A stretch of 46,314 nucleotides of DNA from Geodermatophilaceae bacterium (lineage in GTDB: Bacteria; Actinomycetota; Actinomycetes; Mycobacteriales; Geodermatophilaceae): contig JACCTY010000074.1 of assembly GCA_013812145.1 (NCBI GenBank), positions 1 to 46,314 of the forward strand, written 5' to 3'. Position 1 is the first letter of the stretch. The number at the start of each line of letters is the position of its first letter. Position numbers and translations under genes: made by a program. This document shows, piece by piece, positions 1-46,314 of this stretch. The notes under the pieces were generated by a model. It was not told the DNA's origin. It worked only from the letters and a program-made list of their open reading frames with translations, and searched no databases.

Positions 1-237
1 GTCGAACAGCGGTCGGGGATGGACCGGGGACAGGAACACCACGTCGGCCCAGGTGCAGCCCAACGGCGGGACGGCCTGCTCGAGCGCCTCGGGGTATGCG
101 GTGTGCTTGGCCGCGTGATGGGCATGGAGGTCCGGATGCGCACCTCGCAACCTGCCCATCGGCAGCAGCGCGTCGCCGCGAGGCGGCGAGCCGGGTCGGT
201 GGTAGAGGGTACCTGCGACAGGAGAGTTGTTGACCAT
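1..237 (-). CDS. Hypothetical protein, N-terminal part, runs off the left edge
   Basis: An open frame on the minus strand starts at an ATG at 237 and reads 79 codons to the window edge with no stop. The peptide begins MVNNSPVAGTLYHRPG and contains PLGCTWADVVFLSPVHP. The composition looks like a real protein rather than a shadow: mixed hydrophobic core, few Arg runs. I do not recognise a family. A hairpin followed by TTTT sits only 7 nt upstream of this ATG, where a ribosome binding site should be, so the start is uncertain. The gene could be translated from a leaderless message or be a remnant. Function unknown. Confidence 0.5.
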   Translation of the reverse strand, partial: MVNNSPVAGTLYHRPGSPPRGDALLPMGRLRGAHPDLHAHHAAKHTAYPEALEQAVPPLGCTWADVVFLSPVHPRPLFD

Positions 238-244
238 GACAAAA

Positions 245-271
245 GCCTCGACTGCCGTGGCAGGTCGAGGC
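245..271 (-). terminator. Stem-loop followed by a T run (intrinsic-terminator-like)
   Basis: On the minus strand GCCTCGAC pairs with GTCGAGGC, and an inner TGCC/GGCA stem continues it (about 12 bp with one bulged base). The minus-strand text then reads TTTTGTC. This fits a terminator for minus-strand transcripts coming from the gene at 822-1583. The alternative is an attenuator or operator for the gene starting at 237. Confidence 0.45.
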
Positions 272-347
272 TCGAAGTCCAAGTCTAGCGGCGCCTTTGG
301 CCCGAAGGTCTCCGCAGGTATCTGCCCACATCCATATGCTCGTCCGC

Positions 348-690
348 ATGCGGGAGTGCGCTCAACCTCGACGACGACTTTGTGCGTCGCGCCAAGCAGA
401 CAGCCGCTGCGGAGGGCCGCACCCTGACGAGTCTGATCGAGGAGGGCCTGCGGGCCAGGCTGTCCAGGCCGAGCGGACCGACCCGCCGGCGTGCGGCTAC
501 CGACCTTCGGTGGGGACGGTCCAGCCGATGGCGTCGACCTGGCGGACCTCGGCCAGATCAAGGAGATTTTCACCACGAACAAGGACGCGGCATACCGCTC
601 AGGCACCAGCGGTTCGAGCCCTGAGGCCAGCTTTCGGCTTGGGTGAGTTCGTCCTCAGCGGCTTCGTGTGTGTGGTGACCCACCCCCGCG
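348..690 (+). pseudogene. Remnant of a VapB-VapC toxin-antitoxin pair
   Basis: Three reading frames together rebuild a damaged VapBC locus. From 361 the frame reads LNLDDDFVRRAKQTAAAEG and RTLTSLIEEGLRARL, a typical VapB ribbon-helix-helix antitoxin. The expected ATG at 348 is out of frame with it. At about 490 the frame shifts to give VRLPTFGGDG and ADGVDLADLGQI, a VapB C-terminal tail. From 633 another frame reads FGLGEFVLSGFVCVVTHPR, the middle of a PIN-domain VapC. The VapC start and its first catalytic Asp region are missing, so a deletion joined the VapB tail to mid-VapC. Nothing functional is expected. Confidence 0.65.
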
Positions 691-821
691 CCCACCTGAG
701 TTGGTGGCGAGGAGGGGGGATCGTCAGGGTCGTCTGGGAAGAGAGTTGACATAATGTTTCTTATCGGCGCTACCGCGCACGAGGGTCGCACCTGTCGCAG
801 CCTTTCCCGTCCGAGGCCCTT

Positions 822-1583
822 CTAGCAGTTCTGCGCCGGCGGCGTAGTGCACACGCACGCCTTGTTGCCGTCCTGGTCGGCGATCACCGTGTAGGACGGC
901 GCCTGGCTGTCATCGACGACGATCCCACCCGCGGTGACGGCGGCGCCGATCCGCGGCTCGGCCACCTCGGGCGGAACCCAGACGTCGACGTGGAACCGCT
1001 GGCGCGGGGTCTCGTGCTCGTCGGTGTCCTGGAACCACGGGATCGGTACCCGTCCGGTGGCGTCCCGGACGTCGTCGCCGATGGTCCCGCGGCCCCGGGC
1101 CTCGGTGCTGCCGGTCAGCAGGGCCGCCCACACCGGGGCGATTGTTGCGGCGTGCGCCGTGTCGAGGGCAAGCTCGATCGTGGTGATAGACGCCGGGTCG
1201 GCGTCGACCGCCTGCTCGGCGGCGATCTCGGTGATCCGCCGCGCGAGGTCCACGTCTCGCTGGGTCACCCAATCCACAACGTGCTCGGTGCCCTGGTCGT
1301 CGCGGTAAACGGCGTCGTCGCTGAGCAGCTTGAGATCGACGTAGCCGTCGCCCATCGTCACGCGCGGGTGGTGGCCGAGCGCGTCACCCGCCTCGCCCAC
1401 TGCGGCGAGGAACCGGACGCCGGTGCCGAAGTCACCGACCACGTAGCGCGCATGTAGCCCCTGACCCAGCTTGCGCCAGCCCGTCAGGTTCGCCTCGGCA
1501 ATCTCGTCGCCCGTCAGCATGTCCATAGGCGGGACCGTAACCCGGGTCCCGGACGCTCGGCGTCCGGAATCTGACGTCGACAT
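822..1583 (-). CDS. 4a-hydroxytetrahydrobiopterin dehydratase-like protein fused to a VOC (glyoxalase-like) domain
   Basis: 253 aa from the ATG at 1583. This start is preferred over upstream codons because a strong AGAGGAGGAG ribosome binding site sits just before it. Residues about 20-125 resemble pterin-4a-carbinolamine dehydratase (PCD/DCoH), including the conserved HHP at residues 71-73. Residues about 130-250 (ITTIELALDTAHAATIAPVW to the end) resemble a glyoxalase-like VOC domain. Two-domain proteins of this type occur in actinobacteria. The PCD half normally dehydrates 4a-hydroxytetrahydropterin, but no aromatic hydroxylase is nearby, so the physiological substrate is unknown. The frame is intact, unlike most neighbours in this part of the window. 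Confidence 0.72.
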   Translation of the reverse strand: MSTSDSGRRASGTRVTVPPMDMLTGDEIAEANLTGWRKLGQGLHARYVVGDFGTGVRFLAAVGEAGDALGHHPRVTMGDGYVDLKLLSDDAVYRDDQGTEHVVDWVTQRDVDLARRITEIAAEQAVDADPASITTIELALDTAHAATIAPVWAALLTGSTEARGRGTIGDDVRDATGRVPIPWFQDTDEHETPRQRFHVDVWVPPEVAEPRIGAAVTAGGIVVDDSQAPSYTVIADQDGNKACVCTTPPAQNC

Positions 1584-1977
1584 CAAGGACTCCTCCTCTC
1601 GTCGGTCACCGGCCATCTCGGCTCGCAGCCCTCGACCACCGGTCGTGGAGCGCGTCATTCCAGGCCACCCGACGACGGCGCCCGTGGATTCCGTTGGCCC
1701 AAGGCCGTCGATGCGGGAGGACCGACACGGGTCTCACGGGGGTGGCGCCTGTCCCCGCCCGACGCGACCACTCGGGGCCTCCGCGGCCCGCGTGCCCTTA
1801 CACGGTTCGACGCCCACACCAGGCTGCTGTCGGGTTGACGGCTGCGGGGATGCTGTCGACGCGCAACATCCGCATCTGCCGCGAGTCGAGCGTGCGGCGG
1901 GGCCCCCGACGGTAGGCGCAGCCGTCGAAGGTGGATCGTGCGCCGGGTCAGCACGCACCGGGAGCGTCGGGCCAGAG
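1584..1977. other. Gene-free stretch
   Basis: About 390 bases between the PCD-VOC gene and the end of the WYL pseudogene. I read both strands and found no convincing protein, tRNA or strong hairpin. All open frames here are short, Arg/Pro/Gly-rich shadows. Confidence 0.5.
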
Positions 1978-3014
1978 TCAGGGAGTTCCTGTCGGGGTCG
2001 GGAGGGCTGTCGCGTCGTCGACGTCGTGTTGCCCGGCTGAGGACGGGACCGTACGGCTTGCAGCGGCGAAGCGTGTGGCGAGCGTGCGCAGCGTGGTGCT
2101 GAGCTCGGGCGGTGCCACCACTGTGAAGTCCGCGCCGATCAGCCCGAGGGCCGTCGCTGCCCAGGCGAAGTCGTCGACGTCCAGCCGCACCCTGCACCGT
2201 CCCTCCTCCTCGTCCTCCACCGACAGCCACCAGCTCACGCGTCGGCGGACCTCGGCGGCCGGTGCAGCGAACACTGCCTCGACCCGGTAGCCCTCGGACC
2301 CCCCGCTGATTTCGCTCGCGGACGAACGCCGCCGCGTCGTCCGCCGGCAGTCGCCGCGGCGCGAACCTGCCGCCGGCGGCGCGCGGCCCGGTCACCCGGT
2401 CGAGCCGGAACACGCGCCAGTCGCCCCGTGCGGGGTCCCAGGCAACCAGGTACCAGCGCCGTCCCAGGGGCACCAGGCGGAACGGTTCGACGCAACGGTC
2501 GGTCCGGGTTCCGTCGGCGGAGGTGTAGCCGAACTCGAGCCGCTCGCTGTCACGGCAGGCCATGGCGACGACGGTGAGCACCTCGGGCTCGACGCCGTCC
2601 TCGGCGCGGGGAGCGCCACCCCCGGAGCCGGGCACCGTCACCGTGCGCAGCGCGTTCATCCGTCGCCGCAGCCGGACGGGCATCACTGGGATGACCTTCG
2701 CCAGCGCCCGCACCGACGGCTCGGCCAATCCGGCCACTCCGGTCGAGGCAGCCGCGGACAGTCCGACGGCGAGCGCGACCGCCTCGTCGTCGTCGAGCAC
2801 CAGCGGCGGCAGCGACGCCCCGGGCGCCGGTGCGTACCCGCCGTCCACGCCGCGCTGCGCCTGGACCGGGTAGCCCAACTCGCGCAACCTCTCGATGTCG
2901 CGGCGCAGCGTGCGGACCGAGACTCCGAGGCGCTCGGCGAGGTCGTCGCCGGCCCAGTGCCGGCGCGACTGCAGCAGCGACAGCAGGCGGAGGGTGCGGG
3001 CTGGTCGCGGCCAT
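1978..3014 (-). pseudogene. WYL-domain helix-turn-helix regulator (YafY type), broken by two frameshifts
   Basis: The pieces rebuild a roughly 330-aa WYL regulator. The N-terminal HTH reads ARTLRLLSLLQSRRHWAGDD and AERLGVSVRTLRRDIERLRE in a frame beginning at 3001. The only plausible ATG (3014, MAATS) is one base out of frame with it. The frame then continues through the WYL core (FRLVPLGRRWYLVAWDP) to about 2305. There a G-rich run shifts the frame, and the C-terminal part continues as SEGYRVEAVFAAPAAEVRRR down to a stop at 1978. Such regulators usually sit divergent from a VOC protein they control, exactly as here. The second lesion is in a homopolymer, so sequencing error is possible for that one. 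Confidence 0.72.
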
Positions 3015-3136
3015 GCCCGGCAGTACCTCGGGATTGCGGTCAGGAAGTGGCATCTATGGGCCCTAGCGTCGCTGGTGCGAGACGACGAGGCAAGAGCCCA
3101 TCGCGCTCAACCCACCACCGAGGCAAGGAGCCAGCC

Positions 3137-3561
3137 ATGACCGTCAGCACCACGACCCACCTGAACTTTCGCGGCGACGCCCGCGCGGCGCTCGAGTTCT
3201 ACCAGTCCGGGTTCGGTGGCGAGATCGCCCTCGTCAGCTACCAGGACGCTCACAACGTGCAGGACCCGTCCGAGGCGGACCAGATCATGTGGGGTCAGGT
3301 CGTCGGCGACGCGGCTTCCACGTGATGGCCTACGACGTCCCGGTCCGCATGGCATGGGAGCAGGGCCAGAACTCGTTCTTCGTCTCGGTCCGCAGCACGT
3401 CGACCGACGAGATCACGTCCTACTGGAAGGGCCTGTCCGAGGGCGCGACGATCGTCCAGGACCTTGCTCCTGCCGGCTGGGCTCCTCTCTAAGGGATGCT
3501 CCGGGACCGGTTCGGTGTGGTCTGGGTTCTGGACGTCATCGCCGACTACAGCGCCTCCTGA
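3137..3561 (+). pseudogene. PhnB-like VOC family protein, frameshift plus premature stop
   Basis: The start at 3137 has an AAGGAG site 6 nt upstream. The protein opens MTVSTTTHLNFRGDARAALE and follows the PhnB-like VOC pattern. At about 3311 one base is missing: the frame for GFHVMAYDVPVRMAWEQGQN is shifted. At 3490-3492 a TAA stands where the family has Tyr (TAC), and the same frame then continues GMLRDRFGVVWVLDVIADYS to a stop at 3559-3561. It was divergently paired with the WYL regulator, and both members of the pair are damaged. Members of this family are small metal-binding or cofactor-binding proteins; the substrate is unknown. Confidence 0.75.
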
Positions 3562-3920
3562 CAGGGACGGCGGGCGCGAGATGACCACGCGACCTCGCGT
3601 CCGCCACCCCTGCACTATCACGACGACACAGCCGCGTGCGGCGTCGCCCTTCTCTTGGGCAAGGCGTACGCGATCGCTCCGCTACTAGCAGTGCCTGCTT
3701 GCTCGTGGCAAGCCTCACCGGCGTGATCCTGGTACCCATCAGGTGCAGTCAGCGGCACTCCAGCAGTCAGTGACCGCTCTGACGGCCCCTCGCCGGCGCC
3801 ACAAGGCCAAACGCCGGGACGCTGAACCGGTCTTCAGCGACGAGGGAGTCCGGGCCGGTGGTCCGGTGGTAGCGGCGAGAAACCTAGTCAGGGGTGTTCG
3901 CTGAGTCGCAGCCTGGCGGG
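3562..3920. other. Gene-free stretch
   Basis: About 360 bases between the VOC pseudogene and the recombinase stub. I saw no recognisable protein, RNA gene or repeat on either strand. Confidence 0.45.
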
Positions 3921-4169
3921 ATGACCTCCTTTCTCTCGCCGACTGGGTTCGGCAAGCCGTTCCCGTCCACCGATCCGCGGTTGTCGTTGGCCATCGCGGC
4001 CTACCTGTCCCGGTTCAAGGGCCAGTCGCGGCTGCACACCGACTCCGATCTGCGGGTCTTCCTCGGTTGGTGCGCCGTGAAGGATCTCGACCCGCTCGCG
4101 GCGCAGCGGCGGGGCCTGGAGTTGTACGTGCGGTGGCTGCAAGAGATCCGCCGGTACAAGCCGTCGACT
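3921..4169 (+). pseudogene. N-terminal stub of a tyrosine recombinase / phage-type integrase
   Basis: From the ATG at 3921 the frame reads about 83 residues, including AIAAYLSRFKGQSRLHTDSD, RVFLGWCAVKDLDPLAAQRR and LYVRWLQEIRRYKPST. This is the SAM-like core-binding domain found at the N-terminus of XerC/D-type recombinases. After RYKPST the expected continuation is lost. The frame stays open to 4445 but with unrelated, Cys/Arg-rich sequence, and no catalytic R-H-R-Y region follows. The gene is therefore a truncated relic of a mobile element and cannot be active. Confidence 0.7.
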
Positions 4170-4243
4170 GCGTGTGCGCCGCGTGCTGTACCTGCGAACG
4201 GGACTCGGTGGTTGCGGGCGCGCCGGTTGTCCAGGAGACCCTG

Positions 4244-4298
4244 TGTACTCCACAGACGACTTATCTGTGTCAGACAGAAGCTGTCGTCCACTGGTACA
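4244..4298. repeat. Imperfect inverted repeat just after the recombinase stub
   Basis: The left arm (4244-4260, ending ACAGACGAC) is roughly the reverse complement of the right arm (4283-4298, GTCGTCCACTGGTACA). A smaller TCTG/CAGA stem lies between. It lies where homology to the recombinase has ended and may be a recombination site or element end. Confidence 0.3.
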
Positions 4299-4441
4299 GA
4301 TCGGTTGCTGAGCCCGAGCTTAAGACGGCCTGTCATGCCCGTCGGGCGCGTTCGGGCCGGCTGGCTAAACGGATCTTGCCCGTGCCAGTCCGACGGTGCT
4401 CGCGAATGGCGCGTCCCGCGTCAGGTGATGGCGACCGGTGT

Positions 4442-5593
4442 TTAGTGCTGGAGGAAGAAGCGCACCATCGCGGCCGAGGCGTCGGGGCCGAGCTGGTCGG
4501 TGTAGGACCCCAGCGGGTTGCCGCCGGACCAGGCGTGCGCGCCGCCGTGAACGGTCCACTGCTCGGCTACGACTCTGCCGTCGGCGCCGCGGTGCACGCT
4601 GCGGCTGTAGGGATGGCCGCCGGTGGTTCCGCTGTGCGTCGTCGTCGTCTCCCGCAAGGCCGTACCGCCGCCGGTGGCCGCGCCCGCCACTGTGACGAGG
4701 GAGGCGATGATCCTGTCGGCGTTGACGGGCGCGACGGTGGTGTCGCGGTCGCCGTGGAAGACGATCAGCGGCACCTCGCCGGCGGAGCTCGGCGCGCCGC
4801 CGTTGCGCATTGCGGTGTACGCCGAGGGGACGTCGTGCGCGGCCCGGTACGCGAGCCCGCTGTGCACGCCGGCGGCGGCGTACAGGTCCGGATAGGTCGA
4901 GGCCATGACGGCGGCCATCGCACCCCCGGCGGACAGCCCCGCGACGAACACCCGCGTCGGGTCAACGGCGTACGCGCCCATGACCTGGCGGGTGATTCCC
5001 GCGATGATGGCCGGCTCGCCAGCGTCCCGCCGCTGATCGCCGGGCCGGAACCAGTTCCAGTAGCGGCCGTTGTTCGCCGCCCGCGACTGCTCCGGATAGG
5101 CGACGAGGAACGTGTGCTGCTCGGCGAGATCGTTCATCCGCGTACCGGCGGCGAAGTCAGTGGCATCCTGCGTGCCGCCGTGGAGCATGACGACGAGCGG
5201 CACCGGCTCGTCGGCGTAACCCGTGGGGATGTGGAGGTCATACGTCCGCGACCCGGCCGCGTCGGTGTGGCGGAGATGGCGGATCTCACCGCCCGGCGCG
5301 CTGACCGCGGCCACCGCGCCAGCGCTGGCGCCGGAGGACCGCAGCAGGTTCCTGCCCAGCAGCCCAGCGGGCAGCCGGGTATGCGGCCGGCCGAGCACGC
5401 CGCCGGCCCGAGGAAAGCGACTGGCGTCGACATCTCGGTCGCGACGAACGATTCCGCTCTGCGCCGGCTGTGCCGCCGCCGCGGTGGGCGACGCGCCGAG
5501 ATTTCGCTGCAGCAGGGCACTCGCCTCCGCCAGCCGGCCCTCGCGGGTGAGCCGTAGCGCCTCGGCCATGTGGGCGTGTCTGTGCTCAGTCAT
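4442..5593 (-). CDS. PHB depolymerase / esterase family protein
   Basis: 383 aa from the ATG at 5593, preceded by GGGGAGGA at good spacing. The first ~35 residues ([20 protein letters not shown]) match the short helical leader seen in this esterase family, followed by a low-complexity linker. The alpha/beta-hydrolase domain begins near residue 105. It shows an oxyanion LHGG motif (137-140), the nucleophile box GLSAGG with Ser221, a likely acid Asp in HGDRD (282-284) and a likely His353 in GGAHAWSGG. The reaction is hydrolysis of polyhydroxyalkanoate or related esters. I see no clear secretion signal, so an intracellular or short-ester substrate is possible. The gene lies 77 nt downstream of the ribbon-helix-helix gene, probably in the same transcript. 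Confidence 0.85.
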
Positions 5594-5670
5594 GCTCGGG
5601 TCCTCCCCGTTGTTGTTGTGACCCCCGGCGCCGACCCGTGTCGAGACGTGCCGCTGCTCTCCCCTTCTGA

Positions 5671-6066
5671 TCACACCGTTCTTGGTGCCAGGGCTGCCTT
5701 GACCTCCCGCGGCGCCCGGAAGGCCCCGAGGACCTCCACGGACGCGATCGTTGCCAGCGCCAGCGCGGGGGAGACGTCGTCAGCCAGCGTCGCGAGCCCC
5801 AGCACGCGGAGTTCCACCATGCCACCCGTAGCGCGGAGCTCCTCGAGCTCGCGGCGGCCGTAGTGCTGGGTGCCGAGGGTGAGCGTGCGGCGTGCGACGG
5901 TCTGGTCCACAACACCGGACCGCGTCTCGAGCTGGCGACGGATCGCCGTACGGATGAAGTCCGTGCGGTTGGCGTAGAAACCTTCGTCCACGAGCAGGTC
6001 GATCTGACCAAGATCGACGAGTCCGACATTGATCGTGATCTTCTCGCTCTTGTCGACCTCGGCCAT
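5671..6066 (-). CDS. Ribbon-helix-helix (CopG-like) DNA-binding protein
   Basis: 131 aa from the ATG at 6066, with GGGAGGT upstream. The first ~50 residues ([20 protein letters not shown] then [20 protein letters not shown]) form a clear beta-alpha-alpha RHH domain. The C-terminal half ends [18 protein letters not shown] and is probably a ligand or oligomerisation part. It directly precedes the PHB-depolymerase gene and follows a perfect 18-bp palindrome 45 nt upstream of its start. It is therefore a good candidate for an autoregulated repressor of this small operon, and perhaps of the divergent VOC gene. The regulatory role is inferred. Confidence 0.78.
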
Positions 6067-6110
6067 GCCACCTCCCGTGCACCAGCCAGGCTCTGCGGGA
6101 CCATCCTGAC

Positions 6111-6128
6111 ACCATCCCATGGGATGGT
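6111..6128. promoter_or_regulatory. Perfect 18-bp palindrome, probable operator
   Basis: ACCATCCCATGGGATGGT is a perfect dyad. A further ACCATCC half-site lies at 6100-6106. The site lies between the divergent RHH gene (start 6066) and VOC gene (start 6200), a typical position for an autoregulatory operator. Binding by the RHH protein is inferred. Confidence 0.55.
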
Positions 6129-6199
6129 CAAGCGCTGTCCGCTGCCGACGCCCGGCTAGTCTGCGGGGACTGACCCTTGTCTCGAGCAAGGAGCATCTG

Positions 6200-6613
6200 G
6201 TGGCCTCCCGACTCAACCCGTACATCAGCTTCACCGGCAACGCGCGGCAAGCCATGGAGTTCTACCGGAGCGTGTTCGGCGGCACCTTGTCGCTGAACAC
6301 CTTCGGTGAATTCGGCGCGCAGGACTCCCCGGACGCCGACAAGATCATGCACGGCATGCTCGAGACCGACAGCGGATTCACGCTGATGGGCGCCGACAGC
6401 CCGGCGGGGACAGAACTCAACCCCGGAGACAACGTCGCAGTGAGCCTGAGCGGGGACGACAACGACGAGCTGCGCGGCTACTGGGAGAAGCTGTCCGACG
6501 GCGGCAATGTGTCGGTCCCCCTGGAGAAGCAGATGTGGGGCGATGAGTTCGGCATGTGCGTGGACCAGTTCGGCATCGGGTGGCTGGTCAACATCGGCCA
6601 GCCGCAGGCCTGA
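6200..6613 (+). CDS. PhnB-like VOC family protein
   Basis: 137 aa. The GTG at 6200 has AAGGAG 6 nt upstream and gives the N-terminus MASRLNPYISFTGNARQAME, typical of PhnB-like VOC proteins (FYRSVFGG follows). The C-terminus has DEFGMCVDQFGIGWLVNI, the usual ending. Members are small glyoxalase-fold proteins; the reaction here is unknown. It is the same family as the pseudogene at 3137-3561 but intact. It is divergent from the RHH gene across the palindrome at 6111-6128, which may control it. Confidence 0.82.
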   Translation: MASRLNPYISFTGNARQAMEFYRSVFGGTLSLNTFGEFGAQDSPDADKIMHGMLETDSGFTLMGADSPAGTELNPGDNVAVSLSGDDNDELRGYWEKLSDGGNVSVPLEKQMWGDEFGMCVDQFGIGWLVNIGQPQA

Positions 6614-6680
6614 TCCGCCCAGCGCCAGCGGGCTTGGTGAGCGCCATGGAGCGCATGTCCACGGACGTCAGCGAGAGCCC

Positions 6681-9227
6681 CTAGACGAGGGCAGCCAGCT
6701 CCACGGTGACGGACTCCTCGGTCGACTCCTCGAGCACGAGGTCGCTGACGACACCGGCGACGACGAGGTCCGCGCGGGCGGCCTCGACCGCGGCCAGTCG
6801 GCCCGCCTCACCGGTCACGGTCAGCCGGCTCACCTCCGCCCGCAGCGACACCTGCCGGCTGGACTTGGCCTTGCGCACCTCCGCCAGTACGGCGCTCACG
6901 GTGTCGAGAACGTCGGGACCGGCCGGTCCCGCGGCAGCCCGCAACGGTGCGCTCGTCGGCCACTCGGCCCGGTGCACGGAGCCTGACCGCCACCATGACC
7001 AGACCTCCTCCGTGACGAACGGCAGGAGCGGCGCGAACAGCCGCAGGAACGTCTCCAACGCGAGCGACAGCGCGGCGCGTGCTGACTCCGACTCCGGCCC
7101 CTGCCCGTACGCACGACCCTTGACCAGCTCCAGGTAGTCGTCACAGAAGTGCCAGAAGAACTTCTCGCTGTACTCCAGCGCCCGGTGGTACTGGTAGTCC
7201 TCGAACGCTGCGGTGGCCGCGTCAACGACGTCGGCGAGCACGCCCAGCATCGAACGGTCGACCCCAACCGTCACAGCCTCGGACAGCGGCGCGCCGGACG
7301 TGCCGGCCAGGCCCAGGACGAAGCGCGAGGCGTTGAGCACCTTGTTCGCCAACCGCCGGCCAACCTTCATCTGGCCGGTGTCGACGGCGGTGTCGGTGCC
7401 GGGGGCCCCTGAGCAGGCCCAGTAGCGAAGGCCGTCGGCGCCGAACTCCTCCTGCAGTTGCAGCGGCTCGATGATGTTGCCCTTGGACTTCGCCATCTTC
7501 TTGCGATCGGGGTCGAGGATCCAGCCGTTGATGCTGGTGTTGGCCCAGGGCAGCTCCTCGTGCTCCAGATGCGCCCGCAGCAATGTGGCGAACAGCCACG
7601 TCCGGATGATCTCGGGGCCCTGCGGCCGCAGATCCATCGGGAAGGTGCGCGCGAACAGGTCGGGATCCTCCTCCCAGCCGCAGACGATCTGCGGGCTGAG
7701 TGAGGACGTCGCCCAGGTGTCCATGATGTCGAGGTCGCCGACGAAACCGCCCGGCTGGCCCCGCTGCGCCTCCTCGTAACCCGGCGGCGGTTCGCCCTGC
7801 GGATCCACCGGCAGCGCGGCCTCGTCGCTGAGCATCGGCTTGTCCCAGACCGGCTCGCCGTCTGAGTCGACCGGATACCAGACCGGGAAGGGGACGCCGA
7901 AGAAGCGCTGCCGGCTGATCAGCCAGTCGCTGTTGAGCCCGCCTACCCAGTGCTCGTAGCGGACCCGCATGTGGCCGGGATGCCATACGAGCGCGCGGCC
8001 GCGTTCCAGGAGCCCGTCGCGCAGGCTCGCGTCACGGGCGCCGTTGCGGACGTACCACTGCCGGCTGGTGACGATCTCCAGCGGCCGGTCGCCCTTCTCG
8101 TAGAACTTGACCGGATGCCGGATCGCCCGCGGCTCGCCGACCATGCCGCCGTCGTCCCTGAGCAGGTCGACGATGCGGGCCCGGGCCTGCTTGGCGGTCT
8201 TGCCGGCCAGTTCACCCCAGGCCGTCGCGCCCGATGCGATCAACCAGGGCGGCACGTCGGGCTGGAACCGGCCGTCCCGGCGTACGACGGAACGCAGCTC
8301 CAGGCCGAGTTCACGCCACCAGATGACATCGGTGGTGTCCCCGAACGTGCAGACCATGGCGATTCCGGTGCCCCTGTCCGGTTGCGCAAGCGGGTGCGCG
8401 ACCACGGGCACAGTCACCTCGAACACCGGCGTGGTGACTTCGGTGCCGAAGAGCGGCTTGTACCGAGGGTCGTCGGGGTGCGCGACGAGGGCGACACACG
8501 CCGGCAGCAGCTCCGGCCGGGTCGTCTCGATCTCTACTTGGCTGCCATCCGACCGGGCGAAGAGGAGCCGGTGCGAGGTGGCGTCGACCTCTCGATCCTC
8601 CAGCTCTGCCTGCGCCACCGCGGTGCGGAAGTCGATGTCCCAGAGCGTCGGGGCCTCGGCGGCGTAGGCCTCGCCTCGATGCACGTTGCGGAGAAAAGCG
8701 CGCTGCGCCACCCGCCGGCAGTGGTCGTCGATGGTGGCGTACGTGAGCGTCCAGTCCACTGACAACCCGACTCGCCGCCAGACGTGCTCGAACGCCTTTT
8801 CGTCGACGAGGGTGAGTTCGTGGCACAGCTCGACGAAGTTACGCCGGGAGACGGGCAGCTGCGGCTTACCCTTGGTCGGTTCCGGCAGGGTCAGCTCAGG
8901 GTCGTAGGCAACCGTCGGGTCGCAGCGCACGCCGTAGTGGTTCTGCACCCGGCGCTCGGTGGGCAGCCCGTTGTCGTCCCACCCCATCGGGTAGAACACC
9001 TCGCGCCCACGCATCCGCTGGAACCGGGCGAGGGCATCTACCTGGACGTAGCCGAACACCGATCCGATGTGCAGCTGCCCGCTGACGGTCGGCGGCGGGG
9101 TGTCGATGGAGTAGATCTCGCCGCGATCCTTGGACCTGTCGAACCGGTAGGTCCGCTCCCGCTCCCACGCGGAGTCCCACTTGTCCTCCAGATCGACAAG
9201 CGAGGGTTTCTCGGGCAGACCAACCAT
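6681..9227 (-). CDS. valS: Valine--tRNA ligase (archaeal/rickettsial-type)
   Basis: 848 aa class I aminoacyl-tRNA synthetase that charges tRNA-Val. The signature HIGS (HIGH-type) is at residues 53-56 in TVSGQLHIGSVFGYVQVD, and the second ATP motif is KMAKS at 577-581, where KMSKS is the consensus. The GWDDNGLPTERRVQNHYGV segment and the ETTRPELLPACVALVAHP editing-domain motif fit ValS rather than IleS or LeuS. The length and the GWDDNGLP pattern match the shorter archaeal-type ValS. No valS leader or T-box is visible upstream, and the spacer to the next gene is short. It is a single gene, not in an obvious operon. Confidence 0.9.
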   Translation of the reverse strand: MVGLPEKPSLVDLEDKWDSAWERERTYRFDRSKDRGEIYSIDTPPPTVSGQLHIGSVFGYVQVDALARFQRMRGREVFYPMGWDDNGLPTERRVQNHYGVRCDPTVAYDPELTLPEPTKGKPQLPVSRRNFVELCHELTLVDEKAFEHVWRRVGLSVDWTLTYATIDDHCRRVAQRAFLRNVHRGEAYAAEAPTLWDIDFRTAVAQAELEDREVDATSHRLLFARSDGSQVEIETTRPELLPACVALVAHPDDPRYKPLFGTEVTTPVFEVTVPVVAHPLAQPDRGTGIAMVCTFGDTTDVIWWRELGLELRSVVRRDGRFQPDVPPWLIASGATAWGELAGKTAKQARARIVDLLRDDGGMVGEPRAIRHPVKFYEKGDRPLEIVTSRQWYVRNGARDASLRDGLLERGRALVWHPGHMRVRYEHWVGGLNSDWLISRQRFFGVPFPVWYPVDSDGEPVWDKPMLSDEAALPVDPQGEPPPGYEEAQRGQPGGFVGDLDIMDTWATSSLSPQIVCGWEEDPDLFARTFPMDLRPQGPEIIRTWLFATLLRAHLEHEELPWANTSINGWILDPDRKKMAKSKGNIIEPLQLQEEFGADGLRYWACSGAPGTDTAVDTGQMKVGRRLANKVLNASRFVLGLAGTSGAPLSEAVTVGVDRSMLGVLADVVDAATAAFEDYQYHRALEYSEKFFWHFCDDYLELVKGRAYGQGPESESARAALSLALETFLRLFAPLLPFVTEEVWSWWRSGSVHRAEWPTSAPLRAAAGPAGPDVLDTVSAVLAEVRKAKSSRQVSLRAEVSRLTVTGEAGRLAAVEAARADLVVAGVVSDLVLEESTEESVTVELAALV

Positions 9228-9287
9228 GTATCCGAGGTTAGCCGAGGCTGCGCGGTGGCCGGCCGTACGCCGACGGCTGGGCCCCCG

Positions 9288-10153
9288 TCATGTCCGGAGG
9301 AGTCGGAGATGCGCAGCCAGCAGCCGCTTCCCTGGGCGGGCGCTGACCGGTCTTGGGCGCGACACCGCAGTCCCCTGCAGCGATGCATACGTCGGTGAGA
9401 CCACCTGAGGTGAGATCACAACGCGATTCGAGGAGTCGATGCCGAGCCGATGCAGGTCGAACAGCGTGTGCAGGTCAGATCGCAGCAGCAACCCGTTCTC
9501 CAGGCTGTTCGTGTGTATACCGCGGTAGGGCGAAATGTGTGCGGCCTCCAGGACCTCGGCAGCGGTCTCGCCGGAGATGGCACAACGATGGCCGTAAGCC
9601 TTCAACAGCCCGTCGCGGAAGCCCTTCTGCCCTTGCCGCCGCACGATGTCAGCCAAGACCCATCGACGCGCATCCTCTTCGGATGCCGGGCCCTCAGGAT
9701 CATCTCGGCGAGTGAGCCTGCTATCCCGCGCGCGTAGCCACTGGTCCAGGACGGCCTGTGTCTGCCGGTTAGCGCGACAGACGTTCTGGGGCACTTGCCC
9801 GAAACTTGCTCGCGGAATCGGGTTTCGCTCCAGCGCTCTGCTTGCGGCGATGTCCCACTTGAGATCTACGGACCCGTAGTCGCCGGCGTCGGCATACGTT
9901 TGTGTCGAGCGGGCCAATGCGTAGATGTACTGCCGACCGGCCGCATACAACCACACTGCGTCGTCTGGACGCATGATGTTGAAACCACTGGACAGGCCCC
10001 AGTCGTCGATCCTGTCAGGGTGGCGTTGCAGCCCTCCCACACGTTCTCCGGTGACACCGGCAGCCAGTCCCCGGAGTCCAGGTCCTCCAAGTGATATCGA
10101 GCTGTGGGTCCGTCGTTCGTGGGGTAGAGCCAGTGGGTGGGTGGATCAGCCAT
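9288..10153 (-). pseudogene. EVE-like domain / HNH endonuclease, frameshifted near the N-terminus
   Basis: The ATG at 10153 overlaps the hepT stop by one base (TGATG). It opens ADPPTHWLYPTNDGPTARYH and runs to ENVWEG at about 10035. One base is then out of phase, and the shifted frame continues LQRHPDRIDDWGLSSGFNIM to the stop at 9288. Rebuilt length is about 288 aa. The N-terminal half (MRPDDAVWLYAAGRQYIYAL) resembles EVE/PUA-like domains that read modified bases. The C-terminal half is a clear HNH nuclease: YGHRCAISGETAAEVLEAAH, then SLENGLLLRSDLHTLFDLH. The EVE assignment is by pattern only. A second frame beginning at 10040 gives an open 250-aa protein that keeps the nuclease, so partial activity is possible. 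The translational coupling suggests it belongs with hepT and mntA. Confidence 0.65.
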
Positions 10154-10572
10154 CACTTCTCCCGTTGAAGGTAGGAGTTCACTGCCGAGACGAATCTGTC
10201 GAGGTTCGTGAGGTATGCGAGCCGGGCGAGAACGATGCGATCGTCCACATCGACGTACTCATAGACGAGGACGTTGCGAAAGCCGACCGCCTTGCGCATG
10301 GACTCTGCCAAGTCGGAGGCGAGTACGTCGCTTCGCGCGAGCAGCCCCATCGCTGCGCTGTTGTCGGCCGGAGGACCCCAGCCCTCGGACGAGCAGAAGT
10401 GCTGGGCAACGTCGACGCACGCCTCGATGGTCGTGACGAAGGTGTACTTGATCCCCGGTAGCCACATGGGATCGGCTCGCCGTGATGGCTCGGCGCCGGC
10501 CACGCGCCGTAGTGTGGCGAGCCCCTCGGTGACGGATCTCCGCAGCCGATAGACCCGGACCTCATCGACCAC
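10153..10572 (-). CDS. hepT: HepT-like ribonuclease toxin with a substituted catalytic His
   Basis: 139 aa of the HepT (DUF86) family, HEPN-fold RNases neutralised by a partner MntA. The core KYTFVTTIEACVDVAQHF and the C-terminal GFRNVLVYEYVDVDD are characteristic. The family active site is R-x(4-6)-H-x-Y. Here R99 and Y106 are kept but position 104 is Tyr (codon TAT at 10263-10261) instead of His, a single CAT-to-TAT change. RNase activity is therefore probably reduced or lost, although the Tyr that MntA is known to AMPylate remains. The gene overlaps mntA by 11 nt and is coupled to the HNH gene downstream. Confidence 0.82.
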   Translation of the reverse strand: MVDEVRVYRLRRSVTEGLATLRRVAGAEPSRRADPMWLPGIKYTFVTTIEACVDVAQHFCSSEGWGPPADNSAAMGLLARSDVLASDLAESMRKAVGFRNVLVYEYVDVDDRIVLARLAYLTNLDRFVSAVNSYLQREK

Positions 10573-10972
10573 GGCTCAACGCCTCGACGAACTCCCGGTG
10601 GGCGCGCAGCATCCGCGGCCGCTCGTCGAAGTAGATCTTGCGAGTGGTGGCCACCCATCGGACCCGGGCCGGTGGGTCGTCGTCGTAGAGCAGCTGGCCG
10701 TCCACCGCGATGCGGCCGGCCAGCTCGAGCGGAGCGCCGTTCAGCACGACCAGATCCACGTCGGCCGGGAGGTCCACCTCGAAGGATGCGGGCGCAGCAC
10801 CATCCCACCAGGCCGCGACATCGATGTCCGAGTCCGGCCTTGCCCGGCCGTTCACTCGGCTGCCGTGCAGCAGGGCGAACCGGGCTCCGGCCGCGCGCAG
10901 CACCGCTGTGATCTCCCGCTGCTGCGAGTCGTCCAGCTCCACACCAGTCAGTCTCGCAGCCAGCGCGAGCAT
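10562..10972 (-). CDS. mntA: MntA-like minimal nucleotidyltransferase antitoxin
   Basis: 136 aa from the ATG at 10972. The longer frame back to 11122 runs into a large hairpin, so the upstream part is unlikely to be coding. A GTG at 10942 is an alternative start, and neither start has a strong ribosome binding site. The motif GSRVNGRARPDSDIDV (Gly37-Ser38, Asp49, Asp51) is the nucleotidyltransferase GSx(10)DxD signature. In the known MntA-HepT system, MntA adds AMP to a HepT tyrosine and blocks its RNase activity. Gene order mntA-hepT with a short overlap matches that system. Confidence 0.78.
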   Translation of the reverse strand: MLALAARLTGVELDDSQQREITAVLRAAGARFALLHGSRVNGRARPDSDIDVAAWWDGAAPASFEVDLPADVDLVVLNGAPLELAGRIAVDGQLLYDDDPPARVRWVATTRKIYFDERPRMLRAHREFVEALSRGR

Positions 10973-11085
10973 TCCGACGTCACTTGGATGCGGGTTTCCC
11001 CGGCGGCGATCATGTTCGCCCACGATGTCGGCATCTGGCGCCACGCCTGCTCGTCGGCGACATCCCTTTGGGTTCTGCCGCGCGG

Positions 11086-11149
11086 TGATCAACTCGGGTT
11101 TGTGGTCGTTGCCGAGCGCCAAGAGGCGGCCACAACCCCGAGTTGATCA
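11086..11149. repeat. Long hairpin (23-nt arms) between DUF885 gene and mntA
   Basis: The arms at 11086-11108 and 11127-11149 are reverse complements with two mismatches, and the loop is 18 nt. Both arms end in TGATCA. It follows the DUF885 stop (11158) within 10 nt and precedes mntA, so it probably ends DUF885 transcripts. A second hairpin with similar ends and position lies at 44748-44800. Confidence 0.7.
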
Positions 11150-11157
11150 TGAATAGA

Positions 11158-12825
11158 TCAGAGCGCGGCGAGCTCGGAGGTCAGGTCGGCCAGCCCGATG
11201 GAGCCCATCGACAGTGCGGCCATGTGCCAGCGCTTGAGGTCGAAGTTCGCCCCCTGCCGCCGCTCCGCCTGCGCTCGACCGGCGAGCCAGGCGCGCTCCC
11301 CCAGCTTGTAACTGATCGCCTGTCCGGGGATCCCGAGGTAGCGAACCAGCTCGCTGTCACAGAAGGCCGGGTCCCGGCCCGTGTTGGCGCCGAAGAACTC
11401 CCGCCCGAGTTCCGGCGTCCACCGCTCGCCTGGGTGGAACGGTTGGTCGCGCGGAATCTCCAGCTCCAGGTGCATACCGATGTCGATGATCACTCGCACT
11501 GCACGAATCTGCTGCGCATCCAGGTAGCCCATCCGATGCCCGCGGCCGGTCAGGAACCCGAGTTCGTCCATCAGCCGCTCGGCGTACAGGGCCCAGCCCT
11601 CGGTGTCCGCGCTCGTGCTGCCGATGCTCGTCTGGTACGTCGACAGCTGCGGCGCGACGTGGACCCACTGGGCCAGCTGCAGGTGATGCCCAGGGACGCC
11701 CTCGTGGTACCAGGTGCTGACCAGGTCCCAGAGCGGGAAGCGCTCCCGGCCCAGCGTCGGCAGCCACGTCCGCCCGGGACGGGAGAAGTCCATTGCCGGC
11801 CGGGTGTAGTACGGCGCCGCGGCGCTGCCGGCCGGTGCGATCATCGCCTCGACCCGGCGGATCGGCTCCGCGAGGTCGAAGTGCGTCCCGTCGAGGGTGG
11901 TGATCGCGTCGTCCATCATCTGCTGCAGCCGCTGCCGGATCTCCTCGACGCCCTCGACGGCGTCCCCCTCAGCGTCCAGCCACCGCATCGCCTCGGCCGG
12001 CGTGGAGCCTGGTAGGGCTCGCTCCGCCTCCGCTCGCATCTCGCCGTCGATCCGGGCGAACTCGCCCCACGCCCAGCTGTACGCCTCGTCCAGATCGAGG
12101 TCAGCGCCGGTGAACTGCATGGCCCAGCGGGCGTAGCGCTCGGCACCGACCGCATCCGGAGTGCCCTCGGCGGCCGGGCGGTACGTTTCGCGGAGAAAGT
12201 CCCGGGTCGCGACAACAGCCTCGGTCGCCACCTGTGCGGCCGACTCGAGGGCCTTGCGCTGACTGTCCGGCCCGGCGGCGACGAACGAGCCGAACCAGGA
12301 ACCGGCTGGACCCTTCCCCAGCCACTCGTCGAGTTGGCCGGCCAGAGCGTCGACCTGCCGCGGGGCGGCGTACTGGCCACGGGCGGCGCCACCGGCCAGC
12401 GCAGCGCAGTATCCGTCGTAGGCAGCAGGAATGTTCACCATCCGGCGGGCGATGACCGCCCAGTCCTCGTCCGTCGCCGACGGCATCAACATGAAGACCT
12501 GCCGGACGGTGTGGACCGGCGTGAACGTGTTGTTGACGGCCCGCAGATTCTCACCGGCCGCACTCAACGCCAGGCCGGAGTTGAGCCGGTTACGCAGCAG
12601 CCGCGCACAGCGCCGCTCCAGGGGGTCTTCTGACTCTGGCAGCGCGTCGAGCTCGGCGAGAGTGGACCGGGCCAGATCATCGGTCGCGGCGATCCCGTCC
12701 GGTGACAGGTCAGGAAGCCGGTCGTCGTGCGGTCGGACACCCAATGCGGTGCCGAGCAGGGGATTGAGATCAGCCAGGGCGTCCACATACCGGTCGGCGA
12801 GCTGGCGGGCGGTACGAGCAGTCAT
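11158..12825 (-). CDS. DUF885 family protein, putative metallopeptidase
   Basis: 555 aa from the ATG at 12825 (MTARTARQLADRYVDALADL). It belongs to DUF885. The motif HEGVPGHHLQ at residues 374-383 is the family's HExxPGHH zinc-site pattern, and WYHEG precedes it. The C-terminal region contains the conserved DTEGWALYAERLMDELG stretch, rich in conserved acidic residues. Family members are large alpha-helical proteins thought to be zinc-dependent peptidases; substrates are mostly unknown. The gene is divergent from coxM, with a 109-nt shared promoter region. I see no signal peptide. Confidence 0.82.
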   Translation of the reverse strand: MTARTARQLADRYVDALADLNPLLGTALGVRPHDDRLPDLSPDGIAATDDLARSTLAELDALPESEDPLERRCARLLRNRLNSGLALSAAGENLRAVNNTFTPVHTVRQVFMLMPSATDEDWAVIARRMVNIPAAYDGYCAALAGGAARGQYAAPRQVDALAGQLDEWLGKGPAGSWFGSFVAAGPDSQRKALESAAQVATEAVVATRDFLRETYRPAAEGTPDAVGAERYARWAMQFTGADLDLDEAYSWAWGEFARIDGEMRAEAERALPGSTPAEAMRWLDAEGDAVEGVEEIRQRLQQMMDDAITTLDGTHFDLAEPIRRVEAMIAPAGSAAAPYYTRPAMDFSRPGRTWLPTLGRERFPLWDLVSTWYHEGVPGHHLQLAQWVHVAPQLSTYQTSIGSTSADTEGWALYAERLMDELGFLTGRGHRMGYLDAQQIRAVRVIIDIGMHLELEIPRDQPFHPGERWTPELGREFFGANTGRDPAFCDSELVRYLGIPGQAISYKLGERAWLAGRAQAERRQGANFDLKRWHMAALSMGSIGLADLTSELAAL

Positions 12826-12934
12826 GAACCCATCATTGCCGGAACACCTTGACGCTCGTCGACCGGTCGCGCAGGCTCCATCGCAAACAACGGGGTGCAC
12901 TGGGCGCCCCCTCCCTGGATGGAAGGGGACCGTC

Positions 12935-13822
12935 GTGCAGATTCCGGCCGCGTTCGAGTACGCCCGCGCGGAGAGTCTCGACCACGCCCTGCAACTCCTG
13001 GCCGAGCATGGGGAGGAGGCGCGGGTCATCGCCGGCGGGCACAGCCTGCTGCCCATGATGAAGCTTCGGCTGGCCAACCCGGAGTGGCTGATCGACATCA
13101 ACGACCTGGCCGACCTCGACTACATCACCGAGGAGGGCGACACCCTCCGGATCGGCGCCCTGACCCGGCACGTGAGCCTGCTGGAGTCCGACGCCGTGGC
13201 CGGGCTCTTCCCGCTCGTGCGGGACGCCGAGAAGACGATCGCCGACCCGCTGGTACGCAACCGCGGGACCATCGGGGGCTCGCTGTGCCAGGCCGACCCG
13301 GCCGAGGACCTGTCGACGGTCTGCCACGTCCTACGCACCGAGCTGGTGATCCGTGGCCCGAACGGCGAGCGCACGGTTCCGATGAGGGAGCTGCATCGCG
13401 GTCCGTACGAGACCAGCGTGGAGCAGAACGAGATTCTCACCGAGATCCGCTGGCCGATCCGACCGCGTTCATCCAGTGCGTACACAAAGGTCGAGCGGCG
13501 GGTCGGCGACTGGGCCACGACCGCCGCGGGCGCCTGCCTCACGATGGGTGACGCCGGGCAGATCGAGGACGTGGTCATCGGCCTGACCGCCGTCGGGCTG
13601 GACGGCGGAACCGCCACCCGCGCCGAGGATGCCATCCGCGGTCAGCAGCCAGGTGAGGAGCTGTACGCCGAGGCCGGGCGGTTGGCTGCCGAGGACTGCA
13701 ACCCGGTTGGTGACCAGCGCGGCACGGAAGCCTACAAGCGACACCTGGCCGACGAGCTGACCCAGCGGGTCCTGCGCAAGGCCGTAGAACGTGTCAATTC
13801 CACCGCCGCAGCAAGGAGCTGA
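12935..13822 (+). CDS. coxM: Carbon monoxide dehydrogenase, medium (FAD) subunit
   Basis: 295 aa from the GTG at 12935, preceded by GGAAGGGGAC. The longer upstream frame is antisense to the DUF885 gene and was rejected. FAD-binding signatures are AGGHS (33-37) and TIGGS (112-116, in RNRGTIGGSLCQADPAED). The C-terminus has the CoxM iron-sulfur-facing domain (YTKVERRVGDWATTAAGA). It passes electrons from the Fe-S subunit to FAD and on to the quinone or respiratory chain. It is the first gene of the cox operon, 3 nt before coxS. Confidence 0.93.
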   Translation: MQIPAAFEYARAESLDHALQLLAEHGEEARVIAGGHSLLPMMKLRLANPEWLIDINDLADLDYITEEGDTLRIGALTRHVSLLESDAVAGLFPLVRDAEKTIADPLVRNRGTIGGSLCQADPAEDLSTVCHVLRTELVIRGPNGERTVPMRELHRGPYETSVEQNEILTEIRWPIRPRSSSAYTKVERRVGDWATTAAGACLTMGDAGQIEDVVIGLTAVGLDGGTATRAEDAIRGQQPGEELYAEAGRLAAEDCNPVGDQRGTEAYKRHLADELTQRVLRKAVERVNSTAAARS

Positions 13823-13825
13823 CCC

Positions 13826-14350
13826 GTGAAGATCACGATGACCGTCAACGGGGATTCGGTGACAAGTGAGGCCGAGCCCCGGGTCCTGCTCGTGCACTTC
13901 CTGCGGGACGTGCTCGGCTTGACCGGCACCCACTGGGGCTGCGACACCAGCAACTGCGGCCTGTGCGCGGTGCTGATGGACGGCGTACCGGTGAAGTCCT
14001 GCACCGTGCTGGCCGCGATGGCCTCCGGCCACGAGATCCGCACCGTGGAGGGGCTGGCTACCGGCGGCACGCTCGACCCGGTGCAGCAGGGCTTCATGGA
14101 GGAGCACGGCCTGCAGTGCGGATTCTGTACGCCGGGCATGATGCTCACCGCCCGCGCCCTGCTCGACAAGAACCCCGACCCTGACGAGGACACGATCCGG
14201 GAAGCCATCTCGGGCCAGATCTGCCGCTGCACCGGCTACGCCACGATCGTCCGATCCATCAAGTGGGCCGCCGCTCATCCGGCCGGTTCGTCCCAGGCAG
14301 AGACCCCTGCCGAGACCCCAGCCGAGGAAACCGCGGAGGTTCCTGCATGA
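13826..14350 (+). CDS. coxS: Carbon monoxide dehydrogenase, small (2x[2Fe-2S]) subunit
   Basis: 174 aa from the GTG at 13826 with AAGGAG upstream. The N-terminal plant-type ferredoxin cluster uses Cys39, Cys44, Cys47 and Cys59. The C-terminal cluster uses Cys98, Cys101, Cys133 and Cys135 (CGFC ... CRC). These relay electrons from the Mo site in CoxL to FAD in CoxM. The last ~20 residues are a repetitive Glu/Thr/Pro/Ala tail (AETPAETPAEETAEV) longer than the usual CoxS end. The stop overlaps the coxL start (ATGA). Confidence 0.95.
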   Translation: MKITMTVNGDSVTSEAEPRVLLVHFLRDVLGLTGTHWGCDTSNCGLCAVLMDGVPVKSCTVLAAMASGHEIRTVEGLATGGTLDPVQQGFMEEHGLQCGFCTPGMMLTARALLDKNPDPDEDTIREAISGQICRCTGYATIVRSIKWAAAHPAGSSQAETPAETPAEETAEVPA

Positions 14351-16746
14351 CCGCCATAGAAGAGCGCCCCGCCAATCCGGCGGCAGCCGCGGAGAACCGG
14401 CCGATCGGGTTCGGGCGACTGCAGCGCAAGGAGGATCCGCGCTTCATCCGCGGCAAGGGCCACTACCTCGACGACGTCGTCCTGCCCGGGATGCTGCACG
14501 GCGCCATGCTGCGCTCGCCGTACGCCCACGCCAAGCTGATCTCGATCGACACGTCGGCAGCGCTGGCGCACCCCGGCGTACACGCGGTCATCACCGGCAA
14601 GGACCTCGAAGGACTGAACCTGGCCTGGGCGCCGACGCTGTCCGCCGACGTGATGGCGATCCTGGCGACAGACAAGGTGCGGTTCCAGGGCCAGGAGGTC
14701 GCCTTTGTGGTCGCCGACGACCGGTACTCCGCCCGCGACGCCCTGGAGCTGATCGACGTCGAGTACGAGGCGCTGCCGCCGGTCATCAACGCCCGCAAGG
14801 CGCTGGACGCCGACGCGCCGGTCATCCGCACCGACCTCGAGGGCCGCACCGACAACCACATCTTCGACTGGGAAGCCGGCGACGCCGCTGAGACCGACGC
14901 CGTCTTCGCCCGCGCCGACGTGGTGGTTACCGAGGACATCGTCTACCCCCGCGTGCATCCGGCGCCGATGGAGACCTGCGGCGCGGTCGCCGACTACGAC
15001 CCGATCGACGGCAAGCTCACGCTGTGGGAGACCACCCAGGCCCCGCACGCGCACCGCACCCTCTACGCGATCGTTGCGGGCATCCCCGAGCACAAGATCC
15101 GGGTGATCTCCCCGGACATCGGCGGCGGCTTCGGCAACAAGGTCGGCATCTACCCGGGTTACGTCTGCGCGGTGGTCGGATCGATCGTGACCGGCAAGCC
15201 GGTCAAGTGGGTCGAGGACCGCTCGGAGAACCTGATGTCCACGTCGTTCGCCCGCGACTACCTGATGCACGGCGAGGTGGCGGCGACCAACGACGGCAAG
15301 ATCCTCGCCGTACGCACGACTGTTCTCGCCGACCATGGAGCTTTCAACGCCACCGCCCAGCCGACCAAGTACCCGGCCGGCTTCTTCCACATCTTCACCG
15401 GCAGCTACGACCTGGAGGCCGCGCACTGCAAGGTCACCGGCGTCTACACGAACAAGGCGCCCGGCGGGGTTGCCTACGCCTGCTCGTTCCGGGTCACCGA
15501 GGCGGTGTATCTCGTCGAGCGGATGGTCGACGTGTTGGCTTTGAAGCTGGGGATTGACCCGGCCGAGATCAGGCTGAAGAACTTCATCAAGCCCGAGCAG
15601 TTCCCCTACCAGAACAAGACGGGCTGGGAGTACGACTCCGGCGAGTACGAGCGCGCCATGCGGATGGCGATGGACATGGCCGGGTACGACGAACTGCGCC
15701 GTGAACAGGCCGAGAAGCGCGAGCGCGGTGAGTTGATGGGCATCGGGGTCACGTTTTTCACCGAGACGGTGGGCGCCGGACCGCGCAAGCACATGGACAT
15801 CGTCGGGCTCGGTATGGCCGACGGCGCGGAGTTGCGGGTGCACCCGACCGGCAAGGCGGTCGTGCGGCTGTCTGTCCAGTCGCAGGGGCAAGGACACGAG
15901 ACGACGTTCGCCCAGATCGTGTCGGAGGAGATCGGCATCCCGCCGGAGGACATCGAGGTCGTCCACGGCGACACCGACAACACGCCGTTCGGCCTCGGGA
16001 CCTACGGCAGCCGCTCCACACCGGTCAGCGGTGGCGCGGTCGCGATGGTCACCCGCAAGGTCCGAGACAAGGCCCGGCTGATCGCCGCCGCCATGCTGGA
16101 GACCCGGCCGGAGGACCTGGAGTGGGAGAAGGGCCGGTTCTTCGTCAAGGGTGACCCGTCGCAGGGCAAGACCATCGCCGAGATCGCGATGGGCGCGCAC
16201 GGCACGGTGACGCTCCCTGAGGGTGTGGACGGCAACCTCGACGCCGAGGTGACCTACGACCCGCCGAACCTCACGTTCCCGTTCGGCGCCTACATCTGCG
16301 TCGTGGACATCGACCCGGGAACGGGCGTGGTCAAGGTACGGCGGTTCATCGCGGTGGACGACTGCGGCACCCGGATCAACGAGATGATCATCGAAGGCCA
16401 GGTGCACGGCGGCCTGACCGATGGCGTGGGCATGGCGCTGATGGAGATCATCGACTTCGACGAGGACGGCAACTGCCTCGGCGGGTCGTTCATGGACTAC
16501 CTGATCCCGACCGCCATGGAGGTCCCGGACTGGGAGACCGGGCACACCGTCACGCCGTCCCCACACCACCCGATCGGCGCCAAGGGGATCGGCGAGTCCG
16601 CGACCGTCGGCTCACCGTCGGCCGTCGTCAACGCCGTGGTGGACGCGCTGCAGCCGTACGGCGTCGTACACATCGACATGCCGTGTACGCCGTCGCGGGT
16701 GTGGGAGGCCATGCAGGGCCGGCACGTCCCAACGGCCGGCGTGTGA
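14347..16746 (+). CDS. coxL: Carbon monoxide dehydrogenase, large (Mo-Cu) subunit, form I
   Basis: 799 aa from the ATG at 14347, overlapping coxS by 4 nt. The active-site loop reads [10 protein letters not shown], matching the form I motif AYxCSFR. Cys379 (codon at 15481) should bind Cu. GAKGIGES supplies the catalytic Glu750, and [11 protein letters not shown] and DIGGGFGNK belong to the molybdopterin site. This distinguishes it from form II (AYRGAGR) xanthine-dehydrogenase-like homologues. It oxidises CO + H2O to CO2 + 2H+ + 2e- and works as a (LMS)2 hexamer. Length agrees with known CoxL (about 800 aa). Confidence 0.96.
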
Positions 16747-16782
16747 AGGCTGCCGGCCCGAGGGAGCGAGGCGCAGCGAGCC

Positions 16783-17679
16783 ATGATGAGAGAGGAGCTG
16801 GCGCAGCGGGCGAGTGAGTTGCGGCGCTCGCGCACTCCGTTCGTGCACGCGACAGTTGTCCGGGCGCAGCACCCGACGAGTGCGCACGCCGGTGACTCCG
16901 CGCTGGTGCATGCCGACGGGTCGATCGAGGGCTTCGTCGGGGGGACCTGCGCCGAGACCTCGGTCCGAGCACAAGCGCTGCAGGTCCTCGTCAGTGGTGA
17001 ACCCCTGCTGCTGCGGATCCGGCCCGGCGAGGAGTCCGAGGCGGTGGTCGACGAGCAGGGTGCGGTCACCGTCGCCAACCCGTGCCTGTCCGGCGGAACG
17101 CTGGAGATCTTCCTGGAGCCGCACCGCCCGGCGCCCCGGGTGGTCGTCGTCGGCTCCACGCCGGTGGCGCGAGCATTGGCCGCACTGGGCGGCCCGCTCG
17201 GCCTGCACGTCGAGCTGACCGACGGCGGGGCGATCCGAGTTGATCCGGAGGACGCCGGGATGATCGTGGCCTCGCACGGTCGCGGCGAGGAACCGGCTCT
17301 CGAAGCGGCGTTGCGGGTGGCTGTCCCCTACGTCGCACTCGTCGCCAGCAAGACCCGCGGCGGCGCCGTACTGGCCGGTCTGGACGTCTCGGCAGCCGAT
17401 CGCGCCCGCGTGCACAGTCCGGCCGGGCTGGACCTCGGCGCCCGGACCGCCGGGGAGATCGCACTGTCGATCCTGGCCGAGATGATCACCGAACGGGCGG
17501 CCACCGTGCGCACGCCCGAGCAGCCGGTGCCGCTCACCTCGGTCGACCCGGTCTGCGGCATGACCGTCGCGGTGTCCGACAGCACGCTGTCGACGTCGTA
17601 CGGCGAGGCGCAGGTGTACTTCTGCTGCGAGCACTGCCGCACGTCGTTCCTGGCCGAACCAGCCCGGTTCACCGCGTGA
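16783..17679 (+). CDS. XdhC/CoxF-type cofactor maturation protein with C-terminal YHS domain
   Basis: 298 aa. The N-terminal XdhC/CoxI domain includes the GGTCAETS motif (53-60, the GGCxE box). It is followed by a Rossmann-like XdhC C-terminal domain with [15 protein letters not shown] (119-133) and [16 protein letters not shown]. Residues 254-296 add a YHS domain, DPVCGMTV...[10 protein letters not shown], with Cys258, Cys281, Cys282 and Cys285 as candidate metal ligands. XdhC proteins bind and help sulfurate the molybdenum cofactor, and CoxF assists CODH maturation. A fused metal-binding YHS unit would suit delivery of Cu to the Mo-S-Cu centre, though this is inference. The start is 16783, or 16786 (ATGATG). 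It overlaps coxD by 4 nt. Confidence 0.85.
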
Positions 17680-18590
17680 AGGAAGCCGCCCGTTCTGGTG
17701 CGGAGGCCGGTGTCGTCGAGCGGGTGCCGGACGTCGACACGCTCGTCGAGGCTCTGGACGACGCGGACTACCTGACCGACACCGGCCTGGCCACCGCGCT
17801 GTTCATGGCGGTGCGGCTCCCGCAACCGCTGCTGTTGGAGGGTGAGGCCGGCGTCGGCAAGACCGAAGCCGCAAAGGCGCTGGCCCGCATCCTCGACACC
17901 CCCCTCATCCGGCTGCAGTGCTACGAGGGAATCGACGCGGCCGAGGCGCTCTACGAGTGGAACTACACCAAGCAGCTGCTGTCGATCCGGCTCGCGGAGT
18001 CCCAGGGTGAGCGGCTGGCGCAGACCGAGCTCTTCACCGGGGAGTACCTGCTGCAGCGGCCGCTGCTGCGCGCCCTGGAGCACCCCGGCCCGCGCCCAGC
18101 CGTACTGCTGATCGATGAACTCGACCGGGCCGACGATGACTTCGAGGCGTTCACCTTCGAGCTGCTGGCCGAGTCCTCGGTGACCATCCCCGAGCTGGGC
18201 ACCGTATATGCCGTGCACCCGCCGGTCGTCGTGCTCACCTCCAACCGGACCCGAGACCTGCACGACGCACTGAAACGTCGCTGTCTCTACCACTGGATCG
18301 ACTTCCCGTCGGCGGCGCGCACGGCGGAGATCATCCGGCGCAGGGTCCCTGGCAGTGCCGAGCCGCTGGCCCTGTCAGCTGCGGCGTCGGTGAGCCGGTT
18401 GCGCACGCTGGAGTTGGAGAAGCAGCCGGGCATTGCCGAGGCGATCGACTGGGTGGCGGCGCTGACGCTGCTCGGCGTACACCGTCTTGACGGCGAGGCT
18501 GCCGGCGCGACGCTGGGCTCGGTGCTGAAGAGCCGGGAGGATCAGGCGATGGCCGTCGACCGCGGGCTGGCCTGGGTCGCGGGCGCGTGA
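17676..18590 (+). CDS. coxD: MoxR-family AAA+ ATPase CoxD
   Basis: 304 aa from a GTG that overlaps the previous stop (GTGA). Walker A is GEAGVGKT (56-63), Walker B is VLLIDE (143-148), and the sensor region is VVLTSNRTRDLHDALKRRCL. The stretch QCYEGIDAAEALYEWNYTKQ is a CoxD hallmark. In Oligotropha, CoxD is needed for stepwise insertion of S and Cu into the CoxL active site. It acts as a chaperone-like ATPase together with the VWA protein CoxE, encoded immediately downstream. Confidence 0.92.
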   Translation: MKEAARSGAEAGVVERVPDVDTLVEALDDADYLTDTGLATALFMAVRLPQPLLLEGEAGVGKTEAAKALARILDTPLIRLQCYEGIDAAEALYEWNYTKQLLSIRLAESQGERLAQTELFTGEYLLQRPLLRALEHPGPRPAVLLIDELDRADDDFEAFTFELLAESSVTIPELGTVYAVHPPVVVLTSNRTRDLHDALKRRCLYHWIDFPSAARTAEIIRRRVPGSAEPLALSAAASVSRLRTLELEKQPGIAEAIDWVAALTLLGVHRLDGEAAGATLGSVLKSREDQAMAVDRGLAWVAGA

Positions 18591-19765
18591 TCGGGACGGT
18601 GCAAGGCGCCTCGCTGGCGGCTGCCTTCGCCGATACTCTGCACCATGCCGGCCTCCCGGTGACACCCGAGCGGGCCGGCCGGTTCGCGCGGGCGATGCAG
18701 CTCTGTCCACCGAGCACGAGGGCGCGGCTGTACTGGACGGCGCGAGTCAGCCTGGTGTCCGACCACAGCCAGCTGGGTCTGTTCGATGCCGTCTTCGCCG
18801 CTGTCTTTGCTGGTGAGCTCGACCCCGCCGATGGACGCGGCGATCCCACCGCTCCCCCACCCGTCCAGGCGCAGCCCCGTCCCCGCTCGGGGGCCTCCGC
18901 GCCGCTGGGACGCCAGCAGAGCGTCACCGGCGACCCGCCCCCGTCCGTCGGCGGCGCGGACAGCGGCGAGAGTGACGACAGACGCGACGTCATGCTGGCG
19001 ATGGCGGCCAGCGAAGAACGTCTCGGGGACACCGCGTTCGCCGATCTCAGCGACGACGAGGTGGCGCAGATGCGCCAGCTCGTCCGGCGGATCGTCCTGG
19101 CCACACCCTCGCGCCGTACCCGCCGCACCCGCACAACTCACCGCAGCGCGGACCGGATCGACGTACGACGGACGCTGCGCCGGGCTCAGCGCACCGGTGG
19201 CGACCCCGCGCATACGGTGCACCGCCTCCGCCGGCGCCGGCCGCGCCGGCTGGTGTTGCTGTGCGACATCTCGGGCTCGATGGAGCCGCACGCGCGGGTC
19301 TTCCTGTCGCTGCTGCAGGGGGCGGTCACCTCGGCGGCGGCGGAGGCCTTTGTGTTCTCCACTCGGCTGACCCGCCTCACCCGGGCCCTCACCGTGCGAG
19401 ATCCAGATGAGGCGCTGGCCCGGGCAGCGGCGATCGCCCCGGATTGGTCGGGTGGAACCCGGCTCGCCGAAAGCCTCCGCCAGTTCGTCACCGATCACGG
19501 CCGGCGCGGCCTGGCGCGCGGCGCTGTCGTGGTGATCTTGTCCGACGGCTGGGCCACGGACGAACCGGCCGAGGTAGCAGTCCAGATGGCGCGACTCCGC
19601 CGGCTGGCCTACCGGATTGTGTGGGTCAACCCGCGCAAGGCGGCAGCCGGCTTCGCCCCGACCGTTGGGGGGATGGCCGCCGCGCTGCCCTACTGTGACG
19701 CCTTCGTCTCCGGCCACAGCTACGCGGCTCTTGCGGCAGTGGCGGACGCAGTTGCCGCCAGCTGA
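18587..19765 (+). CDS. coxE: VWA-domain protein CoxE
   Basis: 392 aa from a GTG overlapping coxD by 4 nt. Residues about 80-130 are a Pro/Gly/Ser-rich linker, then a basic region. The von Willebrand factor A domain starts near 220 with the MIDAS motif DISGS (Asp227, Ser229, Ser231), and a second metal-site segment SDGWATDEP lies further on. CoxE works with the CoxD ATPase in maturing the Mo-Cu centre. It is the last gene of the cox operon; a GC hairpin follows within 5 nt. Confidence 0.9.
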   Translation: MIGTVQGASLAAAFADTLHHAGLPVTPERAGRFARAMQLCPPSTRARLYWTARVSLVSDHSQLGLFDAVFAAVFAGELDPADGRGDPTAPPPVQAQPRPRSGASAPLGRQQSVTGDPPPSVGGADSGESDDRRDVMLAMAASEERLGDTAFADLSDDEVAQMRQLVRRIVLATPSRRTRRTRTTHRSADRIDVRRTLRRAQRTGGDPAHTVHRLRRRRPRRLVLLCDISGSMEPHARVFLSLLQGAVTSAAAEAFVFSTRLTRLTRALTVRDPDEALARAAAIAPDWSGGTRLAESLRQFVTDHGRRGLARGAVVVILSDGWATDEPAEVAVQMARLRRLAYRIVWVNPRKAAAGFAPTVGGMAAALPYCDAFVSGHSYAALAAVADAVAAS

Positions 19766-19769
19766 CCGA

Positions 19770-19788
19770 CCTCGGCGGGGCGCCGAGG
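19770..19788 (+). terminator. GC-rich hairpin after coxE
   Basis: CCTCGGCG-GGG-CGCCGAGG is a perfect 8-bp stem beginning 5 nt after the coxE stop. It has no T run, as is common for actinobacterial terminators. It probably ends the cox transcript. Confidence 0.55.
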
Positions 19789-19859
19789 CAAGGGGGACGC
19801 ACCGGCCGGCCCCACGTCTCCCGGTCCACGCGACTTTCCGCGCTGAGAATCGCGAACGG

Positions 19860-19985
19860 GCGCGCGCTAGGACGCTCGACGATTATGTAGGCCGCCAGGT
19901 ACACGAGACGGTTGATCAGGTGCGGAACGTCGTTGGCCACCTTGCCGATGATGATGCCGCTGGGTGACTTCGCTGGGTACGCCAC
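19860..19985 (-). pseudogene. Fragment of an alpha/beta hydrolase (salicylate-esterase-like)
   Basis: On the minus strand from 19985 the frame reads SPSGIIIGKVANDVPHLINR then LVYLAAYIIVERPSARPF. This matches the strand-turn-helix after the nucleophile in small plant-esterase-like hydrolases (HSYGGMVI...VANDxPHLIxRLVYLxAY). The nucleophile-containing start and the C-terminal half are absent. The frame runs on to 19626, but that part is antisense to coxE. It is a relic only. Confidence 0.5.
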
Positions 19986-20012
19986 ATCGGCGGCGCGAGG
20001 TGTGGCGTGGGA

Positions 20013-20381
20013 TCAGCGGTCCAGGCCCCAGCTGACGACCGTGGCCGGGGTGATCCGGATGATCGGCGCGGGCTCTCCACCGTCGGACGGGCTCACGGCC
20101 TCGAGCGCCTCGGCCTCACCGCGGATCTGCACGCAGCGCGGCTGCCACGGCGGCAGGACGTCGTCGACCACGAACGCGACCTTCGGGTTCGCCCGGACGT
20201 TGCGAAACTTGCGGGTTCGGGCGAAGTCGCGGCCGCCAATGTCGATCGTGTCCAGCTCAGGGTTGTAACGCCAGCCCACCGGAACGACGTGTGGCTGCCC
20301 ACTGGAGTCGATGGTCGCGAGCCTGCCGAGCAGTCGCTCGGTCCGCAGGTAGTCCAACTCGGCCGGTGAAAAGGCGCTCAC
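20013..20381 (-). CDS. PPOX-class F420-dependent oxidoreductase
   Basis: 122 aa from the GTG at 20381, which overlaps the upstream stop by 4 nt (GTGA). The split-barrel fold signature is strong: LGRLATIDSSGQPHVVPVGW, then RNVRANPKVAFVVDDVLPPW and IRGEAEAL. It fits the actinobacterial PPOX/FDOR group that uses the deazaflavin F420. The substrate is unknown. It is co-transcribed with a DUF6069 membrane protein and divergent from a MarR regulator, suggesting a redox or xenobiotic response function. Confidence 0.85.
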   Translation of the reverse strand: MSAFSPAELDYLRTERLLGRLATIDSSGQPHVVPVGWRYNPELDTIDIGGRDFARTRKFRNVRANPKVAFVVDDVLPPWQPRCVQIRGEAEALEAVSPSDGGEPAPIIRITPATVVSWGLDR

Positions 20382-20809
20382 CGGGCCTGTTCCTTTCGGT
20401 TCGGCGAACTCCGGTAGAGCAGGGGGATCAGCACCGCGCCGACAATGAGGTGCAGCCCTGCCAGCACAACTCGGCTGGAGCCCGTGACGCCGGCCGCGGT
20501 CAGCGGCGCGACCAGCGATGCCACCGCGACCACAACCGCGATCGCCGCCCACCACCGTCGGGCGCGCGCACTGAACCGTTCGAGCACCGCGAGCAGCGCC
20601 CATCCGGCTAACGAGACCACCGCGGTCACTCCGACGACCTTCGCGGCACCAAGGTCCCTGGCCTGGCCCGTCCGCTGCGGTTCGCGGACGTCGACCCCGA
20701 GGCCGAACGTGGCTACCGCCCACACCGCCACCGCGGCCGCAACTGCGGCAACAACTGCCAGCCACCTGCGTCGGCGGGATACGGTCCCGCTGGTTTCTTG
20801 CTGGGTCAT
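20378..20809 (-). CDS. DUF6069-like four-helix membrane protein
   Basis: 143 aa from the ATG at 20809, preceded by GGAGAG. It has about four predicted membrane segments: WLAVVAAVAAAVAVWAVAT, VVGVTAVVSLAGWALLAVL, WWAAIAVVVAVASLVAPLT and a last one near VVLAGLHLIVGAVLIPLLY. It begins with a basic MTQQETSGTVSRRRR leader, and the positive ends suit an inside N-terminus. It resembles the DUF6069 family, whose function is unknown. It forms an operon with the PPOX enzyme, and its start is about 80 nt from the divergent MarR gene. Confidence 0.7.
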   Translation of the reverse strand: MTQQETSGTVSRRRRWLAVVAAVAAAVAVWAVATFGLGVDVREPQRTGQARDLGAAKVVGVTAVVSLAGWALLAVLERFSARARRWWAAIAVVVAVASLVAPLTAAGVTGSSRVVLAGLHLIVGAVLIPLLYRSSPNRKEQAR

Positions 20810-20820
20810 CTCGACTCTCC

Positions 20821-20870
20821 GTATGTCGATGCATGCGCCAGCATACAGTATAGATGCGTGTGCATGTATG
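20821..20870. promoter_or_regulatory. Divergent promoter with clustered GCAT/ATGC half-sites
   Basis: The spacer between the DUF6069 gene and the MarR gene contains TATAGA (20849-20854), a likely -10 for the MarR gene. Overlapping it are several GCAT/ATGC half-sites, including the dyad ATGCGTGTGCAT (20854-20865), GCATAC (20841-20846) and GCATGTATGC (20862-20871). This is a plausible MarR operator controlling both directions. The binding is inferred. Confidence 0.5.
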
Positions 20871-20887
20871 CCTGCTAGCGTGTGGGG

Positions 20888-21373
20888 ATGGAGGAGCCGT
20901 TCCTCGTGGAGCGCCCAGATGGCGTCAAGTACCCGTCCCCACTGCACGCTCGGGCGTTCCTCGGGCTCGTGCGCGCCGGTGAGGCGCTTGACCACGGCTT
21001 GGACGCCGAACTCAGGTCTGCGCACGGCCTCAGCCTGCGCGGTTTCGAGGCTCTGCTACACCTCGCCGCATTCTCGCCGTCGGGAAGCCTGCGGATGACG
21101 CAGCTCACCGCGCAGGCGCCGCTGAGCCAAAGTCGTGTCTCACGCCTGGTCACCGAGCTCGAGGCCCAGGGTTGGGTGAGCCGATCAGCCTTCACAGGTG
21201 ACAACCGAGGAGTGCTCGTCTCGATTACCGACCGGGGACTCGACAAGCTCCGGCAGGCTCAAGACACCCACTTCACCGGCCTGCACAAGCGATTGTTCGC
21301 GCACCTCAGTTGGGCTGACACCACGACACTGGCGAAACTCACTGCCAGGATCCTCGCCGCAAACGAGGCGTGA
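20888..21373 (+). CDS. MarR-family transcriptional regulator
   Basis: 161 aa from the ATG at 20888 (a GTG at 20882 is an alternative). No ribosome binding site is visible and the -10 lies about 35 nt upstream, so a short-leader message is likely. The winged helix reads LRMTQLTAQAPLSQSRVSRL then VTELEAQGWVSRSAFTGDNR, followed by the wing GVLVSITDRG. MarR dimers typically repress a divergent gene and release DNA on binding a small ligand; here the divergent targets would be DUF6069-PPOX. Confidence 0.88.
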   Translation: MEEPFLVERPDGVKYPSPLHARAFLGLVRAGEALDHGLDAELRSAHGLSLRGFEALLHLAAFSPSGSLRMTQLTAQAPLSQSRVSRLVTELEAQGWVSRSAFTGDNRGVLVSITDRGLDKLRQAQDTHFTGLHKRLFAHLSWADTTTLAKLTARILAANEA

Positions 21374-21397
21374 GCCCTGCTTCGGGGCGCGCGGGCG

Positions 21398-21413
21398 TTC
21401 AGCTAGCTTTCAG
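21398..21413 (+). promoter_or_regulatory. Phased TTCAG direct repeat upstream of the response regulator
   Basis: TTCAG occurs at 21398-21402 and 21409-21413, spaced 11 bp (one helical turn), 46 nt before the response-regulator ATG. Tandem direct repeats with this spacing are the normal binding sites of OmpR/PhoB regulators. A three-copy version lies upstream of the lipoprotein gene. This suggests autoregulation. Confidence 0.5.
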
Positions 21414-21458
21414 CAACGCTCCCAGACGATCATGACTCGAGCCCGACCGAGGAGAGCC

Positions 21459-22136
21459 ATGCGCGTGCTGGTGGTAGAGGATGAGAAGCGGCTTGCCGCG
21501 GGACTGCGCAACGGCCTGGAAGCCGAGGGTTTTGCCGTGGACGTCGCCCTCGACGGCACTGATGGGTTGTGGATGGCGCGCGAGCGCCCGCACGACCTCA
21601 TTGTCTTGGACATCATGCTGCCGGGCGTGAACGGTTTCACCATCTGCCGGACGCTGCGGCACGAGAAGGTGTGGACCCCGATTCTGATGCTCACCGCCAA
21701 GGACGGCGAGTGGGACGAGGTCGAGGCCCTCGATGCTGGCGCCGACGACTACCTGACAAAGCCGTTCTCCTACGCCGTACTGCTGGCCCGCCTGCGGGCT
21801 CTGCTCAGACGCGGCGCACGTCGCCGCCCGGCCGTTCTGGAGGCCGGCGATCTCCGGCTGGACCCGGCGACGAAGCAGGTCACCCGCGCCGGCGTCGAGG
21901 TGTCGTGCACGGCCCGCGAGTTGTCCGTCCTGGAGTTTCTGCTCCGGCGCCGCGGTCAGGTGGTCTCCAAGCGGGAGATCCTCGATCACGTCTGGGACTA
22001 CGACTTCGAGGGCGATCCGAACATCGTCGAGGTCTACGTCGGGCATCTCCGCAACAAACTCGACCGGCCGTTTGGAAGGCAGTCCATTTCAACGGTCCGC
22101 GGTTCCGGGTACCGGCTGGCCCCTGACGATCGATGA
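21459..22136 (+). CDS. OmpR-family response regulator
   Basis: 225 aa from the ATG at 21459, with GAGGAGAG upstream. The receiver domain has the acidic pocket (VVEDE), phospho-acceptor Asp51 in LIVLDIMLPG, and the conserved Lys101 in TKPF. The C-terminal winged helix starts near residue 130 (VSCTARELSVLEFLLRRRGQ) and ends STVRGSGYRL. It is phosphorylated by the kinase encoded 4 nt overlapping downstream. Likely targets are its own promoter and the lipoprotein promoter, from shared TTCAG repeats. Confidence 0.93.
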   Translation: MRVLVVEDEKRLAAGLRNGLEAEGFAVDVALDGTDGLWMARERPHDLIVLDIMLPGVNGFTICRTLRHEKVWTPILMLTAKDGEWDEVEALDAGADDYLTKPFSYAVLLARLRALLRRGARRRPAVLEAGDLRLDPATKQVTRAGVEVSCTARELSVLEFLLRRRGQVVSKREILDHVWDYDFEGDPNIVEVYVGHLRNKLDRPFGRQSISTVRGSGYRLAPDDR

Positions 22137-23521
22137 CCATGGGTGCAGCCGCGCGGTTCAGGGCCACAGTCCGTTCCAGGACGCTCGGCTCACGATCCGT
22201 CCGCGTTCGGGCGACGGCCGGCGCCGTACTGGTCGTCGGTATCGCGCTGCTGGCCGTGTCGGTCGGGCTCGTCAGCTTTCTGGATTGGACGCTGACCGGC
22301 AACGTGCGAAGCGCTGCCGTTGTCAGAGCCGACGAGGTTGCCGCCGTCCTGGAATCCTCAGGCGATCCGGGATCGCTCGCCGTCGCCGACGTCGAGGAAC
22401 AGCTCATCCAGGTGGTGGACCGAAACGGCGCCGTGGTGGCGTCCAGTTCGAACGTCGCCGGCCGCGCTCCGGTAGCGGCGCTGCAACCGGGGCAATCCGT
22501 CGAGGTCGACGATCTGCTCGAAAACGCGTCGTTCCTCGCCGTGGCGGCCGCCGCGCAGACGAACAGCGGCAACTACACGGTCGTCGTGGCGCGCTCGCTC
22601 TCCGACTCGACCGAGGCGGTGCGCGCCGTAGGCGGCCTACTGGGGCTGGGCGTGCCGCTGCTGTTGCTGGTCGTGGGGGCCACCACCTGGAAGGTCGTCG
22701 GCCGGGCACTGCGCCCGGTGGAGGGGATCAGGTCGGAGGTCGAGCAGATCTCCGACACCCAGTTGCACCGCCGGGTTCCGCAACCAGACGGCCGGGACGA
22801 GATCGCCGATCTGGCGCGGACGATGAACGGGATGCTGGCGCGGCTCGACGATGCCGCGGCCCGGCAGCGCCGCTTCGTGTCCGACGCCTCGCACGAACTG
22901 CGATCCCCGGTGGCGAGCATCCGGCAGCACTCCGAGGTCGCCCTCAGCCATCCCCAACGCACCACCGTGTCGGAACTCGCAAGGACCGTGCTCGCCGAGG
23001 ATCTGCGCGTGCAGCGCCTGATCGAGAGCCTCCTCCTGCTGGCCCGGTCGGACGAAGGCGGCCTGCCCGCCAACAGCGTCCCGGTCGACCTGGACGACCT
23101 CGTGTTCAAGCATGCTCGCCGGGTGCGAGTCTCCGGTCCGCGTGTCGACACCTCCGGCGTCTCAGCGGGCCGAGTACTCGGCGTCCGCGGGCAGCTGGAC
23201 CAGGTCCTGGGCAACCTGCTCGACAATGCCGCCCGGCACGCCAGGGCGGTCATCACGCTGGGTCTGGGCCCGGAAGCAGGCGACGGAGGCGTCGTACTGC
23301 GAGTCGACGACGACGGGTCCGGGATCCCGCTGGCCGAGCGACAGCGCGTGTTCGAGCGCTTCGTCCGGCTCGACGAGGCGCGAGCGCGGGATCACGGAGG
23401 CTCCGGTCTCGGGCTGGCCATCGTGGCCGAGGTGGTGCGCTCGCACGGCGGAACGATCACCGTGGGCGACGCGCCTGGCGGCGGCGCCCGGTTCGAGATA
23501 CGGCTGCCTGCTGCGCACTGA
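22133..23521 (+). CDS. Sensor histidine kinase
   Basis: 462 aa; the ATG overlaps the regulator stop (ATGA). TM1 spans about 28-50 and TM2 about 168-190, enclosing an extracytoplasmic sensor of roughly 115 residues. A HAMP linker follows (about 190-240), then the H box FVSDASHELRSPVASIRQHS with His254. The ATP-binding domain has the N box (GNLLDNAARHA), G1 (VDDDGSGIP) and G2 (GGSGLGLAIV). It is a classical EnvZ-type kinase, and its signal is unknown. The only other gene with the regulator's repeats is the lipoprotein, hinting at envelope stress. Confidence 0.93.
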   Translation: MTMGAAARFRATVRSRTLGSRSVRVRATAGAVLVVGIALLAVSVGLVSFLDWTLTGNVRSAAVVRADEVAAVLESSGDPGSLAVADVEEQLIQVVDRNGAVVASSSNVAGRAPVAALQPGQSVEVDDLLENASFLAVAAAAQTNSGNYTVVVARSLSDSTEAVRAVGGLLGLGVPLLLLVVGATTWKVVGRALRPVEGIRSEVEQISDTQLHRRVPQPDGRDEIADLARTMNGMLARLDDAAARQRRFVSDASHELRSPVASIRQHSEVALSHPQRTTVSELARTVLAEDLRVQRLIESLLLLARSDEGGLPANSVPVDLDDLVFKHARRVRVSGPRVDTSGVSAGRVLGVRGQLDQVLGNLLDNAARHARAVITLGLGPEAGDGGVVLRVDDDGSGIPLAERQRVFERFVRLDEARARDHGGSGLGLAIVAEVVRSHGGTITVGDAPGGGARFEIRLPAAH

Positions 23522-23592
23522 CCAGACCCTCGCCACAACGGTTGCAAGGCTGACTGAACGCCGGCCTCGCTCGGCCGTTGCCCGTCGCGGTC

Positions 23593-23740
23593 CTAGCCGA
23601 ACGCGGGCATCACCTTGTCAGCGATCAACCGCAGCTGGGTGTCGGCGGCACCCTCGACCTCGCGGCCCATCAACGCCTTGACCAGTGCCGCATCGGTGAT
23701 CGCCAGAATCATGTGGTTCACGCCGGTCGGCCCGATCGTC
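23593..23740 (-). pseudogene. C-terminal remnant of an LLM-class oxidoreductase
   Basis: On the minus strand one frame reads GVNHMILAITDAALVKALMG then REVEGAADTQLRLIADKVMP and AFG before a TAG at 23595-23593. This resembles the C-terminal end of LLM-class F420-dependent oxidoreductases. The rest of the enzyme is missing; upstream the sequence passes directly into the Fe-S oxidoreductase remnant in another frame. Confidence 0.5.
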
Positions 23741-23755
23741 GATGCTCTGCGCCGT

Positions 23756-24838
23756 ACCGGCTTCGCTCAGCGGTCGCTCGGACCACGGGCAGGCGCTCAC
23801 CAGCGTGTCGACATCCAGAGCCGCCGCCTTGGCGACGCGACCCTTGCTGATAGCCGCTGTGAGGTCGGGTTTCTCGATGGGCAACCCACCGCCGCCGCCC
23901 GAGCAGTAGGACCACTGGGTCACCCGGTCGACATCGTGGAACGCCAGGCCGGGGATGGCGCGCAGGATCTCCCGTGGCTCCTTCCAGATCCCCTTGCGCT
24001 TGTTGAGCCGGCACGGGTCGTGGTACGTGATCGTCCGCCCGATAGGCACCGACGGGGTGAGTACGCCGTCGCGGAGGAGCTCGGCCAGCAGCTCGATGAC
24101 GAGCACGATCTCGATGTCGAAGTCGGGGCCGAAGTACTTCGGGTAGTCCTCGGTGAAGGTGATGTAGTCGTGCGGGTCGAGCACCAGAACCCGTTTCGCG
24201 CCCAGTCACCGCCAGTCGGCCAGGTTGTGCTCGGCGAAGCGTCGTGCCTGCTCGACGTAGCCCATCTCGACCGCCGGCCCGCCGCAGCACCACTGCTCGG
24301 CCATCAACCCGAACTCGTAGCCTGCGGCCTGCAGGATCTGCGCGACCGCGCGCGGCACCGAGGTCCGGTAGAACGCTGCCTCGCAGTCCACGAACAGGAT
24401 CGACTCGCCGCCGATGGGCAGGCCAAGATCGGCCGCCCAGTCGCGGACGTGGTCCTGGTTGACGTCGACCTCACCCAGCACCGGCTCGTGGGTGCGGTCG
24501 TTGGTCCGCTCGTTCCACGTCTGCCATCTCGGCTGGTGGATGCCCTTCTCCACCGCCAGCGCCCGTACCGCCTTGACGACGTCGACCGTCCGCGCACGGA
24601 ACCGATAGAAGTCGCCGGTGAACAGGGTGTTGGGACAGCGCAGCTCGCAGGCCCCGCACTGGGTGCAGTTGACGTAGTCGGCGGCGATGTCGGCGACCTC
24701 GAGCTCGCCGCGCTCCATCGCCACGACATTCGCGTGGAATGCGGTGGGCGTCCACGACTCGTTGCGGGTCACCTGCGTGACCGGGCAGACCTCGCGGCAG
24801 AACTTGTGACCGGAGGAGTAGCAGTTGTACGAGGCGTT
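23756..24838 (-). pseudogene. Fe-S oxidoreductase with CCG (cysteine-rich) domains, truncated at both ends and with an in-frame TGA
   Basis: The preserved part starts at ASYNCYSSGHKFCREVCP (first 4Fe-4S motif), has a second motif CTQCGACELRCP, and two CCG domains (EQWCCGGPAVEMGY; YHDPCRL...YCSGGGGG). It resembles GlpC/HdrD-type electron-transfer subunits. At 24208-24206 an in-frame TGA interrupts ADWR-stop-LGAKRVLVLDPHDY; family members carry Arg there, so a CGA-to-TGA change is likely. The N-terminus before the first Cys motif is absent, and the C-terminus stops after PWSERPLSEAG, about 20 residues short, running into the LLM fragment. It is not functional. Confidence 0.75.
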
Positions 24839-24910
24839 GCGACCCCGAGTCCGAACAGTAGCGGGACCGGTCGGTCGGCGCGCAGCGGACCTCGAGTGAC
24901 TGAACGACCC

Positions 24911-24936
24911 TTCAGGGACTTTCAGTACCGGTTCAG
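24911..24936 (+). promoter_or_regulatory. Three phased TTCAG repeats upstream of the lipoprotein gene
   Basis: TTCAG occurs at 24911, 24921 and 24932, spaced 10 and 11 bp, with an inverted copy (CTGAA) at 24900-24904. The same pentamer, in two phased copies, precedes the response-regulator gene. It is a probable binding array for that regulator, about 70-90 nt ahead of the lipoprotein start. Confidence 0.5.
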
Positions 24937-25003
24937 ACGCCGTACAGGAACGTCGGTCTCGAGCCCGGATCACCGGTGCCGAATCGAGACGAAAGGCAGC
25001 GAA

Positions 25004-26315
25004 ATGAACCGCACATTGAGGTGGCCGGCCGCTCTGGGGCTCGTGACCGCATTCCTGGTTGCCGGCTGCGGCGCCTCCCCTGACCCCTGACCGGCCGTCG
25101 ACGGAGCCGACCCCGACTCTGGTAACGGCACCGGACAGCGCCCGCATCGATCTGGAGGAGCCGACCTTCTCCGATCCGACGAACATCACCAACCCGCTGT
25201 TCCCGATCAGCGCGCTGACCCAGGTCGTACAGGTCGGCTCGGAGGGCGATGTTGCCCTGCGGCACGAGATCACGCTGCTGCCGCAGACAAAGACCATCGA
25301 CTGGAACGGTCAGCAGGTCGAGACGGTCGTGTCGCAGTCCATGGCGTACGGCGACGGCCGCGTCCTCGAGGTCGCCACCGACTTCTTCGCGCAGGCCGAC
25401 GACGGCTCGGTGTGGTACTTCGGGGAGGACGTCGCCAACTACGTCGACGGAGTCCTCGACAACACCGACGGCACGTGGTTGGCAGGCAAGGACGGCCCGC
25501 CCGGAATGATCATGCCGGCCGACCCGCACGTGGGCGACGTCTACCGGCCGGAGAACATCCCGGGCTTCGTGTTCGAGGAGGTGACCGTCAAGTCGGTCAC
25601 CGAGACGGTGGACGGACCGCAGGGTCGCGTCGAGGGCGCGATGCTCGTCGAGGAGCTGCTGATGGACGGCGTACTGGAGGACAAGATCTTCGCGCCCGGA
25701 TACGGCGAGTTCATGGCCCAGGTCCTGACCGACGACGAGCTGGTGACGGTCTCGGTCGGTGTCCCTCGCGACGCGTTGGCTGGTGCTCCGGCCGAGCTGG
25801 ACACGCTTTCCTCGGCGGCTGCTGGCCTGGTCGGTGCCGCACCGGACTGGCCAGCCGCGGAAGCCGCGGTCGCCACGCTCGGCTCGGCGTGGGCGGCCTA
25901 CCAGAGCAACCCGGTGTCACCGCTGACAGCTGAGCAGATCGATCAGGCCCTGGCGGCCCTGCGGGCCGGTGTCGGAGAGCAGGACGAGACGGCGACGCAG
26001 CGTGCCGCCTTCGATCTGGCCTATGCGGCGACTGACCTCCGGCTGCGACACGAACCTCCGCCCGCAGCCGACTTCACCCGGCTGGACCTCATCTCCGCCC
26101 GAGTGGCTGCCGACGCGTCGACCGGTGAGAGGCCGTTCGTGGCCGGTGACGCCGCCGAACTGCAGTCGATCTGGGACCGCGTCAGCCACACCGTGGCGGA
26201 TCCGTCCACAGTGGACGGGGCGCTCACCGACCTGCACGCCGCGGTGGAGGCGGCCGACCTGACCGCGGCGGGCACCGCCGCCGAGCAGCTCCGGACTGCG
26301 CTGGCCGAACTCTGA
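25004..26315 (+). CDS. Putative lipoprotein of unknown function, frameshift just after the lipobox
   Basis: The ATG at 25004 opens MNRTLRWPAALGLVTAFLVA followed by GCG, a lipoprotein signal peptide with lipobox LVAGC. This frame stops at 25090. The mature protein continues in the next frame (readable from 25059) from TPDRPSTEPTPTLVTAPDSA to the stop at 26315, about 410 aa. A one-base change in the C-rich run near 25075-25085 would join them. The body contains SDPTNITNPLFPISALTQVV, DGSVWYFGEDVANYVDG and GPPGMIMPADPHVGDVYRPE, which recur in a family of exported actinobacterial proteins. A helical C-terminal third follows. Without repair, export would fail. Upstream TTCAG repeats link it to the two-component system. 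Confidence 0.65.
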
Positions 26316-26339
26316 CCCCCGCTCTCGCGACTGGGCAGC

Positions 26340-28175
<1,836 letters not shown>

Positions 28176-28288
28176 GCGGTTCCGTTCTAGCGGGCCCGGG
28201 GGCCGGCCGGCTGACAGGTTTGATCTCCATGGTCCCACGCGGGTAATCCCGTTGCCGTCACGGTGAGCGCCTGTGAACCATCGTGGCC

Positions 28289-29254
28289 ATGGACGACGAG
28301 GAGTACGACGTACCGGGTGGCCCACGGCTGCCCTGGGCGGACCTCCCAGCCGCCGTCCGTCGCGCCGTCGAGAACCACCTCGGGTCGCCGGTTGTGACCG
28401 CCGTCAGCCAGGTCGGTGGCTTCTCGCCGGGAACCGCGGCGCGGGTTCAGTGCGAGGATGGCCGGCGCGCGTTCGTCAAGTGCGTCGGTACGCAGCTGAA
28501 CAAGCACACGCCCGACATGCACCGGTCCGAGGCCCGGGTGGCGGGTGCCTTGCCGGCCAGCGTGCCGAGCCCCCGGCTGCGCTACGTCCACGACGACGGC
28601 GACTGGGTGGCACTCGTCTTCGACGAGGCGCTCGGGTCGTTGCCCCGATTGCCGTGGTCTGCCGCGACGGCGCACCGGGTGGCGGAGGCGATCGAGGACC
28701 TGAGTTCGTCGCTCACCCCGTGTCCGCTGCCCGAAGTGCTCAATATTGCCGACCGGCTACGGGAGGATCTGACCGCGTGGCAGCGACTGGCCACCGATCC
28801 ACCTGCCGACCTCGACTTCTGGGAGCTGGGCAACCTCGACCGGCTGGCCGCCCTGAGTGCCGACCTCGCGGCCACGGACGGGCCGCTGACCGGAGACACG
28901 CTCGTGCACCTCGACCTCCGAGCGGACAACATCCTGCTCGAATCGGGCGACCGGGTGCTCTTCGTCGACTGGCCATGGGCCTGCCGTGGGCCAATCTGGG
29001 TGGACTCCGTCCTGTTCGCGCTGGATCCGTTCGTGCACGGCGGGCTCGACCCCGAGTTGCTGCTCGCCGGTCGCCCGGTCATGGACGGTGCGGGTCCCGC
29101 CGATGTCACGGCGCTGCTGCTCGGCCTGGCCGGAATGTGGGCAGAGGCGTTTCGAGTGCCAGCACCGCCCACCATGCCGACGATTCGCGCCCACCAACGG
29201 CGATTCCACGACGCCGCACTGGAGTGGGGCCGTCGCCGCTGCGGTTGGTCCTGA
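28289..29254 (+). CDS. Aminoglycoside-phosphotransferase-family kinase
   Basis: 321 aa from the ATG at 28289 (a GTG at 28283 is the alternative). It has the APH/choline-kinase fold: a nucleotide loop [13 protein letters not shown], a Lys in AFVKCVG (Lys64), the catalytic loop HLDLRADN (His207, Asp209, Asn214) and the metal Asp227 in FVDWPW. Members phosphorylate small molecules, and few in this subgroup are true antibiotic-resistance enzymes; the substrate is unknown. It stands alone between lepA (divergent) and rpsT. Confidence 0.82.
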
Positions 29255-29345
29255 CCCGCCCTGGGTGGCTGGTAAACTTCTGGGTCGTGCCGGTGCTCGT
29301 CGGTGCATCCGGAAACCCGAAACACTTCATGAGGCTGGCTGACGC

Positions 29346-29606
29346 GTGGCGAACATCAAGTCCCAGATCAAGCGCATTGCGACGAACGAAAAGGCGCGGC
29401 AGCGCAACCAGTCGGTCAAGTCCGCGCTGCGCACCTCGGTCCGCCGCTTCCGCGAGGCGTCGGCGTCCGGCGACAAGGACGCCGTGACCCGCGCACTCGC
29501 GTCGGCGTCCCGCACGTTGGACAAGGCGGCGAGCAAGGGGATCATCCACAAGAACCAGGCCGCCAACAAGAAATCAGCGATGGCGCGGCAGGCCGCGAAG
29601 CTCTGA
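29346..29606 (+). CDS. rpsT: 30S ribosomal protein S20
   Basis: 86 aa from the GTG at 29346. The N-terminus [20 protein letters not shown] and the C-terminal [18 protein letters not shown] are diagnostic of S20, which binds 16S rRNA early in 30S assembly. It is convergent with holA, with only 23 nt between the stops. Confidence 0.96.
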
Positions 29607-29629
29607 CTTCAGTGAGACGGCAGATGTGG

Positions 29630-30604
29630 TCAGCGGGTCGTCGCTCGTTCGGAGTGCGCCGTGGCCAGCAGTCGGATCGCCCGTTCCAGCGCATAGCTCG
29701 GATCTGACACCGTCCCCTTGACCTCCGCGTTCAGCTCGGCCACCACGTGCATCGCCCGGTGCAGCCCGCGCTCGGTCCAGCCCCGGCCTTGCCCCCTGGC
29801 GCGTTTCACCTTCCACGGTGGCATCCCCAGGGCTCTGGCCAAGACGTAGTCGTCGGCCCGCCCCGCCGAGCTCACTCGCGCAACCGTGCGTACGCCGTCG
29901 GCCAACGCATCGGCGACCACCACGTGCGGGACTCCCACCGACAAGGCCCACCGCAACGCTTCCAGGGCGCCAGCCCGGTCGCCGATAACCGCCCGATCCG
30001 CTACCGCGAAGCCGCTGACCTCGGCCCGGCCGCGGTGGTAGCGCTGGACCGCGGTCACGTCGACGCGGCCACCGGAGTCCGACACCAGCTGGGCGCACGT
30101 CGCGGCGATCTCCCGCAGGTCCGTCCCGACGGCGTCCAGCAAGGCCGCCGCCGCCGCGGCGTCGATCGTGCCGCCTTGGGACTGCACCTCGCCCCGCACG
30201 AATCCGAGCCGGTCCTCTGCCCGGGTCAGCTTCGGGCAGTCCGTGATGGGGACGCCGGCCTGACGCAACGCGTCGACGAACGCCTTGTTCCGCGCACCCC
30301 CCGAATGGACGACGACCACGGTGATGTCCTCCACCGGGTCTGCGGCGTACGCCAGGACCGCGGCGACCACGTCCTTGGCCGCCTCCTGTGCGTCGGTGAG
30401 GACGACGACCCTGAGCTGGGCGAACAAGGAAGGGGACAACAAGTCGAACAGGTCGCCCGGTTCCAGCTGCCCGACCGCTACCCCCCGGACGTCACAATCC
30501 GGGTCGGCCTTCCGAGCCGCGGCGGCGATCGCGCTGACCGCTCGCGCCCGCAGCAGCTCCTCCTCCCCGTGGACGAGCCGGACCGGCGCGGATACAGCGA
30601 CCAT
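29630..30604 (-). CDS. holA: DNA polymerase III subunit delta
   Basis: 324 aa from the ATG at 30604. It is the clamp-loader delta subunit that opens the beta clamp. Recognised by the N-terminal LVHGEEELLRARAVSAIAAA, the central TVVVVHSGGARNKAFVDAL and the C-terminal MPPWKVKRARGQGRGWTERG (the usual PPWK...R pattern). Its position after comEC is the standard actinobacterial order. It starts 26 nt past the comEC stop. Confidence 0.93.
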   Translation of the reverse strand: MVAVSAPVRLVHGEEELLRARAVSAIAAAARKADPDCDVRGVAVGQLEPGDLFDLLSPSLFAQLRVVVLTDAQEAAKDVVAAVLAYAADPVEDITVVVVHSGGARNKAFVDALRQAGVPITDCPKLTRAEDRLGFVRGEVQSQGGTIDAAAAAALLDAVGTDLREIAATCAQLVSDSGGRVDVTAVQRYHRGRAEVSGFAVADRAVIGDRAGALEALRWALSVGVPHVVVADALADGVRTVARVSSAGRADDYVLARALGMPPWKVKRARGQGRGWTERGLHRAMHVVAELNAEVKGTVSDPSYALERAIRLLATAHSERATTR

Positions 30605-30629
30605 GCAACCATCGTGGCACGAGCCACCG

Positions 30630-32981
30630 TCAACGGTCGGCCGGAGATCCGCGCGCCCGGTCCGCGACCCACAGTCGCTCGTCCGGGCCGATCCCGACCG
30701 CAACCGCACCGTCGACGTCGGTGCGAAGGACGCGCATCCCGAGCCGCTGCAAGTCCGTCACCAGTCCGGGCGAGGGATGCCCGTAGTCGTTCCCGGCGCC
30801 CACGGAGATCACTGCAACGCTCGCGTCCACGGCGTCCAGAAAGGCCAGGTCCTGGTACGCCGAGCCGTGATGCGCGACTTTCAGCACGTCCGCGCGCAGG
30901 TCGACCTGAGCCCGCAGGAGCGAGCGTTGGGCCTCGACCTCGATGTCGCCGGTGCAGAGCACCGTCATGCCGGCACTGCTCACCAACAGCACCAGCGAGG
31001 AGTTGTTCGGGTCCGAGCGAGTGCCGCTGCTCGCCCGACTGGGAGCGAGAACCTCGACGTCCACCCCGGCGACAGAGCGAACCTGCCCCGGATGGGCCGT
31101 CTCGATCGGCACGCCGGCCCTCGCCGCAGCGTCGCGAACCCTGGGCCAGGCCGACTCGTCGTCCGGTCGGGGACCGATCTCGATGACCCCGACGGACCTG
31201 CCCCGTAGCACCCCCTCCAGCCCGTCGACATGATCGGCGTGCATGTGCGTCAGCACTAGGAGCGGCACCCGGCGTACGCCGAGGTCGCGCAGGCAGGAGT
31301 CCACGGCGGCCGGCTCGGGGCCGGTGTCGAACACGAGCGCGGCCTGCGGTCCGGCGTTGACGACCAACGCATCACCTTGACCGACGTCACAGGCGACGAA
31401 CAACCATGCCGGCGGCGGCCAGCCATCGCCGAGGACCCGGACCGGCAGCCCCACCAGGAGGAGGCCGCACGCCACGGCCAGTCCCAGGGAGCGCAACGCC
31501 GGCCAGCGCAGGGCGAGAACGGCGAGGCCCGCGAGCACGAGGGCCAGCAGTCCGCCGCCGACAGCGCCGCCCGGCCAGGACATGCTGCCCTCCGGCAGCT
31601 GCGATCCCTGCTCGGCCACGAAGACGAGCCAACGCGTCGGCAAACCGGCCATCCAGACGAGCCCCTCGGCCGCCGTCTCGGAGACCGGCGAAAGCAGGGT
31701 GGCCAGCACGCCGAGTACCGTCGCAGGCGGTACGGCGGGCGCGGCCAACACATTCGCCGGCACCGACACCAGACTGACCGCCGACGACAGGGCAGCGATG
31801 AGCGGCGCCGTCGCGGCACAGGCGGCGACGCTGACGGCGAGTGCCTCTGCGACACCGGCCGGCACCCGGTGCGACCGCAACGCTCGGATGAGTCCAGGCG
31901 CCAGGGCCAGGATCCCGGCGGTGGCGAACACCGACAGCGCGAATCCAGGAGACCACGCCAACTCCGGTGCGACCAGCACCAGCAGCAGGACGGTTGTTGC
32001 CAGCGCCGGGACTGCGACCTTCGGGCGGCCCGACGCCAGCGCGACCAACGCAATCGCCCCCATCGTCGCGGCGCGCAGCACACTGGGCGACGGGCGGGCA
32101 AGCACGACGAAACCGGCCAGTGCAAGGCCGGCGGCGAGGGCCAACGGCGCCTTCGGCACGCCGACCCGACGCAGCAGCCAGATGACCGCGCCGACGACGA
32201 TCGCGCAGTTCGCGCCCGACACCGCGACCAGGTGGGACAGGCCGGTCTGGCGGAACTGCTCGACGAGCACCGGATCCATCGTCGATGTGTCGCCCACGAC
32301 AAGGCCGGGCAGCAGGCCGCGCGGGCCCGGAGGCAGCACACCGGCAGCCTCGACCAAGCCGGCGCGCAGCGATCCGGCGGCCCGCTGCAGTGGTGGCGGC
32401 GAGCCGAGCAGGTCCGGCGGACCTCGCGCCGCGAACGCGGCAGTCGCCAGGTCTCCCCCATGTGCCGGAAGCAACCGACCGGCCGCGGACAAACGCTGAC
32501 CGGGCAACAACCCAGACCAGGTCAGCGCGTCCGCAAGCACCACGAGACGGTTGTCCAGGTGCCACCGTCCGGCGGCGGTGTCCACCGCCGTCGCCGTCGC
32601 TGTAACCAGCACGCGAGGCGCGCCGGCGAAGCCGCTGGCCACCGGCCGCGGATCGTCGGCGATCGTCAGCTCGACCGTCGCACCACGCTCCGCGGCGGCC
32701 AGTTTGGCCAACGGCGACGAATCCCGGCTGGCCACCCTGGCCGCGATCCCCAGCGAGGCAGCGGCGGCAAACGCAAGAGCCACGGCAAGCCCGGCGGCCC
32801 ACGAACGCCGTACCCGGGAGACGGCAATCGCCCCCGCGACGAACGCGCCGCCCGCAACCGCCATCACCAGAGGCGCAGAGTGCAGACCAGCCGCAGTGGC
32901 GGCCCATGTAGCAGCGGCGGCCGGCACAAGTCGGAGGTCCGCCGTGCGCAGCCACTCCATGTGCTGGCCCGCGGACCTCAC
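30630..32981 (-). CDS. comEC: ComEC/Rec2-family competence protein
   Basis: 783 aa from a GTG at 32981 that overlaps the comEA stop (GTGA) and has GAGG 5 nt upstream. The ATG at 32960 is an alternative but lacks such a site. The N-terminal half has many membrane segments and the competence channel domain (SGANCAIVVGAVIWLLRRVG). The C-terminal metallo-beta-lactamase-like domain carries THMHADHVDG and CTGDIE. The family forms the inner-membrane channel for single-stranded DNA uptake. Whether this organism is naturally competent cannot be told, since pilus genes are not in the window. Confidence 0.92.
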   Translation of the reverse strand: MRSAGQHMEWLRTADLRLVPAAAATWAATAAGLHSAPLVMAVAGGAFVAGAIAVSRVRRSWAAGLAVALAFAAAASLGIAARVASRDSSPLAKLAAAERGATVELTIADDPRPVASGFAGAPRVLVTATATAVDTAAGRWHLDNRLVVLADALTWSGLLPGQRLSAAGRLLPAHGGDLATAAFAARGPPDLLGSPPPLQRAAGSLRAGLVEAAGVLPPGPRGLLPGLVVGDTSTMDPVLVEQFRQTGLSHLVAVSGANCAIVVGAVIWLLRRVGVPKAPLALAAGLALAGFVVLARPSPSVLRAATMGAIALVALASGRPKVAVPALATTVLLLVLVAPELAWSPGFALSVFATAGILALAPGLIRALRSHRVPAGVAEALAVSVAACAATAPLIAALSSAVSLVSVPANVLAAPAVPPATVLGVLATLLSPVSETAAEGLVWMAGLPTRWLVFVAEQGSQLPEGSMSWPGGAVGGGLLALVLAGLAVLALRWPALRSLGLAVACGLLLVGLPVRVLGDGWPPPAWLFVACDVGQGDALVVNAGPQAALVFDTGPEPAAVDSCLRDLGVRRVPLLVLTHMHADHVDGLEGVLRGRSVGVIEIGPRPDDESAWPRVRDAAARAGVPIETAHPGQVRSVAGVDVEVLAPSRASSGTRSDPNNSSLVLLVSSAGMTVLCTGDIEVEAQRSLLRAQVDLRADVLKVAHHGSAYQDLAFLDAVDASVAVISVGAGNDYGHPSPGLVTDLQRLGMRVLRTDVDGAVAVGIGPDERLWVADRARGSPADR

Positions 32982-33733
32982 ACCGTCACCTCGTCCCGCA
33001 GGTCTTCGAACGTGCTCGGCCCGATCCCGTCGACCTCCTGCAACTGGTCCACGGAGCTGAAGGCGCCGTTGTCGGTCCGCCACTGCACGATGCGACCGGC
33101 CAGGACCGGGCCGACCCCGGGCAGCTCCTCGAGTTCGGCCTCAGAAGAGGTGTTCAGGTTCAGCGGACCCGCTCCGCCGGCGTCGGCCGGCGCGCCGGGC
33201 GGCACCGCCGCCCCCGGAACGCCGACGGCCACCTGCTCGCCGTCGACGAGAACACGGGCCAGATTGACCGTGGACAGGTCCGCGTCGGGCAGCGCGCCGC
33301 CAGCGGCGGCCACGGCGTCCGCGACCCGGCTACCGACCGGCAGGGTGACCAACCCGGGAGTGACGACCTGCCCGACCACCGCGACCACCAGCTGCACAGT
33401 CGACACCGGCGCGGCGGTGCTGGGCGCGGCGGTCCCGACGGTGACGACCGGTGCCGCGGCGACCGGCTCGAGGGATGGTCGGCTCGCCCAGGTCACCCCG
33501 GCGGCGAGGGCAGCGGACAGCGCAGCGACCAGACACAGGACCGCGGCCCCCGGCCGCCCGGGGTCGAGCCGGAGACGGGGTCCGCGCGCCGGCTCTGCTA
33601 CCTCGTCCCCGCCACCGACCCGACCATCAGCATCCAGCACCTCACCGCCGCGACCGCGGAGATCCAGCAGCCGGCGCTGCGCCACTCGTGCGTCGGCACC
33701 GGTCGGCTGCCGGGATCCTGAAACTGAGAGCAC
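32978..33733 (-). CDS. comEA: ComEA-family DNA-binding competence protein
   Basis: 251 aa from the GTG at 33733. A basic cytoplasmic N-terminus is followed by one membrane segment (about 63-83), a Pro/Ala/Thr linker, an SLBB domain (VVGQVVTPGLVTLPVGSRVA) and C-terminal helix-hairpin-helix motifs (LNLNTSSEAELEELPGVGPV then VDGIGPSTFEDL). It binds incoming double-stranded DNA outside the membrane and passes it to ComEC. It is coupled to comEC by a 4-nt overlap. Confidence 0.92.
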   Translation of the reverse strand: MLSVSGSRQPTGADARVAQRRLLDLRGRGGEVLDADGRVGGGDEVAEPARGPRLRLDPGRPGAAVLCLVAALSAALAAGVTWASRPSLEPVAAAPVVTVGTAAPSTAAPVSTVQLVVAVVGQVVTPGLVTLPVGSRVADAVAAAGGALPDADLSTVNLARVLVDGEQVAVGVPGAAVPPGAPADAGGAGPLNLNTSSEAELEELPGVGPVLAGRIVQWRTDNGAFSSVDQLQEVDGIGPSTFEDLRDEVTV

Positions 33734-33816
33734 GGCCCGACGTTAAGGACGGCAACCGACCGATCCGCCACGTCCGGCCTGACCTGTGGACGGCCGCTCC
33801 GCCCTGTGGACAACAC

Positions 33817-34668
33817 TCAGCGTCGTACGACGACCACACCGAGCAGTCCCGGCCCCACGTGCGCCCCGACGACGGCTCCCACCTCGGAGGCATACAACCG
33901 GTGCAGGCGCGGGACCCGGGAGCGCAACCGGTCGGCCAACGCGGCAGCCTTCTCGGCGGCCGCCAGGTGCTGCACCGCGATGTCCACGGCGAACTCACCG
34001 GCGGCTTCCAACGCCAGCTGCTCCAGCCGGGCAATAGCCTTGGCGGCCGTCCGCACTTTCTCCAGCGGCACGATTTGGCCGCCCACGACGTGCAGCAGCG
34101 GCTTGACCGCGAGCGCCGTGCCCAGCCACGCCCGGGCCGCCCCGATCCGGCCGCCACGGCGCAGATGCTCCAGCGTGTCGACGTAGAACAGCGTCGTCGT
34201 GCGATCGACGGTCCGCTCGGCGATCGCCTCGACGTCGTCCAGTCCGCGACCAGCTTCCGCGGCCTCCGCGGCCGACAGCACGGCGAATCCCAGCCCCATG
34301 GCAGCGGAGCGGCTGTCGACCACGCGGACAATGTCCTGGCCGCATTCGATCGAGGCGAGCCGAGCGGAGTCCCACGTCCCCGACAGCTCACTGGACAGGT
34401 GCACGCTGACCACACCCTCAGCGCCGTCGTCCAGAGCTCGGCGGTACGCGGCGGTGAAATCGTTCGGAGTCGGTTTGGAAGTCGTCACCGACGTGCGACG
34501 CTCGGACAATGCTCGGGCCAGGTCGTCGGGGGTCACGTCGACTCCCTCGATTCCGGTCTCACCGTTCATGACGACGTGCAGCGGCACCACCGTCACACCC
34601 AGCTCCTCGGCCAGCCCGGTCGGCAGATAGGCCGTGGAGTCGGTGACGATGGCGACACGACCGGGCAT
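33817..34668 (-). CDS. DegV-family fatty-acid-binding protein
   Basis: 283 aa. The start MPGRVAIVTDSTAYLP and the motifs TSKPTPNDF, VHLSSELSGTWDSA and LEHLRRGGRIG are characteristic of DegV. These proteins bind a fatty acid and, in firmicutes, feed a fatty-acid kinase (FakB role). The role in actinobacteria is less clear. The gene sits at its usual place between the phosphatase and comEA. Confidence 0.93.
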   Translation of the reverse strand: MPGRVAIVTDSTAYLPTGLAEELGVTVVPLHVVMNGETGIEGVDVTPDDLARALSERRTSVTTSKPTPNDFTAAYRRALDDGAEGVVSVHLSSELSGTWDSARLASIECGQDIVRVVDSRSAAMGLGFAVLSAAEAAEAGRGLDDVEAIAERTVDRTTTLFYVDTLEHLRRGGRIGAARAWLGTALAVKPLLHVVGGQIVPLEKVRTAAKAIARLEQLALEAAGEFAVDIAVQHLAAAEKAAALADRLRSRVPRLHRLYASEVGAVVGAHVGPGLLGVVVVRR

Positions 34669-34677
34669 GTGCGGAAT

Positions 34678-35358
34678 CTAGTCGCAGGCTCGCGGCGCAG
34701 CTGACTCCCCTTCCAAGGCCTCGGGTTCCTCCGCGTCGACGGCGGACGAGACCGGTTCGTGCTCCGGGAATGGGCCTACATTGTGTCGATCCAGCCGCCA
34801 CCCGGCTGGTTCGCGCCGCAGGTCACTCCAGTGGCAGTTGGCCAGCGGCGCGATCACCCGCCAGAAGGGGACCGGCAGGCCGAGCAGCCGAGCCGTCAGC
34901 ACCTTGGCCGTGCCGCCATGGGTGACCAGGACGACGGTCTGCCCCTCGGCGTCGGCGGCCGCGGCCAGCGCTCGTTCGGCGACCTCGCGGTGCAGCTCCC
35001 CGCCCCCACGGCGGGCGAGCGCACCGGACAGCCAGCGCAGCCACTCGTCCGGAAAGTCACGCTTCACATCGGTACGGGTCAGGCCCTCCCAGCGCCCCAG
35101 GCTGCTTTCCCGCAAGCGGATGTCGGCATACACGGGGAGGCCGGTGACGTCGGACAGCGCCTGGGCGGTCACCATCGCGCGGGTGAGGTCGCTGGACACG
35201 ATGAGATCCGGCTTCTCCTCGGCCAGCAGGACAGCCGCGGCGGCTGCTTCGGCCAGGCCGACCGCATCCAGCGGCACGTCGGTCTGACCCTGGAAGCGGC
35301 GCTCTGCGTTCCACACCGTCCGGCCGTGTCGCCACAGCAGGAGCCGCCGGGCCATCAT
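34678..35358 (-). CDS. Histidine phosphatase family protein (phosphoglycerate-mutase-like)
   Basis: 226 aa from the ATG at 35358, immediately after the rsfS stop. The catalytic RHG is at residues 10-12 (LLLWRHGRTVWN), followed by Arg/Glu pocket residues (RLRESSLGRWEGLT) and the second catalytic His in VLVTHGGTAKV. It belongs to the broad cofactor-dependent phosphoglycerate-mutase group; actinobacterial members at this locus act on varied phospho-substrates (for example glucosyl-3-phosphoglycerate). The C-terminal ~30 residues form an acidic tail. Confidence 0.88.
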   Translation of the reverse strand: MMARRLLLWRHGRTVWNAERRFQGQTDVPLDAVGLAEAAAAAVLLAEEKPDLIVSSDLTRAMVTAQALSDVTGLPVYADIRLRESSLGRWEGLTRTDVKRDFPDEWLRWLSGALARRGGGELHREVAERALAAAADAEGQTVVLVTHGGTAKVLTARLLGLPVPFWRVIAPLANCHWSDLRREPAGWRLDRHNVGPFPEHEPVSSAVDAEEPEALEGESAAPRACD

Positions 35359-35359
35359 C

Positions 35360-35734
35360 TCATCGACTGGGCTCGGCGGCGTCGACGAACCGGATCGTCG
35401 GGCAGTCCTTCCAGAGCCGCTCGAGGGCGTAGTACACCCGCTCCTCGGCGTGCTGGATGTGCACGACGACGTCCACGAAGTCCAGCAGCACCCAGCGCCC
35501 CTCGCGCTGGCCCTCCCGGCGTACCGGCTTGACGCCGTCCAGCCGCAACCGGTCCTCGATCTCGTCGACGATGGACTGCACCTGCCGTTCGTTCGGGGCC
35601 GAGGCGATGAGGAACACATCGGTGATCACGAGCTGCTCGCTGACATCGACGAGGACGATGTCGTTGGCCAATTTGTCGGCGGCGGCCTGGGCCGCGCGCA
35701 GGGCAAGGTCGACGGCGTCGTCGGATGCGGTCAC
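35360..35734 (-). CDS. rsfS: Ribosomal silencing factor RsfS
   Basis: 124 aa from the GTG at 35734. The frame opens upstream to 35764, but the V-T-A-S-D-D start agrees better with the family. The motifs ANDIVLVDVSEQLVITDVF and WVLLDFVDVVVHIQHAEERV are diagnostic. It binds L14 and blocks subunit joining when nutrients are limiting. It is co-transcribed with nadD upstream and the phosphatase downstream. Confidence 0.93.
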   Translation of the reverse strand: MTASDDAVDLALRAAQAAADKLANDIVLVDVSEQLVITDVFLIASAPNERQVQSIVDEIEDRLRLDGVKPVRREGQREGRWVLLDFVDVVVHIQHAEERVYYALERLWKDCPTIRFVDAAEPSR

Positions 35735-35768
35735 AGGTCGGCGTCTCCCCTCCGGTGCTTCCACTGTC

Positions 35769-36368
35769 TCACGAGACGGGCCCGCGGTAGAGGCGACGTT
35801 TCTCGATGTACTGCACGACGCCGTCGGGGACGAGGTACCACACCGGCAAGCTACGGGACACCCGATCGCGGCAGTCGCTGGAGGAGATCGCCATCGCCGG
35901 CACCTCCACCAGGCTCACCGAGCCGGCCGGGAGATGGTCGTCGTCGAGGACGTATCCCGGTCGAGTCACTCCGATGAAGTGGGCCAGCTCGAACACCTCG
36001 TCGGCCCGGCGCCACGACAGAATCTGGGCCAGGGCGTCGGCGCCGGTGATGAAGAACAACTCCGCGTCGGGACGTTCGACCTGCAGGTCGGTCAGCGTGT
36101 CTACCGTGTACGTCGGGCCACCGCGGTCCACGTCCACGCGGCTTACCGAAAACCGAGGATTCGAGGCGGTCGCGATGACGGTCATCAGGTAGCGGTCCTC
36201 GGCCGGGCTCACATCGCCCTTGTGCTTCTGCCACGGTTCCCCGGTCGGGACGAACACCACCTCGTCCAGGCTGAAGAGGCTGGTGACCTCGCTGGCGGCG
36301 ACCAGGTGCCCGTGGTGGATCGGGTCGAACGTGCCCCCCATGACGCCCAGCCGGGTCCGCGCACTCAC
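35769..36368 (-). CDS. nadD: Nicotinate-nucleotide adenylyltransferase
   Basis: 199 aa. It transfers AMP from ATP to nicotinate mononucleotide in NAD synthesis. The nucleotidyltransferase motif [12 protein letters not shown] is at residues 11-22, with the phosphate-binding ISSSDCR segment near the C-terminus and the family's GEPWQKHK. It begins the nadD-rsfS-phosphatase unit. The proA gene that usually precedes it in actinobacteria is not there. Confidence 0.95.
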
Positions 36369-36396
36369 GACGCCGAAGCCTAGTGTCGTGGCTACC

Positions 36397-36658
36397 GTGA
36401 CCCGATCTGCAGTGTGCCGCCACGCTTCTCGTCGTACGCCACGGCGAGGCGGCGTTTACCGGTCGTCAGCCATGGCGGGTGATGTCGCTGGCGATTCCCC
36501 GGTTGTGCGACAACGTCGGGCCCGAGCTGTCCCGGGCACACTGGTAGCCCCACTGCGCGATGGCGGAGGTCGTCGTCGACGCCGACGGATGGCTGCTGCG
36601 CAATCGGCCCGGCTCGCCAGACGAGGCTGAGGCCGAGCCGGATCAGCCAGCTGGCTAG
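36397..36658 (+). pseudogene. Remnant of a small histidine phosphatase (SixA-like)
   Basis: A GTG at 36397 opens TRSAV, then one extra base shifts the frame to [20 protein letters not shown], carrying the RHGE catalytic signature of phosphohistidine phosphatases. That frame stops at 36537-36539. A later frame, EVVVDADGWLLRNRPGSPDE to a TAG at 36656-36658, could be the C-terminal tail. The middle, with the second catalytic His, is not recognisable. It is divergent from nadD. Only the RHGE segment is firm. Confidence 0.4.
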
Positions 36659-36850
36659 TGCGGGGCGGGCGGGTGGCCGGTCCCCCCGTGTGACCGGCCG
36701 TGCCCCCGCCGACGATGACTCGATCGAACGAATCATCCTCCACATGCAGTGAGTGCCTGCACACAGGACAACGCACAAGCGAGCTGGAGGTGACGGGTCG
36801 AGCTGACAGTTTCTTTGCGCCGCGGACCGCTCGACGGCGCGCTGGACCAC

Positions 36851-38221
36851 CTAGACGGGCAGTAGCCGGCTGACGAACGCGCCGAGTTGGTCGGCGTTGC
36901 GGCACTCCACCATCTCGATGAGTTCGGCGTAGACATCGGCGGCCGAATCGCCGCTGCCCCACTGCCGCCGGGGCTCGGGATTGAGCCAGTAGGCATGCCG
37001 AGATCGCGTCACCAGGCCTTTGAGGGTGGCCGACCCCGGCGATCGGTAGTTCGTCCGGGCGTCGCCGAGCACCAGCAACGAGGTCTTCGGTCCCACCGCA
37101 TCCGGCCAGCGTTCAACGAAGACTTCGAACGCGTGTCCGTAGTCGCTGTGCCCGTCGAACCAGACCAGGTCCGCCTCTCGCGACAGTCGCTGAGTCGCGT
37201 CCACCAGGTCGGCGCCGGGAGCGAAGAACCGGGTCACCTCGTCGCAGGTGTCGACGAATGCGAACGCGCGGACCCGGCTGAACTGCTCGCGCAGCGCCGC
37301 GGTGAGCATCAGCGTGAAGTGGCTGAAGCCGGCCACCGAGCCGGAGACGTCGCACAGCACCACCAGCTCCGGTTTGTGCGGCCAGTGCGGTCGATGGTGC
37401 GTGACGATCGGGACGCCGCCGGTGCCCAACGAAGACCGGACGGTACGCCGGAAATCCAACCGGCCGGAGCGCCCGCGGCGCCGCTTCGCCGCCAGCCGTG
37501 CGGCCAGTCGTCGTGCCAACGGTGCCACCGTCCGGCGCAGCGCCGCCAGGTCCTGCTGCTGGGCGCGCAGGAAATCCACCTGATCGACCATCGGCCGGAC
37601 GGTTGTCCGTGCGACGCTGTCCCGCCCCCGCTCCTCGGCGACGCGGCGGCGCACCTCCTCCTCGATGGCGGTGCGGAGCGCGCCGATCCGTTCCTTGATG
37701 GTCTGCCTGGCCACCTGCTCGGCCAGGCCGCCCCGGGCCGCCCCGGCGAGCAGCGCGTCGAGCAACCCGGAGACAAGGGTGTCCGGCGACAGCGCCCGCA
37801 GCACCCGATAACTGAAGAAGGACTGCCGGCCGGGCACAGCGTCACCGCCGCCGAGGGTCGCCACCGCCTCGCGGGCGAAGCGGCGCAGCGCCTCCTCGTC
37901 GCCGTCGAGCAACAATCTCATGAGTTCGTCGCGCAGCGCCTCGGGGTCGACCGGCGTCGCGTCGACATCCGGCCGGTTCGCGCCGTCGCCCATCCTTGCT
38001 GGCCACCAGAGGTCGAACAGGGCGTCGTACGTCGGCCGGTAGACCGGTCGCTTGACGACGACGGTGGCCAGACCGGCCCGGAGCTGTCGACGGTCCAGGA
38101 CGTCCACCGCCCCGAGAACCGCTGCCGCATCGATTCCCTCGCTCACCCCGACCGGAACCCCCGCCGAGCGCAACGCGCGGACGAAGTCGGCGAGGTGATC
38201 GAGCAGACCCGGAGCAGCCAT
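36851..38221 (-). CDS. CoxE-like VWA-domain protein (second copy)
   Basis: 456 aa. The N-terminal ~240 residues are helical with charged coiled-coil-like stretches (ALRTAIEEEVRRRVAEERGR). The VWA domain from about 285 has MIDAS residues DVSGS (Asp291, Ser293, Ser295), and the C-terminus resembles CoxE (HAYWLNPEPRRQWGSGDSAA). It follows a CoxD-like MoxR ATPase by 5 nt, the usual ATPase-VWA pair that inserts metals or remodels metalloenzymes. It is clearly diverged from the coxE at 18587-19765 and lies far from the cox operon, so its client is probably a different enzyme. Confidence 0.87.
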   Translation of the reverse strand: MAAPGLLDHLADFVRALRSAGVPVGVSEGIDAAAVLGAVDVLDRRQLRAGLATVVVKRPVYRPTYDALFDLWWPARMGDGANRPDVDATPVDPEALRDELMRLLLDGDEEALRRFAREAVATLGGGDAVPGRQSFFSYRVLRALSPDTLVSGLLDALLAGAARGGLAEQVARQTIKERIGALRTAIEEEVRRRVAEERGRDSVARTTVRPMVDQVDFLRAQQQDLAALRRTVAPLARRLAARLAAKRRRGRSGRLDFRRTVRSSLGTGGVPIVTHHRPHWPHKPELVVLCDVSGSVAGFSHFTLMLTAALREQFSRVRAFAFVDTCDEVTRFFAPGADLVDATQRLSREADLVWFDGHSDYGHAFEVFVERWPDAVGPKTSLLVLGDARTNYRSPGSATLKGLVTRSRHAYWLNPEPRRQWGSGDSAADVYAELIEMVECRNADQLGAFVSRLLPV

Positions 38222-38226
38222 GGACG

Positions 38227-39099
38227 TCAGTTCAGCCGGAGTTCGCCGGCTGCTCGGAGGTGGTCGCTGGCGTGTTTCAGCACGACACCGAGAGTTGCCC
38301 GCAGGGCCTCCTCGTTCAGCGTGTCCAACCCGAGGGCGAGCAGCGTGTGCGCCCAGTCGATCGTCTCGGCGATGGACGGCGACTTCTTCAGCTCCAGCGC
38401 CCGCAGCGCCCGAACTGTCCGCACTATCTGGTCAGCGAGAGCCGTGCCGATGTCCGGAACGCGGGCCAGCACGATCTCCCGCTCCCGGTCAGCAGCCGGG
38501 TAGTCCAGGTGCAGGTAAAGGCAGCGCCGCTTCAGGGCCTCGGACAGCTCCCGCGTCGCGTTGGACGTCAGCACCACGAGCGGCCGGCGTACGGCGGTGA
38601 TCGTCCCGAGTTCGGGGATGGTGACCTGGAAGTCGCTGAGCACCTCCAGTAAAAGGCCCTCGACCTCGACGTCGGCCTTGTCCGTCTCGTCGATCAGCAG
38701 GACGGTGGGCTCGGTCTGGCGGATCGCCGACAGCAGCGGCCGCGACAGCAGGAACTCCTCGCTGAACACGTCGTCGTGGACGGCGTCCCAGGCGGAGTCG
38801 TCTGGGCTGGCCTGAATACGGAGCAGCTGCTTCTTGTAGTTCCACTCGTACAGCGCCCTGGCCTCGTCCAGCCCCTCGTAGCACTGCAGCCGGATGAGCA
38901 ACGACCCGGTCGCCGAGGCGATCGCCTTGGCGAGCTCGGTCTTGCCCACTCCGGCCGGCCCCTCGACGAGCAGCGGCTTGCCGAGCCGGTCGGCCAGGAA
39001 GACCGTCGTCGCGATCGCCGGATCGGTCAGGTAGCCGGCGGCGGACAATCGCTTGCCGACGTCAGCGACGCTGGCGAAGGCTGGCGACTGCTGCGGCAT
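38227..39099 (-). CDS. CoxD-like MoxR AAA+ ATPase (second copy)
   Basis: 290 aa from the ATG at 39099 with AGGA 8 nt upstream; an ATG at 39108 is possible. Walker A is GPAGVGKT (47-54) and Walker B VLLIDE (133-138). The segment LQCYEGLDEARALYEWNYKK is nearly the same as in the CoxD at 17676-18590. It should drive ATP-dependent remodelling with the VWA partner encoded 5 nt downstream. Its client enzyme is unknown; the F420-dependent gene just upstream is one candidate by position, though it needs no metal centre. Confidence 0.9.
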   Translation of the reverse strand: MPQQSPAFASVADVGKRLSAAGYLTDPAIATTVFLADRLGKPLLVEGPAGVGKTELAKAIASATGSLLIRLQCYEGLDEARALYEWNYKKQLLRIQASPDDSAWDAVHDDVFSEEFLLSRPLLSAIRQTEPTVLLIDETDKADVEVEGLLLEVLSDFQVTIPELGTITAVRRPLVVLTSNATRELSEALKRRCLYLHLDYPAADREREIVLARVPDIGTALADQIVRTVRALRALELKKSPSIAETIDWAHTLLALGLDTLNEEALRATLGVVLKHASDHLRAAGELRLN

Positions 39100-39129
39100 G
39101 TACGCCATCCTGCCGCAATCCACGCAGGC

Positions 39130-40101
39130 CTAGCCGAAGGCCTCCCTGAGTGCGGGCAGCAACCTCGACGCTGCCCAGTCGAGGTACGGCTGCTGCTGGT
39201 CGCCGCCGATCTGCACGAGGGCGAGGTGGGTGAAGCCCGCGTCGATGAACGGCCGGCAGGCCTCGATGACGTCGTCGACGCTGCCCCCGCACGGGATCGA
39301 CTCCCCCACGTCCTCGGGCCGCACGTACGACGACGCGGCGGCAAACGCAGCCGGCCCGGGCAGTTCAGCATTGACCTTCCAGCCGCCCCCGAACCAGCGG
39401 AACTGCTCGTGAGCACGGGTCATCGCAGCCTCGGCGTCCTCGCCGTAGGACAGCGGCTGCTGGCCGATCCGCGGCTTGCCCGCTCCCCCGGCGGCGTCGA
39501 ACAGCTCGCCGAGTTCGGCCTCGGGCTCGACCGCGATCATGAGGTCGCCCAGCTCACCGGCCAGCCGGCAGGACTGCGCCCCGGACACTGCGATGCCGAT
39601 GTCCGGGGTCTTCTCGGGCAGGTCCCACACCTTCGCCGACTCCACCTCGAAGTGCTTGCCCCGATAGTTGACGTACTCCCCGTCCCACAGGTCGCGGATG
39701 ATCTCCACGGCCTCGCGCAGCCGCTCGTGTCGTACGTCCGCGCCGGGCCAGCCGCCGCCCACCACGTGCTCGTTGAGGTTCTCGCCGGCGCCGAGACCGA
39801 GGCTGAAGCGGCCCTCGGACAGCAGCGCGACGGTCGCCGCCTTTTGGGCGATCACGGCCGGGTGGTAGCGAAACGTCGGGCAGGTGACGTACGTCATCAG
39901 CGGAATCCGCTCGGTCGCCTGCGCTGCGGCGCCGAGCACACTCCAGGCGTACGGCGAATGGCCTTGCTCGACCAGCCACGGGAAGTAGTGGTCGCTGATC
40001 ACCGCGAAGTCGAATCCCACCCGTTCGGCCGCGACCACGTCACGGACGAGTTCGCGCGGGCTGGCCTGCTCGCACATCATCGTGTAGCCGATTTTCACCA
40101 T
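39130..40101 (-). CDS. F420-dependent LLM-class oxidoreductase (FGD-like)
   Basis: 323 aa. It has the luciferase-like TIM-barrel: MVKIGYTMMCEQASPRELVR, FDFAVISDHYFPWLVEQGHS, LSEGRFSLGLGAGENLNEHV and IRDLWDGEYVNYRGKHFEVE. The pattern matches the F420 family related to glucose-6-phosphate dehydrogenase (Fgd). True Fgd reduces F420 using glucose-6-phosphate; many relatives act on other alcohols or sugars, so the substrate is not settled. It lies 30 nt upstream of the MoxR-like gene and 34 nt after proB, probably in the same transcript. Confidence 0.87.
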   Translation of the reverse strand: MVKIGYTMMCEQASPRELVRDVVAAERVGFDFAVISDHYFPWLVEQGHSPYAWSVLGAAAQATERIPLMTYVTCPTFRYHPAVIAQKAATVALLSEGRFSLGLGAGENLNEHVVGGGWPGADVRHERLREAVEIIRDLWDGEYVNYRGKHFEVESAKVWDLPEKTPDIGIAVSGAQSCRLAGELGDLMIAVEPEAELGELFDAAGGAGKPRIGQQPLSYGEDAEAAMTRAHEQFRWFGGGWKVNAELPGPAAFAAASSYVRPEDVGESIPCGGSVDDVIEACRPFIDAGFTHLALVQIGGDQQQPYLDWAASRLLPALREAFG

Positions 40102-40135
40102 GTCGTGAGCTTCCCCAGTGGGTCACCCGGGCAAA

Positions 40136-41239
40136 CTAGAGGAGCACCATGTCGTCTCGGTGCACGACGGCCCGCCGGTACTCCTCCGGGAGGTCGGCGC
40201 TGCGCCGGCCGAGCATTCCGGCAAGCTCGTCCGCGTCGTAGCCGGCCAGCCCGCGGGCCACGACCCGCCCGGCCGGATCGACGATGTCCACCGGGTCCTC
40301 GGCGACGAACTCGCCGCTGACCGAGGTGATTCCGGCCGCGAGCAGGGAGGTACGCCGGGCCACCACGGCGGTCACCGCCCCGTAGTCCAGGCACAACCTG
40401 CCCCGCGGCGAGCTGGCGTGCCGCAGCCAGAACAACCGCATCGTCGGGCGCCGGCCGCTGGCGGCGAAGAACGTGCCGACCGGCCCGCCGGCCAGGGCCT
40501 CGGCGGCGCGGGCAGCCGAGGCGAGCAGGACGGGAACACCGGCCTGTACGGCGATGCCCGCCGCCTCCAGCTTGCTGCCCATGCCGCCGGTACCGACGCC
40601 CTCCGCGGCCGGACTCCGAACGTCGACATCGACCAGATCGCCTGGGTCGCGGACATCGGCGATCACCAGGGAACCGGCGCGACGGGGATCTCCGTCGTAC
40701 AGACCCTCGACATCGGAGAGCAGCACCAACGCGTCGGCGACGGCCAGGTGGGCGACCAGCGCGGCGAGCCGGTCGTTGTCGCCGAACCTGATCTCGTCGG
40801 TGGCGACCGCGTCGTTCTCGTTGATGATCGGGACGACACCGAGAGCGAGCAGCCGCTCCAGGGTGCGCTGTGCGTTGCGGTAGTGCGCCCGACGGTGCAG
40901 ATCGTCGGCGGTGAGCAGCACCTGCCCGACGGTGAGCTGGTGCCGGGCGAACGCGGCGGCGTACTGCTCGACGAGAAGGAGCTGCCCGACGCTGGCCGCT
41001 GCCTGCTGGGTTGCCAGGTCCCGCGGTCGGCGGGCCAACCCAAGCGGCGCCATCCCCGCGGTGATCGCGCCGGATGACACGAGGACGAGCTGACGGCCGG
41101 CGAGTCGCTGGCCGGCGATCGCGTCGGTGAGGGCTCGCAGCCGAACGGGGTCCAGGCCGCCCGCCTTGCTGGTCAGCGACGAGGAGCCGACCTTGACCAC
41201 GAGCCGGTGCGCGGCGGCGATCCGGGCCCGCCCCGTCAC
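40136..41239 (-). CDS. proB: Glutamate 5-kinase
   Basis: 367 aa from the GTG at 41239. The frame extends upstream into obg, but this start lies 4 nt past the obg stop. It phosphorylates glutamate in proline synthesis. The kinase domain has VVKVGSSSLT, VSSGAITAGMAPLG, INENDAVATDEIRFGDND and GTGGMGSKLEAA. The C-terminal ~80 residues form the PUA domain (GRLCLDYGAV...DIVDPAGRVVARGLAGY). The next step, proA, is not adjacent, which is unusual for actinobacteria. Confidence 0.94.
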   Translation of the reverse strand: MTGRARIAAAHRLVVKVGSSSLTSKAGGLDPVRLRALTDAIAGQRLAGRQLVLVSSGAITAGMAPLGLARRPRDLATQQAAASVGQLLLVEQYAAAFARHQLTVGQVLLTADDLHRRAHYRNAQRTLERLLALGVVPIINENDAVATDEIRFGDNDRLAALVAHLAVADALVLLSDVEGLYDGDPRRAGSLVIADVRDPGDLVDVDVRSPAAEGVGTGGMGSKLEAAGIAVQAGVPVLLASAARAAEALAGGPVGTFFAASGRRPTMRLFWLRHASSPRGRLCLDYGAVTAVVARRTSLLAAGITSVSGEFVAEDPVDIVDPAGRVVARGLAGYDADELAGMLGRRSADLPEEYRRAVVHRDDMVLL

Positions 41240-41243
41240 AGCG

Positions 41244-42656
41244 TCACGTCGGGTCGGAGGGTTGCCGGCGAGCCCGCTTGGCGGCCAGCCGTTCGTCGGC
41301 CCGTGGCCGGGATGCGGTGTCCAGCCGGGCGTCACTGCCTCGATGGCCGGGAACGAGGTCCATGGCGGCTGCGGGCTGCCAGTCGAACGTCACGTCGCCG
41401 ATGGTGACGGGGCAGCCGGGCTGCGCACCGGCCGCGGCCAGCGCCTGCTCCACGCCGAGTCGGGCCAGCCGGTCGGCGAGGTAGCCCACCGCCTCGTCGT
41501 TGCTGAAGTCGGTCTGCCGGATCCAGCGTTCGGGTCGTTCACCGGCGACGACGTACCCGCCGTCGGAGTCCTCGTCCGGCAGCACGCGGAAGCCGGCGTC
41601 GTCGACAGCGGGCGGCTGCAGCACGATCCGCGGCGGGATCAGTGCGGCGGCCGCGGCGCGGGCCCGCCCGACCGCGGCGCCGAGGGCATATGTCAGTGCC
41701 GGCAGTCCCTCCCGGCTGACCGCGCTGACCGCGAATACCGGCAGGCCGCGCTCCTCGAGATCCGGACGGACCAACTCGGCGAGTTCGCGCGCCTCCGGTA
41801 CGTCCACCTTGTTGAGTACGACGAGGCGCGGGCGATCGGCCAGTTCGCCGTACTCGGCGAGTTCGTGCTCCAAGGCGTCGAGATCACTCACCGGGTCGCG
41901 GCCGGGTTCGAGGGTGGCGCAGTCGATGACGTGGACCAGTACGGCGCAGCGCTCGATGTGCCGCAGGAACTCCAAGCCCAGGCCCTTGCCCTGTGACGCT
42001 CCCGGGATCAGCCCGGGGACGTCGGCCATCGTGAAGACCGTGTCGCCCGCACGGACGACGCCAAGGTTCGGGATGAGAGTCGTGAACGGGTAGTCGGCGA
42101 TCTTCGGCCGGGCTGCGGACACGACCGAGATGAGTGAGGACTTGCCCGCCGAAGGGAACCCGACCAGCCCGACGTCGGCGACGCTCTTGAGTTCCAGCAC
42201 CACGTCGGCTTCCTCGCCCGGCTCACCCAGCAGCGCGAATCCGGGAGCCTTGCGGCGGGCCGACGCGAGCGCTGCATTGCCGAGACCGCCACGGCCGCCG
42301 CGCGCGGCCAGGTAGCTGGCTCCGGGACCGGTCAGGTCGGCGAGGGCGTGGCCGTCCGGCGTACTGACGACCGTCCCGTCGGGGACGATCAGGCGCAGCG
42401 AAGCCCCGCTGGCGCCGCTACGGTTGGAGCCCTGCCCCGGCCGGCCGCTTCCGGCCGTCTGGTGGGGATGATGGTGGAAGTCGAGCAGGGTGTGTACGCC
42501 GGGGTCCACGACGAGCAGCACGTCACCGCCGTGCCCACCGTCGCCGCCGTCCGGTCCGCCGAGCGGTTTGAACTTCTCGCGGTGCACCGAGGCGCAGCCG
42601 TGCCCGCCGTTTCCCGCGGCGATGTGCAGCACGACACGATCGACGAACGAGGCCAC
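41244..42656 (-). CDS. obg: GTPase Obg
   Basis: 470 aa. It is an essential GTPase involved in 50S maturation and the stringent response. The Gly-rich Obg fold covers residues 1-160 ([20 protein letters not shown]), G1 is GFPSAGKSS (166-174), G3 is [16 protein letters not shown] and G4 is NKVD. A C-terminal OCT domain ([14 protein letters not shown]) is present, then a basic tail. It lies downstream of rplU-rpmA as in most bacteria. Confidence 0.96.
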
Positions 42657-42678
42657 GACGGTTCTGGTCGGCTCCGGC

Positions 42679-42942
42679 TCAGCCGGTCGCGTCGGCTGGG
42701 ACGATGCTGACCAACTTGCGCCCGCGCTTGGCCGCGAAGCTCACCGCGCCCGCCGCGGTGGCGAACAGCGTGTCGTCGCTGCCGCGGCCGACATTGGCGC
42801 CGGGGTGGAAGTGGGTGCCGCGCTGCCGCACGATGATCTCACCGGACTTGACGAGTTGACCGCCGAAGCGCTTGACGCCGAGACGCTGGGAGTTGGAATC
42901 CCGGCCGTTGCGCGAGGAGGACGCGCCCTTTTTGTGTGCCAT
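42679..42942 (-). CDS. rpmA: 50S ribosomal protein L27
   Basis: 87 aa. [20 protein letters not shown] and [20 protein letters not shown] are diagnostic of L27, whose N-terminal tail reaches the peptidyl-transferase centre. It sits 8 nt after rplU and 22 nt before obg. Confidence 0.97.
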
Positions 42943-42950
42943 AGCTCGTC

Positions 42951-43334
42951 CTACTCTCCGGTTTCGTTCGTGTCGGCAGCCGTTGTGTCAGTAGCGGAGC
43001 TGTCGGTGGCGGCCGCGCCGGCGCCGTTCGCGTCGATGCCGGTCACCTTGACCCGGGTCAGGCCCTGCCGGTGACCCTGGCGCTTGCGGTAACCGGTCTT
43101 GTTCTTGTACTTGAGGATCTTGATCTTGGGGCCCTTGGTGTGCTCGACGACCTCTCCGGTCACCGATACGGCGGCCAACGCAGCGGCCTCAGTGGTGACA
43201 GCGTCCCCGTCCACAACCAGGATGGCGGGCAGGTTCACGGTGTCGCCACGCTGACCGACGAGTGTTCCGACCTCGAGGACGTCCCCCACGGCAACCCGGT
43301 ACTGCCTGCCGCCGGTCTTCACCACTGCGTACAC
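42951..43334 (-). CDS. rplU: 50S ribosomal protein L21
   Basis: 127 aa from the GTG at 43334, with AGGAG upstream. [20 protein letters not shown] and [19 protein letters not shown] are L21 signatures. After about residue 102 there is a Thr/Ala/Asp-rich acidic extension ([18 protein letters not shown]) that standard L21 lacks. It is the first gene of the rplU-rpmA-obg-proB unit. Confidence 0.96.
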
Positions 43335-43403
43335 GACCCGCTCCTACCTTCGTCAATCCATGGCGTGTGAGTTCACGGCACCGCCGCCGACCCACTCAAG
43401 AGG

Positions 43404-43425
43404 GCGCGCTGCGTTCATGGCGCGC
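43404..43425. terminator. Small GC hairpin between rplU and the LuxR pseudogene
   Basis: GCGCGC (43404-43409) and GCGCGC (43420-43425) form a 6-bp stem with a 10-nt loop, just past the 43436 stop on the minus strand. It may end the regulator transcript or lie in the rplU leader. Confidence 0.3.
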
Positions 43426-43435
43426 ACCAGCGAGA

Positions 43436-44282
43436 CTACCCGATAGCCGGAACCGGTAGCACCGAGCCGCCCCGGCTCAGCCGACCCGCCGGCGCGGTTG
43501 CCTCGGGGCGGGTGGCTTGGCCGGCATACGGCAGGACCAACGCCACTGCCGCGCTGCGGGTCCGCACCCCGGTGCGCTCGAAGATGTGCTCCACATGTTT
43601 GCGAACCGTTCCCACTGAGATGAACAGCCTCGAGGCGATGTCGGCACTGCGGCAGCCCTGACCGACGAGTTCGAGGATCTCCCGCTCCCGAGGGGTCAGG
43701 TGCGGAATACGGCTGCGGCGGCGCTCAGCGGCGACGAAGACCTCGTGCAGGTGCGGCCGTAGCAGGCGGAGCAGGAGCAGGTCACGCTCGCTAAAATCTG
43801 GTCCCGACTCCCGACTCAAGAACAGCCTGCGGCTCCGACCCGGACCGGGTCTCGGCATCGGAACGGACACGCTGAACCTGTCCCCATGCGTTCTCAGGCA
43901 CTCCGTGTAGAAAGGTGTGTTGTTCAGCTCCGATGTGGTGCAGAAGTCTGACCAACGGAGTGACCACGTCACCGCTGCGGTCCGTGTAGTCGGAGGGCAG
44001 GAAGCGCTGCCGGTGCGCCCAATACTGTGGGTAGACCGGCCCAAAGTTCTCGCCGACCTCAAGCAGGTGTAGGCCACCGGCCTCGACAGCCTGCACGGTG
44101 ATCGCTTGTTGTTCCGCCAGATTGATGTCGTTGAAGACCGCCACGTCGCAGGTAACGAGGCGGAGCAGCCCGTCGAGGACCGCCCACGGCATCGCCTCAC
44201 CGGGCTCGTCACGCAGACCGTCGTCGATGACGGCCATCAGGGCGCGCAGGTCACCATCAGACGGCATTGCCAAGCCAGCCAT
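43436..44282 (-). pseudogene. LuxR-type transcriptional regulator with a mid-gene frameshift
   Basis: The ATG at 44282 has GAGGAGG upstream and reads MAGLAMPSDGDLRALMAVID and on to SGDVVTP near 43970. The family-like continuation (RWSDFCTTSELNNTPFYTEC) is then in another frame, which runs to the stop at 43436. One base in the CCGTTGG area accounts for it. The C-terminal LuxR HTH is intact: HLTPREREILELVGQGCRSA then DIASRLFISVGTVRKHVEHI. The N-terminal half is an uncharacterised sensor domain typical of actinobacterial LuxR proteins. It sits unusually between rplU and rne. Confidence 0.72.
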
Positions 44283-44492
44283 CGCCGCCTCCTCACCTGT
44301 GACGCGACCGACGCTAGCCCCGCTCGATTGACCAGGAAATACGCCGTTTGGCGAATACCGCACGGCGCCGCCCTGGCGCACTGTCGTGGCAGCCGCCGGA
44401 CCTGCCTGCGGCTCCCCGTCCGGCGGGGCGACGACCGAGCGGCCCGGCCAGGTCAAGAGCACCGCGTCCAGGCGGCTCGGAGAGAAGAAGTC

Positions 44493-44714
44493 ATGTCCTC
44501 AGCAACCCAGTCCGTCCCGACGACGGCCCCCGCTCGGTGGCACCAGTTCGTGGTGATGGCCCTCGGTCTGGCACTGGTCGCAATGACGGCCGTGGCGGTA
44601 TACCTCGCCGCCCGCAGCCCTGAGGTGACGCCGGCTCCGGCCGGTGACTCCGAGACGGTATTCCACGACCGGCTGCCTACGGAATCCTGCTACCAGCCAC
44701 AGGTGGCCTGCTGA
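44493..44714 (+). CDS. Small single-pass membrane protein
   Basis: 73 aa from the ATG at 44493, with GGAGAGAAG upstream. One membrane helix is visible (FVVMALGLALVAMTAVAVYL), preceded by a short Ser/Thr/Pro leader and followed by an outside tail with two Cys (ESCYQPQVAC). I recognise no family. It is divergent from the LuxR pseudogene and may have been its target. A perfect hairpin follows 33 nt after its stop. Confidence 0.55.
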   Translation: MSSATQSVPTTAPARWHQFVVMALGLALVAMTAVAVYLAARSPEVTPAPAGDSETVFHDRLPTESCYQPQVAC

Positions 44715-44747
44715 GCGGGCTGAGATGTCGTGGCGGCCCGGCGCTTC

Positions 44748-44800
44748 ATGATCGTGAGGCTGGATTGTGCGCAAACCGTCTAATCCAGCCTCACGATCAT
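44748..44800. repeat. Perfect 19-bp inverted repeat between the small membrane protein and rne
   Basis: ATGATCGTGAGGCTGGATT (44748-44766) is the exact reverse complement of 44782-44800, with a 15-nt loop. It lies between convergent stops (44714 and 44816) and probably acts as a two-way terminator. Its TGATC-type tips and position resemble the hairpin at 11086-11149. Confidence 0.75.
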
Positions 44801-44815
44801 GTGGGCAACCCGAAC

Positions 44816-46314
44816 TCACGCCTCAGCGCTGGGCGGGCCGGCCGGTCGACTCGCTGATCGGCGGCGCCGCCGCGGCGGCTCGCCCGCGGGATCGGGTGTA
44901 GCGGCGATCTGTACTGCAGGGCTGGCATCCACAATGGCATCACCCCCAGGTGCCTGCGCACCGTCCTGCTGGGGCAACCCCGTGGCCGCGGCCCCGGACG
45001 GACCGGATGGTTCGGCGTCCGCGCCAGCCGAAGCCGGCTCGACGGGGATTGAAGCCGCAGTCGTGGTGGTAGTGCTGGCCGCGCGGCGCCGCCGCCTCGG
45101 AGCCGGCTCGGGGGCCGGCTCAGCACTCGGCAACCCTCCATACAGCCCGTCACCTTCTGCCGCAGGGTCCGCCGCTGATCGGGTGGCTGGAGGGAGCTCC
45201 GTCTTGGGTACGCCGGCCGTCGGCACCACAACGGCGTCGGTGCCAGCCAGGCCCCCGCTGGCAGACGAGGCGCCGTCGACCGAAGGGCCGGCTGCCGGTG
45301 TCGTGGCGGCGAACGTCGCGGCAGCGACGGAGTGCGGGCCTGGAGCGGCAGGATCCAACGCCGCCAACGGCTTGGCTGCCGGCTGGGTGAGGGCAGCGGA
45401 GTTCCGGCCGCGCCCGGGGGACTCGCTCTTTGCCGGACGCCGATCGGAACGGTCATTGCCATTGGTGCGCCGCGCGGCGTCGTCAACCGGCTCCGTGTGC
45501 ACGATCAGGCCGCGCCCGTTGCAGCAGTCGCACGGCTCGGAGAACGCTTCCAGCAGACCCTGCCCGACGCGCTTGCGGGTCATCTGCACCAGACCCAGCG
45601 ACGTCACCTCGGCAACCTGGTGCTTGGTCCGGTCGCGGCCCAGGCACTCGGTGAGCCGCCGCAGGACGAGATCCCGGTTGGTCTCGAGCACCATGTCGAT
45701 GAAGTCGATCACGATGATGCCGCCGACATCTCGCAGCCGGAGTTGCCGGACGACCTCCTCGGCCGCTTCGAGGTTGTTGCGGGTGACGGTCTGCTCGAGG
45801 TTGCCGCCGGAGCCGATGAACTTCCCGGTGTTCACGTCGATGACGGTCATCGCCTCGGTCCGGTCGATGACCAACGACCCGCCGGAGGGCAGAAACACCT
45901 TGCGATCCATTGCCTTGAGCAGCTGTTCATCGACGCGCAGCGCAGCGAACAGGTCGTCGTCGCCGGAGTGCTCGACCAGCCGGGATGCCAAATCCGGAGC
46001 GACGTGTGACACGTAGGCCCGCAGGGTCTCCCAAGCCTCGTCCCCGGCCACCGCCATCTGCGAGAAGTCCTCGTTGAAGACGTCCCGGACGACACGGATC
46101 GCGAGGTCCGGCTCCTCGTACAGCAGCGCCGGCGCAGTTGCACCGGATTGGGCGGCCTTTACGGTGATGACTTCCCACTGCGCCTTGAGCCGGTTGACGT
46201 CCCGCGTCAACTCCTCCTCGCTGGCCCCTTCGGCGGCAGTACGGATGATGACGCCCGCCTCTTCAGGCACGATCCGGCGCAGAATGTCCTTGAGCCGTTG
46301 CCGCTCGGTGTCCG
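44816..46314 (-). CDS. rne: Ribonuclease E/G, C-terminal part (5' end outside the window)
   Basis: The frame runs from the right edge (DTERQRLKDILRRIVPEE) to the stop at 44816, about 499 codons. The catalytic DNase-I-like subdomain is present (VIDVNTGKFIG and IIVIDFIDM, with metal-binding Asp residues). It is followed by the Zn-link cysteines in EPCDCCNGRGLIVHTE. The last ~210 residues are a low-complexity Ala/Pro/Gly/Arg tail with basic patches (RRRRRAAS, RRRRRSAS), as in actinobacterial RNase E scaffolds. It processes rRNA and degrades mRNA. Confidence 0.93.
   Translation of the reverse strand, partial: DTERQRLKDILRRIVPEEAGVIIRTAAEGASEEELTRDVNRLKAQWEVITVKAAQSGATAPALLYEEPDLAIRVVRDVFNEDFSQMAVAGDEAWETLRAYVSHVAPDLASRLVEHSGDDDLFAALRVDEQLLKAMDRKVFLPSGGSLVIDRTEAMTVIDVNTGKFIGSGGNLEQTVTRNNLEAAEEVVRQLRLRDVGGIIVIDFIDMVLETNRDLVLRRLTECLGRDRTKHQVAEVTSLGLVQMTRKRVGQGLLEAFSEPCDCCNGRGLIVHTEPVDDAARRTNGNDRSDRRPAKSESPGRGRNSAALTQPAAKPLAALDPAAPGPHSVAAATFAATTPAAGPSVDGASSASGGLAGTDAVVVPTAGVPKTELPPATRSAADPAAEGDGLYGGLPSAEPAPEPAPRRRRRAASTTTTTAASIPVEPASAGADAEPSGPSGAAATGLPQQDGAQAPGGDAIVDASPAVQIAATPDPAGEPPRRRRRSASRPAGPPSAEA

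Follow-up and report, generated by a model that had tools for sequence, protein, structure and literature searches.

In a member of the Geodermatophilaceae, the genes of a type VII toxin-antitoxin pair, mntA and hepT, are followed directly by a probable type IV restriction gene of the VcaM4I kind, and the arrangement is probably a decaying linkage of the two at a variable junction between a valS-like gene and a DUF885 gene. The adjacency is not a private accident, yet it is not a conserved module either. The locus lies within the 46,314-nucleotide stretch of DNA that was analysed (hereafter the window), and a sequence-only reading had proposed it as a three-gene defence module. The evidence does not support that proposal. 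No intact mntA-hepT-nuclease trio was found in a survey of 115 genomes of the family together with samples from the order and the phylum (the flanks covered spanned 1.5-7 kb, and some contigs stop a short way off), the partners stand separately everywhere else that was searched, and both effectors look disabled, one by a frameshift and the other by replacement of a catalytic His with Tyr. What we describe therefore has the look of two neighbours whose association is fading, not of a new defence system.

On the minus strand of the window, mntA (10562..10972) comes first, hepT (10153..10572, with a GTG start) second and the nuclease gene third. The stop of mntA lies within an 11-nt overlap (10562-10572) with the start of hepT. 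The hepT TGA (10155-10153) has one base in common with the nuclease ATG (10153-10151) in the string TGATG; the order and overlaps described earlier are thus confirmed by the sequence and its open reading frames. The nuclease gene falls into a 5' part in the ATG frame (10011..10153), with about 45 first codons and the start of a putative EVE-like domain, and a 3' part in a second frame (9288..10010), with the remainder of this domain, a linker and an HNH_2 domain. The variable site is flanked downstream by a valS-like tRNA synthetase gene (6681..9227; Pfam tRNA-synt_1 and Anticodon_1) and upstream by the DUF885 gene (11158..13101; Pfam DUF885, 4.9e-141), both also on the minus strand. Upstream of mntA, at 11086-11149, lies an inverted repeat of about 20 nt, made of TGATCAACTCGGGTTTGTGG and its near complement; single matches to it also occur on contigs C11 and C101, and it is perhaps a terminator-like repeat. 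Between 12881 and 16743, the translated sequences resemble the three subunits (medium, small and large) of a hydroxylase of the carbon monoxide dehydrogenase type.

The identity proposed for mntA and hepT holds. HepT, a HEPN RNase-toxin homologue (Pfam HepT-like, 1.8e-18), scores 82.9 bits against a cut-off of 60 for the NCBIfam model HepT_toxin, and MntA, a minimal nucleotidyltransferase antitoxin (Pfam Polbeta, 1.9e-10), passes MntA_antitoxin barely, with 60.9 versus 60 bits; both are equivalog models for type VII toxin-antitoxin. HepT also matches solved HepT toxins in the PDB, down to 1.1e-9. As in the MntA-HepT systems of class I HEPN/MNT (PMC7641770, PMC4621449), mntA is upstream of hepT and overlaps it, the GSX10DXD motif of MntA is intact (GSRVNGRARPDSDID), and the AMPylation-site Tyr is present. 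The true start of mntA may be a GTG about 30 nt downstream. The window differs from these systems in the nuclease gene that follows and in the HepT motif, which reads RNVLVYEY in place of RX4HXY: a TAT codon (10261..10263, minus strand) encodes Tyr where the catalytic His belongs. Among 25 relatives, 24 have His at this position and one has Asp. The earlier description of an AMPylating antitoxin with an RNase toxin consequently stands for the gene identities and the MntA motif, but not for the catalytic His, whose replacement had gone unnoticed.

Because this His is replaced by Tyr, the window HepT is probably inactive. In S. oneidensis, H102A abolishes HepT toxicity (PMC4621449); certain HEPN proteins that lack the motif remain toxic (PMC3710099). 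Within the family, HepT inactivation appears to recur, since four other HepTs lack the catalytic Arg while the GSX10DXD motif is intact at every family locus (L038-L057) where it is readable. Altogether, the catalytic Arg or His is lost in 5 of these 20 HepTs, the Arg in L044, L048, L055 and L056 and the His in L052. A second mntA-hepT pair of the window genome, G000 (C141:9611-10009; L057, L085), has an intact RX4HXY motif and a HepT with 39% identity to that of the window. Pairwise dN/dS between G000 and G072, a genome of another genus of the family, is 0.29 for hepT, 0.22 for mntA, 0.26 for the DUF885 gene and, over the first 98 codons of valS, 0.15. The hepT value corresponds to ordinary constraint, and therefore the gene was constrained until recently and its decay, if real, would be recent. 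A domesticated HepT would also fit several of these observations: MntA and a catalytically inactive HepT would form a regulatory nucleotidyltransferase pair, to which the nuclease is irrelevant. Such inactive HEPN-MNT regulators have been described (PMC3710099), and the MntA motif that persists wherever readable, the missing Arg or His in five family HepTs and the window, and the dN/dS of 0.29 all agree with it. However, the losses in the family and the window are scattered and differ from one another (R to G, R to H, H to D, H to Y). Repeated inactivation accounts for such a pattern better than a single new function would, and we regard domestication as very improbable.

The third gene had been taken to encode an HNH nuclease, and here there is no doubt: its C-terminus is an HNH_2 domain (AAH ... 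NG ... DLHTLFD; 9435..9584, minus strand; Pfam PF13391, E 5.1e-14), and the window frame retains its AAH/N/H motif. With the intact homologue from genome G064 as query, the closest solved relative of the HNH part is VcaM4I (6YEX, E 6.6e-7), an EVE-HNH type IV enzyme (PDB codes from PMC7897488). With VcaM4I and the further modification-dependent (type IV) endonucleases of the EVE-HNH class (PMC7897488; survey in PMC7641849), the predicted protein shares the order of a putative reader, linker and HNH, a length of about 280-310 aa and the HNH family. It differs in an N-domain too diverged for Pfam EVE and in the frameshift of the window copy, and its dependence on modified bases is assigned by analogy. 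Since VcaM4I is the closest solved relative, we infer that the nuclease would target modified DNA. Phosphorothioate-dependent HNH restriction enzymes (NCBIfam NF045808) have a similar HNH domain (E 4e-12); this identity was rejected, as the HNH part alone matches, at 46 bits against a cut-off of 180, and the reader domain is without a match. No nuclease relatives were found in viral contigs, and phage records and plasmids yielded generic HNH_2 relatives only, or nothing. A scan of genome contigs with the C-part of the window nuclease found nothing, and the corresponding scan with the N-domain returned the known homologue only.

The N-domain is likely, but not proven, to be EVE-like. Pfam matched it in neither the window protein nor that of G064, and EVE was the best Pfam family for single members, at E values of 0.012-0.076 that fall short of the cut-off. 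When a nine-member alignment of the domain was compared with Pfam-EVE proteins of Actinomycetota, hhalign gave 89.4%, against a best of 1.65% in 200 column shuffles. Bell et al. reported that many defence EVE domains need sensitive methods for detection, and they list EVE-HNH as a class (PMC7641849). The AlphaFold models were poor (pLDDT 46.7 for the full homologue and 57.1 for the N-domain), and Foldseek searches with them gave no significant fold match; the YTH and cereblon chains among the matches were not significant and were discounted. The EVE/PUA-like domain suggested earlier thus gains support from remote profile comparison, but not from Pfam at its cut-off or from Foldseek with these poor models. 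Similar domains occur in other contexts as well. Proteins of about 450 aa (L065-L069, L071) carry an extra N-terminal region ahead of the EVE-like and HNH parts, and this type is conserved across several genomes from a single other family in the order. The EVE-like domain also makes up a 130-aa protein on its own, with no HNH (L075:7240-7632).

In the window, the nuclease gene is broken. Its ATG frame ends at a stop at 9866, and the HNH part is in another frame. The intact 280-aa homologue of G064 (L004, the same locus as L059; Geodermatophilus sp. DSM 45219) aligns with the ATG frame at 45% identity (tblastn) up to about 10045, and with the second frame at 43% identity over frame residues 5-247, from about 10004 onwards, so that homology switches frame within 10004..10045 (minus strand). 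Within the 5' part, a profile match (A2) falls at 10013-10138. Reader and nuclease share one continuous frame in L004/L059, L062 and L063, and because neither L062 nor L063 is interrupted, the window sequence alone has the frame change. A conserved or programmed frameshift is rejected as far as it can be tested, as each of the relatives keeps to a single frame. The spot where the frame changes lacks a long homopolymer, and the frameshift may be an assembly error in a draft genome of 186 contigs. The start of the nuclease gene does overlap the hepT stop, as claimed for the third gene of the module, but the gene is in two frames and not one open reading frame, a point that the earlier reading conceded only tacitly in speaking of a repaired protein.

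A defence role of the nuclease family is supported by the neighbourhoods of three relatives, all of which sit inside other defence islands. The G064 relative adjoins an Mrr nuclease and two helicases, one a type IV DUF3427 restriction helicase and the other Druantia-like; the G750 relative is beside Lamassu LmuABC, and the G537 relative is beside an MTES_1575 REase and an SMC-type ATPase.

The history of the linkage can be traced at the valS-DUF885 junction (window 9228-11157), which is variable in the genus. In G074, of the same genus, valS and the DUF885 gene are 36 nt apart and the site is empty; the G073 junction holds an Exo_endo_phos-like ORF and another ORF, and that of G075 a DUF4082 protein gene, all unrelated to the trio. 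G072, in contrast, has the order DUF885-mntA-hepT-valS at the same site, with the HepT motif intact. In its 215-nt gap between hepT and valS, 44 codons align in register with the C-terminal end of the nuclease and include one in-frame stop (score 82 versus 59 for the best of 2000 shuffles). Because G072 has both the same order and this 3' remnant of the nuclease, the trio goes back to an ancestor of both lineages, and the G072 lineage lost the nuclease afterwards. As regards a nuclease next to hepT in another genome, no intact pair was found in the genomes surveyed, and the G072 remnant is the one trace of it. These data bear on the view that the two genes inserted by chance at a variable junction and were never functionally tied. 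The contents of G073, G074 and G075 and the separation of the partners everywhere else searched speak for this view. The one-base overlap of hepT and the nuclease gene and the ancestry shared with G072, however, suggest that the two were at the least translated jointly in the ancestor, and chance co-insertion is in our judgement unlikely, although the least unlikely of the alternatives.

Could the three genes nonetheless form a working module? On this account, the EVE-HNH protein would cut modified phage DNA, MntA-HepT would be a back-up RNase released on failure, the frameshift would be an assembly error and the Tyr would be tolerated. The overlapping genes, a second genus with the same order and a nuclease remnant, the related nucleases in defence islands and the draft status of the genome are all compatible with it. 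Nevertheless, G072 lost the nuclease and kept mntA-hepT with an intact HepT motif; the nuclease is absent from beside about 24 other HepT loci (flanks of 1.5-7 kb), and seven genes related to the nuclease or to its N-domain have no mntA-hepT closer than about 7 kb. Furthermore, the His is essential in the HepT tested (PMC4621449), and a working module appears quite doubtful. An ancestral form of the idea, in which an EVE-HNH enzyme was translationally coupled to an AMPylation-controlled HepT released on restriction failure, with intact copies in unsequenced Geodermatophilaceae, is equally speculative. We found no paper on MntA-HepT joined to EVE-HNH, which is weak evidence given the limited literature coverage.

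Under the favoured reading of a decaying linkage, the ancestor of the window lineage and its sister genus would have carried mntA-hepT and then the VcaM4I-like gene between the DUF885 gene and valS. The nuclease, with its EVE-like modified-base reader and HNH domain, would have cut modified-cytosine (phage) DNA alone, and MntA-HepT would have acted as an independent AMPylation-controlled RNase pair. Their tight spacing would have led to shared expression, not to a joint enzyme. In the window genome, the frameshift inside the putative DNA-reader domain splits the nuclease, and with the catalytic His of HepT gone, the activity of both would presumably be lost.

Among the Actinomycetota, these results document a rare and divergent branch of probable EVE-HNH type IV restriction enzymes. 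In one lineage, such an enzyme was linked to MntA-HepT and afterwards, on two occasions, broken or lost. On a small scale, this illustrates how a variable site in the chromosome can collect defence genes and lose them again. Should intact trios exist, the coupling of restriction to the toxin HepT would be directly testable.
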